Assembly (NCBI GenBank): GCA_017881905.1 | Contig: JADGQI010000121.1 | Span: forward strand, 1 to 44,875 | Source: Chloroflexota bacterium | GTDB lineage: Bacteria > Chloroflexota > Limnocylindria > Limnocylindrales > CSP1-4 | Reading direction: 5' to 3' | DNA: 44,875 nt | Shown: positions 1-44,875 of the stretch, one piece after another | Numbering within the stretch: the stretch's first letter is position 1 | Layout: every line of letters begins with the position of its first letter | Translations under genes and position numbers: made by a program | Notes under the pieces: model-generated | Told to the model about the DNA's origin: nothing | The model's database searches: none | The model's input: only the letters and a program-made list of their open reading frames with translations

Positions 1-234
1 ATCCAGGTGTTCGAGGGCACGGTCATGCGACTTCGCGGCGGCGGCATCACCCGGACGATCACCGTCCGGCGGATCGCCAGCGGGGTCGGCGTCGAGCGGA
101 CCTTCAAGGTCAACAGCCCGCGGATCGAGAAGATCGAGGTCGTCCGGCACGGCGTCGCCCGGCGCGCCCAGCTCTACTTCCTGCGCAAGCGCGTCGGCAA
201 GGCCGCGACCCTCCGAGAGCGCCGCCAGAGCTGA
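1..234 (+). CDS. rplS: 50S ribosomal protein bL19, C-terminal part (5' end outside window)
   Basis: This is the C-terminal 77 residues of ribosomal protein bL19, which sits at the interface of the large and small ribosomal subunits. The reading frame is open from base 1, so the true start lies upstream of the window. The segments [20 protein letters not shown] and LYFLRKR...GKAA are the conserved C-terminal half of the family, and the protein ends at the usual place. rnhB and yraN follow at short distance, as in the common rpsP-rimM-trmD-rplS-rnhB-yraN order. Identification is secure; only the missing 5' part is uncertain. Confidence 0.96.
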
Positions 235-268
235 CGTCCCCGGCCGACGGGCCGATCGACCGAGGACC

Positions 269-290
269 GGCCCCGTCCCGCGACGGGGTC
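269..290 (+). terminator. Hairpin after rplS, probable weak terminator
   Basis: CCCCGT (271-276) pairs with ACGGGG (283-288) around a 6-base loop, extended by a GG/TC closing step. It lies 35 bases after the rplS stop. Only a short GTTCG follows rather than a T-run, so this is a weak or factor-dependent terminator at best. Confidence 0.45.
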
Positions 291-330
291 GTTCGATCCA
301 TGGCGTTCGGCATCGGTCTCGCCACTGCTC

Positions 331-336
331 TACCCT
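331..336 (+). promoter_or_regulatory. Candidate -10 element for rnhB
   Basis: TACCCT stands out in GC-rich DNA and ends 8 bases before the ATG at 345. That spacing would put transcription start at or next to the start codon (leaderless mRNA). No convincing -35 is visible. It argues for the start at 345 rather than the upstream ATG at 300. Confidence 0.4.
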
Positions 337-344
337 TGCGTCCG

Positions 345-1001
345 ATGGCTCCGATCGTCCCGACCCTTCGCTTCGAGCGTTCCCATTGGCGCGACGGTCG
401 GGCTCGGATCGTCGGTGTCGACGAGGTCGGCGTGGCACCGGCCTGCGGTCCGGTCGTCGCGGCGGCGGTGATCATGCGGCCCGACTGCAAGCGGATCCCC
501 GGTGTGCGCGACTCGAAGACACTGTCGGCTGCCCAGCGCGAGCGCCTCGCGACGATCATCCGCAGGCGCGCGCTGGCGGTCGGCGTCGGGGCGGCATCGG
601 TGGTCGAGATCGATCGGCTCAACATCTACCACGCTACCCACCTGGCGATGCGGCGGGCGATCGACCGGGTCGGCGAGCGCGACCACGTCCTGGTCGACGG
701 GCTCCGGATCCGAGGCTTCGAGGCCGAGGTCGGCCCGTATACGGCAATCGTCGACGGCGACGCGCTGTGCTACTCCATCGCCTGCGCCTCGGTCGTGGCC
801 AAAGTCGTGCGTGACCGACTGATGACCCGCCTGGCGGCTCGACACCCGGGCTACGGCTGGGAGCGCAACGCCGGGTATGCCACCGCCGAGCACCGCGCCG
901 CGATGGAGGAGCTGGGCCTCACGCCGTTCCACCGGCGGAGCTTCATCACGGCCCAGCGGGTCCTCTTCGGCGGCGAGCAGGTCGAGCTCGAGCTCGTCTG
1001 A
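345..1001 (+). CDS. rnhB: Ribonuclease HII with altered GRG motif
   Basis: RNase HII nicks RNA-DNA hybrids and single ribonucleotides in DNA and starts ribonucleotide excision repair. From ATG 345 the protein has 218 residues, normal for the family. The acidic site is complete: D26 and E27 in GVDEVG, D118 in VLVDG, and D139 in the GDALCYSIA segment. DSKTL and the C-terminal NAGY...HRRSF block are also typical. The odd point is residues 29-31: the family's GRG motif, which reads the ribonucleotide 2'-OH, is GVA here (frame GVDEVGVAPACGPV). An in-frame ATG at 300 would add 15 unconserved residues. The choice of 345 rests on the -10-like TACCCT just upstream. The neighbours rplS and yraN are those usual for rnhB. 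Confidence 0.93.
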   Translation: MAPIVPTLRFERSHWRDGRARIVGVDEVGVAPACGPVVAAAVIMRPDCKRIPGVRDSKTLSAAQRERLATIIRRRALAVGVGAASVVEIDRLNIYHATHLAMRRAIDRVGERDHVLVDGLRIRGFEAEVGPYTAIVDGDALCYSIACASVVAKVVRDRLMTRLAARHPGYGWERNAGYATAEHRAAMEELGLTPFHRRSFITAQRVLFGGEQVELELV

Positions 1002-1013
1002 GCCGGGCGGACG

Positions 1014-1043
1014 AAGGCCCGCCTCTGGGCCGAGGCGGGCCTT
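1014..1043. terminator. Perfect 12-bp inverted repeat between convergent genes
   Basis: Bases 1014-1025 pair perfectly with 1032-1043 around the 6-base loop TGGGCC. The hairpin lies between the ends of rnhB (plus) and the caspase-like gene (minus), so it is symmetric and could end transcription from both sides. There is no T-run on either strand. Confidence 0.6.
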
Positions 1044-1093
1044 GGAGAAGGCTGAAGGCGGCCCTCCGGACCGCCAGGTCCGTCGTCTCCGGG

Positions 1094-1918
1094 CTAGGGC
1101 GTGGCCCCGGCTGTCCGGAAGTCGGCGGCGGTGATGTCGAGGAAGCCGGTGACGGCACGGACGGTGAGCTTCGCGATCGTCGTCGCGCCGGGCGTCTTCT
1201 TCGAGACGTACGAGATCGTGCCCCCGCCGCCCGACTTGAACACCTGACGGAAGGACATCGACGTCGTGAACAGACCGGTCAGGATGTAGCCGGCGCCGCC
1301 CTTCGGCTCGGCGAATACCGCGCGGGCCCCGGTCTTGAGGAAGCTCGCGGCGTAGTTGTCGATGCGCTGCTTCGCGACGAGCGTGGTCGGTGCCTTCCGG
1401 CCCGGCTCAGAGTTACCCGCGGAGTAGCACAGGTGATTGAGGATGACCACCGCGTTCGGCGCCAAGTGGATCAGCTTCATGTACGCCGACCCGTAGTACT
1501 TGACGTTCGAGTTCCCGTGCGCGGCCAGGGCGTTGAGACCGAGCCCGTTCTTGGTCATCGTGCTGTATGGGTATGGGCTCGGGGAGCCGTTGCCGTGGCC
1601 CAGGTAGATCAGGATGTTCGCGCCCCGGGCAGCGGCCTTGACCTTGGTCCACGTTGCATTCGGGCTGTAGATGGTCGTGACGTCCGCGCCGTACGACCGA
1701 GCCTGTCGCGCCAGCGCATTGGCGTCGACGATGTACTGGTGCGTCGTGCCCTCGACCGGTCCCACGACGATGACGACCTTGGTGGGGCTCGCAGCGCTGG
1801 CGACGGTCGGGGCGAGGATGAGCGCCGTGACGGCGAGGATGGCCGCGATGAGTGCGAGCAGACGGCCCGACCGGTTCCGTTGGGACGCCCTCTGGGCGCC
1901 GTCTTCCACCACTCGCAA
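1094..1918 (-). CDS. Secreted caspase-like (clan CD fold) protein
   Basis: This 274-residue protein has a basic N-terminus and a hydrophobic segment at about 18-43 ending in ASA, so it is probably exported or membrane-anchored. The mature part looks like a small caspase-hemoglobinase domain. A strand leads into YLGHGNG with H108 as candidate catalytic histidine, and a later hydrophobic strand leads into NHLCYSAGNS with C164 as candidate nucleophile. The His-Gly ... Cys order fits clan CD peptidases. There is no obvious binding domain or second chain. The start is TTG, chosen because AGGAGG lies about 8 bases upstream on the minus strand; GTG codons two and three positions later are alternatives. 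It interrupts the rnhB-yraN pair on the opposite strand, suggesting a lineage-specific insertion. Substrate is unknown. Confidence 0.75.
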   Translation of the reverse strand: MRVVEDGAQRASQRNRSGRLLALIAAILAVTALILAPTVASAASPTKVVIVVGPVEGTTHQYIVDANALARQARSYGADVTTIYSPNATWTKVKAAARGANILIYLGHGNGSPSPYPYSTMTKNGLGLNALAAHGNSNVKYYGSAYMKLIHLAPNAVVILNHLCYSAGNSEPGRKAPTTLVAKQRIDNYAASFLKTGARAVFAEPKGGAGYILTGLFTTSMSFRQVFKSGGGGTISYVSKKTPGATTIAKLTVRAVTGFLDITAADFRTAGATP

Positions 1919-2230
1919 TGTCTTGCCTCCTCACTGCCGGAACGTCGTGCGGGTGCACGACGACGGTGGGACTGGTCCGCCCGCGGCGAGGCAGGATGGG
2001 GAGCGGGGACAGACGCGAACCGGAAGCAGTGAGCGCGATCCGGGCCTGCCTAGGGCGGTCGAGTGTTCGGTTATCCGCGTCGACGCCGGAGCGCCAGGGC
2101 CCGAGTATGCCACCGGTCGGGTCGACTGCGCCACCGCCGAGGGTACCGTCGGCACCGGACGATGGGCCGGCGCATCGGCGCACCTCCCGTCGCGCCCCGA
2201 TCGGGACCGGGCCATACGGATAACCGCGCG
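1919..2230. other. Divergent intergenic region with inverted CGGATAACCG copies
   Basis: These 312 bases separate the minus-strand caspase-like gene from yraN and hold no convincing gene. CGGTTATCCG (2068-2077) and its exact reverse complement CGGATAACCG (2217-2226) lie near the two ends, so each divergent side contains the same hexamer GATAAC as a possible -10. On the plus strand GATAAC (2219-2224) ends 6 bases before the yraN ATG. On the minus strand the copy lies about 150 bases before the TTG start. A shared operator is an alternative reading. Confidence 0.35.
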
Positions 2231-2695
2231 ATGACCGCGACGCGTCAGCCTTGTCGGGTGGATCCTCCGCGCGGGCCCGATCGGACGACCGCCCAGCGGG
2301 CCGGCGATGCCGCTGAGCGTCTGGTCGCCGCGCACCTCGTCGGGCTCGGCTGGACGATCCTCGGCCGCAACGTCAGGGTCGGTCGGCAGGAGGTCGACAT
2401 GGTCGCGCTCGACCCCGGACCGCCGCGCTGTCTCGTCCTCGTCGAGGTCCGCTGGCGCGCCCGGCGCGACTTCGGGCTCGGCGAGGAGACGTTCGACCAC
2501 CGCAAGCAGGGTCATCTCCGGGCGGCCCTCGTCGGACTCGCCGAGGTGCGCCGGCTGCCGGACGGCCGTCCGTTGCCGCCGGCGCCGCTCCGGGTCGACC
2601 TGGTGGTGGTCGAGCCTCCGCGTGGTCGGGATGCCCATGGCGGACCGCGCGACCGGCCCACCATCCGGCACCATCGTCATGCGCTCGGCGGATGA
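2231..2695 (+). CDS. yraN: YraN/UPF0102 family nuclease-like protein
   Basis: This 154-residue protein belongs to the YraN (UPF0102) family, a restriction-endonuclease-like fold of unproven cellular role linked by gene context to DNA processing. The core reads GDAAERLVAAHL (about 25-36), GWTILGRNVR, then E54-x-D56 in RQEVDMVALD and VEVRWR at 71-76, forming the PD-(D/E)xK-like site. The family usually has VEVKTR, so here arginine replaces the lysine. The N-terminal 20 residues are an unconserved Pro/Arg-rich extension, and the C-terminus is similarly low-complexity. The ATG at 2231 is preceded by GATAAC 6 bases away rather than by a Shine-Dalgarno sequence. The frame continues open upstream but without family similarity. 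Confidence 0.85.
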   Translation: MTATRQPCRVDPPRGPDRTTAQRAGDAAERLVAAHLVGLGWTILGRNVRVGRQEVDMVALDPGPPRCLVLVEVRWRARRDFGLGEETFDHRKQGHLRAALVGLAEVRRLPDGRPLPPAPLRVDLVVVEPPRGRDAHGGPRDRPTIRHHRHALGG

Positions 2696-2725
2696 CCGCG
2701 GGACCGGGTCGGGCGACCCCTGTGC

Positions 2726-2731
2726 TACACT
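2726..2731 (+). promoter_or_regulatory. Extended -10 promoter of rpsB
   Basis: TACACT preceded by TGC gives an extended -10 (TGN-TANNNT). Transcription would start near 2738, leaving a leader of about 155 bases before rpsB. Confidence 0.6.
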
Positions 2732-2737
2732 CCCGCC

Positions 2738-2892
2738 CGGCTCGCCCTGGGTGAGCCGATCACGCCCGTCCCGTCCGGGGCGGAGCACACACGCGCGACC
2801 GTTCCGACCGGGGCGGTGCCGGGCCCACGGGCCTGGTCCCCGGCGACGAGGCCGTGCGGAGGCAGAGCAACCGAACCTGGAGGTCCATCCCC
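2738..2892 (+). promoter_or_regulatory. Structured 5' leader of rpsB
   Basis: The predicted untranslated leader is GC-rich with several possible helices, including CGGCTC (2739-2744) with GAGCCG (2753-2758) just after the inferred transcript start. It ends in a good ribosome-binding site, GGAGG at 2879-2883. S2 represses its own mRNA through a leader in many bacteria, so an S2-binding element is plausible. I cannot match it to a known S2 leader class. Confidence 0.35.
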
Positions 2893-3867
2893 GTGCCGAC
2901 CGTTTCCATGCGCCAGCTGCTCGAGGCCGGTGTCCACTTCGGCCACCAGACCCGCCGCTGGAACCCGAAGATGAAGCCGTACATCTTCGCGGAGCGCAAC
3001 GGGATCCACATCATCGACCTGGCCCAGACCGTCAAGGGCCTGGAAGTCGCGCTCGCTGCCGTCTCCGATACCGTCGCCCGCGGCGAGCAGGTCCTGTTCG
3101 TCGGGACCAAGAAGCAGGCCCAGGAGCCGGTCGCCCAGGAGGCGGCGCGATCCGGTCAGCCGTGGATCAACAAGCGCTGGCTCGGCGGGATGCTCACGAA
3201 CTTCGTGACGATCAAGAAGCGGATCGCCCTGATGGAACAGCTCGAGGCGCGGCAGGCCAACGGCGACTTCGACCGCATGTCCAAGAAGGAAGCGGCGAAG
3301 CTCACCGAGGAGCTGACCAAGTTGTCCGGGACGCTCGGCGGGATCCGCAAGATGAAGCGTCTGCCGGGGCTGATCTTCATCGTCGACCCGCATCGCGAAC
3401 GGATCGCCGTGACCGAGGCCAACAAGCTCGAGATCCCGCTGGTCGGCACCGGGGACACGAACGTCGACCCGGATGAGCTGACCTACGTCATCCCCGGGAA
3501 CGACGACGCGATCCGAGCGATCCGCTTGCTCTGCTCGCTGGTCGCCGACGCGGCGATCGAGGGCGCCCGCGATCGGGCCGCGCGTGCGGCCGTCGAGCCC
3601 GAGCCCGAGGTCTCCACCGCCGTCGAGCCGGAGATCGAGGAGGGCGAGCCGTCCGATGCGCTCGTCGCCGCGCTCGCCGGGGGAGCCGCGCTCACCTTCG
3701 AGCCGGATGCCGACGAGGACGATCTCCTGCCCGGTGCCCGTGGCGCCGCGGCGGCCGCCGCGCTCGAGCCGGCTCCGGCCGAGGCGTCGGCCGACGAGAT
3801 CGCGGCCGAGCTGGCCCGCGAGGCGATCGAGAAGGCCGAGTCGAGCGAAAGCGGGATCGCCGGCTGA
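2893..3867 (+). CDS. rpsB: 30S ribosomal protein uS2 with long acidic tail
   Basis: Small-subunit protein uS2, needed for bS1 docking and translation initiation. I start it at GTG 2893 because GGAGG lies 9 bases upstream and the product then begins like the family, with [18 protein letters not shown] close to the N-terminus. The GTG at 2854 would add 13 unconserved residues. Conserved blocks include [25 protein letters not shown] and the GLIFIVDP...A..EA.KL.IP..GT.D.N.DP segment. The canonical protein ends near residue 235. About 90 more residues follow, rich in Ala, Glu, Asp and Pro (residues 236-324), an acidic low-complexity extension to 324 residues in total. tsf follows after 112 bases. 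Confidence 0.97.
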
Positions 3868-3979
3868 CGGCCCGGCGCCACGCGCGCCGACCGAGTCGAC
3901 GGATCCCGACTGAGGCGGGCTCGCGCTCACCTCGCCGGATCACCACCCGACAGACACGGAACAGGAGCACAGGACAGGC

Positions 3980-4579
3980 ATGGCGGACATCTCGGCCCAG
4001 GCGGTCAAGGACTTGCGTGAGCGGACCGGCGCCGGGTTCATGGATTGCAAGCGGGCGCTCGAAGAGACGGGCGGCGACTTCGAGGCGGCGATCGTGCTCC
4101 TGCGCGAGCGCGGCCAGGCGGCCGCAGCCAAGAAGGCCGGCCGCGAGGCTCGTGAGGGCCTGGTCGGGAGCTATATCCACACGGGCGGGAGGATCGGCGT
4201 CCTCATCGAAGTCAACTGCGAGACGGACTTCGTCGCCCGGAACGAGCAGTTCCAGAAGCTCGTCCGCGACCTCGCGATGCAGGTGGCTGGGATGCGGCCG
4301 TCGTACGTCAGCGTCGATCACATCCCGGCCGACGTCCTCGAGGCGAAGAAGGCCGAGCTGCTCGCCGACGAGGCGACCCAGAAGAAGCCGGAGTCGATCC
4401 GACCTCAGATCGTCGACGGCCAGCTGAAGAAGTGGTTCAAGGAGATCTGTCTCCTGGAGCAGCCGTTTCGCGACACCGACCAGACGATCGCCAGCCTGAT
4501 CACGGACGCGATCGCGACCATCGGCGAGAACATCCGGGTCCGACGCTTCGAGCGCTACGAGCTGGGTGAGGAGCTGTGA
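3980..4579 (+). CDS. tsf: Elongation factor Ts, short form
   Basis: Guanine nucleotide exchange factor for EF-Tu. The N-terminal UBA-like module (1-50, with the family signature [16 protein letters not shown]) is followed by a single core subdomain containing the CETDFVARN exchange motif at about 79-87. At 199 residues it is the compact type with one core repeat, as in Thermus, rather than the roughly 280-residue E. coli type. The ATG at 3980 follows an AGGAG-containing stretch. The stop overlaps the GTG of pyrH by GTGA, so tsf, pyrH and frr are translationally coupled. Confidence 0.97.
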
Positions 4580-5340
4580 GCGAACCCGGCCGAGCCGCGA
4601 CGACGGACGCCCCGGTCGGCGTTCGCTACGGGCGCATCCTGCTCAAGCTGTCCGGTGAGGCGCTCCTCGGATCGCGCCAGTACGGCGTCGACCCTGAGTT
4701 CTGCCGGATCATCGCCGAGCAGGTCGGCCGGGTCCGCGCGCTCGGCGTCGAGATCGGCATCGTCGTCGGGGGCGGCAACATCTTCCGGGGCCTGGCGGCG
4801 TCCGCGCGGGGGATGGACCGGGCGACCGGCGACTACATCGGGATGCTGGCCACGGTCATGAACGGGCTGGCGCTCCAGGACGCGCTCGAAAAGGTGGGCG
4901 TGCCCACCCGGGTGATGACCGCCATCGCGATGCACGAGGTCGCCGAGCCGTACATCCGGCGCCGCGCGGTCCGCCACCTCGAGAAGGGCCGGGTGATCAT
5001 CTTCGTGGCCGGGACCGGCAATCCCTACTTCACGACCGACTCCGCGGCGGCGCTCCGGGCGGTCGAGATCGGCGCCGAGGTCCTGCTCAAGGCGACCAAG
5101 GTCGACGGCGTCTACGACAGCGACCCGCTGACGAACCCGGACGCCCAGCGCTACGCTGAGCTGGAGTACGCGGACCTCCTGCGCGACCAGCTCAAGGTCA
5201 TGGATGCGGCGGCCGTCTCCCTGTGCATGGAGAACGACCTGCCGATCGTCGTGTTCGATCTGACCGATCCCGCCAACATCGTGCGGGTCGCCCTGGGCGA
5301 GCCCGTCGGGACCCTGATCTCCGGAGGTAGACGCTCATGA
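4576..5340 (+). CDS. pyrH: UMP kinase
   Basis: Phosphorylates UMP to UDP with ATP in pyrimidine nucleotide synthesis. It is an amino-acid-kinase-fold protein of 254 residues. Visible motifs are [11 protein letters not shown] (phosphate binding), [12 protein letters not shown], the [15 protein letters not shown] block, and [17 protein letters not shown] with [13 protein letters not shown]. All are diagnostic for bacterial PyrH rather than aspartokinase or glutamate kinase. The GTG start overlaps the tsf stop, and the first 17 residues are a non-conserved lead-in. It overlaps frr by ATGA. Confidence 0.97.
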
Positions 5341-5894
5341 GCAGCGACGTCCTCAGCGCGACCGAACGGAAGATGGCTCGCGCCGTCGAGGCGATGGAGC
5401 GCGACTTCCAGGGCCTGCGGACCGGCCGCGCGTCGACCTCGCTGGTCGACCGGCTCGTGGTCGAGTATTACGGCACGCCGACGCCGCTGAATCAGCTCGC
5501 CGGGATCAGCGTGCCCGAGGCCCACCAGATCGTCATCCAGCCGTGGGACCGCGGCGTCCTCGGCGCCATCGAGAAGGCGATCCAGAAGAGCGATATCGGC
5601 CTGATGCCGAACGTCGATGGGGCGGTCGTCAGGTTGAACATCCCGCCGCTGACCGAGGAACGTCGACGCGACATCGTCAAGTCGGTCCACAAGCGGATGG
5701 AAGAGGCCCGGGTCGAGATCCGCAACCTCCGCCGCGAGGCGAACGACGCCATCCGCAAGGAGGAGCGCGACGGCGACCTCGGGACCGACGCGGCCCACAA
5801 GGAGATCGAGACCCTTCAGAAGGTCACCGACCGCTTCGTGGCCGAGGTCGATGCGGCCGGGGCGCACAAGGAGCACGAGGTGATGGAGGTCTAG
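5337..5894 (+). CDS. frr: Ribosome recycling factor
   Basis: Splits post-termination ribosomes together with EF-G. Its 185 residues match the family length. The three-helix-bundle signatures are present: LRTGRAS in the first third, [12 protein letters not shown] at about 44-55, the [11 protein letters not shown] segment, and PPLTEERR...HKRMEEARV with the IRNLRR stretch. It begins with ATG overlapping the pyrH stop and ends at a TAG sharing a base with the GTG start of uppS, so it is embedded in the operon. Confidence 0.98.
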
Positions 5895-6700
5895 TGCCGC
5901 GTTCGCCGCTGGCCCGCCCGACCGACGCCCCGCCCGTCGCGCACGCTCCGACCGAGGGTGTCGCGAGCCTGCCGATCGCCGCCGCACCGGCCGCTCCTGA
6001 GCGGCTCGTCCCGCTCGAGGAGGCGCCCCGTCATGTGGCGATCATCATGGATGGCAATCGGCGCTGGGCCCGCGCGCACGGCGTGTCCGAGCTCGAGGGT
6101 CACGCCGCCGGGGTCGAGGCCATCCGCGGGCTGCTTCGCCACGCGGTCCGACGCGGCGTGCCGGTCCTGACCCTGTACGCCTTCAGCCGCGAGAACTGGG
6201 CCCGACCGGACGACGAGGTGACCGGCCTGTTCGGCCTGCTCGAGTCCGCCGTCCGGAGCGAGACGGACGAGCTCCGTCGCGAGGGTGTCCGGATCCGCCT
6301 GCTGGGGCGGATCGAGGAGCTCCCCGAGGAGACGCGGCGCTCGCTCGGGACCGCGCTCGAGGCAACCAGCGGGGGAGACCGGCTGCTCCTCAACATCGCG
6401 TTCAACTACGCCGGCCGGACCGAGCTCGTCGATGCGATCCGACGCCTGGCCGCCAGCGGCATCGATCCCCTCGAGATCGACGAGGCGGCCGTGTCGGGTG
6501 CCCTGTACACCGCCGGCCTGCCGGACCCGGACCTCGTCATCCGGACCGGCGGCGACGAACGCCTCAGCAACTTCCTGATCTGGCAGTCGGCATATGCCGA
6601 GTTCTACGTCAGTCCGTCGCTCTGGCCCGACTTCGACGAGGCGGCCCTCGACGCCGCGCTCCTCGAGTTCGCCAGCCGCACCCGTCGCTTCGGCCGCTAG
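5894..6700 (+). CDS. uppS: Isoprenyl (undecaprenyl) diphosphate synthase
   Basis: cis-Prenyltransferase that adds isopentenyl diphosphate units to farnesyl diphosphate to make the C55 lipid carrier for cell-wall glycans. The signature IIMDGNRRWA at 50-59 supplies D53, with FSRENWARP, LNIAFNYAGR and DLVIRTGGDERLSNFLIWQ..YAEF near the C-terminus. The GTG at 5894 overlaps the frr stop and gives 268 residues. The first 45 or so are a Pro/Ala-rich extension before the conserved start (ERLVPLEEAPRHVAI), so a later start cannot be excluded. The next gene, cdsA, begins 10 bases downstream. Confidence 0.95.
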   Translation: MPRSPLARPTDAPPVAHAPTEGVASLPIAAAPAAPERLVPLEEAPRHVAIIMDGNRRWARAHGVSELEGHAAGVEAIRGLLRHAVRRGVPVLTLYAFSRENWARPDDEVTGLFGLLESAVRSETDELRREGVRIRLLGRIEELPEETRRSLGTALEATSGGDRLLLNIAFNYAGRTELVDAIRRLAASGIDPLEIDEAAVSGALYTAGLPDPDLVIRTGGDERLSNFLIWQSAYAEFYVSPSLWPDFDEAALDAALLEFASRTRRFGR

Positions 6701-6710
6701 GGACCGGCGG

Positions 6711-7565
6711 ATGCGCGAGCGCGCGATCAGCGCGGCCATCTTCGTCCCGGTCCTCATCGTCGCCCTGCTCCTCGGAGGGCCGTGGCTGGCAGCACTCATC
6801 CTCATCGCGGCAGGAGTCGCCTCGCTCGAGGCGATGCGCCTGCTGCTGGCGGCCGGGTACCCGGTCCTCGTCGGCCTGGGCGTCGTCCTCACCCTGGCGA
6901 TCGTGGCCGACGCCGCGGTGCCGGTCGACCTGGCCGGCTCGTCGGCGATCCTCATCGCTGTCGCGGTCATCCTGGCCGCGGTGGGGGCCTTCGCGCGGCT
7001 CGACCCGAAGGAGGGCCTGGCCACGTGGGTGGCGACCGTCTTCGGCGGCGTCTACGTCGGGATGCTCGGCTTCATCCTCAGGCTCGGCCACGGTGCACCC
7101 GACGTCCCGGCCGGTGCCCCGCTGGGATCCGCGCTCGATGGCGCGCGGGCGTGGGTGATCGTCCTGGTCCTCGCGGTCTGGGCCTACGACACCGGCGCCT
7201 ATCTCATCGGCAAGACCTTCGGCCAGCGCTTCGGCGAGGCGACCGGGCTGACCAAGTTCCTGACCCATCTGTCGCCCTCGAAGACCTACGCCGGCCTGTT
7301 CGGCGGGCTCGCCGCGACGACGATCGTCCTGGGGCTCGGGATGTGGCTGGTCGGCGCCCCGCCGTGGCACGCCCTGCTCATCGGCCCGATCCTCGGACTG
7401 GCCGCACAGGCGGGCGACCTGGCCGAGTCGATGCTCAAGCGGGCCGCCGGGATGAAGGACTCGAGCCAGCTGATCCCCGGTCACGGCGGGATCCTCGACC
7501 GAGTCGATTCCTTCCTGTTCGCGGCCCCGGTCCTGACCCTGTACGTCCTGACCGTCCTGCGATGA
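6711..7565 (+). CDS. cdsA: Phosphatidate cytidylyltransferase (CDP-diglyceride synthase)
   Basis: Integral membrane enzyme that makes CDP-diacylglycerol from phosphatidate and CTP, the entry to phospholipid synthesis. The 284-residue product has about eight hydrophobic segments starting at residue 5. It carries the full CdsA signature near the C-terminus, SMLKRAAGMKDSSQLIPGHG followed by GILDR, including the two Asp and the HGG metal and CTP contacts. The ATG at 6711 is the first that begins at the conserved RERAI..A; there is a modest purine stretch upstream. It overlaps dxr by ATGA. Confidence 0.95.
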   Translation: MRERAISAAIFVPVLIVALLLGGPWLAALILIAAGVASLEAMRLLLAAGYPVLVGLGVVLTLAIVADAAVPVDLAGSSAILIAVAVILAAVGAFARLDPKEGLATWVATVFGGVYVGMLGFILRLGHGAPDVPAGAPLGSALDGARAWVIVLVLAVWAYDTGAYLIGKTFGQRFGEATGLTKFLTHLSPSKTYAGLFGGLAATTIVLGLGMWLVGAPPWHALLIGPILGLAAQAGDLAESMLKRAAGMKDSSQLIPGHGGILDRVDSFLFAAPVLTLYVLTVLR

Positions 7566-8791
7566 GCGTGCCCGGGCGCGAGGTGGCGCCCATCAGGGTG
7601 GCCTTGCTGGGCTCTGGTGGATCGATCGGCCGCCAGGCGGTCGATGTCCTGATCGGGCTCGGCCCGGCCGTCCGGGTGGTCGCCGTCGCGACCGGTCGCC
7701 AGGCGGACCTGCTCGAAGCACAGGCTCGCCGGCTCCGACCGGAGGTCGTCGCGCTCCCCGGGGATCCCGCGGCGGCAGCCCGCCTGGACCTTCCGGCGGG
7801 CACGCGGGTCGAGGCCGGTCCCGACGCGCTGGTGACCCTGGCGACGCGGCCGGACGTGGACCTGGTCGTCGTTGCGACCGGCGGGACCGTCAGCCTGCTG
7901 CCGATCCTGGCCGCCCTCGAGGCCGGCAAGGTCGTGGCGACCGCGAACAAGGAGACGCTCGTCGCCGGCGGCCACCTGGTGATGCCGCTCGCGCGGCGAC
8001 TGGCCGGGTCGGTGGCGGCCCGGACGCCCACCGATCCGCTGGCCAGCCCGCTCGCCTGGCTGCGTCCGATCGACTCGGAGCACTCAGCCATCTGGCAGAG
8101 CCTGGCCGGCGAGTCGCCGGCCGGCGTCGCGCGGCTGATCCTGACCGCGTCGGGCGGGCCGTTCCTCGACGCGACACCCGACGAGCTGGCCGCGGCGACC
8201 CCGGAGCGAGCCCTGCGGCACCCGACCTGGTCGATGGGCGCCAAGATCACGATCGACTCGGCGACGCTCGCGAACAAGGGCCTGGAGGTCGTCGAGGCCC
8301 ACTGGCTGTACGATGTCGGCTACGACGCCATCGACGTCGTCATCCATCCCCAGAGCGTGGTCCATTCGGCGGTCCTGTTCGTGGACGGATCCCTGAAGGC
8401 ACAGCTCGGAACCCCTGACATGCGTCTCCCCATCCAGTACGCCGTGACCTACCCCAGCCGCTACCCGTCGCCGGCCGCACCGCCCGACCTGCTCGCGACG
8501 GCTCGGCTCGATTTCCGAGCTCCCGACCCGGTCCGCTTCCCGGCCCTCCGGATCGCCCGCGATGCGGGACGGATCGGGTCGCGCGCGACGACCGCGCTGA
8601 TCGCTGCCGACGAGGTCGCGGTCGGTCGGTTCCTCGATGGATCGCTTGACTTCCCGGGCATCGCCCGCACCCTCGAGGCCGCGGTCCAGCGGTTCGGCGA
8701 CGGCGCCGACCAGGCGCCGGACGTGGACGAGCTGATCGCGCTCGACGCCGACGTGCGAGCCACCTACGCGACCGGGAGCCCGGTCCGATGA
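7562..8791 (+). CDS. dxr: 1-deoxy-D-xylulose 5-phosphate reductoisomerase
   Basis: First committed step of the MEP isoprenoid pathway, converting DXP to MEP with NADPH. The Rossmann motif is [11 protein letters not shown] (usually GSTGSIG; here Gly replaces Thr). [18 protein letters not shown] with its metal-binding Asp/Glu, SGGPF, and the [19 protein letters not shown] block with EAHWL are all intact, so an active enzyme is expected. At 409 residues it is slightly long, partly through a short loop after ARRLAG. It starts at ATG 7562 overlapping cdsA and overlaps rseP by ATGA. ispG in the same operon is a later step of the pathway. Confidence 0.96.
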
Positions 8792-9891
8792 CGCCGGTCG
8801 TCCAGAGCGCCATCACGATCGTCATCTTCATCGTGATGCTCGGGGCCCTGGTCGTCATCCACGAGCTCGGCCACTTCGTGACCGCCCGGCTGGCCGGCGT
8901 CCGGGTCCACGAGTTCGGGATCGGTTTCCCCCCGCGGGCCAAGGTCATGCGCTCGCACGGGGAGACGCTCTACACCCTGAACTGGCTGCCGATCGGTGGG
9001 TTCGTCCGGCTCGAAGGCGAGGACGGGGACTCGGACGACCCACGTTCGTTCGTCCGGGCACGGCTGCCGACCAAGCTGGTCATCCTGATCGCCGGCGTCG
9101 CGATGAACATCGCCCTGGCCTTCGCGATCTTCTTCCTCATCGCCTGGCTGGCCAACCCGACCGTTGGGCTGACCTTCGCCAAGGTCCAGGCCGACAGCCC
9201 GGCCATGGCGGCCGGCCTCGTCGCGGGCGACCGGATCGATTCGATCGACGGCCGGATCTTCGACGCCTTCGAGGCGGTCCCCGGGCATTCGGCGATCGCC
9301 GACGCGCTCAAGGAGCAGGCCGGTCGGACGGTGACCCTCGGGATCACCCACGCCGGGGGTGGGACGGCAGCCGTACCGGTCGTGCTCCGAGCGACCGACC
9401 AGATCGACGTCGGGCATGGAGCCCTCGGGATCGAGCAGCTCAAGGGATCGCCGACCGGCGACTACTTTCAGCGCACCCCGCTCGAGGCCGCGCAGATCGC
9501 GGTCGTCAGGACCGGACAGGCCCTCACCCTGATCTGGAACGGCCTTGGTCAGCTGGTCGACTCGATCGTCAACCATCCGACCGAGGCGCCGCCCGTCCAG
9601 GGTCCGATCGGGATCGCCAGCCAGGTCGGCGACGTCTTCTGGCAGCTCGGGCCCGTCTTCACCCTGTACCTGGCCGGGATCCTGTCGGCGAACCTGGCGC
9701 TGGTGAACATCCTGCCGTTCCCGCCGCTCGACGGGGGACGGGTGGCGGTGCTCCTGCTCAAGGCGGTCGCCGGCGAACGCGTCAGCCTGCGCGCCGAGCG
9801 CCTGACGTACCTGGTCGGCTTCGTGTTCCTGATGACCTTCCTGGCCTGGATCTCGTTCTACGACATCACGGCCCCCGGCCGGGCGCAATGA
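8788..9891 (+). CDS. rseP: Site-2 intramembrane metalloprotease (RseP/RasP family)
   Basis: Membrane zinc protease that cuts transmembrane segments such as anti-sigma factors or signal peptide remnants. The first transmembrane helix carries the zinc motif HELGH at 25-29. A single PDZ domain follows at about 125-205 ([20 protein letters not shown]). The second metal-ligand motif, [12 protein letters not shown], lies in a late transmembrane segment. The 367 residues and one PDZ domain are typical of non-proteobacterial members. It starts with ATG overlapping dxr and overlaps ispG by ATGA. The dxr-rseP-ispG order is widespread. The substrate cannot be told from this window. Confidence 0.95.
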
Positions 9892-11135
9892 CGGATCCGG
9901 CCGCGGGCCGACCGCGGCGCCGCCCGACGGTGAGCGTCGACGTCGGCGGGGTCCTCGTCGGCAGCGCTCACCCGATCGTCGTCCAGTCGATGACGAACAC
10001 CGACACGGCGGACCCCGATTCCACCGCGATCCAGGTCGCCCGCCTGGCGCACGCCGGGAGTCAGCTCGTGCGGGTCACCGTCAACACCGAGGAGGCGGCC
10101 GCCGCGGTCCCCGAGATGGTCCGCAAGGTCCGGGGGCTGGGGGTCGACGTGCCGATCATCGGCGACTTCCACTACAACGGGCACCTCCTGCTGACCCGGC
10201 ACCCCGAGGCGGCCGCGGTGCTTGCCAAGTACAGGATCAACCCCGGCAACGTCGGAGCCAAGCGCCACGACGAGAACTTCCAGACGATCGTCCGGGTGGC
10301 CATCGACCACGACAAACCGGTCCGTATCGGGGTCAACTGGGGATCCCTCGACCAGGCGTTGCTCACGGAGCTGATGGACGCCAACGCGCGCATTCCGGCG
10401 CCCCGCGATGCCCGCGACGTGATGATCGAGGCGATGGTCGAATCGGCGGTCCGGTCGGCCGAGCTGGCCGAGGCGACCGGTCTGCGCCACGACCGGATCA
10501 TCCTGTCGGCCAAGGTATCCGGCGTCCGCGACCTGGTCGACGTCTACCGCAGCCTCGCGCCGCGGACCGACCTGCCGCTCCATCTCGGCCTGACCGAGGC
10601 GGGGATGGGGATGAAGGGGATCGTCGGCTCGACGGCCGGCCTGGCACTCCTCCTGACCGACGGGATCGGCGACACGATCCGAGTCTCGCTCACCCCCGAA
10701 CCGGGCGCCGGGCGCGAGCTGGAGGTCGAGGTCGCCCAGCAGATCCTCCAATCGCTCGGGCTGCGATCCTTCCTCCCGCAGGTCAGCGCCTGCCCCGGCT
10801 GCGGCCGGACGACATCCACCTTCTTCCAGGAGATGGCGCGCGACATCCAGACCTACCTGAAGGACCAGATGCCGGTCTGGCGCGAGTCATACCCCGGGGT
10901 GGAGGACCTGCGCGTCGCGGTGATGGGCTGCGTCGTCAATGGGCCGGGCGAGAGCAAGCACGCCGATATCGGGATCAGCCTGCCGGGAACGTTCGAGGAG
11001 CCCGTGGCGCCGGTCTTCATCGACGGCAAGCTCGATCGGACCCTGCGTGGGGATGCCATCGTGCCCGAGTTCCTGGCGCTCCTCGAGGGCTACGTCGAGC
11101 GACGATTCGGGGGCGTCGCCGCTCCGTCCGTTTGA
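9888..11135 (+). CDS. ispG: (E)-4-hydroxy-3-methylbut-2-enyl-diphosphate synthase
   Basis: Iron-sulfur enzyme of the MEP pathway that reduces MEcPP to HMBPP. It is the two-domain bacterial type of 415 residues: a TIM barrel beginning with [17 protein letters not shown], then a cluster domain. The [4Fe-4S] ligands are visible as C302 and C305 in SACPGCGR and C348 in [10 protein letters not shown], with the following Glu as probable fourth ligand. It is the last gene of the operon that runs from tsf. The first 20 residues are Arg/Pro-rich and not conserved. Confidence 0.97.
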
Positions 11136-11161
11136 GGGGTCCACCCGTCCGGGTGTATAGT
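11132..11161 (+). promoter_or_regulatory. Promoter of the nusA-ylxR-infB operon
   Basis: TTGAGG (11132-11137), an 18-base spacer and TATAGT (11156-11161) form one of the best promoter matches in the window. The -35 overlaps the ispG stop codon. The transcript would start near 11168, about 110 bases before nusA and just upstream of an intrinsic terminator. Confidence 0.7.
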
Positions 11162-11187
11162 CCGAGTAACTGAACGGCCGCTCCGTG

Positions 11188-11214
11188 ACGTGGGTGACCC
11201 CCACGTTTCTTTTT
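11188..11214 (+). terminator. Intrinsic terminator in the nusA leader (candidate attenuator)
   Basis: ACGTGGG (11188-11194) pairs perfectly with CCCACGT (11200-11206) around a 5-base loop, followed at once by TTTCTTTTT (11206-11214). It is the only hairpin I found in this GC-rich window with a real T-run. Because it lies after the nusA promoter and before the nusA start, it would stop most transcripts early unless read through. That suits autoregulation by NusA, which promotes pausing and termination. It could also serve to end the ispG operon. Confidence 0.7.
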
Positions 11215-11276
11215 GGGCGGACCGTCATCCGGATTCGGCGGGATGCGTCGGCAGCAGTCAGGACGGGAGGCGAACC

Positions 11277-12707
11277 ATGAACCGTGATTTCGTGACTGCG
11301 CTCCTCCAGCTCAATGCCGAGAAGCAGGTCCCGCGGGACCAGCTCATCCGGACGGTCGAGGACGCCATCCAGTCGGCCTATCGGCGGACCGAGGGCAACG
11401 AGGACGTCCAGGTCCGGATCGACGGCGACACGGGCCGGATCCGCACATTCCGCGCACGGCAAGTGGTCTCCGAGATCGAGGACCCGCTGACCGAGATCAG
11501 CGTCGACGATGCCCATGCCATCGATCCCGCCGCCGGCCTCGGCGACCTGGTGGAGACCGAGGAGCTCGACCCTGAGGCGTTCGGCCGGATCCACGCCCAG
11601 ACCGCCAAGCAGGTCGTCCTCCAGCGGCTCCGTGAGGCCGAGCGCGACGTCGCCTACGACCAGTTCGCCAGCCGCGAGGGTGAGCTCGTGACGGGCACCG
11701 TGAACCGGGTCGAGCCGCGGGCGATCATCCTGGACCTCGTCGGCCAGGGCGGACAGGCGCGGGCGGAGGCCGTCCTCGCCACGACCGAGCAATCGACCCT
11801 CGAGCACTACCGGATCGGGCAACCGGTCAAGGCCCTCGTCCTCGAGGTCCGGCGCGGCCTGCGCGGCCCGCAGCTCTTCGTCAGCCGCGCCCACAAGAAC
11901 TTCCTGCGTCGCCTGTTCGAGCTCGAAGTGCCCGAGATCCACAGCGGGACCGTCGAGATCAAGGCCATCGCCCGCGAGGCCGGCTCTCGGTCGAAGGTCG
12001 CCGTGTCGAGCCGCCAGGACGGTCTCGACCCGGTCGGCGCGACGGTCGGCCAGCGGGGCGCTCGCGTCCAGGCGGTCGTCGCGGAGCTGGCCGGCGAGAA
12101 GATCGACGTGATCCCGTGGAACGACGACCCGGCGGTCTTCGTCGCCAACGCGCTGAGCCCGGCCCAGGTCCTCGATGTCTCGATCGACGAGGACCATCGC
12201 ATCGCCAGCGTCACCGTTCCCGAACGGATGCTCTCGCTGGCGATCGGCCGCGAAGGGCAGAACGCCCGACTGGCGGCCAAGCTGACCGGCTGGCGGATCG
12301 ACATCCGGAGCGATGTGTCGGTCGCCGAGGCGAAGGCCGCCGCCGCAGCCGAGGCCGCTGCGCCCGCCGAGGTCTTGGCACCCGACCCCGTCCCGGCGAC
12401 CGTTCCCGCGGTCGCGCCGGCGGCCGGGACCGTCGCGGTCGTCGCCGCGCCGGCCAAGGCGAAGACGACCCGGGCGAAGAAGAGCGTCGCCGATGCGGCC
12501 GCGCCGGCCGAGGTCGCCCCGACCGCCACGTCCGGTCCAGCCGAGCCGACCGCCGACGCGACGCCGAAGCCGAAGACCACCCGGGCGAAGAAGGCCGCCG
12601 CCGCCGACCCGGCATCGGTCCCGATCGAGGCCACGCCGCTCGCCGCGGCCAAGCCGAAGGCCGTCCGCAAGACCAAGGCGGCCGCGGCCGGCGAGGTGTC
12701 GTCGTAG
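11277..12707 (+). CDS. nusA: Transcription termination/antitermination factor NusA with basic tail
   Basis: RNA polymerase-associated factor for pausing, termination and antitermination. ATG 11277 is preceded by GGGAGG with 6 bases spacing and gives 476 residues. Domains are the NusA N-terminal domain (1 to about 120, starting NRDFVTALLQLNAEK), an S1 domain (about 130-200, GELVTGTVNRVE), and KH1/KH2 (about 205-350, with SRSKVAVSS, DPVGATVGQRG, GEKIDVIPW and LAIGREGQNARLA). Instead of the acidic repeats of E. coli, residues 351-476 form an Ala/Pro/Lys-rich tail with TTRAKK at 397-402 and 434-439 and a third KPKAVRKTK. It resembles histone H1-like tails and could bind nucleic acid. rimP, usually just upstream, is absent. 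ylxR follows. Confidence 0.95.
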   Translation: MNRDFVTALLQLNAEKQVPRDQLIRTVEDAIQSAYRRTEGNEDVQVRIDGDTGRIRTFRARQVVSEIEDPLTEISVDDAHAIDPAAGLGDLVETEELDPEAFGRIHAQTAKQVVLQRLREAERDVAYDQFASREGELVTGTVNRVEPRAIILDLVGQGGQARAEAVLATTEQSTLEHYRIGQPVKALVLEVRRGLRGPQLFVSRAHKNFLRRLFELEVPEIHSGTVEIKAIAREAGSRSKVAVSSRQDGLDPVGATVGQRGARVQAVVAELAGEKIDVIPWNDDPAVFVANALSPAQVLDVSIDEDHRIASVTVPERMLSLAIGREGQNARLAAKLTGWRIDIRSDVSVAEAKAAAAAEAAAPAEVLAPDPVPATVPAVAPAAGTVAVVAAPAKAKTTRAKKSVADAAAPAEVAPTATSGPAEPTADATPKPKTTRAKKAAAADPASVPIEATPLAAAKPKAVRKTKAAAAGEVSS

Positions 12708-12751
12708 CCCGGGGTGAGGTCGGTGCGGGACGCCGGTCCACGCCGACCAGG

Positions 12752-13027
12752 ATGTGCGTCGCCTGCCGGACGACCAGCGCGAAGCGCGAGCTCGTCCGGA
12801 TCGTCCGGACGCCGGACGGCCAGGTGCTCTTCGACCCGAGCGGCCGGATGGCCGGTCGGGGTGCCTATCTCTGCGCCGACGGCTCCTGCTGGGGCCGGGC
12901 GCTCGACAAGGGGGCCCTCAGCCGGGCCCTCGGCGTCCCGCTCCCGGCGGGGCTCCGCGAGGAGCTGGCCGGGCGGGTCGGAACGATGACGACGAACGAA
13001 GGAGGGACCCAGCGTGGCGAGGAGTAG
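12752..13027 (+). CDS. ylxR: YlxR family RNA-binding protein
   Basis: Small YlxR (DUF448) protein, found between nusA and infB in many bacteria and thought to bind RNA; some members have been linked to RNase P regulation. The conserved core reads MCVACRTTSAKRELVRIVRT, then a DPSGRMAGRGAYLC loop and the WGRALDKGALSRAL helix. ATG 12752 is the only usual start codon in frame after the nusA stop. However, the conserved prefix TPTR lies just upstream of it and would be untranslated, so an unusual start or one inside nusA is possible. From 12752 the product has 91 residues. It overlaps the infB start by 14 bases. Confidence 0.85.
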   Translation: MCVACRTTSAKRELVRIVRTPDGQVLFDPSGRMAGRGAYLCADGSCWGRALDKGALSRALGVPLPAGLREELAGRVGTMTTNEGGTQRGEE

Positions 13028-14915
13028 GAGCGGCACCCGCGGCCGCCGCGGTCCGCGGAAGCCGCCGCGACGCGACGGCCAGGGGCAGTCGCAGGTCCAG
13101 GTCGCGGATCCCAGGGAGCGTGGCGCGCTCGAGCTGCCGGCGACGATCACGGTCAAGGAGCTCGCCGAGCTCCTGGCGGTCAACCCTGCGGACGTCATCC
13201 GCGAGCTGATCAAGAGCGGGATCTTCGCGACGATCAACCAGCTCATCGACCGGGACACGGCGGCGCTCGTCGCCGGTGAGCTCGGCTACGAGGTCGACGA
13301 CACGGTCGCCGTCAGCGCCGGCGTCGCCGATGCGGACGGCGAGGAAGCCCCGGACGAGGCGACGAAGGAGGTCCTGTACGAGGAGGACGATCCGTCGCTG
13401 CTCGAGACCCGGGCCCCGATCGTGACCGTCATGGGCCATGTCGACCATGGCAAGACGAGCCTGCTCGACGCGATCCGGACGACCGAGGTCGCCGCCGCAG
13501 AGCGTGGCGGGATCACCCAGCATATCGGCGCCAGCGAGGTCACCCGTGACGGCCGCCGGATCGTCTTCCTCGACACCCCGGGTCACGAGGCCTTCACCGC
13601 GATGCGGGCGCGCGGCGCTCGAGTGACCGACATCGCGGTCGTCGTCGTGGCGGCAGACGACGGGGTCATGCCCCAGACCCTCGAGGCGATCCATCACGCC
13701 CGCGCGGCCAAGGTGCCGATCATCATCGCCCTCAACAAGATCGACAAGGCGGACGCCAACCCGGACCGGGTCAAGACCGAGCTATCCGAGGCCAACGTCA
13801 TCGTCGAGGAGTACGGCGGCGACACGCCGCTCGTGCCGGTCTCTGCCAAGGCCCGCCTCGGGCTCGACGAGCTGCTCGACATGGTCCTCCTCGTGGCGGA
13901 TCTGCAGGAGCTCAAGGCCAATCCGAAGCGACCGGCGATCGGCACGATCGTCGAGGCCGAGCTCGACAAGGGCCGCGGCCCCGTGGCCACCGCGATCGTC
14001 CAGACCGGGACGCTGCGGGTGGGCGACGTGATCGTCGTCGGTGAGACGTACGGCAAGGTCCGCGCGCTCGAGAGCTCCACCGGCAAGCGGATCACGCAGG
14101 CCGGCCCGTCGACCGCGGCCGTCGTCCTCGGCCTGTCCGAGGTCCCGGAGGCCGGCGACATCCTGCGGGCCGTCGCGGACGAGAAGGAGGCCCGGGCGAC
14201 CGTCGAGTCGCGCAAGCTGGCGACGGCCGCGAAGAGCGGCGACGGAAGCGGCCGGGCGACGCTCGAGGACCTCTACCGGCAGATCCAGGCCGGACAGGCC
14301 AAGGAGCTCCGGATCATCCTCAAGTCGGATGTGGCCGGGTCGCTCGGGGCGATCACCCACGCGCTCGACCAGCTGTCGACCGAGGATGTCCGGCTCAACG
14401 TCCTCCACGAGGGCGCGGGCGACATCACCGACAACGACATCATGCTGGCCACGGCCTCGGATGCCATCGTCGTCGGGTTCAACACGAAGATCACGGACAC
14501 GGCCCGCCGATCGGCCGACGCAGAGGGGGTCGATGTCCGGATCTACGACATCATCTACAAGCTGACCGACGACATCGATGCGGCGCTCAAGGGGCTCCTG
14601 GAGCCCGAGATCGTCGAGGTCATCGAGGGTCGGGCCGAGGTCCGCCAGATCTTCAAGGTGGGCAAGAGCACGGTCATCGCCGGCTGCTTCGTGACCGACG
14701 GCCGGATCGTCCGCGGCGGCGCCCGCGTCTGGCGCGGCGGCAAGGTCGTCGCGACCGACCGGATCGAGTCGCTACGCCGGTTCCGCGACGACGTCCGAGA
14801 GGTCGAGCGCAACTTCGAGTGCGGCATCGGCCTGGCGAACTACCACGACCTAGTCGAGGGTGACGTGATCGAATGCTTCAGCCAGAAGAGCGTCAGCCGG
14901 GCGGTCTCCAACTGA
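13014..14915 (+). CDS. infB: Translation initiation factor IF-2, compact form
   Basis: GTPase that brings initiator tRNA to the ribosome. GTG 13014 follows AGGAGG at good spacing and gives 633 residues, short for the family because the long N-terminal region is reduced to about 35 basic residues. The IF2_N module (about 43-95, [18 protein letters not shown]) leads to the G domain with G1 GHVDHGKT at 141-148, then DTPGHEAF, and NKIDKADAN. Domains II to IV end with the conserved [10 protein letters not shown]...GCFVTDG...RDDVREV...ECGI block. rbfA follows after 4 bases. The ribosomal L7Ae-like gene (ylxQ) sometimes found upstream is absent. Confidence 0.97.
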
Positions 14916-14919
14916 CCCG

Positions 14920-15501
14920 ATGACCGCGCGCACCGATCGGATCGACGAGCTCCTCCGCCAGGAGATCGGCTCGATCCTGACCCGTGAGGTGAAGGATCCG
15001 CGGGTCGGCTTCGCCACGGTCACCCGGGTCGAGACCACCCCGGATCTGGCCCATGCCCGGATCTGGATCAGCGTCATCGGCCAGCAGGGCGAGCGCAAGC
15101 AGACGATCGCCGCGCTCGAGCGTGCGATGCCGTTCGTCCGTCACGAGCTGGGCGCACGTCTCCGACTGCGGCGGATCCCGAACCTTCACGTCCACCTCGA
15201 CGACACCCTTGAGCGTGGGACGCGGATCCTCCACCTGCTCGACGAGCTCGAGGCCGGCCGGACGCCGGAGGACGAGCCGCCCGACGGCGAGACGCTGCCG
15301 ACCCCGATCGTCCGGATGCGCCACGAGGGCGACCTGACCGACGAGCCCCCACCGGCCGCCGAGCCTCCGTCGACCACCCGGGTCCGCTCGAGACGGCGGC
15401 CGGCCTTGCCGGGACAGACAGGCTCCGGTGCGACCAGGTCGACGCCGACGTCGAAGCCGCGGTCGGGCGCCCATGGCGGTGCCCGGAAGCAGAAGCGATG
15501 A
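14920..15501 (+). CDS. rbfA: Ribosome-binding factor A with basic tail
   Basis: RbfA helps mature the 3' end of 16S rRNA and the 30S subunit. The first 115 residues are the KH-like RbfA domain: RIDELLRQEIGSIL, EVKDPRVGFATVTRVE, LAHARIWISV and the L..RRIPNLHVHLDDTLERG motif. Residues 120-193 are an extra Pro/Arg/Lys-rich tail of low complexity. The ATG start lies 4 bases after the infB stop, and the gene overlaps the DHH phosphoesterase gene by ATGA, consistent with one operon. Confidence 0.95.
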   Translation: MTARTDRIDELLRQEIGSILTREVKDPRVGFATVTRVETTPDLAHARIWISVIGQQGERKQTIAALERAMPFVRHELGARLRLRRIPNLHVHLDDTLERGTRILHLLDELEAGRTPEDEPPDGETLPTPIVRMRHEGDLTDEPPPAAEPPSTTRVRSRRRPALPGQTGSGATRSTPTSKPRSGAHGGARKQKR

Positions 15502-16517
15502 CCGTCGACCTGTCGCCCTGGGTCTCGGGCGTGCCCGACGCCGTCGTGGACGTGCTCTCGACCGCCCGCGAGGTTCTGGTCGTCAGCCACGAGAACCCGG
15601 ACGCCGACACCCTCGGCGCCTCGCTCGCGATCGCGCTCCTGGTGGAGTCCCGCGGTGGCCGGGCCAGCTCGGTCTGCACGGACCCGCCGCCCGCGCTGTA
15701 CGCCTTCATGCCCGGGATCGATCGCGTCCGGACCGATCCGGACCCGGAACGGCGCTACGACCTGCTCGTGATGGTCGACTGTGGGTCACTCGACCGGGTC
15801 GGCGCCGTTCGCCACCGGCACCGCGCCCTATTCGCCGCCGTGCCGACGGTCGTGATCGACCACCACGTCTCGAACGAAGGGGGCGGCGCGACCGACTGGA
15901 TCGACCCCGGCGCCGCGGCGACGTGCGAGATGGTGACGCTGCTGGCCGCCCGGATGGCCGTCCCGCTGACCGCGGGGGAGGGGAGCCTGGCGGAGGCGCT
16001 GATGGCCGGCATCGTGATGGACACGGCGACGTTCGCCCACCCGAATGCGACCCCTCGGACCCTGTCGGTCGCCGCGGCGCTCGTCGAGGCGGGTGCGCCG
16101 CTCAGCGAGATCTCCCGACGGCTGTATCGGTCGAAGCCGGATTCGCAGCTCCGCCTGTTCGGCCGGGTCCTCCACCGACTCGAGGCGGTCGACGGGGGCC
16201 GAGTCGTCTGGTCGACCCTGACCGACGCGGATCTCGTCGCGACCGGTGCCGCCGCGGCGCACTCGGAAGGGATCATCGATCTCCTGTCCCAGGCCGACCA
16301 GGCCGAGGTCACGATCGTGTTCAAGGAGCAGGGCTCCGCGACGCGCATCAGCGTCCGGACGAAGTCGGGCGGCGTCGACGCGACGGTCCTGACCGGCACG
16401 TACGGTGGCGGCGGGCATGCCCGGGCCGCCGGGGCGACGATCCCGCTCCCGATGGCCGAGGCCCAGGAGGCGGTGCTCCAGGTCGCGCGGCGACTGGCCG
16501 CCGCGGTCGACCGGTGA
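15498..16517 (+). CDS. nrnA: DHH-family phosphoesterase (NrnA-like oligoribonuclease / pAp phosphatase)
   Basis: NrnA-type enzymes degrade 2-5 nt RNA fragments and dephosphorylate pAp. The 339-residue protein has the DHH domain first: SHENPDADTLGASLAI, VDCGSLDRVGAV, VIDHHVSNEG and GIVMDTATFAHPNATPRTL. A C-terminal DHHA1 domain ends in GTYGGGGHARAAGATI. This fits NrnA in length and in its classic place between rbfA and truB, rather than RecJ or a c-di-AMP phosphodiesterase with extra domains. It overlaps both neighbours, so expression is coupled to infB-truB. With the exonuclease-carrying PNPase nearby, the region encodes several enzymes able to finish RNA decay. Confidence 0.9.
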   Translation: MTVDLSPWVSGVPDAVVDVLSTAREVLVVSHENPDADTLGASLAIALLVESRGGRASSVCTDPPPALYAFMPGIDRVRTDPDPERRYDLLVMVDCGSLDRVGAVRHRHRALFAAVPTVVIDHHVSNEGGGATDWIDPGAAATCEMVTLLAARMAVPLTAGEGSLAEALMAGIVMDTATFAHPNATPRTLSVAAALVEAGAPLSEISRRLYRSKPDSQLRLFGRVLHRLEAVDGGRVVWSTLTDADLVATGAAAAHSEGIIDLLSQADQAEVTIVFKEQGSATRISVRTKSGGVDATVLTGTYGGGGHARAAGATIPLPMAEAQEAVLQVARRLAAAVDR

Positions 16518-17509
16518 GCCGGACGCGCGGTGGCGGCGGCACGGGGCTCGACGGGATCCTCGTCGTGGCCAAGCCCGCCGGGCCGACCTCACATGACGTC
16601 GTGGCCCTCATCCGCCGGCTCGCGGAGACCCGTCGGGTGGGCCATGGCGGGACCCTCGACCCGTTCGCGACCGGCGTGCTGCCGATCTTCCTCGGTCGGG
16701 CGACCCGCCTCGTGGAATACCACCTCGGCGATCGCAAGTCCTACCGGGCGACGGTCTGCTTCGGGGCGAGCTCGACGACCGACGACCTCGACGGCGAGCT
16801 GACCCCGTCGGACGGGCCGGCCCCGGATCGGTCGACGGTCGAGGCCGCGCTGGCCGCGTTCCGCGGGCCGATCGTCCAGGTCCCGCCGGCCTACTCCGCG
16901 GTCAAGCTCGCCGGCCGGCGCGCGTACGCGATGGCCCGTGCCGGACAGACGCCCGAGCTCGCGCCGCGCGAGGTCACCATCGACCGGCTCGAGCTCGCCG
17001 AGTGGGACGGATCCGACCCGGACCGTCCGCTCGCCGTGATCGAGGTCGACTGCTCGGCCGGGACCTACATCCGATCGATCGCCCGGGATCTCGGGCGAGC
17101 CGTCGGAAGCGCCGCCTACCTCGGTTCGTTGCGTCGCTCGTCGTCGGGCGGGTTCGGTATCGACGAGGCGCATCCGCTCGACGAAGTCCGCTCGGCCGTC
17201 GCGGACGGTCCGGCCGGCCTCGAGCCGTTGCTCCTGCCGCTCGACAGCGGGCTCGACCGCTTCCCGCGGGTCGTCCTGAGCGGATCCGAGATCGTCGCCG
17301 TCGGTCGCGGCCAGTTCGTCCGCCCGGCGGCCGGCATCCCGTCGAGCCTCGATCCCGCGGATCGGATCATCCTCGTCGACGATGCCGGCCGCGTCGTCGC
17401 GATCGCGGCCGTCCGGGACGGTCGGCTCGCGCCGGACAAGGTCCTCATCGACCCGCCCGACCCCGTGCCGGGGACCGCTCCGTCGACCGCCCTGTCGAGC
17501 CCGGCCTGA
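16514..17509 (+). CDS. truB: tRNA pseudouridine(55) synthase
   Basis: Makes pseudouridine 55 in the T loop of tRNAs. The catalytic motif GHGGTLDPFATGVLP supplies D49, preceded by KPAGPTSHDVV. Later blocks are SYRATVCFG, QVPPAYSAVKLAGRRAY, and CSAGTYIRSIARDLG with its conserved Tyr and Arg. GTG 16514 overlaps the upstream stop and gives 331 residues. The last 80 or so contain a PUA-like region (PRVVLSGSEIVAVGRGQFV) and a Pro-rich end. Confidence 0.96.
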   Translation: MSRTRGGGGTGLDGILVVAKPAGPTSHDVVALIRRLAETRRVGHGGTLDPFATGVLPIFLGRATRLVEYHLGDRKSYRATVCFGASSTTDDLDGELTPSDGPAPDRSTVEAALAAFRGPIVQVPPAYSAVKLAGRRAYAMARAGQTPELAPREVTIDRLELAEWDGSDPDRPLAVIEVDCSAGTYIRSIARDLGRAVGSAAYLGSLRRSSSGGFGIDEAHPLDEVRSAVADGPAGLEPLLLPLDSGLDRFPRVVLSGSEIVAVGRGQFVRPAAGIPSSLDPADRIILVDDAGRVVAIAAVRDGRLAPDKVLIDPPDPVPGTAPSTALSSPA

Positions 17510-17526
17510 GTCGTCCGATCGCCGGC

Positions 17527-18351
17527 ATGGATGTCGTCCACGGGATCGATCGGCTCGACGCTGCGAACGGGCGCCTGTTCGTCGTCGTCGGGGTGTTCGA
17601 CGGGCTCCACCGGGGCCATCGATACCTCCTCGACCGGCTCGGCCGTGCGGCGGCCCGCCACGGCGCCCGACCGGCGGTCATCACCTTCGACGCGCACCCG
17701 GACGAGATCGTCGTCGGGGCGGCGCCACCGCTCCTGTGCGACCCGGAGGAGCGCCTGGCGCGGCTCGCCTCCGCTGGGATCGTCGTGACGGTCGTGCAGC
17801 ACTTCGACGCGACGCTCCGGATGACGGAGTTCGACGCGTTCGTGGGCGGGCTGCGCGACCGGATCGACCTTGCCGGCTTCCTGATGACGCCGGACGCGGC
17901 ATTCGGTCACGAGCGCCGCGGGACCCCGACCACGCTCGCGGAGCTCGGCCGCCGGCTCGGGTTCGATGTCGAGGTGGTGCCCCCGTTCCGACTCGACGGC
18001 CGCCCGGTCCGGAGCGCGTCGATCCGCGAGGATATCGCCGGCGGCCGGCTCGACGTGGCGCGCCGATCGCTCGGCCGCTCGGTGGCCGTCACCGGCGGTC
18101 GGACGGGTGACGTGGTCGACTTCCCGATCCCCGTCGCGCTGCCCCCGGATGGACGCTACGACGCCTCGGTCGAGCCCGCCTGGACGGCGCTCGGCCGCGT
18201 GGCCGGGCCCCACCGAGCCCGGGTCACGGTCGAGGGCGGGACCGTCCGGATGAGCGCGGCGGCGGCCGCCGGGACGGGGGCCCGAGCGCGGGTCACGTTC
18301 GGCCGACGTTTGCCGCCGAGGGCGAACCCTGCTATCCTCCGCCGGTCATAG
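17527..18351 (+). CDS. ribF: RibF-like FMN adenylyltransferase with decayed riboflavin kinase half
   Basis: RibF normally phosphorylates riboflavin and then adenylates FMN to FAD. The N-terminal nucleotidyltransferase half is intact: [11 protein letters not shown] at about 22-32, the FDAHPDEIV stretch, and [12 protein letters not shown]. The C-terminal riboflavin kinase half is not. After [10 protein letters not shown] the usual GxGxPTAN motif is replaced by a [21 protein letters not shown] stretch, and only about 60 further residues follow, without the catalytic Glu segment. The total is 274 residues against about 310. The protein probably makes FAD from FMN but may lack kinase activity, so another riboflavin kinase would be needed. 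The ATG at 17527 is 18 bases after the truB stop. The rpsO promoter lies inside its 3' end. Confidence 0.85.
18310..18338 (+). promoter_or_regulatory. Promoter of rpsO-pnp
   Basis: TTGCCG (18310-18315), a 17-base spacer and TATCCT (18333-18338) lie within the last codons of ribF. Transcription would start near 18345, giving a leader of about 45 bases with GGAGG before the GTG of rpsO. Confidence 0.6.
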
Positions 18352-18389
18352 AACAGAAGATCCATGGAAGTTCGTGTTCGGAGGACCGA

Positions 18390-18659
18390 GTGCCGCTCGT
18401 GCGGGAACAGAAGCAACAGGTCATCGGTGCGTTTGCCGTCAAGGACGGCGACACCGGATCCCCGGAAGTCCAGATCGCGCTCCTGACCGAGCGGATCAAG
18501 GAGCTGACGGCACACCTGAGAAGCTTTCCCAAGGACAATCACTCCCGCCGCGGCCTCCTCAAGCTCGTCGGTCAGCGTCGCCGCCTTCTTGCCTATCTGA
18601 TCAAGAAGGACAACGCCCGCTACCGCACCGTCATCGGACGGTTGGGACTCCGCCGCTAG
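18390..18659 (+). CDS. rpsO: 30S ribosomal protein uS15
   Basis: Primary 16S rRNA-binding protein of the small subunit platform. The 89 residues match the family length and contain the diagnostic [38 protein letters not shown] and [12 protein letters not shown] blocks. The GTG start follows a GGAGG site. In most bacteria rpsO precedes pnp, as here, and both are probably read from the TTGCCG-TATCCT promoter. Confidence 0.98.
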
Positions 18660-18673
18660 GCGTTCGCCGCTCC

Positions 18674-18697
18674 GGACCCTGGGTTCGCCCGGGGTCC
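18674..18697 (+). terminator. UUCG-capped hairpin between rpsO and pnp
   Basis: GGACCCTGGG (18674-18683) folds onto CCCGGGGTCC (18688-18697) around a TTCG tetraloop, giving ten base pairs including one T-G wobble. The following bases (TCTCGCG) are not a T-run, so it probably acts as a partial terminator, or as a 3' end barrier or processing site. In E. coli the rpsO-pnp gap carries a terminator and an RNase III site used in PNPase autoregulation. Confidence 0.6.
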
Positions 18698-18776
18698 TCT
18701 CGCGTCCGACACCGCACCGGCGGGCCACGCGCCCGCAAGGTCGCTCCTCCTGCACGATAAGGAGGAACAGAACCCC

Positions 18777-21359
18777 GTGCCACACACCTTCGAGATCGAG
18801 TTCGGCGGTCGTCCGCTGATCATCGAGACCGGCAAGCTCGCTCGTCTTGCCGGCGGCGCCGTGACCGTTCGCTACGGCGACACCCTGGTCCTCGGGACGG
18901 CCAACCGGTCCGATCCCCGACCCGGCCTCGACTTCTTCCCGCTGACGGTGGAGTTCGAGGAGCGGATGTACGCCGCAGGCAAGATCCCCGGCGGCTTCAT
19001 CAAGCGCGAGGCGCGCGCGTCCGAAGCGGCCACGCTGGCCGCCCGGCTGACCGATCGCCCGATCCGCCCACTCTTCCCCGAGGGCTACAAGGACGACATC
19101 CAGCTCGTCGTGACCGTCCTGTCGACCGACCAGGAGAACGAGCCCGACGTCCTGGGCACCGTCGCCGCGTCGGCCGCCCTGACGATCAGCGAGATCCCGT
19201 TCGCCGGCCCCGTCGGTGCGGTGCGCGTCGGTCGGATCGACGGCGAGTTCGTGGTCAACCCGACCTTCACGGAGCTCGCCGATTCCGAGCTCGACCTGAT
19301 CGTGTCCGGCACCCGTGACGCGATCATGATGGTCGAGGCTGGCGCCAAGCTGTTGCCCGAGGACGTGATGGCCGAAGCCATCCTGTTCGGTCATCGCGCG
19401 CTCCAGCCCCTGATCGACATCCAGGAGCAGCTCCGCGAGGCCGCGGGGAAGCCCAAGTCGACCCCGTTCCTCGAGGCCGGCACCGGTTCGGTGCTCGACT
19501 TCACGAAGGCGGTCGCCGCCGGCGCCGAGTTCGTCGTCGTGGACGTCGAGACGACCGGCACGGACCCGAAGATGGCCGACCTCGTCGAGGTCGCGGCCGT
19601 CAAGGTCAAGAACGGCAAGATCGTCGACCGCTGGTCGACCCTGGTCAACCCCGGCCGGCCGATCCTCGGCCACCAGATGCATGGGATCACCGACGCCGAC
19701 GTCAAGAAGGCGCCGAGCCCGGCCGAGGCTGCCAAGCAGACGCTCGCGTTCGTCGGCGAGTCGACGATCGTCGGCCATTCGGTCGGGTTCGATCTGGGCT
19801 TCCTGATCGCCGCCCTCGGTGACGGGACGACCGTCGACCAGGGCCGCTATCTCGACACGCTGGTCATCGCCCGAGAAGGCTATCCGGACCTCGAGAACTA
19901 CAAGCTCCCGACGCTGTCGAACTTCTTCGGGATCGAGCTCGCCCAAGCCCATCGGGCGGCGCCCGACGCCGAGGCGACCGCGAACCTGCTGATCTGGTTC
20001 GCCAACGACCTGCCCGGTCGGATCGCGGCGCTCCGCGAGGGCATCGCGAGCTCCGTCCGGTCCACCCGGACCGGCGGCGACGCGAAGGCCATCCTCGAGG
20101 CGGCCAAGCGCGAGGCGCGGGTCAGCAAGGCGCTGTACAACCTCGTCTACAAGAAGACCTGCCGCGAGCTCGCGCTCGACGAGGGCATCCGGATGGACGG
20201 CCGCGGTCTGACCGAACTGCGCCAGATCTCGGTCGAGGTCGGACTCCTACCGCGCGCCCATGGCTCCGGCCTGTTCACCCGCGGTGAGACGCAGGTCATG
20301 ACGATCGCCACGCTCGGGTCGTCGTCGGACGTCCAGCGGATCGACACGATCAGCCCGAAGACCGAGAAGCGCTACCTCCACCACTACAACTTCCCGCCGT
20401 ATTCCACCGGCGAGAACAAGCCGATGCGGGGGCCGAGCCGCCGCGACATCGGGCACGGCAACCTCGCCGAGCGCGCGCTGATCCCCGTCCTCCCCAAGCA
20501 GGAGGATTTCCCCTACGTCATCCGGCTCGTGTCGGAGTGCATGTCGTCCAACGGGTCGACCTCGATGGCCTCGACCTGCGGCTCGACGCTGGCCCTGATG
20601 GACGCCGGCGTGCCGATCTCCGCACCGGTCGCCGGCGCGGCGATGGGCCTGATCAGCGAGCCCGACGGCCGGTTCGTCGTCCTGACCGACATCCTCGGCA
20701 AGGAGGACTCCGTCGGCGACATGGACTTCAAGGTGACGGGCACCCGCGACGGGATCACCGCCCTGCAGATGGACATCAAGGTCCAGGGCATCAACGAGGC
20801 GATCATCCGAGGCGGTCTCAAGCAGGCCCTCGCGGCCCGTCTCGAGATCCTCGACAAGATGGCCGAGGTCATGCCCGAGGCCCGCCAGGGGATGAGCGAC
20901 TTCGCGCCGCGCATCGTCACGATCAAGATCAACCCCGAGAAGATCCGCGAGATCATCGGCAAGGGTGGATCGATGATCCGCAAGATCCAGGAAGAGACGA
21001 GCACCGAGATCAACGTCGAGGACGACGGCAGCGTCGAGATCGCGGCCGTGTCCGGCGAGAACAGCCGCAAGGCCATCGCCTGGATCGAGTCGCTCACCCG
21101 CGACGTCGAGATCGGCTCGCTCTACCTCGGCAAGGTCACCCGGATCATGGGCTTCGGCGCGTTCGTCGAGATCCTGCCGGGCAAGGAAGGCCTCGTCCGC
21201 ATCGGCGAGCTCGCCGACTACCACGTGCCGACCGTCGAGGACGTCGTGTCCGTCGGCGACGAGGTGATGGTCGTCGTGACCGAGGTCGACCGCCAGGGTC
21301 GGATCAACCTGTCGCGCAAGGCGGCCATGCAGCGTCACCTGGCCAAGGAACCGGTCTGA
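18777..21359 (+). CDS. pnp: Polynucleotide phosphorylase with an inserted DEDDh 3'-5' exonuclease domain
   Basis: PNPase is the trimeric phosphorolytic 3'-5' exoribonuclease and RNA tailing enzyme. GTG 18777, behind AAGGAGG, gives 860 residues instead of about 700. Order: RNase PH domain 1 (about 5-140), the start of the helical linker (about 200-226), an inserted DnaQ/PolC-like exonuclease (about 250-412; D256, E258, D339, H392, D397), the rest of the linker (about 415-470), RNase PH domain 2 (about 473-700), KH (about 712-775, IGKGGSMI) and S1 (about 779-850). The phosphorolytic site is intact: FTRGETQ at 500-506, SNGSTSMAST at 591-600, and D644, D650 and K652. The frame is unbroken through both junctions with no change in base composition. 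It lies with rpsO as usual. Two active 3' exonuclease activities in one protein is inference. Confidence 0.97.
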   Translation: MPHTFEIEFGGRPLIIETGKLARLAGGAVTVRYGDTLVLGTANRSDPRPGLDFFPLTVEFEERMYAAGKIPGGFIKREARASEAATLAARLTDRPIRPLFPEGYKDDIQLVVTVLSTDQENEPDVLGTVAASAALTISEIPFAGPVGAVRVGRIDGEFVVNPTFTELADSELDLIVSGTRDAIMMVEAGAKLLPEDVMAEAILFGHRALQPLIDIQEQLREAAGKPKSTPFLEAGTGSVLDFTKAVAAGAEFVVVDVETTGTDPKMADLVEVAAVKVKNGKIVDRWSTLVNPGRPILGHQMHGITDADVKKAPSPAEAAKQTLAFVGESTIVGHSVGFDLGFLIAALGDGTTVDQGRYLDTLVIAREGYPDLENYKLPTLSNFFGIELAQAHRAAPDAEATANLLIWFANDLPGRIAALREGIASSVRSTRTGGDAKAILEAAKREARVSKALYNLVYKKTCRELALDEGIRMDGRGLTELRQISVEVGLLPRAHGSGLFTRGETQVMTIATLGSSSDVQRIDTISPKTEKRYLHHYNFPPYSTGENKPMRGPSRRDIGHGNLAERALIPVLPKQEDFPYVIRLVSECMSSNGSTSMASTCGSTLALMDAGVPISAPVAGAAMGLISEPDGRFVVLTDILGKEDSVGDMDFKVTGTRDGITALQMDIKVQGINEAIIRGGLKQALAARLEILDKMAEVMPEARQGMSDFAPRIVTIKINPEKIREIIGKGGSMIRKIQEETSTEINVEDDGSVEIAAVSGENSRKAIAWIESLTRDVEIGSLYLGKVTRIMGFGAFVEILPGKEGLVRIGELADYHVPTVEDVVSVGDEVMVVVTEVDRQGRINLSRKAAMQRHLAKEPV
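19524..20012 (+). other. Inserted DnaQ-like DEDDh exonuclease domain within PNPase
   Basis: Residues about 250-412 of the pnp product. Motif I is VVVDVETTGTD (D256, E258); motif II is VGHSVGFDLGFL (D339); motif III is HRAAPDAEAT (H392, D397). Intervening segments such as EVAAVKVKNGKIVDRWSTL, NPGRPI, HGITD and NYKLPTLSNFFGIE are characteristic of the PolC/epsilon/DinG exonuclease branch rather than of oligoribonuclease. The insertion point is in the all-helical linker, just after QLREAAGKPK, so both RNase PH domains are left whole. Confidence 0.93.
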
Positions 21360-21366
21360 CCGACCG

Positions 21367-21426
21367 CCGGCCGCTCGGCCGGTCTCATCCGCAACCTCGG
21401 CGCGCCGGCGGGAGACCGCCGGCGCG
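21367..21426 (+). terminator. Two hairpins downstream of pnp
   Basis: CCGGCC (21367-21372) pairs with GGCCGG (21377-21382). A second, perfect 11-bp stem (21401-21411 with 21416-21426) is capped by GAGA, a GNRA-type tetraloop. No T-run follows; instead the -10 of asd begins 4 bases later. The second hairpin probably protects or ends the pnp transcript and overlaps the asd promoter region. Confidence 0.55.
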
Positions 21427-21430
21427 CTGC

Positions 21431-21436
21431 TATACT
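21431..21436 (+). promoter_or_regulatory. -10 element of the asd-udg-rnj operon
   Basis: TATACT, five of six bases matching the consensus, lies 6 bases before an in-frame GTG (21443) and 48 bases before the ATG at 21485. The -35 region falls inside the GAGA-capped hairpin and is entirely GC-rich, so a -35 contact is unlikely. Confidence 0.6.
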
Positions 21437-21484
21437 CGCGCCGTGCCCGGAATCGATGTGGATCGTAGTGGAGCCGTGCCCGGG

Positions 21485-22561
21485 ATGACCTCGAAACCGC
21501 TGACCGTCGCGGTCGTCGGCGCCACCGGCGTCGTCGGGCGGACGATGATCCAGGTCCTTCGCGAGCGACGGTTCCCGGTCGGCGAGCTGCGCTTGATGGC
21601 CTCGGGGCGCTCAGCGGGCGGCTCGATGTCGCTCGACGGAACCGATCATCCGATCCACGAGGCCGTTCCCGAGGCGTTCCACGGGGTGGACATCGCCCTG
21701 TTCTCGGCCGGTGGGACGGTCTCGGAGGACCTCGCGCCGCATGCGGTCGCGCATGGGGCCACGGTCATCGACAACTCGAACGCCTGGCGGATGGCCCCGG
21801 GGGTGCCGCTCGTCGTCAGTCAGGTCAATCCGGACGACGCCGCCCTGCACGACGGGATCTTGGCCAACCCGAACTGCTCGACGATGCAACTGGTGCCCGT
21901 CCTCATGGCGCTGCGCGACAGCGTCGGCCTCGAACGCGTGGTCGTCGACACCTACCAGAGCGTATCGGGCAGCGGAGCCGAGGCGATCGCCGAGCTGGAG
22001 GGCCAGGTCCGCGCCTACGCCGCGGGCGAGCCGCTGACAACGTCCGTCTACCCGCACCAGATCGCGTTCAACGCCATCCCCGAGATCGACGTGTTCCTCG
22101 ACAACGGCTACTCCCGGGAGGAATGGAAGGTCGTGACCGAGAGCCGCAAGATCCTGCACCTGCCGGACCTTCGGATCTCCTGCACGGCCGTGCGCATCCC
22201 GGTCGTCACCAGTCACTCGGAAGCCGTCCACGTCGAGACCCGGGATCCGATCTCCCCGGAGCGAGCGCGCGAGCTCTTTGCCGCGGTGCCCGGGGTCGTC
22301 GTCCAGGACGATCCGGGTCGGCACGTCTATCCGCAGGCGATCGAGGCGACAGGGCGCGACGAGATCTTCGTCGGCCGGGTCCGCCGGGATCCGTCGATCC
22401 CCGACGGGCGCGGCCTCGCGCTGTGGGTCGTCAGCGACAATCTGCGCAAGGGCGCGGCCACGAACGCCGTCGAGATCGCCGAGGTGCTGGTCGCGCACGG
22501 CTGGGTCCGGCGCGCGTCGTCCCGCCGTCCATCGAGCGCGGCTGTCGGGAGTGCGGTGTGA
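21485..22561 (+). CDS. asd: Aspartate-semialdehyde dehydrogenase
   Basis: Reduces aspartyl phosphate to aspartate semialdehyde for lysine, diaminopimelate, threonine and methionine synthesis. The NADP-binding VAVVGATGVVGR starts at residue 8. The nucleophile Cys is in ANPNCSTMQ, the substrate-binding YQSVSGSGAEA segment follows, and the later conserved histidine is probably in the VVTSHSEAVHVE stretch. I start at ATG 21485 with a weak GTGGAG site upstream, giving 358 residues. An in-frame GTG at 21443, 6 bases from TATACT, would be a leaderless start adding 14 residues, and both are possible. The stop overlaps the GTG of the uracil-DNA glycosylase. The context asd-...-rnj-ftsK resembles the dapA-rnj-ftsK order of Actinobacteria. 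Confidence 0.95.
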   Translation: MTSKPLTVAVVGATGVVGRTMIQVLRERRFPVGELRLMASGRSAGGSMSLDGTDHPIHEAVPEAFHGVDIALFSAGGTVSEDLAPHAVAHGATVIDNSNAWRMAPGVPLVVSQVNPDDAALHDGILANPNCSTMQLVPVLMALRDSVGLERVVVDTYQSVSGSGAEAIAELEGQVRAYAAGEPLTTSVYPHQIAFNAIPEIDVFLDNGYSREEWKVVTESRKILHLPDLRISCTAVRIPVVTSHSEAVHVETRDPISPERARELFAAVPGVVVQDDPGRHVYPQAIEATGRDEIFVGRVRRDPSIPDGRGLALWVVSDNLRKGAATNAVEIAEVLVAHGWVRRASSRRPSSAAVGSAV

Positions 22562-23418
22562 CGGACCCAGAGCGCGGCGCCGCGCTCGAGGCCATCGCGG
22601 CCGAGATCCGCACCTGCACCCGCTGCCGTCTCCACGAGACACGGGACAAGACGGTCCCCGGGGAGGGCAACCCCGACACCGAGGTCGTCGTCGTCGGTGA
22701 GGGCCCCGGCCGCGACGAGAACCAGGCGGGGCGACCGTTCGTCGGCGCCTCGGGTCGGCTGCTGACCGAGCTCATCGAGTCGCTCGGCTGGCGCCGGGAC
22801 GACGTGTTCATCACCAACGTGGTCAAGTGCTGGCCGCCCGGAAACCGCGATCCGCAGCCCGACGAGATCGCCGCCTGCGCGCCCTACCTCCAGCGCCAGC
22901 TCGAGGTCCTCGACCCGGCGGTGGTCGTGACCGCGGGCAAGCATTCGTTGAACGTGTTCATGCCGGGGGAGCGGATCGGCCGGGTCCACGGCACGTCGCG
23001 GCCCGCGGACCCATCGACCGGGGCCTGCGACGCGCTCGTCTTCGCGATGTACCACCCGGCCTTCGCGCTCTACGACGGGTCGAACCGATCGACCCTCCAG
23101 ACCGACATCCAGGGCCTTCCCGGGACGCTCGAGGCATCCCGGCGACGTCGCGAGGCGTCGTCGACGCCCGACGACCCCGGCGTGGCGATCCCGGCCGCAG
23201 GCCCTGCCGAGCCCACGGCTCCCGTCGACGTAGCGGCTTCTGCCGAGCCCGCCGCTGTCCCGTGGCCGATGGCCGACGTCCATCCCGAGGTCCTACCCGA
23301 CCCGGCCCCGGCGGAAAGCTCGGCTCCCGTGTCCTCGACAGCCGAGCCGCAGTCGCTCCCGCCCTCCCTCGCCGGTCTCCCGTCCGAACCGGACGCCGAC
23401 CAGCTCACCCTGTTCTGA
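22558..23418 (+). CDS. Family 4 uracil-DNA glycosylase with C-terminal clamp-binding-like motif
   Basis: Removes uracil from DNA. The [4Fe-4S] cysteines are visible as CTRC near residues 20-23, a third Cys in VVKCWPPGNRDPQPDE, and the fourth in IAACAPYL. The active-site loop GEGPGRDENQAGRPFVG and the late YHPAF segment are typical of family 4 (UDGa). The catalytic domain ends near residue 195. A linker of about 85 residues rich in Pro, Ala, Ser and Glu follows, and the protein ends exactly in DQLTLF, matching the bacterial sliding-clamp pentapeptide QLxLF. Coupling to the replication clamp is therefore likely but inferred. The GTG start overlaps the asd stop; the total is 286 residues. Confidence 0.93.
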   Translation: MTDPERGAALEAIAAEIRTCTRCRLHETRDKTVPGEGNPDTEVVVVGEGPGRDENQAGRPFVGASGRLLTELIESLGWRRDDVFITNVVKCWPPGNRDPQPDEIAACAPYLQRQLEVLDPAVVVTAGKHSLNVFMPGERIGRVHGTSRPADPSTGACDALVFAMYHPAFALYDGSNRSTLQTDIQGLPGTLEASRRRREASSTPDDPGVAIPAAGPAEPTAPVDVAASAEPAAVPWPMADVHPEVLPDPAPAESSAPVSSTAEPQSLPPSLAGLPSEPDADQLTLF

Positions 23419-23437
23419 CCGCATCGAAAAGGATCAC

Positions 23438-25105
23438 ATGACGTCATCCAACCATCCGCTCCGGATCATCCCGCTCGGCGGGGTGGGCGAGATCGGCAAG
23501 AACATGTACGTGTTCGAATACGGCGACGACATCGTCGTGATCGACTGCGGCCTGATGTTCCCCGACGAGGAGATGTTCGGCATCGACCTGGTCATCCCCG
23601 ACATCACCTATCTCGTCGAGCGCCGCAAGAACGTCCGTGCGTTCCTCATCACCCATGCCCACGAGGACCATGTCGGCGGCCTGCCGTACGTCCTGCCCGA
23701 GTTCCCGGGCGTCCCGGTCTACGCCTCGACCCTTGCCCGCGGCCTGCTCGGCAACAAGGTCAAGGAGCACAAGCTCCACAACAACCCGCTGGTCGCGCTC
23801 GAGCCCGGGGACGATGTCCAGATCGGCCCGTTCGGCGTCGTCCCGTTCCGGATCGGTCACTCGATCCCCGATGCGATGGGGATCGCGCTCCGGACCCCCG
23901 TCGGGACCGTCGTCCACACCGGCGACTTCAAGTTCGACCACACCCCGGTGGACGGCCGGCTGTCCGACTTCCACATCCTCGCCCGCCTCGGTGAGGAAGG
24001 CGTCATCTGCCTCCTGTCCGACTCGACCCGCGCTGAGAACCCCGGTTACACGCCGTCCGAACGGACGGTCGGCGAGGCGTTCCGTGAGATCATGGAGCCG
24101 CTCGAGGGTCGGGTCATCGTGGCGACCTTCGCCAGCAACATCGCCCGGGTCCAGCAGGTCCTCGATGCGGCCGCGTCGTTCGACCGCAAGGTCGCGGTCA
24201 TCGGACGCTCGATGGAGCAGAACTTCCGGATCGCCAGCGATCTCGGGTACCTCAAGTACCCACCGTCCCAGATCGTGTCGAAGGACCGGATCAACGACAC
24301 CCCGGCCGACAAGCTCGTCATCTGCACGACCGGTGCCCAGGGCGAGCCGATGGCCGGCCTGGCCCGGATGGCCAATCGCGACCACCGGTTCGTCGAGATC
24401 CAGCCGGGCGACACCGTGATCGTCAGCGCCAGCCCGATCCCCGGCAACGAGGAGTACGTCAGCCGGACGATCGACAACCTGTTCAAGGCCGGAGCGAACG
24501 TCTTCTATCACACGATCAAACGCGCGCACGTCTCCGGTCATGCCAGCCAGGAAGAGCTCAAGCTGATGCTCGGGCTGACCAAGCCGAAGTACTTCATCCC
24601 GATGCACGGCGAGTTCCGGATGCAGGTCCAGCACGGCCGGCTCGCGATCGAGACCGGTGTCGCGCCGGAGAACGTGTTCATCATCGAGAACGGCATCCCG
24701 ATCGAGATCTCGGAGGACGGCTCGGCCAGGCGGGGCCTGCCCGTGACGGCCGGCTACGTGTATGTCGACGGCCTGTCGGTCGGCGAGGTCGGCGATGTCG
24801 TCCTGCGCGATCGGAAGGCGCTGGCCAACGACGGCATGTTCATGATCGTCGTCACGGTCGACAAGCAGACCGGCTCGATCATCGGGCGACCCGAGATCAT
24901 CACCCGTGGGTTCGTCCACGGGAACGAACAGGACCCGATCATGGGCGGGGCGATCGAGCGGATCGTCAAGTCCGTCGAGAACCCTGGCGAGCACATCAGC
25001 GAGATCGGCCTGCTCAAGGTCCAGATCAAGGACGGCGTCTCGCGCTATCTGTATGAGCAGACGAAGCGCCGACCGATGGTCTTCCCGGTCGTGGTCGAGG
25101 TCTGA
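23438..25105 (+). CDS. rnj: Ribonuclease J
   Basis: RNase J is a zinc metallo-beta-lactamase/beta-CASP enzyme with 5'-3' exonuclease and endonuclease activity, central to mRNA decay and rRNA maturation in bacteria lacking RNase E. The metal motif HAHEDH is at 73-78. It is followed by HTGDFKFDHTPVDG, DSTRAENPGYTPSE, the beta-CASP segment ending in SGHASQEELKLM, and a C-terminal domain finishing RRPMVFPVVVEV. The 555 residues are normal. The ATG follows AAGGA. It lies 20 bases after the glycosylase gene and 3 bases before ftsK. Together with PNPase and NrnA, it means both 5' and 3' RNA decay enzymes are encoded within about 10 kb. Confidence 0.97.
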   Translation: MTSSNHPLRIIPLGGVGEIGKNMYVFEYGDDIVVIDCGLMFPDEEMFGIDLVIPDITYLVERRKNVRAFLITHAHEDHVGGLPYVLPEFPGVPVYASTLARGLLGNKVKEHKLHNNPLVALEPGDDVQIGPFGVVPFRIGHSIPDAMGIALRTPVGTVVHTGDFKFDHTPVDGRLSDFHILARLGEEGVICLLSDSTRAENPGYTPSERTVGEAFREIMEPLEGRVIVATFASNIARVQQVLDAAASFDRKVAVIGRSMEQNFRIASDLGYLKYPPSQIVSKDRINDTPADKLVICTTGAQGEPMAGLARMANRDHRFVEIQPGDTVIVSASPIPGNEEYVSRTIDNLFKAGANVFYHTIKRAHVSGHASQEELKLMLGLTKPKYFIPMHGEFRMQVQHGRLAIETGVAPENVFIIENGIPIEISEDGSARRGLPVTAGYVYVDGLSVGEVGDVVLRDRKALANDGMFMIVVTVDKQTGSIIGRPEIITRGFVHGNEQDPIMGGAIERIVKSVENPGEHISEIGLLKVQIKDGVSRYLYEQTKRRPMVFPVVVEV

Positions 25106-25108
25106 CCG

Positions 25109-27550
25109 ATGGCCACCCGACGAAGGACCGCGAGCCCGCGCAAGGCGAGCGGCGGCTCCACCGGCACGGGCCGGCGGCGGACGACCGCCTCGAGCGCGAC
25201 CCGCGGTCCGCGGATCAGCCCGGACGTCGCCCGATCGCTGGTCGGTATCGCGATCCTCGTCGTCGGGGTGATCACGTTGGTCGCGCTGATCCTGCCCGGT
25301 CAGGGTCGCCTGACCGACCTGTGGCGGAACGCCGTCGCGCCGTGGATGGGCGCGGGTCGCTGGTTCCTGCCGCCGCTGCTCATCGTGGCGGGCGTCTACG
25401 TCCAGCAGGCCAAGGGCGTGGGTGGACGGTGGGGCGTGGCGCTCCTCGGCGCGCTGGGCGCGTACATCTGCTTCCTTGGCCTCATCTCGTTGCTCAATCT
25501 GCCGAAGGTCCACGGGGGCTACATCGGCAACGGGATCGAGTCGTTCCTCGTCGGGACGGGCACCAAGCCCGGGCTCATCCCGCGCCCGGCAGCCTTCGTC
25601 CTGCTCGCCGCCGGGATGGTCGGCGGCATCCTCCTGGCCATCGACCGCTCGCTCCCGACGGTCCTCGCCCAGCTCGGGCGCGGAGCGCGTGCTGCGGCGG
25701 ATACGCTCGCCCCACCCGCGGATCCCGAGGTGGTCGCCGCTGCCGCCGCGGCGAAGGCGGCAGCGGCCCAACGCGGAGCGAGTCGTCCGGTCCCGGTCGC
25801 CGCGGCCCCGGTAACGGCGCGGGTCGCCCCGGACGAAGCCATGGACGACACGCGCTCCAGCACCCGTGCACCCAGCCCGGTCCCGATGAGCCAGACGATC
25901 TGGTCGGCCAACGACGGCCCCGGTGGAAGTGCGTCGGGGGTGCGCGGCAGCGGACCGGCCGTCCTCGATCCGGTCGGCGTGACGATCGGCGTCGGTGCCG
26001 GGACCGCGGTCGGGGTCGGCGCCCTCGGGACCGCCAGGGCGAGCGGCGCGGTCACGGCTGCCGAGCCGCTCATCGACGTCCGCGACCTGACCTGGGACCT
26101 GCCCCCGGCGTCGCTCCTCGAGATCCGCACCGCGACGACCGGTGGTGGCGACATGAACCACGAGGAGAACACGGCGGACATCGAGAAGAAGCTGCGCAGC
26201 TTCGGGATCGAGGCGAAGGTCGTGGCCGTCAACAGCGGACCGGTCGTCACCCAGTACGAGATCCGGCCTGACGCCCGGGTGAAGATCTCGCGGATCGAGG
26301 GCCTGGCCGACGACCTGGCGATGGCGCTGATGGCGCGCTCGATCCGGATCGAGGCGCCCATCCCGGGCAAGGACACGGTCGGGATCGAGATCCCCAACGT
26401 CAAGAGCGAGACGGTCGCGTTCCGGAATCTGGTCGACGAGACCCAGATGCTGGCGTCGACCAGCCGACTGACGTTCGCCCTGGGTCGGGATGTGTCGGGC
26501 AAGCCGTACGCGGTCGACCTGGCGAAGATGCCCCACCTGCTCGTGGCCGGCGCGACCGGCTCGGGCAAGAGCGTGTGCGTCAACGCCCTGATCACGAGCA
26601 TCCTGATGCACGCGCGCCCGGACGAGGTCCGGTTCATCCTGATCGACCTGAAGCGGGTGGAGCTGGCGCCGTACGACGCCCTGCCGCATCTCCTCCAACA
26701 TGTCATCGTCGAGCCCCACGAGGCCAAGGCCGCGCTCGGATGGGCGGTCCACGAGATGGAGGAGCGCTACAAGCTGCTCGCCTCGAACACCGTGCGCAAC
26801 ATCGCTGCGTACAACGAGAAGGTCGGTCCCGACGAGCACCTGCCGTACGTAGTCGTGATCATCGACGAGCTGGCCGACCTGATCATGCGTGAGGGTCGCA
26901 AGGTCGAGGACCCGATCGTCAAGATCGCCCAGAAGGCCCGCGCGGTCGGGATCCATCTCGTCCTGGCCACACAGCGACCGAGCGTCAACGTCGTCACCGG
27001 CCTGATCAAGGCCAACGTCCCCAGCCGGATCGCGTTCGCGATGGCATCCATGGTCGACAGCCGGACCGTGCTGGACGCCCCCGGGGCCGAGGACCTCATC
27101 GGTCGCGGCGACATGCTCTACCAACCCGTCGACTTGCCGCGCCCGGTCCGGATGCAGGGCGTCTTCGTCTCCGACAAGGAGGTCAGCGCCGTAGTCGACT
27201 ACTGGAAGGCGCAGGCACCGGAGCCGTTTTACGACGAAGCATTGTTCGCCTATTTCGACGGCGAGGACGGATCCGGCGGCACCCAGTTCGCCTGGCTGGC
27301 CAAGATGGCGGAGGACGACATGGTCGTGCGCGCCGCCGAGCTGGTCACCGCCAGTCAGAAGGCGAGCACGTCGATGCTCCAGACCAAGCTCAAGGTCGGG
27401 TTCTCGCGAGCGAGCCGACTGATGGATGAGCTCGAGCGCTACGGGATCATCGGTCCCCAGGACCTGCGCAATCCAGCGGCGCCGAGGATCGTCTACGGCC
27501 CCGACAACTGGCTCCGGAGTCACGACGACATCGACGATCCGGGGGACTGA
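25109..27550 (+). CDS. ftsK: DNA translocase FtsK/SpoIIIE
   Basis: Septal DNA pump that clears chromosome termini during division. The 813 residues comprise a basic N-terminus (1-40), four transmembrane segments (about 43-62, 85-98, 108-130 and 160-177), and an Ala/Pro-rich linker (about 190-320). A RecA-like motor follows, with Walker A GATGSGKS at 481-488 and Walker B VVIIDELAD around 582-590. The C-terminus is the gamma winged helix (TASQKASTSMLQTKLKVGFSRASRLMDELE) that reads polar DNA motifs. RNase J upstream and a RodZ-like gene downstream are standard neighbours. The product may start slightly later, since the basic N-terminal stretch is not conserved. Confidence 0.97.
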   Translation: MATRRRTASPRKASGGSTGTGRRRTTASSATRGPRISPDVARSLVGIAILVVGVITLVALILPGQGRLTDLWRNAVAPWMGAGRWFLPPLLIVAGVYVQQAKGVGGRWGVALLGALGAYICFLGLISLLNLPKVHGGYIGNGIESFLVGTGTKPGLIPRPAAFVLLAAGMVGGILLAIDRSLPTVLAQLGRGARAAADTLAPPADPEVVAAAAAAKAAAAQRGASRPVPVAAAPVTARVAPDEAMDDTRSSTRAPSPVPMSQTIWSANDGPGGSASGVRGSGPAVLDPVGVTIGVGAGTAVGVGALGTARASGAVTAAEPLIDVRDLTWDLPPASLLEIRTATTGGGDMNHEENTADIEKKLRSFGIEAKVVAVNSGPVVTQYEIRPDARVKISRIEGLADDLAMALMARSIRIEAPIPGKDTVGIEIPNVKSETVAFRNLVDETQMLASTSRLTFALGRDVSGKPYAVDLAKMPHLLVAGATGSGKSVCVNALITSILMHARPDEVRFILIDLKRVELAPYDALPHLLQHVIVEPHEAKAALGWAVHEMEERYKLLASNTVRNIAAYNEKVGPDEHLPYVVVIIDELADLIMREGRKVEDPIVKIAQKARAVGIHLVLATQRPSVNVVTGLIKANVPSRIAFAMASMVDSRTVLDAPGAEDLIGRGDMLYQPVDLPRPVRMQGVFVSDKEVSAVVDYWKAQAPEPFYDEALFAYFDGEDGSGGTQFAWLAKMAEDDMVVRAAELVTASQKASTSMLQTKLKVGFSRASRLMDELERYGIIGPQDLRNPAAPRIVYGPDNWLRSHDDIDDPGD

Positions 27551-27586
27551 GCGGGACCGCCGTCCGGGCGGTTCGACACGAGAGGG

Positions 27587-27592
27587 TATCCT
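27587..27592 (+). promoter_or_regulatory. Candidate -10 for the RodZ-like gene
   Basis: TATCCT, within GGTATCCTT, lies 37 bases after the ftsK stop. It would start a transcript about 55 bases before the ATG at 27654. No good -35 is visible. Confidence 0.4.
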
Positions 27593-27653
27593 TGGCCCGA
27601 CGATCCGGGCCGAGCGCCCCTCGCCATGACCAACGGGATCCACCTTCACTGAC

Positions 27654-29015
27654 ATGACGACCCGAGACGATGTCCGCCGCCGGACCGGTGGTGGACGGGG
27701 CGGCAACGGCCGCCCATCGACGCCTCCCGAGCCGCAGACGAGCCTGCCGGAGCGGTTGCTGGCTGCCCGCGAGGCCAAGGGCGTGGACCTCTATCGCGCC
27801 GAGCGGGACACCAAGATCCGTGCCCGTTACCTCGGCGCGCTCGAGCGCGGCGACTACCGCGAGCTCCCCGGAGCGGTCTACACGAAGGGGTTCCTCCGGA
27901 ACTACGCCTTGTACCTCGGCCTCGACCCTGACGAGGTCCTCGTCCAGTGGCGGCGCGAGCGTGGCGACGGTGGTGCGCAGGGCGAGCCGACCATCAACGT
28001 GCCCAAGCCGCTCAGTGCGCCGCGCAAGGGCTTCACGTTCTCGATCGGCCTGCTGGTCGCCGCAGCCCTCACGGTGGGCGTCCTGCTGTTCATCGGCTAC
28101 CTCGGCTTCCAGGTCATGCGCTTCTCGAGGCCGCCCGAGGTCGCGGTGACGGATCCCTCCGCCGCGGTCACCACCGTCGACGACACGGCCACCGCGTACA
28201 CGCTCCGCGGGACCTCCGATCCGGGCGCGACGGTCTCGATCACGGTCGCCGGCGGACAGCCGATCCTGACCACTGCATCGGCCGCGGGGACCTGGTCGGC
28301 CGACGTCGAGCTGCGGCGTGGCAAGAACACGTTCAGCGTCAGCGCCACCGACCCGCAGACGACCAAGACGGCCGAGAAGCCCGTCGACATCTTCATCACG
28401 GTCCCGTTCCCGGACGTGCTCGTCCCGACCCTCACCGTGGACCAGCCCGCCGACGGGGTCACCGTCCAGAATGGAGCGATCCCCGTCCAGGGTTCTACCT
28501 CGAACGCCAAGACCGTGACCGTGAACGCCGCCTTCACGGGCGAGACGGCGGCAGGCACGAAGCCGACCAAGACGCCGGCGCCGCCGAGCCCGCAGACCGC
28601 CACCATCGCCACCGACGGCACGTTCAACATCCCCGTCGAGCTGACCGCCGGCCACTGGACACTGACGATCACCGCGGCGAGCTCCGAGGGGAAGACGACG
28701 TCACTCACCCGGAACGTGACCGTCAGCTACAAGGGCGTGAACCTCGTCGTCAGCGTGAAGGGCGGCCCGGCCTGGATGAAGGTCTGGGTCGACGGCCAGC
28801 TCGACCCGAGGGTCGGCGCCGGCAAGCTGTTCAAGGACGGCAAGACGATGGCGTTCCGCGGGACGGACTCGGTCGAGGTCTTCACCGGGTCGTCCGGCGT
28901 GACGTATTTCACCCTCAACGGAACGGCGATCGGCAAGCTCGGGAAGTCGGGCATGCCCGAGACCTGGCTCTTCGCGCCGCCGCCGGCCGATCCGCAGCAG
29001 ACGAACCACCGCTGA
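27654..29015 (+). CDS. RodZ/YmfM-like membrane protein: HTH, one transmembrane helix, Ig-like region, DUF4115
   Basis: The 453-residue protein has a cytoplasmic helix-turn-helix of the HTH_25 type (about 30-105, LPERLLAAREAKGVDLYRAE through YTKGFLRNYALYLGLDPDEV). One transmembrane helix (about 127-150) and a large extracytoplasmic part follow. The outer part holds two Ig-like or Big-type units (about 160-260 and 265-360) and ends with a DUF4115-like domain (about 365-443, LVVSVKGGPAWMKVWVDG ... TYFTLNGTAIGKLGKSG). RodZ links MreB to the elongation machinery. This protein is longer than usual because of the Ig-like section. The order ftsK, ymfM/rodZ, cinA matches Firmicutes, where pgsA lies in between; pgsA is missing here. 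A role in cell shape is inferred. Confidence 0.85.
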   Translation: MTTRDDVRRRTGGGRGGNGRPSTPPEPQTSLPERLLAAREAKGVDLYRAERDTKIRARYLGALERGDYRELPGAVYTKGFLRNYALYLGLDPDEVLVQWRRERGDGGAQGEPTINVPKPLSAPRKGFTFSIGLLVAAALTVGVLLFIGYLGFQVMRFSRPPEVAVTDPSAAVTTVDDTATAYTLRGTSDPGATVSITVAGGQPILTTASAAGTWSADVELRRGKNTFSVSATDPQTTKTAEKPVDIFITVPFPDVLVPTLTVDQPADGVTVQNGAIPVQGSTSNAKTVTVNAAFTGETAAGTKPTKTPAPPSPQTATIATDGTFNIPVELTAGHWTLTITAASSEGKTTSLTRNVTVSYKGVNLVVSVKGGPAWMKVWVDGQLDPRVGAGKLFKDGKTMAFRGTDSVEVFTGSSGVTYFTLNGTAIGKLGKSGMPETWLFAPPPADPQQTNHR

Positions 29016-29031
29016 CCCGGGCTGCGAGCCG

Positions 29032-29673
29032 ATGGACGCCGACGATGCCACCGACCGACCCGTCCTGCCCGGTCCGGATCGGTCCCGGAGCGACCTCCGC
29101 GAGCTCGCGGTTCGCATCCAGGAGGTTTGCCTGATCAACGGCTGGACCGTCGCGACCGCCGAGTCCTGCACCGGCGGGCTCGTCGCCGACACGCTCACCG
29201 ATATCCCCGGGTCGAGCGCGTACGTCCTCGGCGGGATCGTGGCCTATTCCGACCGGATCAAGGCGACGCTGCTCGGCGTGGACCCGGATCTGCTGGCGAC
29301 CCGGGGTGCGGTCAGCGCCCACGTCGCGAAGGCGATGGCGCTGGGCGCCAGGGCCCGCTTCGGCACGACCTTCGCACTGGCCGTGACCGGGATCGCCGGA
29401 CCGGGTGGAGGCTCGGCGGCGAAGCCGGTCGGGTTGACCTTCATCGCCGTCGCGACCCCGGCGCGCGTCGATATCCGGCGCCACGTCTGGTCCGGCGACC
29501 GGATCGAGAACAAGGAGGCCAGCGCCCGGGCCGTCCTGGCCCTGCTCCTCGGGATCGCCGAGAAACAGTCCGCCCGGGTCGCCGCCGCCGCCCGTGGAGT
29601 CGGCCCCGCGGAGGCCGCCGCCGACCCGGCCGCGTCCCCCGCGAGCGCACCGACATCGGTCGCCGGTCGGTGA
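29032..29673 (+). CDS. pncC: CinA C-terminal domain protein (nicotinamide-nucleotide amidase)
   Basis: Stand-alone CinA-C/PncC domain, which deamidates NMN to nicotinate mononucleotide for NAD recycling. The diagnostic segments are TVATAESCTGGLVADTLTD, GGIVAYSDRIKATLLGV, AVTGIAGPGGGSAAKPVG and the final SGDR..N...A. At 213 residues it lacks the N-terminal molybdopterin-binding-like domain of full CinA. The last 35 or so residues are an Ala/Pro tail. It starts at ATG 29032 just after the RodZ-like gene and overlaps the MurC-like gene by GTGA. recA, the usual partner of cinA, is not next to it. Confidence 0.93.
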   Translation: MDADDATDRPVLPGPDRSRSDLRELAVRIQEVCLINGWTVATAESCTGGLVADTLTDIPGSSAYVLGGIVAYSDRIKATLLGVDPDLLATRGAVSAHVAKAMALGARARFGTTFALAVTGIAGPGGGSAAKPVGLTFIAVATPARVDIRRHVWSGDRIENKEASARAVLALLLGIAEKQSARVAAAARGVGPAEAAADPAASPASAPTSVAGR

Positions 29674-31262
29674 CGCGCAGCGTCGAGGACATCACCCGAG
29701 GCCTCGAGCCGGCGCGTGCCCCGCTCAGGATCGCGGCGGGGGAGCGGATCCACGTCATCGGCGCCGCCGGATCGGCCGCGTCGGCCGCGCTGCTCCTGGC
29801 GCATGCCGCGGGCGCGGCTGTCAGCGGCTGCGATTCCGGTGAGCCGAGCCGGTACAGCGACGCGGTCGCATCGCGCGGGATCGTCCTGGCCTGGGAGCAC
29901 GACCGCCGGCATGTCGTCGACGCCGATGGTCGGCCGCTCGTCGATCGGATCGCGGTGTCGAAGGCGCTCACGTCGGTCGATCCGGACCAGCCCGAGCTTC
30001 ATGCGGCCCATGCTGCCGGGATCTCGGCGACGAGCTGCCAGCAGCTCATCGCCGACGCCATCGCGACCCGCGGCGGTGATCTCCTGGCGGTCGCCGGGAC
30101 GCACGGCAAGTCGACGACCACCGGGTGGCTCGTCCATCTCCTCGTCCGGGCCGGGCTCGATCCATCGGCCTTCGTCGGGGCCATCCTCCCGGCCGCGCTG
30201 ACCGGGGCCGAGCCGTCGGTCGTGCGCATCGGTCACGGGTCGTCGACCGTCGTCGAAGCCGACGAGTACGCCGGCAACTTCGACCCGTACCGGCCCGTCG
30301 TCGGCGTGCTGCTCAACGCGGACTGGGACCACCCGGACGTGTTCGCCGACCGCGCCGCCGTCGTCGCCACCTTCGAGAGCTGGATCCGACGGTTCCGTGG
30401 GGCCGTCGCCGGCGATGGAGGGACGCCGCCTCCGACGCTCGTCGCGAATGCCGGGGACGTCGGCGTCCGAGAGTTGCTCCCGCGGCTGTCGGACTGGCCC
30501 GGCCGGCTGGTCGCATTCGAGGTGATCGTCGGCGATGCGGACGATGCCGTGCGACGCCGGACCGAGCTGGTGCGCGACTACCGGACGTCGCTCGGCTCGG
30601 CGTCGGGGCTCGTCGGGCGGTACGAAGCCGATGATGATGGGTCGGCTCGGATCGTCGTCGACGGGATCACCGGTCAGGCCGGAGCCGTCGCCCACCTCCG
30701 GCTCGTCGGGCGGCACAACGCCGACGATGCGCTAGGAGCGGCGGGCGGCGCGCTGGCATACGGCGTCGATCCGGACGCCGTGCTCGACGGTCTACGCTCG
30801 TTCGGAGGAGTGGGACGGCGGTTCGAGCTCAAGGGCGACGTCGGCGGGGTGATCGTCATCGACGACTACGGTCACCATCCGACCGCGATCGGGGCCACCC
30901 TGGAGGCCGTGGGGCTGCGCTACCCGGGGCGACGGCTATGGGCCGTCTATGAGCCGCTGACGTTCCACCGGACGGCGGCGATGCTGGACCGGTTCGCGGA
31001 CGTCCTTGCCCGGGCCGACCGGGTGGCGATCGCCGACATCTTCGCGGTGCGCGACCCCGACACGACGATCGTCTCGGCCGCGGACCTGGCCGCCGCGGTC
31101 GAAGCCCGCGGGACCCCGGCCATCGCACCCGGCTCGGTCGAGGAGACCGCTGATGCGCTCATTCCGCTCGTCGAGGGCGGCGATGTCGTCCTGGTGATGG
31201 GCGGCGGCCGATCGTCGGTCATCGCGGAGCGCCTGGTCCGGGCGTTGGCCGTGGCAGGGTAG
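29670..31262 (+). CDS. murC: MurC-family ligase (UDP-N-acetylmuramate--L-alanine ligase like)
   Basis: MurC adds L-alanine to UDP-MurNAc at the start of peptidoglycan stem synthesis. The N-terminal Rossmann part reads IHVIGAAGSAASAALLL ... VSGCD. The ATP loop AGTHGKSTTT is at about 142-151, followed by EADEY, NADWDHPDVF, RLVGRHNADDALGA and the MurC-specific IDDYGHHPTAI. At 530 residues it is about 60 longer than typical, mainly through a central-domain segment (about 245-345) with extra loops. Its isolation from any dcw (division and cell wall) cluster and its divergence leave Mpl-type or other MurC-like functions possible. GTG 29670 overlaps the preceding stop. A GC-rich terminator follows. 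Confidence 0.85.
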   Translation: MTRSVEDITRGLEPARAPLRIAAGERIHVIGAAGSAASAALLLAHAAGAAVSGCDSGEPSRYSDAVASRGIVLAWEHDRRHVVDADGRPLVDRIAVSKALTSVDPDQPELHAAHAAGISATSCQQLIADAIATRGGDLLAVAGTHGKSTTTGWLVHLLVRAGLDPSAFVGAILPAALTGAEPSVVRIGHGSSTVVEADEYAGNFDPYRPVVGVLLNADWDHPDVFADRAAVVATFESWIRRFRGAVAGDGGTPPPTLVANAGDVGVRELLPRLSDWPGRLVAFEVIVGDADDAVRRRTELVRDYRTSLGSASGLVGRYEADDDGSARIVVDGITGQAGAVAHLRLVGRHNADDALGAAGGALAYGVDPDAVLDGLRSFGGVGRRFELKGDVGGVIVIDDYGHHPTAIGATLEAVGLRYPGRRLWAVYEPLTFHRTAAMLDRFADVLARADRVAIADIFAVRDPDTTIVSAADLAAAVEARGTPAIAPGSVEETADALIPLVEGGDVVLVMGGGRSSVIAERLVRALAVAG

Positions 31263-31275
31263 GAGGGGTTCGATC

Positions 31276-31310
31276 CGCCCGACCGCAGGCTGCGGATCGG
31301 GCGCTTCTTC
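31276..31310 (+). terminator. Terminator after the MurC-like gene
   Basis: CGCCCGACCGCA (31276-31287) folds onto TGCGGATCGGGCG (31291-31303) with one bulged A and a short GGC loop, then CTTCTTC. It lies between convergent genes and touches the stop codon of the minus-strand MBL-Rieske gene. Confidence 0.7.
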
Positions 31311-32928
31311 AGTCGGCCGCGGCGAGCGCGACGACGGCACCACCGGCTTCGGCGGCCGCGGCTAACGCGATCAGCTCGTCCTCGGTCAACCGCCGGGCCG
31401 AGATCTCGTGGCCGTCCGAGGTGAGGCAGCGGCCCGACTCGAGCTCGTACTGCCACCCGTGCAGCGAGCAGGTCAGGACGCCGGACGCGTCGACCGACGC
31501 GAACCGGGTGAGATCCGCCTTCATGTGCGGGCACCGCCGCTGGACCTCCCAGCCGTCGATCACGAATGACCCTTCGGTCTTGGCCTTCTCCGCATAGAAG
31601 CCCTCGGCGTACTGGAGGCGCTCGAGGTCGAGGCACTTGAACCAGGTGTACAGGTAGTCGTTGTAGGGTCCCTTGCGCGCGGCGCTGAAGCGCATCGACA
31701 GGAACAACGAGTTGACCCAGTCGACCTCGTGCTCGCGTACGAGCACCTCGACCAGCCGACGGTCGATCCGGAAGATGTAGCGGCACGCCTCGACGCCGTC
31801 CCAGCCACGGACCTTCTGGTCGACGAAGTCAAGGACGATCCCCTCCGAACCGAGGTCGAGCAGGACCGCGGCCGCGATGCCGGAGCAGATCTGCTCACCG
31901 AAGCCCATCAGCGGCTCGAACCAGGCCCTGAGCTCGGCGAGCAGGTCGAGCGGCTCTGCGTCCGGCTCCGGCTCCCACCGAGCGTGCTCGGCGTCGAGCA
32001 GCGGCCGCTTACGTGCCTGGTACTCGCGCAGATACGACTCGCGCCGCTCGAAGATGCGGTGGATCTCGGAGTCGGCGACGGGGTGCCGCACGTCGAAGGC
32101 GGCCGGGCTGAGCTCGCCCCACGAACCCGGGAGCATCAGTCGACCCCCGTCGATCCCGACCTCCGCGAGGTGCTCGAGGAAGACCGTCTGGTCCGGGAAG
32201 ATGTTGGTCGGGGACCGATCGAAGTCGTTCTGGGCGAACAGGGCATCGTCGAGGAAGCACGGCGGGCCGGCGCTCGGGACGATGAACGTCGGATCGAGGA
32301 TCTCGATGTAGCGCTGGGTCCGGGCCAGCTGCACGACCCGCTTCTTGTGCGCCAGCGTCTCCTTCGCCTTGACCGGGAACTCGTAGACCATCGGGTACCA
32401 GATCGCGCCCGAGAACTGCAGGAAGAGCAGGTCCAGCGGACCGAACGCGAGCAGCTTGTCCGGGTCGGTCGGCCGCGAGTCGTTCATGTTGAGCAGGCGT
32501 GTCCGACCATCGTCGACGAGCAGGGCCGAATCCCCGAGCGGGCCGTCGGTCGGCGCGTCGAGGGCCATGACCATGATCCGCAGGCCGCCGTCGAGCTCGA
32601 ACGGTTCGCAGTCCGCGGTCTCGACGAACCGCCGGAACCCCAGGTCGTGGAGCTCGTGACGCAGGTCGTTGACGGGGTAGTCGGGCAGGATGACGGTGGC
32701 ATCCTTCGAGCAATGCTCGGTGAGCCAGGCCGGATCGAAGTGGTCGTGGTGGAGGTGGCTGACGTAGAGGTACGTCGGTGAGCCGATCGAGCGCGGGTCG
32801 ATCCCGTCGTTGGCCGGGAACGGGAACCACGAGCCGAAGTACGCCGGGCTGAACCACGGGTCGCACAGGATGCTGCCGGCGTGGGTCTCGATGTAGAGGC
32901 CGGCCTGACCGAGGAACGTCACCTTCAT
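31309..32928 (-). CDS. Metallo-beta-lactamase fold / Rieske [2Fe-2S] fusion protein
   Basis: This 539-residue protein resembles CMP-sialic acid hydroxylase-related proteins, which pair an MBL-fold di-metal domain with a Rieske cluster. The order here is MBL first and Rieske last. The N-terminus MKVTFLGQAGLYIETHAGSILCDPW leads to the metal motif HLHHDH at 58-63 in VSHLHHDHFD. A middle region of about 220 residues has no motif I can name. The C-terminal Rieske domain has C466-P-H468 and C487-x2-H490 (CSLHGWQYE), all four ligands. A redox or oxygenase role is expected, substrate unknown. The ATG at 32928 begins the conserved MKVTFLG. It has no Shine-Dalgarno but a TACCAT ends 6 bases upstream. 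Upstream in-frame codons add 32 unconserved residues. Confidence 0.85.
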   Translation of the reverse strand: MKVTFLGQAGLYIETHAGSILCDPWFSPAYFGSWFPFPANDGIDPRSIGSPTYLYVSHLHHDHFDPAWLTEHCSKDATVILPDYPVNDLRHELHDLGFRRFVETADCEPFELDGGLRIMVMALDAPTDGPLGDSALLVDDGRTRLLNMNDSRPTDPDKLLAFGPLDLLFLQFSGAIWYPMVYEFPVKAKETLAHKKRVVQLARTQRYIEILDPTFIVPSAGPPCFLDDALFAQNDFDRSPTNIFPDQTVFLEHLAEVGIDGGRLMLPGSWGELSPAAFDVRHPVADSEIHRIFERRESYLREYQARKRPLLDAEHARWEPEPDAEPLDLLAELRAWFEPLMGFGEQICSGIAAAVLLDLGSEGIVLDFVDQKVRGWDGVEACRYIFRIDRRLVEVLVREHEVDWVNSLFLSMRFSAARKGPYNDYLYTWFKCLDLERLQYAEGFYAEKAKTEGSFVIDGWEVQRRCPHMKADLTRFASVDASGVLTCSLHGWQYELESGRCLTSDGHEISARRLTEDELIALAAAAEAGGAVVALAAAD

Positions 32929-32934
32929 GGCCCG

Positions 32935-32940
32935 ATGGTA
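32935..32940 (-). promoter_or_regulatory. -10-like element of the MBL-Rieske gene (leaderless candidate)
   Basis: On the minus strand TACCAT is followed by CGGGCC and then the ATG. This leaves 6 bases between the hexamer and the start codon, so transcription would begin at the A of ATG. Confidence 0.5.
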
Positions 32941-33000
32941 TCGGAGCGGGCGGTTTCGGACCGGGTCCGGCAGCCTGGGCCGCGTCCGACCCGAGCGCGG

Positions 33001-33006
33001 TACCAT
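33001..33006 (+). promoter_or_regulatory. Candidate -10 of yajQ
   Basis: TACCAT, the same hexamer as in the divergent MBL-Rieske promoter, lies 33 bases before the yajQ ATG. A clear GGAGG ribosome-binding site lies between them, so yajQ would have a conventional short leader. Confidence 0.45.
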
Positions 33007-33039
33007 GGCGTCCCCACAGGCCACAGCGGAGGAGGGTCG

Positions 33040-33531
33040 ATGGCCGGCGACGTCTCATTCGACGTGGTGAGCGATTTCGACGAGCAGGAGCTTCGCAATG
33101 CGCTCGACCAGGTCCGCCGCGAGGCCGTCCAGCGGTACGACCTGAAGAGCGCCCACATCGATATCGAGCACGGCAAAGGTGAGCTCGTGATCACGACCGA
33201 CGACGAGTACCACGCCGGCGTCGTCAAGGATCTGATCGAGTCGAAAGCCATCCGCCGGAGCCTGTCGCTGAAGATCTTCGACTGGGGCAAGGTCGAGCCC
33301 GCTGGCGGGAACAAGGTCCGCCAGCAGGTCACCCTGAGGCGCGGCCTGCCCGAGGACGTCGCAAAGCGGCTCACCAGGCTCATCAGAGACGAGTTCCCGA
33401 AGGTCAAGTCGCAGATCCAGGGCGACGCGGTCCGGGTCTCGGGCAAGAGCAAGGACGACCTTCAGCGGGTGATCGTCCGGCTGCGCGAGCTCGACGAGAT
33501 CGTGCCGCTCCAGTTCGAGAATTACCGTTAG
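33040..33531 (+). CDS. yajQ: YajQ family nucleotide-binding protein
   Basis: YajQ proteins have two ferredoxin-like RNA-binding-type folds; some bind cyclic di-GMP and act as regulators. The ATG at 33040 follows GGAGGAGGG and gives 163 residues, exactly the usual length. Conserved blocks are SFDVVSDFDEQELRNALDQ at the start, RYDLKSAHIDIE, LSLKIFDWGKVEPAGGNKVRQ, and KVKSQIQGDAVRVSGKSKDDLQ near the end, finishing with PLQFENYR. It is divergent from the MBL-Rieske gene. Ligand and target in this organism are unknown. Confidence 0.96.
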   Translation: MAGDVSFDVVSDFDEQELRNALDQVRREAVQRYDLKSAHIDIEHGKGELVITTDDEYHAGVVKDLIESKAIRRSLSLKIFDWGKVEPAGGNKVRQQVTLRRGLPEDVAKRLTRLIRDEFPKVKSQIQGDAVRVSGKSKDDLQRVIVRLRELDEIVPLQFENYR

Positions 33532-33586
33532 CGAGCCCGGGCTCACGATCGGGGACGAGGCCCCGGAGGAGCTCTCGACCGGACCC

Positions 33587-33781
33587 GCCCCCGCCGAGCC
33601 GAGCGCTGACGCCGAGCCCACCGCCGAAGCCGAGCCCACCGCCCCCGCCGAGCCGAGCGCTGACGCCGAGCCCACCGCCGAAGCCGAGCCCACCGCCCCC
33701 GCCGAGCCCACCGCCGAGGCCGAGCCCACCGCCGAGGCCGAGCCCACCGCCGAGGCCGAGCCCACCGCCCACGCCGAGCCG
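33587..33781 (+). repeat. GC-rich minisatellite in frame with the ThDP enzyme gene
   Basis: A 54-base unit occurs twice in tandem without mismatch (33587-33640 and 33641-33694). It is followed by 18-base units GCCGAGGCCGAGCCCACC and variants up to 33781. Every unit length is a multiple of three. In the frame of the downstream gene it reads as Ala-Glu-Pro-Thr-Ala-Glu repeats with no stop codon. It is likely prone to copy-number change. Confidence 0.9.
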
Positions 33782-35464
33782 GTGCCACCGGTCCGCCAGG
33801 TCGAACCGAGGACCGTCGGTCGGCTGATCGCCGACGCGCTCAAGTCGGCCGGCGTCACGACGGCCTTCACCGTCCCCGGCGAGAGCTTCCTCGGCCTGCT
33901 CGAGGCGCTGCCGCAGGTCGGGATCCGCGTCGTAGCGACCCGTCATGAGGGCGGGGCCGCCTTCATGGCCGAGGCGCACGGCCAGCTGACCGGTCGTCCG
34001 GCCGTCTGCCTGGCGACGCGCGCGGTCGGCGCGGCCAACCTGGCGATCGGCATCCACACTGCCCGAGCCGACTCGACGCCGATGTTCGCCATCATCGGTG
34101 GCGTCCGCCGCGAGCATCGTGGCCGCGAGGCGTTCCAGGAGGCGGACCTCGTCGGATCGATCGGCCGTCTGGCCAAGTGGTCGGTCGATCTCGACCCGCC
34201 CGGTCGAGCAGAGGCTCTCGTCGCCGAGGCGGTCCGCCACGCGGTCGCCGGGCGACCGGGTCCGGTCGTGCTCTCCGTTCCCGAGGATGTCCTCGACGAG
34301 ATGGTCCCCGGGGCGGCGGAGGATCCGCAGCCGTTCCGGCCCACCCGGATCGAGCCCGGACCCGACGAGACCCGGACCGTGCTCCAGATGCTGGCGGGGG
34401 CGCGTCGACCGGTCATCCTGGCCGGAGCCGGCGTCCTCCGCTCGAGGGGGACCGCGGACCTCGTCCGTCTGGCCGAGATCCTCGAGGTCCCGGTCGTCTC
34501 GTCGTGGCGCCGCGGCGACGTCTTCCCGAACGATCACCGGCTGTACCTCGGGATGACGGGCCTCGGCTCGCCATCGACCGTCCGGGAGCGCCTCGAGACG
34601 GCCGACGCCGTGCTGGTGCTGGGCTGTCGGTTGAACGAGATCGCCTCATACGAGTACAGCCAGCCGCGCTCCGACGTGCCATGGGCCCACGTCGACCTTG
34701 AGCCGCGAGCCGCGCACGCCGGACTGGCCGCTCCGACGCTCGCGCTGGTGGCCGACGCCCGGACGTTCCTGCGTGTCGCCCGACGACGGATCTCCTCCGG
34801 AGTGCTGCTCGCCGAGCCGTTCGACGCCCGACGCGCCGCGAACGAAGGTGATCGCGCGGCCTTCGAGGCAGCCAGCGTCGTCGACGACATCCCGTGGAGT
34901 GGCCCCGGCGTCCATCCCGGTCGGATCGTGACGACGCTGAACGAGGTCCTGCCGCCACAGGCGATCATCACCACGGACGCCGGCAACTTCGCCGGCTGGG
35001 CGGCCCGCGGCTATCGCTTCCGCCGACCCGGCACGTTCCTCGGTCCGACCTCCGGAGCGATGGGCTACGGACTCCCCGCGGCGATCGCCGCGTCGCTCGA
35101 GCATCCCGGTCGCCCCGTCGTGGCCCTGACCGGGGACGGTGGGTTCGCGATGACGATGAACGAGCTCGAGACCGCCGTGCGGGAGAAGACCCGGCTCGTC
35201 GTGATCGTCTTCGACAACGCCAGCTACGGGACGATCCGGGTCCATCAGGAGGCGCGCGGGATCGACGTCGGCCAGGGGACGGACCTCGGCCCGCTCGACC
35301 TGGCCGCGGTCGCGCGGGGGTCGGGCGCGCACGGGATCCGCGTCGACGACGACGCAGCCTTCGGTCCGGCCCTGGCGGAAGCTCTGGCCGCCGAGGTCCC
35401 GACGGTCATCCAGGTCGTGGTCGATCGGCGCTGGAAGGCGGTCGGCCGGCTCGACCCAGGCTGA
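33782..35464 (+). CDS. Thiamine diphosphate-dependent enzyme (acetolactate synthase-like family)
   Basis: POX/ALS-type ThDP enzyme with three domains. The N-terminal pyrimidine-binding domain holds the activating Glu (E56 in TRHEGGAAFMAEAH). A central domain (about 195-330) follows, then the C-terminal PP domain with GDG at 451-453 in TGDGGFAMTMNELETAV and the paired asparagine in FDNASYGT. The 560 residues from GTG 33782 are the family length. Product specificity is not clear: acetolactate synthase, benzoylformate decarboxylase-like and other members share these motifs, and no ilvN or other branched-chain gene is adjacent. The start is uncertain. The reading frame is open far upstream through an AEPTAE repeat, but I find no ATG, GTG or TTG there, and the GTG itself has only a weak ribosome-binding site. 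Confidence 0.85.
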   Translation: MPPVRQVEPRTVGRLIADALKSAGVTTAFTVPGESFLGLLEALPQVGIRVVATRHEGGAAFMAEAHGQLTGRPAVCLATRAVGAANLAIGIHTARADSTPMFAIIGGVRREHRGREAFQEADLVGSIGRLAKWSVDLDPPGRAEALVAEAVRHAVAGRPGPVVLSVPEDVLDEMVPGAAEDPQPFRPTRIEPGPDETRTVLQMLAGARRPVILAGAGVLRSRGTADLVRLAEILEVPVVSSWRRGDVFPNDHRLYLGMTGLGSPSTVRERLETADAVLVLGCRLNEIASYEYSQPRSDVPWAHVDLEPRAAHAGLAAPTLALVADARTFLRVARRRISSGVLLAEPFDARRAANEGDRAAFEAASVVDDIPWSGPGVHPGRIVTTLNEVLPPQAIITTDAGNFAGWAARGYRFRRPGTFLGPTSGAMGYGLPAAIAASLEHPGRPVVALTGDGGFAMTMNELETAVREKTRLVVIVFDNASYGTIRVHQEARGIDVGQGTDLGPLDLAAVARGSGAHGIRVDDDAAFGPALAEALAAEVPTVIQVVVDRRWKAVGRLDPG

Positions 35465-35478
35465 GAACGTCGACACCG

Positions 35479-36123
35479 ATGCGCCCGACGTTCCACCTGG
35501 CTCCCGCCGCCGCCTGGGCGGGCCGCGACCCGACCGCGCCGATCGCGCCGCCGAGCCTGGCCGCCGAAGGCTTCGTCCACTGCACCGACGGGGCGGAGGC
35601 GATGGTCGCGACCGCGAACCGGCACTATTGGGACGATCCGCGCGACTTCGTGGTCCTGACGATCGACCTGGAGGCGACCGGCTCGCCGTGGCGGTTCGAC
35701 GACCCGGACGAGCGCTATCCGCACGTCTACGGGCCGATCGCACCCGGGGCGGTCCTCGGCGCGGCGCCGATCACCCGCGCCGGTGATGGGACGTTCATCG
35801 GGTTCGGGGCGAGCGGTGTCCCGGACGGGCTCCGGGTCGAGCGGATCTATGTCGTCGAGGCGGACTACAGCTCTGAGGCCGAGCGTCTGCGGCCGGCCGT
35901 CCGGCCCGAGCACCTGACCCGGCTCGCCCGCCTCATCGAGGACGGCGTCCTGATCGAGGCGGGTGGCTATCTGGACTTCAGTACGGCGCTCCTGCTCGTG
36001 CGGGCGGACTCGGAGACGGAGGCCCTCGCCCTGTTCCGTGACGATATCTACATGCTGACCGGCGTGTGGACGGCGCTGCGCGCCAGATCGTTCGGACGGG
36101 TCGTCCCCGAGGAGCGACCCTAG
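35479..36123 (+). CDS. DUF952 - YCII-like fusion protein
   Basis: This 214-residue protein appears to join two small domains. Residues 1 to about 112 look like DUF952: FHLAPAAAW, then GFVHCTDGAEAM with the conserved His, a VLTIDLEA strand and DERYPHVYGPI. Residues about 135-205 look like a YCII domain (HLTRLARLIEDGVLIEAGGYLDFSTALLLVRA then FRDDIYMLTGVW). YCII domains are ferredoxin-like, and some members are dehalogenase- or lactonase-like. No function can be assigned. It starts at ATG 35479, 14 bases after the ThDP enzyme gene, so the two may be co-transcribed. A start nearer the conserved FHLA is not available. Confidence 0.75.
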   Translation: MRPTFHLAPAAAWAGRDPTAPIAPPSLAAEGFVHCTDGAEAMVATANRHYWDDPRDFVVLTIDLEATGSPWRFDDPDERYPHVYGPIAPGAVLGAAPITRAGDGTFIGFGASGVPDGLRVERIYVVEADYSSEAERLRPAVRPEHLTRLARLIEDGVLIEAGGYLDFSTALLLVRADSETEALALFRDDIYMLTGVWTALRARSFGRVVPEERP

Positions 36124-36232
36124 CGGCTGGAGCGCGGTCGGATCGGCCCCGAGGCCATCGACGAACGTCCGATTGGCGGGCCCGATGTTCGTGGGCGTCG
36201 GGCGTGTCGCCGTCTCGGAAGGACCGCGCAGA

Positions 36233-36601
36233 TCAGTCGGTCGGGTGCGGCGTGTCGCTTCGCTCGCGGAGGTTGAACGCCACGCCGTCGACCTCGAAGG
36301 TCTCCGGATCCCGGCGCGGGACCCCGGTCATCCGCCAGGACGTCCCGTCCCGCTCGATCCATCGTCCGAGCGGCCGTCCGCCACGGTAGACCGCGTCCAG
36401 CAGGGCGAAGGCCGAGCGATCCAACCCGAGGACCCCCTCGCGCGCGGGCAGCCCGACCGCAGGCGCTCCGAACGTCTCGACGAACGCCGGGTTGCCGTAG
36501 ACGACCACGTGACCGGGTCCGCTGCAGATCGCGGCCGGGCGGGGTGCGAGGGAGATCCGGGGCCGTCGGTGAGGCCGTGTTCCGACCTCGTCGTCGATCA
36601 T
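36233..36601 (-). CDS. Single PAS-domain protein
   Basis: This 122-residue soluble protein is little more than one PAS domain. A strand (HVVVYGNPAFVETFG) with the typical N-P-A-F start, a helix and linker (VGLPAREGVLGLDRSAFALLDAVYRGG), then R..W..RDGTSWRMTGVPRR and a final strand (TFEVDGVAFNLRERSD). There is no kinase, HTH, GGDEF or membrane segment attached, so it would have to work through a partner or be a fragment of a larger sensor family. The ATG at 36601 lacks a Shine-Dalgarno but follows TACGAT by 6 bases. It lies convergent to the DUF952-YCII gene. Confidence 0.75.
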   Translation of the reverse strand: MIDDEVGTRPHRRPRISLAPRPAAICSGPGHVVVYGNPAFVETFGAPAVGLPAREGVLGLDRSAFALLDAVYRGGRPLGRWIERDGTSWRMTGVPRRDPETFEVDGVAFNLRERSDTPHPTD

Positions 36602-36607
36602 GGCTCG

Positions 36608-36613
36608 ATCGTA
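36608..36613 (-). promoter_or_regulatory. -10-like element of the PAS gene (leaderless candidate)
   Basis: On the minus strand TACGAT, then CGAGCC, then ATG. The spacing is identical to that of the MBL-Rieske gene and points to a leaderless transcript. Confidence 0.5.
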
Positions 36614-36713
36614 GCGCCGGTGTCCAGCATGCCGGCGCTCGTCAGACCCGCGACGAGGTTCCTGCAGGCGATGGCCGAGACCCGGCTCCGCGCATCACGC
36701 GGCCCTTAGGGAG

Positions 36714-36758
36714 CGGGCGACCCGGCCCTAGCGCCGCGGGCGACCCGGCCTAGCGCCG
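36714..36758. repeat. Imperfect tandem duplication at the end of the surface-protein gene
   Basis: A 22-23 base unit beginning CGGGCGACCCGGCC and ending TAGCGCCG occurs twice in direct tandem (36714-36736 and 36737-36758), differing by one C. The second copy contains the stop codon of the minus-strand gene. The duplicated copy is beyond the gene end. Confidence 0.75.
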
Positions 36759-37682
36759 TGGGCGCACCCGTCGACCGACCAGCCCGAGTCCGAGGACGAG
36801 CCCGACGAGCAGCACGGCCGCGATCGGGACGATCGGCACGGTCGCCGGTTCGATGATCGAGCCGCTCGTGTCCGTCGGTGGCGGCGTGATGGTCGAGCTC
36901 GATCCTGGATCAGGCGTCCGGGTGGGCGTCGGCGTCGGGCCGGGCGTCGCGGTCGGCGTCGGGGTCGGTCCTGGCGTGCCGGTGGGCGTCGGCGTCGGAG
37001 TCGGGGTAGGCGTGGCTGTCGGAGTAGGCGTGGGTGTCGGAGTGGGCGTGGGGGTCGGCGCCGGCGCGATCGCGAAGCTGACGTCGTCGAGGAAGTTCCC
37101 GATCGAGTCGTTGCCCGAGGCGGTGCTCACCGCCCGGAACGCGAATCGGGTGCATGTCTGACCAGCCGGAACGACGAACGTGTCCGTGTGGGTACCCCAC
37201 GCCGCGGTCCCGTCGGTCAGGCCGGGCGACGTGTAATCCCAGCCCGTGTTCCCGTTCACATCGGCGACCGTGGCGTCCCCGATGAGGACCTCCATCGTGT
37301 CGTTGCCGCTCCGGCCGCGGTGCTCGAGCGTCCAGGTCATCGTGTCACCCGGGTTGGACACGACGTCCTGGTAGAGCGTCCCGGCCGAGTTCGCGTTGAT
37401 CTCGGCGAAGGCATTGCCCTGGGCGGCCGGAACCCCGAGGAACCCCGTTCCCCAGATCTCGATCTGGTTCAGGGAGTCGGTCGTCAGCCACGGGGGGACC
37501 GACGCGGCCGGGAAGAGTGTGAACGTGTTCGGCGCGACCGGCGGGGACTCGAAGCCGCCGTCCTGGAGCGACGTCATGCCGGAGCCGCACGCGGCCAAGG
37601 CCGGTCGGGCGCCCAGGCCGGAGAGCGACGCGACGCACAGTGCGGACACGGCGAACGCCGTGATCAGACCACGACGGTTCAT
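36750..37682 (-). CDS. Exported surface protein with PT-repeat stalk and C-terminal membrane anchor
   Basis: The 310-residue protein begins with a signal peptide ([20 protein letters not shown] through ALA at 28-30). A beta-rich domain follows (about 37-206: [42 protein letters not shown]) that resembles DUF642 or galactose-binding-like jelly rolls. Residues 209-257 are a Thr-Pro stalk. The C-terminus has a hydrophobic helix (about 282-303) and a basic end RRVRPRR. No LPXTG motif is present, so anchoring is probably by the helix itself. I start at ATG 37682, with GGGGAG about 8 bases upstream and the signal peptide at the very start. Earlier in-frame starts at 37754 and 37787 would bury it. 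A carbohydrate-binding role is a guess. Confidence 0.8.
36912..37058 (-). repeat. Thr-Pro codon repeat (PT stalk)
   Basis: A short-period repeat of ACGCC/ACTCC-like units on the minus strand encodes residues 209-257 of the surface protein, (TP)n with a few A, G and R substitutions. Such stalks lift a domain away from the membrane and are often variable in length. Confidence 0.85.
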
Positions 37683-37891
37683 CGACGAGCTCCCCAGGGC
37701 CGCGAAGTCGGGCGGAGGACGAGAATGATCGTCCGCCCGGGTGTCGTCGTCCATGGTCTCACGTGTCGAACTTCTGCACCAGTCCATTCTTACTAGCGAT
37801 CGGTCGCGGCGGACCGCCCGGTACCTGCGGCGGGGCTCGGGGGAACCGCCGTCCTAGGGACGCGGCGGCGCCGCTCCGGAACGATGGCGAG
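37683..37891. other. Divergent intergenic region
   Basis: This region lies between the surface-protein start (minus) and the small membrane protein (plus). The minus side has GGGGAG before its ATG. A locally AT-rich patch at 37784-37800 (CCATTCTTACTAGCGAT) is the most likely promoter area for the minus gene, although no hexamer matches well. I see no gene in it. Confidence 0.35.
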
Positions 37892-38209
37892 GTGTCAACG
37901 CTCCTCGAGCACCGTCGGCTCTTCGCGCTCGTCGTCGTGGCCCAGCTGACGGATCTGGTCACGTTCCTGGCGGCGATCGCGAACGTCGGGATCCACGCCG
38001 AACAGAACCCGGTGGCGCGTGGCCTGTTCGGCTCGCTCGGCAGTGCCGGGCCGGCGGCCTACAAGGTCGCGGCCATCGGTCTGATCGTTCTGGTCCTGTG
38101 GCGGATCGCCGTCCGGTTTCCCGGCTATGCCGGGCGGTCAGCCGCCCTCGCCGTCGCTCTCGGCGCGCTCGGGGCCTGGAGCAACGTCGCGTTCGGGCTG
38201 CTCCGCTAG
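37892..38209 (+). CDS. Small membrane protein, DUF5658-like
   Basis: The 105-residue product has three or four hydrophobic helices (about 10-33, 52-70 and 78-100). The first contains QLTDLVTFLAA and the loop reads HAEQNPVARGLFG. This D-in-helix then NP pattern, followed by AYKVAAIGLIVLVL, is like DUF5658 proteins, whose function is unknown. GTG 37892 begins just before the first helix. An in-frame start at 37763 would add 43 Arg/Gly-rich residues that look non-coding, and the ribosome-binding site at 37892 is weak. The stop codon directly abuts the stop of the pilin gene on the other strand. Confidence 0.65.
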   Translation: MSTLLEHRRLFALVVVAQLTDLVTFLAAIANVGIHAEQNPVARGLFGSLGSAGPAAYKVAAIGLIVLVLWRIAVRFPGYAGRSAALAVALGALGAWSNVAFGLLR

Positions 38210-38380
38210 CTAGACCGAGTTCCCGACGTCGCTCAGGATCGAGCTGATCTGACCGCCAAGGAACAGCAGTGCCGCGATCGCGACGATCGCGATGAGTGCC
38301 AGCAGCAACGCGTACTCCGCCAGACCCTGGCCGCGCTGCGCGCCGAGTGTGAGATGAGACCAACCCCCGATGGATCGCAT
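38210..38380 (-). CDS. Flp/Fap-type pilin
   Basis: This short gene encodes 56 residues: a 17-residue leader ending in GAQRG, then QGLAEYALLLALIAIVAIAA and a short polar tail ILSDVGNSV. The type IVb prepilin features are clear. A Gly at the cleavage point is followed by Glu at +5 and Tyr at +6 of the mature protein and then a continuous hydrophobic helix, as in Flp pilins of Tad systems. The ATG has a strong GGGAGGG site 7 bases upstream on the minus strand. No tad assembly, prepilin peptidase or other pilin gene is in the window, so it is an orphan here. Its stop is adjacent to the stop of the convergent membrane protein gene. Confidence 0.88.
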   Translation of the reverse strand: MRSIGGWSHLTLGAQRGQGLAEYALLLALIAIVAIAALLFLGGQISSILSDVGNSV

Positions 38381-38532
38381 GTCCGTACCCTCCCCATGGT
38401 CCGGTGCCCGGCCCAGACGAACGTACTACCACACTTTCGGGCAGGAATCCGAGATTCCGGTGCGTCTCGGCACCACCAACCCGCGGCCGGTGGAGGCCGT
38501 CCTCTACCGGTCTGATGCGGCATGATGCCCCG

Positions 38533-39642
38533 ATGGCGTCCCCCCAGGTCCTGACCCGTCGCGCCCTGAACCGCGCGTCGCTCCAACGGCAGGGCCTGCT
38601 GCGACGGTCCGCCGGCTCGACGACGGACATGATCGAGCGGCTCATCGGACTCCAGGCCCAGACACCGCATACCGCCTACGTCGGCCTCTGGACACGACTC
38701 GAACGGTTCGACCCCCAGGACCTGTCGGACCTGCTCGTCCGGCGCGCGGTGGTCCGGATCGCGCTCATGCGCGGGACGATCCATCTGGTCACGGCGCGTG
38801 ACGCCGTCGATCTTCGGCCGCTCGTCCAGCCGGTCTTCGACCGGGCCCAGCGGAGCCAGTTCGGGCGCCGACTCGAGGGTGTGGACATGACCGAGCTGGT
38901 CACCCTCGGACGAGCGTCGGTGGAGGCGGAACCGCGGACGTTCAAGGCGCTGGGAGACCGTCTGCTGGAACGGTGGCCGGGCCGGGACCGGATGGCGCTC
39001 GAGCAAGGCGTGCGGGCCGGCGTGCCCCTCGTCCAGGTGCCACCGCGAGGTCTGTGGGGCCGCAGTGGTCCGATCGCGCACACCTCGATCGAGGCGTGGC
39101 TGGGTCCCGATCGCCCGTCCCCGACCATGTCGGTCGACACGATGGTGCTGCGGTATCTCGCGGCCTTCGGGCCGGCGGGCGTGATGGATGCGCAGGCGTG
39201 GTGCGGGTTGACCCGCCTGCGCGAGGTCTTCGATCGGCTGCGCCCACGTCTGGCGGTCTTCACCGACACCGGCGGACGGGAGCTGTTCGACCTGCCGGAT
39301 TCGCCGCGCCCCGACCCGGAGACCCCGGCGCCCCCGCGGTTCCTCTACGACTTCGAGAACCTGCTCCTGTCCTACGCCGACCGGACCCGGGTGATCCCGC
39401 CAGGGACGGACGCTCGGTCGTGGGCCCGCGACAACGAACCCGTCAGCACGTATCTCATCGACGGCGAGGTGAGTGGGGCGTGGCAGGTCCTGCGGGCCGA
39501 TGGGTCCGCGAGACTCGTCCTCCGGCCGGCCCGGTCCATCCCGAAGGACCAGATGACGGCGCTCGAGGAGGAGGGTCGGTCCCTCCTGGCGTTCCTTGCG
39601 CCGGACGCGACCCGGCAGGCGTTGGAGATCGTCCGAGGGTAG
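38533..39642 (+). CDS. AlkZ-like winged-helix DNA glycosylase family protein (HTH_42)
   Basis: This 369-residue protein belongs to the HTH_42 (AlkZ/YcaQ) superfamily of tandem winged-helix proteins. AlkZ and relatives excise bulky alkyl adducts or unhook interstrand crosslinks. Near the N-terminus, RLIGLQAQTPHTAYVGLWTRL contains Q41-A-Q43, matching the QxQ catalytic motif of the AlkZ group rather than the QxD form of YcaQ. RGTIHLVTARD, ALEQGVRAG and the late LLSYADRTRVIP are further family blocks. I chose ATG 38533; ATG 38515 in the same frame adds six residues. Neighbours give no clear context. Substrate could be a self-made DNA-damaging metabolite or general alkylation damage. Confidence 0.82.
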   Translation: MASPQVLTRRALNRASLQRQGLLRRSAGSTTDMIERLIGLQAQTPHTAYVGLWTRLERFDPQDLSDLLVRRAVVRIALMRGTIHLVTARDAVDLRPLVQPVFDRAQRSQFGRRLEGVDMTELVTLGRASVEAEPRTFKALGDRLLERWPGRDRMALEQGVRAGVPLVQVPPRGLWGRSGPIAHTSIEAWLGPDRPSPTMSVDTMVLRYLAAFGPAGVMDAQAWCGLTRLREVFDRLRPRLAVFTDTGGRELFDLPDSPRPDPETPAPPRFLYDFENLLLSYADRTRVIPPGTDARSWARDNEPVSTYLIDGEVSGAWQVLRADGSARLVLRPARSIPKDQMTALEEEGRSLLAFLAPDATRQALEIVRG

Positions 39643-39646
39643 CGAC

Positions 39647-39928
39647 TCAGGTCGGATCGCCCGGATCGCCCGGATCCTCGGCCGGGGGTGTCAGCGGCCG
39701 CGAGGCCGACGGGTCCCGCTCCGACCGGTCCCGAGCCGAAGTCGATGGGCCAGCGGACGACGTCCGACGGCGCTTCTTCGCCTCTCCGGCCACCCGAGCC
39801 TGGGCATCCAGGATCTGCTTGAAGACCTTGCCCATCCCGGGTCGCAGGAGGGCGCGTGTCTGCGCCGCGGCGTCGCGATCCCGGCGCCGGGCGCGTGCGG
39901 CTTCCTTCGGATCCAGCTCGTCATCCAT
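39647..39928 (-). CDS. Small charged hypothetical protein
   Basis: This 93-residue, highly charged protein has no family I recognise. The first 60 residues (MDDELDPKEAARARRRDRDA, then LLRPGMGKVFKQILDAQARV and KKRRRTS) look helical and could bind nucleic acid. The rest is Ser/Pro/Asp-rich and disordered. The ATG has no clear Shine-Dalgarno. It fits exactly between the AlkZ-like stop and the next promoter and uses codons like its neighbours, which supports it being real, but a chance frame is possible. Confidence 0.5.
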   Translation of the reverse strand: MDDELDPKEAARARRRDRDAAAQTRALLRPGMGKVFKQILDAQARVAGEAKKRRRTSSAGPSTSARDRSERDPSASRPLTPPAEDPGDPGDPT

Positions 39929-40050
39929 CGGGCGGCGGTCCCGTCTGCGTCACTCAGCGGCCCGAAAACGGACCGCGCTGCGCTGCCGATGCTACCGGCT
40001 CCTCACGTGGCGCGACGATGGTCAGGGGGCGGCTGCGCGCCCGACTGGGG

Positions 40051-40056
40051 TATGGT
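40051..40056 (+). promoter_or_regulatory. -10 element of the PKD-C39-like gene
   Basis: TATGGT within GGGGTATGGTGG lies 54 bases before the ATG at 40111, so the transcript would have a leader of roughly 45-50 bases. No clear -35 is visible. Confidence 0.45.
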
Positions 40057-40110
40057 GGACCCGAACGCGGCGGCCAGCGGTCGGAGAGCCGCCCCACATG
40101 GAGCCCGACC

Positions 40111-41124
40111 ATGCGCATCTCCCCACGAGCGTCCCTCCTTCCGCTCGGTCTGCTCGCGGCGCTCCTCATGGCCGCTGCGTCTGCCCCGGTCGCCGCGGCT
40201 GCATCCGCACCGAACGCGCGGTTCGATGTGGCGGTCGTCGGGACGGTGGCGACGTTCACCGATACGTCGACCGGCGAGCCCGCGACGTGGGCGTGGGACT
40301 TCGGCGACGGTTCTACCTCGATCGACCAGAACCCCACCCACACGTATGCGCCGGGGAAGTACACGGTCACGTTGACCGTCACCAACGACGCGGGTTCCGA
40401 CCAAACCTCCCACGGCGTGACGATCAAGCAACCACCGCCGGCCCGGACCTACAACCGTAACCTGTACAGCGGCCTGGTCCGCTACCAGAACCCCGACATG
40501 ACCTCGTGCGTCGCCGCGTCGACGCTGATCATGCTCAACGAAGTCGCGACCAAGGGTCGCCAGGGCGATGGTTTCGCCTGGAGCCCATCGGTCGCCCTGG
40601 GTAGCCAGCGGACGATCATGCGCTGGGCCCGAGCGCACGACACGCTCGAGATCGGGCCCGGGGGGACCGATCCGAACGGTTGGCGCAACGCGCTCAACCA
40701 GTACGGCTGGGGTGACTACCAGGATCCCGCCACGATGACCTACCAGGTGTACGCCTCGACGTCGTACGGAGCGACGGTGAAGGCAGCGATCGTAGCCATG
40801 GCCCGCTACCACCGCCCGGTCGGCATCCTCGCCTGGGCCGGCGGCCACGCCCAGGTCCTCAACGGTTACGTCGTCTACGGCCAGGATCCGGCGGTGTCCA
40901 CGGACTTCACGGTCCAGTACGTCTACATCACGGATCCCCTGAAACGCGATCTCCTGCGCAACAAGAAGATCTCGTACGCCAACCTGATCCACGGCCCGCT
41001 CAAGTACCGGCTCCGCAAGTACCGCCAGACCGACAGCCCGCGCGATGACCCCTATACACCCGGGTTCCTGGCGGCCGATGATGCCTGGTACGGCCGCTAC
41101 GTCCTCGTCCTCCCGGTCAGATAG
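40111..41124 (+). CDS. Secreted PKD-domain protein with C39-like cysteine peptidase domain
   Basis: This 337-residue exported protein has a signal peptide (1 to about 30, MRISPRASLLPLGLLAALLM then APVAAAAS). A PKD domain follows (about 32-111: FTDTSTGEPATWAWDFGDG, NPTHTYAPGKYTVTLTV). The rest is a papain-like domain resembling the C39-like group. C133 in DMTSCVAAS is the likely nucleophile, H246 in AGGHAQVLNGY the base, and D275 in YITDPL the third member. The domain lies outside the cell, so it is not a leader-processing transporter domain. It may cut extracellular peptides or cross-link amides, target unknown. Twelve or so bases upstream there is only a weak purine tract; ATG 40111 is chosen because it starts the signal peptide. 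Confidence 0.78.
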   Translation: MRISPRASLLPLGLLAALLMAAASAPVAAAASAPNARFDVAVVGTVATFTDTSTGEPATWAWDFGDGSTSIDQNPTHTYAPGKYTVTLTVTNDAGSDQTSHGVTIKQPPPARTYNRNLYSGLVRYQNPDMTSCVAASTLIMLNEVATKGRQGDGFAWSPSVALGSQRTIMRWARAHDTLEIGPGGTDPNGWRNALNQYGWGDYQDPATMTYQVYASTSYGATVKAAIVAMARYHRPVGILAWAGGHAQVLNGYVVYGQDPAVSTDFTVQYVYITDPLKRDLLRNKKISYANLIHGPLKYRLRKYRQTDSPRDDPYTPGFLAADDAWYGRYVLVLPVR

Positions 41125-41159
41125 GCGGACGCCGGAACGGATCCCGGGGAGGGTGCCTG

Positions 41160-42554
41160 ATGGTGACCGACACGCGGCTCGATGCGCTGCGCCTCGCGGT
41201 CGGCGGGGAGGTCATCGACCCATCCCATGCCAGCTTCGATGAGGCCCGCTCGACGTTCAATGCCACGATCGACCGGCGACCGGCGGTCGTCGTCCGACCC
41301 GAAGGCACGCAGGACGTGGCGGCCGCCGTCCGCTGGGCACGCGACACCGGGCTGCCGATCGCGGTGCGTGGGGGAGGGCACAACGTCGCCGGGCACGCGA
41401 CCGCGGACGGCGCGCTCGTCATCGACCTGCGGCGCCAGCGCCGCGTCGTGGTCGATCCGGCAGCTCGCCGGGCGAGGGTCGGCGGGGGCGCCCTGTGGGA
41501 GGACGTCGACGGTGCCACGACGGCCCACGGGCTGGCCATGCCCGGCGGGACCTTCGTCGACACGGGCGTTGGCGGCCTGGCGCTCGGTGGAGGGCTGGGC
41601 TACCTCATGGGCACCGGCGGGCTGACCTGCGACACGCTGGTTCGGGCGGAGGTCGTGACCGCGGACGGTGGCATCGTGATCGCGGGCGAGAACGGCGATC
41701 CCGATCTGCTCTGGGCACTCCGCGGCGGTGGCGGCAACTTCGGTGTGGTCACCGAGTTCGAGTTCGCGCTCCAGCCGGTCGGCCCGCTGTACGCCGGTGA
41801 GCTGTCGGTGCCGATGGACGCGGCCGGCCGCGCCCTCGAAGCGATCGCATCGCTCGCCCGGGAGGCCCCGCCGGAGCTGGTGATCTTCGCGACGGGACCG
41901 GCGGTCCTTGAACCTGAGGCAGGGCCGGAGGTCGGTGCGGAGGGGGGTGCGGCCAAGCCGCCGGTCTTCAACATCGCCATCGTGTTCCAGGGCAGCCCCG
42001 AGGACGCCCGCGCCGCCATCCAGCCCCTTCGATCCCTGCCGATCGTCGCCGACACCTTCGCGGTCATGTCGTACCCCGAGGTCCAGGCGATGAACGGCCA
42101 GCTCCCGTTCGGGCTGCGGCACTACTGGAAGGGCCACTTCCTGCGCGACATGGAAGGCCCGGCGATCGATGCGATCGTCCGAGCGATGACCACCGCCCCG
42201 GAGACGAACTCGTTCATCCTCATCGAGGCGATCACCGGTGCTGCACGGCGCGAGCCGGCCGGGGGAGCGGCCTTCGGGCAGCGCGAGGCCCGCTGGAACG
42301 TCAGCGCGATCGCGATCTGGGAGGACCCGGCCGACGATGCCCGGCAGATCGGCTGGGCGCGCGACTCAGCCGATGCCTGGCGGTCGGCCTCGCTGACCGG
42401 CGCCGGCTATGCCAACTACGCACCCGTCGACGAGTCGCCCGACCGGGTCCGCGCGGCGTACGGTCCGGAGCGGTTCGCACGGCTGGCGGCGATCAAACGC
42501 CGATACGACCCCGACAACGTCTTCCGATTCAATCTCAACATCCCGCCGGCGTAG
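41160..42554 (+). CDS. FAD-binding oxidoreductase, berberine-bridge-enzyme type
   Basis: VAO-type flavoprotein of 464 residues. The FAD_binding_4 domain has VRGGGHNVAGHA, whose His is the usual covalent FAD attachment residue. LPGGT-like PGGTFVDTGVGGLALGGGLG and GGLTCDTLVRAEVVTADG with a Cys at the second attachment position seen in bicovalent members follow. The C-terminal BBE segment ends YGPERFARLAAIKRRYDPDNVFRFNLNIPP, typical of the family. Such oxidases act on sugars, alkaloids or other alcohols, and no specific substrate can be called. ATG 41160 has GGGAGGG upstream. There is no signal peptide, so a cytoplasmic enzyme is expected. Confidence 0.92.
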   Translation: MVTDTRLDALRLAVGGEVIDPSHASFDEARSTFNATIDRRPAVVVRPEGTQDVAAAVRWARDTGLPIAVRGGGHNVAGHATADGALVIDLRRQRRVVVDPAARRARVGGGALWEDVDGATTAHGLAMPGGTFVDTGVGGLALGGGLGYLMGTGGLTCDTLVRAEVVTADGGIVIAGENGDPDLLWALRGGGGNFGVVTEFEFALQPVGPLYAGELSVPMDAAGRALEAIASLAREAPPELVIFATGPAVLEPEAGPEVGAEGGAAKPPVFNIAIVFQGSPEDARAAIQPLRSLPIVADTFAVMSYPEVQAMNGQLPFGLRHYWKGHFLRDMEGPAIDAIVRAMTTAPETNSFILIEAITGAARREPAGGAAFGQREARWNVSAIAIWEDPADDARQIGWARDSADAWRSASLTGAGYANYAPVDESPDRVRAAYGPERFARLAAIKRRYDPDNVFRFNLNIPPA

Positions 42555-42620
42555 CGCCGGGCGCCGCGCTGCGATGCCGCGTGTCTGCGATCCGATCGGC
42601 CCGAGATCGGGGGTACTGGA

Positions 42621-43682
42621 TCAGGATCGCGGGTCGTCGATCCCGAGTGCGTCTTCGAGCCGTAGCGTCGCGGCGAGCGCCCCGCGGTCCTGATTGCAGA
42701 GGACCACGATCGTCGTCGCGGTCGCGAGGTGATGGGACACCAGGGCCGAGACGCCGGGGTCCGACCCGCTGTGCCCGAGGATGACGACCGCCCCGTCCAC
42801 GAGGGTCAATGCCAGCCCGAGCCCGAACTGCTCGGCCGTCGAGCTCGGGGGCCCTTGCGGGGCTCGCATCGAGGAGAGGCTCGAGGGCGACACGAGGCGA
42901 CCGGCCATGAGTGCCTCGACCAGGCGCACCAGGTCGCGTGGGTTCGAGATCATCCCCCCGTCGGGCATCCCGCTGGCGGTCACGCTGAAGATGTTGGAGA
43001 TCCACGCGTCGGATGGGACGTCCGGGGAGGTCAGGTACCCGACCGCCATTCGCGCTGGATCGCTGTCCAGCGGTTCGAACGATGAGTCGACCATCCCGGC
43101 CGGTCGCAGCACGTCGTCGGTGACGACGTCGACATACGGTCGGCCTGTGACCCGCTCGACGATCAGTCCGAGCAGGATGTAGGCCGCGTCGTTGTACTGG
43201 AACGCCGTCCCGGGTGGGAACACCGCCGGAAGGTCGATGAACAAGGGGAGCATGTCGGTCGGCCGTCGCATCCGGTAGCTCGGGATCCGGTCGAAGATCG
43301 AGGTGAAGGAGGTCCACGTCGGGTCGTCGTCGTCGTGGTAGTTCGCCAGCCCGGAGGTATGGGCCAGGAGATGGCGGACGAGATGGTCGGCGGTGACCGC
43401 GGCCGGTCGCTCGTCGGGCGGCAGGAGCTCGATCACCGGCTGATCGAGGCGGATCAGGTCGCGATCGACCAGCCTCATGATCGCGGTCGCCGTGACCATC
43501 TTGGTGACCGAGGCGACGGCGAACCTCGTGCGCTGGGTGATCGGGACTCCCAGACCCCGATGCGCGAGTCCACCGGCGTATTCGTACACCGGTCCGCCGT
43601 CCCGCCACACCAGCGCGACGCCGCTGAACCGGTGATCGGCCACCCGCTCGTCGAACCAGTCCGTCAGGGCGGTCGCATCCAT
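42621..43682 (-). CDS. Serine hydrolase of the beta-lactamase (class C/DD-peptidase) family
   Basis: This 353-residue protein has the penicillin-binding-type serine hydrolase fold. The catalytic SxxK is S58-V-T-K61 in FAVASVTKM. The second motif is Y163 in FQYNDAAYILLG (YND instead of the usual YSN). The third is HSG in LGHSGSDPG near residue 305. AHTSGL and GGMISNPRDLVRL are further family marks. No signal peptide is visible, so it is probably a cytoplasmic esterase or peptidase, not a resistance enzyme. ATG 43682 is preceded by TAAGAT 8 bases away on the minus strand and lacks a Shine-Dalgarno. The frame is open further upstream without similarity. It is divergent from the alpha/beta hydrolase gene. 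Confidence 0.9.
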   Translation of the reverse strand: MDATALTDWFDERVADHRFSGVALVWRDGGPVYEYAGGLAHRGLGVPITQRTRFAVASVTKMVTATAIMRLVDRDLIRLDQPVIELLPPDERPAAVTADHLVRHLLAHTSGLANYHDDDDPTWTSFTSIFDRIPSYRMRRPTDMLPLFIDLPAVFPPGTAFQYNDAAYILLGLIVERVTGRPYVDVVTDDVLRPAGMVDSSFEPLDSDPARMAVGYLTSPDVPSDAWISNIFSVTASGMPDGGMISNPRDLVRLVEALMAGRLVSPSSLSSMRAPQGPPSSTAEQFGLGLALTLVDGAVVILGHSGSDPGVSALVSHHLATATTIVVLCNQDRGALAATLRLEDALGIDDPRS

Positions 43683-43690
43683 GAACGGCC

Positions 43691-43696
43691 ATCTTA
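43691..43696 (-). promoter_or_regulatory. -10-like element of the serine hydrolase gene (leaderless candidate)
   Basis: On the minus strand TAAGAT is followed by 8 bases and then the ATG at 43682. An ATG overlapping the end of TAAGAT is out of frame with the hydrolase. Confidence 0.4.
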
Positions 43697-43817
43697 GGGG
43701 TCGTTCCGTCGGCTCGGTTGCCGCCCGACGAACGGCGGTGCACGATGTGGCGGAGGCCGCTGGGGCGGCGGCGCGATGCGCTTGCACCCGAGTCGCATCG
43801 GAGCAGGGGAGGCGGAG

Positions 43818-44528
43818 ATGGACATCGCGCTCGTCCACGGCTCGTATCACGGGGCCTGGTGCTGGGAGCGGCTGCGGCCGCAGCTCGAGCGCCTCGGGCA
43901 TCGGGTGACGACGATGGACCTGCCGATCTCCGATCCGACCGTCGGAGCGGCGGACTACGCTGACGCGGTCGACGCGGCCCTCGATCCGGGCAGCGAGCCC
44001 GTGCTGGTCGGACACTCGATGGCCGGCCTGGTGATCCCGCTCGTCGCGGCACGACGGCCGATCCGGCGCCTCGTCTTCCTGGCGGCGTTCCTTCCAACGC
44101 CGGGGATGAGCGTCAACGACCAGCGGCAGGCGGAGCCGATCGACGGCAGGATCCCGCCCGTGACCGCTGAGTGGACGGACCTCGGCGACGACGTCTGGAT
44201 GATCGGGCCGAACACCGCGACGGAGATCTTCTTCAGTGACGCTTCGGCCTCGGACGCCCGATGGGCGACGGCCCGGCTGCGTCCCCAGTGCTATCGCGTG
44301 ATGAGCGAGACGACTCCGCTCGACGCGTGGCCCGCTGTCGAGAGCAGCTCGATCGTCTGTCGCGACGACCATGCGATCGATCCCGACTGGGTCCGGACCG
44401 CCGCGCGGCGGCGGCTCGGCACCGAGGCGATCGAGCTCGATGGCGGCCACTCGCCGTTCCTGACCCGCCCGAACGAGCTCGCCCGGGTGCTCGACCGGCT
44501 GAGCCGGGACGCGCCTGCGCCGGGATGA
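43818..44528 (+). CDS. Alpha/beta hydrolase, methyl esterase/hydroxynitrile lyase-like
   Basis: This 236-residue hydrolase starts IALVHGSYHGAWCWERL, the hallmark of the plant-type MES/HNL-like group of alpha/beta hydrolases. The nucleophile elbow is GHSMAG (S67). The acid is probably in the CRDDHAIDPDW segment, and the catalytic His is in LDGGHSPFL. All three catalytic elements are present. GGGGAGG lies 5 bases before ATG 43818; a start 14 codons upstream (43776) lacks such a site. Substrate is unknown; small esters are likely. Confidence 0.9.
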   Translation: MDIALVHGSYHGAWCWERLRPQLERLGHRVTTMDLPISDPTVGAADYADAVDAALDPGSEPVLVGHSMAGLVIPLVAARRPIRRLVFLAAFLPTPGMSVNDQRQAEPIDGRIPPVTAEWTDLGDDVWMIGPNTATEIFFSDASASDARWATARLRPQCYRVMSETTPLDAWPAVESSSIVCRDDHAIDPDWVRTAARRRLGTEAIELDGGHSPFLTRPNELARVLDRLSRDAPAPG

Positions 44529-44625
44529 CCGGGTCGTCCTTGCCCGCGATCGGTCTTGGTCGCCGCGATGCGCCGGCTCGGCGACGACGCGACTCATCGC
44601 ACTGGTAGGAGCCGCCCGGAGTCGG

Positions 44626-44631
44626 TACCCT
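44626..44631 (+). promoter_or_regulatory. Candidate -10 of the M16 peptidase gene
   Basis: TACCCT, the same hexamer as before rnhB, lies 16 bases before the first in-frame ATG (44648). Any 5' leader would be about 10 bases. Confidence 0.4.
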
Positions 44632-44647
44632 CGATGGAACGGTCGCA

Positions 44648-44875
44648 ATGCGTAATGTGGGTGTCGGTCGAATGGTCGATGCGAACAGATCGGCGACTCC
44701 GGTCGTCTCGACCGGGCTCCAGCCACCGGTCCCCGAGGTCGAGCGTCTCGACCTCGGGGGTATCCCCGTTCTGTTCCTGCCGCTCTCGGGCCCGACTCAG
44801 GTCAGTCTGATCTTCCGTGTCGGCCGAGCCGACGAGGCGGCGTTCGACACCGGCATCTGCCATCTCATCGAGCAC
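44648..44875 (+). CDS. M16 family zinc peptidase, N-terminal fragment (continues beyond window)
   Basis: The last 76 codons of the window open an M16 (pitrilysin/processing-peptidase) gene. After about 38 residues of lead-in comes LDLGGIPVLFLPLSG, then VSLIFRVGRADE, and the product reaches GICHLIEH exactly at the window edge. The HxxEH zinc motif (H72, E75, H76) is the inverted motif of the family. The start is uncertain: ATG 44648, GTG 44657 and ATG 44672 are all in frame. The rest of the catalytic domain and the second homologous domain lie outside. M16 genes are often paired, which cannot be checked here. Confidence 0.82.
   Translation, partial: MRNVGVGRMVDANRSATPVVSTGLQPPVPEVERLDLGGIPVLFLPLSGPTQVSLIFRVGRADEAAFDTGICHLIEH

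Follow-up and report, generated by a model that had tools for sequence, protein, structure and literature searches.

Can a bacterial PNPase, an enzyme that degrades RNA by phosphorolysis, carry a second exonuclease of a different chemistry within its own chain? The question is raised by a gene at positions 18777-21359 on the forward strand of the window, i.e. the whole 44,875-nucleotide stretch analysed here (contig JADGQI010000121.1, positions 1 to 44,875, of the Chloroflexota assembly GCA_017881905.1). The initial annotation, made from the sequence alone, described an 860-codon PNPase frame with a complete DEDDh exonuclease built into its core, and this observation is confirmed. The GTG-started frame is uninterrupted and is preceded by a Shine-Dalgarno-like AGGAGG at 18760-18765. 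Pfam finds RNase_PH and RNase_PH_C twice each, RNase_T (PF00929) at residues 253-405 (E 7e-26), KH_1, and S1, and NCBIfam TIGR03591 names the protein PNPase with 930 bits against a cut-off of 525.

The first RNase PH domain (residues 1-228, 18777-19460) is followed by a poorly conserved linker (residues 229-250, 19461-19526), in which 2 of 22 columns are near-invariant and model confidence is 64-66 around residues 221-240. The inserted DEDDh 3'-5' exonuclease domain (residues 251-412, 19527-20012) has its best PDB sequence matches in PolC (2p1j, 3e-23) and DinG (8zef, 1.6e-16). Its motif I (D256 and E258) lies at 19542-19550, motif II (D339) at 19791-19793, and motif III (H392 to D397) at 19950-19967; these five residues align with D10, E12, D95, H149, and D154 of the DinG chain 8zef, which are given as the catalytic residues of S. 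aureus DinG (PMC12345164). Then follow the rest of the helical linker domain (residues 413-470, 20013-20186), the second, catalytic RNase PH domain (residues 471-700, 20187-20876), the KH domain (residues 711-771, 20907-21089), and the S1 domain (residues 777-848, 21105-21320). D644, D650, and K652 (20706-20732) align with the catalytic D486, D492, and K494 of E. coli PNPase (7ogk), and they are present in 50 of 50 fused loci from 49 genomes.

Is the exonuclease inserted into the helical domain, or does it replace it? Replacement was considered first, since the all-helical linker domain is interrupted and PF03726 is no longer recognised above its cut-off, matching only at model positions 50-80 of 81 (E 0.12). 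However, E. coli PNPase spans the same linker in 67 aa (230 to 298) against 227 aa here (227 to 455), a net gain of 160 aa, which is the size of one DEDDh domain. It is therefore an insertion at the start of the helical linker, although the rest of the helical domain is diverged. Monomer models of this kind of protein from two of the fused families, f1 and f4, have mean pLDDT of 87.4 and 87.3, and the predicted fold of the f1 protein still matches PNPase structures.

An assembly or binning artefact could be suspected, since the genome of the window is fragmented (172 contigs, 78% complete), but this explanation is refuted by the distribution of the gene. Of 148 surveyed genomes from three families (f1, f2, and f4) of soil and freshwater Chloroflexota, 116 show the joined gene in one alignment, while 19 show only parts and 13 show no pnp. 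None of 29 genomes from the two other families of the class (f3 and f5), and none of 345 genomes sampled elsewhere in the phylum, show it; in the phylum sample, searched at E up to 1e-22, proteins from six of the 90 matching genomes outside the class were scanned by Pfam. Fused PNPases form one clade (support 100/99) on a tree of the PNPase core with 24 rows. The condition under which the initial annotation would have been refuted, that related genomes have a normal PNPase and a separate exonuclease gene, does occur, but in f3 and f5, which branch outside the fused clade; it therefore dates the event and does not refute it.

Fusions were also looked for outside these families. A scan of a wider set of genome contigs returned at least 80 loci, of which four are fused; these four are all Chloroflexi and are not additional evidence, since L072 and L073 hold the same DNA as genomes G024 and G161 of the survey, and L074 and L077 agree in contig size and match positions with G091 and G125. 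The other 76 match over the exonuclease, some with stretches reaching out to residues 146-466, in frames that by their length look like PolC, DinG, GIY-YIG, or solo proteins; 7 of the 76 were scanned by Pfam, and independent fusions elsewhere are not excluded. Among plasmids, 272 records matched, none of them covering 80% of the query.

Is the inserted domain likely to be a working nuclease? In 116 fused sequences, D256, E258, D339, and H392 never change, and D397 is kept in 113, the other three genomes having His at this position. These 116 sequences include G055, part of which is read as X, and leave out G035, so that they are not exactly the 116 genomes of the survey; L070 was dropped as identical to L022. 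Overall, the domain is more variable than the PNPase parts, with 26 of 162 columns near-invariant against 130 of 230 in the second RNase PH domain, but all five catalytic residues are among the 26. This alignment of 50 loci did not include L031 (same as L001), L041 (frame broken between the halves), or L042 (which starts at residue 108). The dN/dS of the exonuclease is below 1 in the 25 listed pairs with the lowest core dS. A structural or regulatory domain with little or no nuclease activity could be suggested by the greater variability and by the D397H change in three genomes; however, the conservation of the active site and the dN/dS values make this very unlikely. Metal-dependent 3'-5' hydrolysis itself is inferred from sequence, as are phosphorolysis and the trimeric ring on the PNPase side.

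What might the second site do? The initial annotation proposed that a trimer with three hydrolytic sites could finish oligonucleotides, degrade DNA, trim ends on which PNPase cannot start, or switch to hydrolysis when phosphate is low. This interpretation is partly supported: the architecture, the intact active sites, the insertion in the helical linker, a predicted fold that still matches PNPase, and the absence of a previous description in the literature searched are upheld, whereas hydrolysis, DNA substrates, a phosphate switch, and trimer formation remain conjectural. The finishing of oligonucleotides as the driving function is weakened by the gene context. The pnp gene lies downstream of rpsO (S15, 18390-18659, forward strand; TIGR00952 over its cut-off), and S15 is also upstream in the nine fused or plain relatives for which positions were obtained. 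An NrnA-like DHH protein is encoded in the same cluster at 15498-16517 (forward strand), with DHH over its cut-off and the NrnA model at 88 bits, below its cut-off of 350, so that finishing oligonucleotides is not an obvious gap. DHH proteins were found in 84 of 84 genomes searched at a completeness setting of 85, a set which also included the 78% complete genome of the window; some genomes had one DHH match only, and RecJ and NrnA were told apart only by frame length. RNase J (TIGR00649 over its cut-off) is the third gene downstream of pnp, at 23438-25105 (forward strand).

Three features of the lineage were not part of the initial annotation: the single origin, the absence of ExoDinG where the fusion is present, and the absence of RNase R/II. 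The RNB family was found in 0 of 118 genomes, whereas 11 of 14 controls gave a match. The DinG helicase domain (Helicase_C_2) is present in 28 of 29 f3/f5 genomes, and the four proteins checked carry the DEDDh domain on it, but it is present in only 2 of 148 f1/f2/f4 genomes. Exactly one RNase_T match was found in 102 of the 128 f1/f2/f4 genomes with any, and in 24 of 28 f3/f5 genomes; the other 26 of the 128 have a second match, so the inserted domain is often, but not always, the only one. ExoDinG shares the DEDDh family with the insert, with five residues in the same order and at near-equal spacing, but there the domain is N-terminal to an SF2 helicase, while here no helicase domain is found in the protein and the exonuclease is nested in PNPase. 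ExoDinG may be a functional predecessor, which is an inference, and the exchange is one evolutionary event, so that the correlation has an effective n of 1.

Descent of the insert from the DinG of the class itself is neither shown nor rejected. The exonuclease tree does not place the insert next to the f3/f5 DinG domains, but this grouping is not rejected (AU p 0.361), and by bit score the domain is closer to PolC and GIY-YIG proteins than to DinG. Labels in this tree were set by frame length, and 21 of the 62 unfused rows were scanned by Pfam: L079, labelled solo, and L111 have GIY-YIG, L081 is PolC, and L110, labelled UvrC-like, showed no GIY-YIG at that cut-off. In one alignment (A3), the last residues of the exonuclease fragments were misplaced near column 715. 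PolC, a replicative polymerase and not an RNA-decay enzyme, offers a precedent for a DEDDh domain nested inside another domain, as in L086, where PHP (299-648) surrounds RNase_T (385-539).

The affinity to PolC and DinG raises the possibility that the domain is active mainly as a DNA or RNA-DNA hybrid exonuclease for repair or R-loops, tethered to PNPase, which has roles in DNA repair in other bacteria. B. subtilis DinG prefers ssDNA, cuts ssRNA only poorly, with Mn2+, and degrades the RNA strand of RNA-DNA hybrids (PMC12525004), Listeria DinG also prefers DNA in vitro, and no second RNase_T domain was found in 102 of the 128 genomes. On the other hand, the domain is held in a protein with KH and S1 domains at an rpsO-pnp locus, S. 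aureus DinG acts on RNA (PMC12345164), and Listeria DinG is a 3'-5' exoribonuclease on unprocessed rRNA which attacks a pre-23S stem without a toehold (PMC12774634). This reading is possible but appears unlikely.

Another possibility is that the domain works on its own as a co-located second nuclease, without handover between the sites, the fusion giving only a fixed ratio and shared KH/S1 binding. The poorly conserved, lower-confidence linker on the N side agrees with this, as does the f4 model, in which the last exonuclease helix is broken before the helical domain. In the model of the window's protein, however, that helix runs on into the helical domain (residues 394-431), and the insertion site is beside the active-site pore, where a free tether could have been at either end of the chain; in E. 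coli the helical domain lies on the ring face opposite S1/KH and lines a pore to the active site (PMC2723993). Independent action is considered doubtful.

The explanation preferred here, though only tentatively and with somewhat less than even confidence, can be described as follows. The gene would make a PNPase with two 3'-5' exonuclease sites of different chemistry: the ordinary phosphorolytic site in the ring, and a metal-dependent hydrolytic DEDDh site in the helical domain, on the ring face opposite KH/S1. This architecture suggests a bacterial parallel to the two-chemistry RNA exosome of eukaryotes. In this view the DEDDh domain was gained once, in the ancestor of three families of what is probably class Limnocylindria, became the main and often only DEDDh exonuclease of the lineage, and took over the trimming or quality-control work done in sister families by the DEDDh domain of ExoDinG. 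The KH/S1 end would bring RNA 3' ends to the enzyme; PNPase would degrade single-stranded stretches, and the hydrolytic site would trim ends that PNPase handles badly, such as short or base-paired 3' ends of rRNA and tRNA precursors, in cells without RNase R. The architecture, the predicted fold, the conservation, the single origin, and the failure to find the ExoDinG helicase domain and RNase R/II rest on the analysis itself, while activity, RNA as the main substrate, the replacement of ExoDinG, and cooperation between the sites are inferred.

A bolder scheme, which is not excluded but is considered unlikely, suggests a single-chain bacterial counterpart of the exosome: a PNPase trimer carrying three hydrolytic DEDDh sites around the active-site pore on the face opposite KH/S1, in which one RNA is worked on by both sites, so that the enzyme could clear structured or short 3' ends and keep degrading RNA when phosphate is scarce. 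It would have evolved by moving the ExoDinG quality-control function onto PNPase in a lineage without RNase R. In the eukaryotic exosome, in particular that of plants, where Exo9 retains phosphorolysis (PMC5735172), a PNPase-like ring works with hydrolytic exoribonucleases. Rrp6 among these is DEDD-type; the subunits are separate, and Rrp44 has another nuclease fold, whereas here the domains are on one bacterial polypeptide.

Compared with bacterial PNPases such as those of E. coli (7ogk) and C. crescentus (4aim; TIGR03591/PRK11824), the protein shares the two RNase PH domains, KH, S1, the Asp/Asp/Lys site, and the locus beside rpsO, but differs by the 162-residue exonuclease. PNPase is a widely conserved RNA-decay enzyme, and no report of a second catalytic nuclease domain inside it was found in the literature searched. 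The lineage is also a natural experiment, since RNase R/II was not found in the class, the DinG helicase domain is missing from nearly all genomes of the families with the fusion, and related families offer the unfused state, which makes the role of the DinG-type DEDDh domain in RNA decay directly testable. If both sites are active, a bacterium has put phosphorolytic and hydrolytic decay into one polypeptide, independently of the eukaryotic exosome.

The open reading frame at 18777-21359 is uninterrupted from its GTG start to the stop and comprises 860 codons, with an AGGAGG motif at 18760-18765. Comparison with Pfam identified RNase_PH and RNase_PH_C twice each, RNase_T at residues 253-405 (E 7e-26), KH_1, and S1, and NCBIfam names the protein polyribonucleotide nucleotidyltransferase (930 bits over a cut-off of 525). 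The residues D256, E258, D339, H392, and D397 align with residues 10, 12, 95, 149, and 154 of the DinG chain 8zef, which are the catalytic residues given for Staphylococcus aureus DinG (PMC12345164). Residues D644, D650, and K652 align with the catalytic residues D486, D492, and K494 of E. coli PNPase. The same linker is crossed in 67 residues in E. coli and in 227 residues in this protein, a surplus of 160, so a domain was inserted and little was lost. The PF03726 model matches only over positions 50-80 of 81 at E 0.12. Therefore, the observation made in the initial annotation, that a DEDDh exonuclease is built into the core of a PNPase, holds.

To establish how widely the fusion occurs, 177 genomes of the class were surveyed, belonging to five families coded here as f1 (107 genomes), f2 (19), f3 (28), f4 (22), and f5 (1). 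A single alignment across the junction, at least from residue 199 to 477, was found in 116 genomes (87 of f1, 15 of f2, and 14 of f4) and in none of the 29 genomes of f3 and f5. Of the other 32 genomes of f1, f2, and f4, 19 show parts of the gene or a broken frame, several at contig ends, and 13 show no pnp at E 1e-15; one of these 13, an f4 genome (G176), is 92% complete, so that the absence there is unexplained. In the assemblies of two genomes (locus L041 of G014, and contig C23 of G084) the fused pnp is split over frames, which may reflect a frameshift or a sequencing error. Among the 78 of the 148 f1, f2, and f4 genomes that were searched with the whole protein, no plain PNPase was seen, one of these searches extending only to E 1.8e-4. 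In a sample of 400 genomes from the phylum, 43 have the spanning match and one has a partial match, all from f1, f2, and f4, while the 345 genomes outside the class have none, although 90 of them match over the exonuclease region. A scan of genome contigs yielded four fused loci titled Chloroflexi, which are records already counted and are not independent.

The five family codes fit the published families of the class Limnocylindria, in which an ancestral soil family, P2-11E, is followed by QHBO01 and then by the sister families CSP1-4 and Limnocylindraceae, the last having genomes of 1.3 Mbp compared with 2.4-3.2 Mbp for the others (PMC13212565). It is inferred from the branching order and the sizes of the genomes that f3, f4, f1, and f2 would be these four families in that order, with f5 left unmatched. 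The terms pnp, polynucleotide, and exonuclease do not occur in the main text of that paper.

A phylogenetic tree was constructed from PNPase core residues without the insert, using 17 fused proteins, three plain proteins of f3 and f5, and four from viral contigs. Fused proteins form one clade (support 100/99), which is split into f4 and f1 plus f2, with the plain proteins of f3 and f5 as the sister group. The PNPase genes found on IMG/VR contigs (loci L172-L178) could be phage-borne or could lie in host flanks. In a second tree of 80 exonuclease domains, the 18 inserted domains again form one clade (100/98), which is nearest to four solo DEDDh proteins of f1 (90/83) and lies in a weakly supported half that also holds most of the DinG sequences. 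Some f1 genomes carry an additional DEDDh protein (loci L046, L066, L067, and L068, with frames of 241-605 aa), and it is these that are nearest to the inserted domain on the tree, on long branches. A grouping of the inserted domains with the DinG domains of the class itself is neither favoured nor rejected (AU p 0.361). A profile of the inserted domain scores PolC (161.8 bits, locus L075) and a GIY-YIG protein (151.8 bits, L079) above DinG (139.1 bits, L120). PolC is also a precedent for nesting, since its DEDDh domain lies inside the PHP domain (locus L086).

In 116 fused sequences D256, E258, D339, and H392 never change, and D397 is Asp in 113. The three exceptions, in G025 and G074 of genus g26 (loci L016 and L219) and in G030 of genus g5 (L194), all have His at this position, which may represent a natural loss or change of hydrolysis. 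The domain is otherwise variable, with 26 of 162 columns near-invariant compared with 130 of 230 in the second RNase PH domain. All five catalytic residues are among the 26, an outcome with a chance of 7.5e-5 if columns were drawn at random. The dN/dS of the exonuclease lies between 0.04 and 0.66 in the 25 listed pairs and is often higher than in the core, although the pairs share genomes and are not independent.

Structure prediction with AlphaFold2 on a 27-row alignment gave a mean pLDDT of 87.4 and a pTM of 0.82, and the corresponding values for an f4 protein (locus L073) were 87.3 and 0.80. The 50 structures listed in a Foldseek comparison are all PNPases, with TM-scores by target length of 0.72 to 0.91. 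In the model of the protein encoded at 18777-21359 the last exonuclease helix runs on from residue 394 to 431 into the helical domain, whereas in the f4 model it is broken near residue 407, so a rigid joint is not certain. In E. coli the helical domain lies on the face opposite S1/KH and lines a pore to the active site, which is thought to affect access of phosphate and nucleoside diphosphates (PMC2723993). Therefore, it is inferred that the insert should sit beside the active-site end of the ring.

Literature searches, confined to open-licence articles and judged from their listings, showed no PNPase with an inserted DEDDh domain. PNPase and Chloroflex do not occur in the main text of a review of DinG-like proteins (PMC11981726), and no chain in the two lists of matches inspected joins both domains. 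The nearest published idea that was seen is the exosome, in which a PNPase-like ring works with hydrolytic nucleases and which in plants keeps phosphorolysis (PMC5735172).

By best NCBIfam match, the gene order at the locus is infB, rbfA, nrnA-like, truB, ribF, rpsO, pnp, asd, family 4 udg, RNase J, and ftsK, where the NrnA, RibF, and FtsK matches are below their cut-offs; the NrnA-like gene, at 15498-16517, encodes a DHH protein. S15 lies upstream of pnp in the nine fused and plain relatives for which positions were listed. The RNB family (RNase R/II) was found in none of 118 genomes searched at a completeness setting of 80, while 11 of 14 control genomes gave a match, and DHH proteins were found in 84 of 84 genomes. 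With RNase_T at E up to 1e-6, 156 of 177 genomes have a match, with exactly one in 102 of the 128 f1, f2, and f4 genomes that have a match and in 24 of the 28 from f3 and f5. In at least three of the 102 (G065, G066, and G008) the one match is not the fused domain, and in G053 it is unclear. The genome carrying the present locus has one match, the PNPase itself, although this genome is 78% complete and the rapid search may miss divergent members.

Helicase_C_2, the C-terminal domain of DinG, is present in 27 of 28 f3 genomes and in the single f5 genome (about 140-150 bits), but in only 2 of 148 f1, f2, and f4 genomes (83 bits on contig C161 of G015 and 78 bits on contig C27 of G034, both over the cut-off but of unidentified proteins). 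Four of four f3 and f5 proteins scanned (loci L043, L044, L167, and L045) carry RNase_T together with that helicase domain. So the unfused families keep a DEDDh domain on DinG, and the fused families keep it on PNPase.

Listeria DinG is a 3'-5' exonuclease on RNA and DNA, which removes unprocessed rRNA and works on a pre-23S stem without a toehold, though it prefers DNA in vitro (PMC12774634). S. aureus DinG is described as active on ssDNA and RNA (PMC12345164). Against an RNA role, B. subtilis DinG prefers ssDNA and cuts ssRNA only with Mn2+ and poorly (PMC12525004), and a function mainly on DNA or hybrids is the chief rival explanation, although it is considered less likely. The preferred, if still tentative, explanation is that the inserted domain is an active hydrolase that took over such a 3'-end trimming or quality-control role and works on RNA brought by KH/S1. 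The initial annotation had proposed that the enzyme adds hydrolytic activity to phosphorolysis, and this interpretation is partly supported, since what the analysis establishes is the architecture, its conservation, and its single origin, while the activity of either site, the substrate, and the takeover of a DinG role are inferred from sequence and by analogy. Overall, the fusion is a real and conserved enzyme architecture of single origin, which differs from PNPase by the DEDDh exonuclease inserted in its linker, and which on present evidence is likely, by inference only, to have dual activity.
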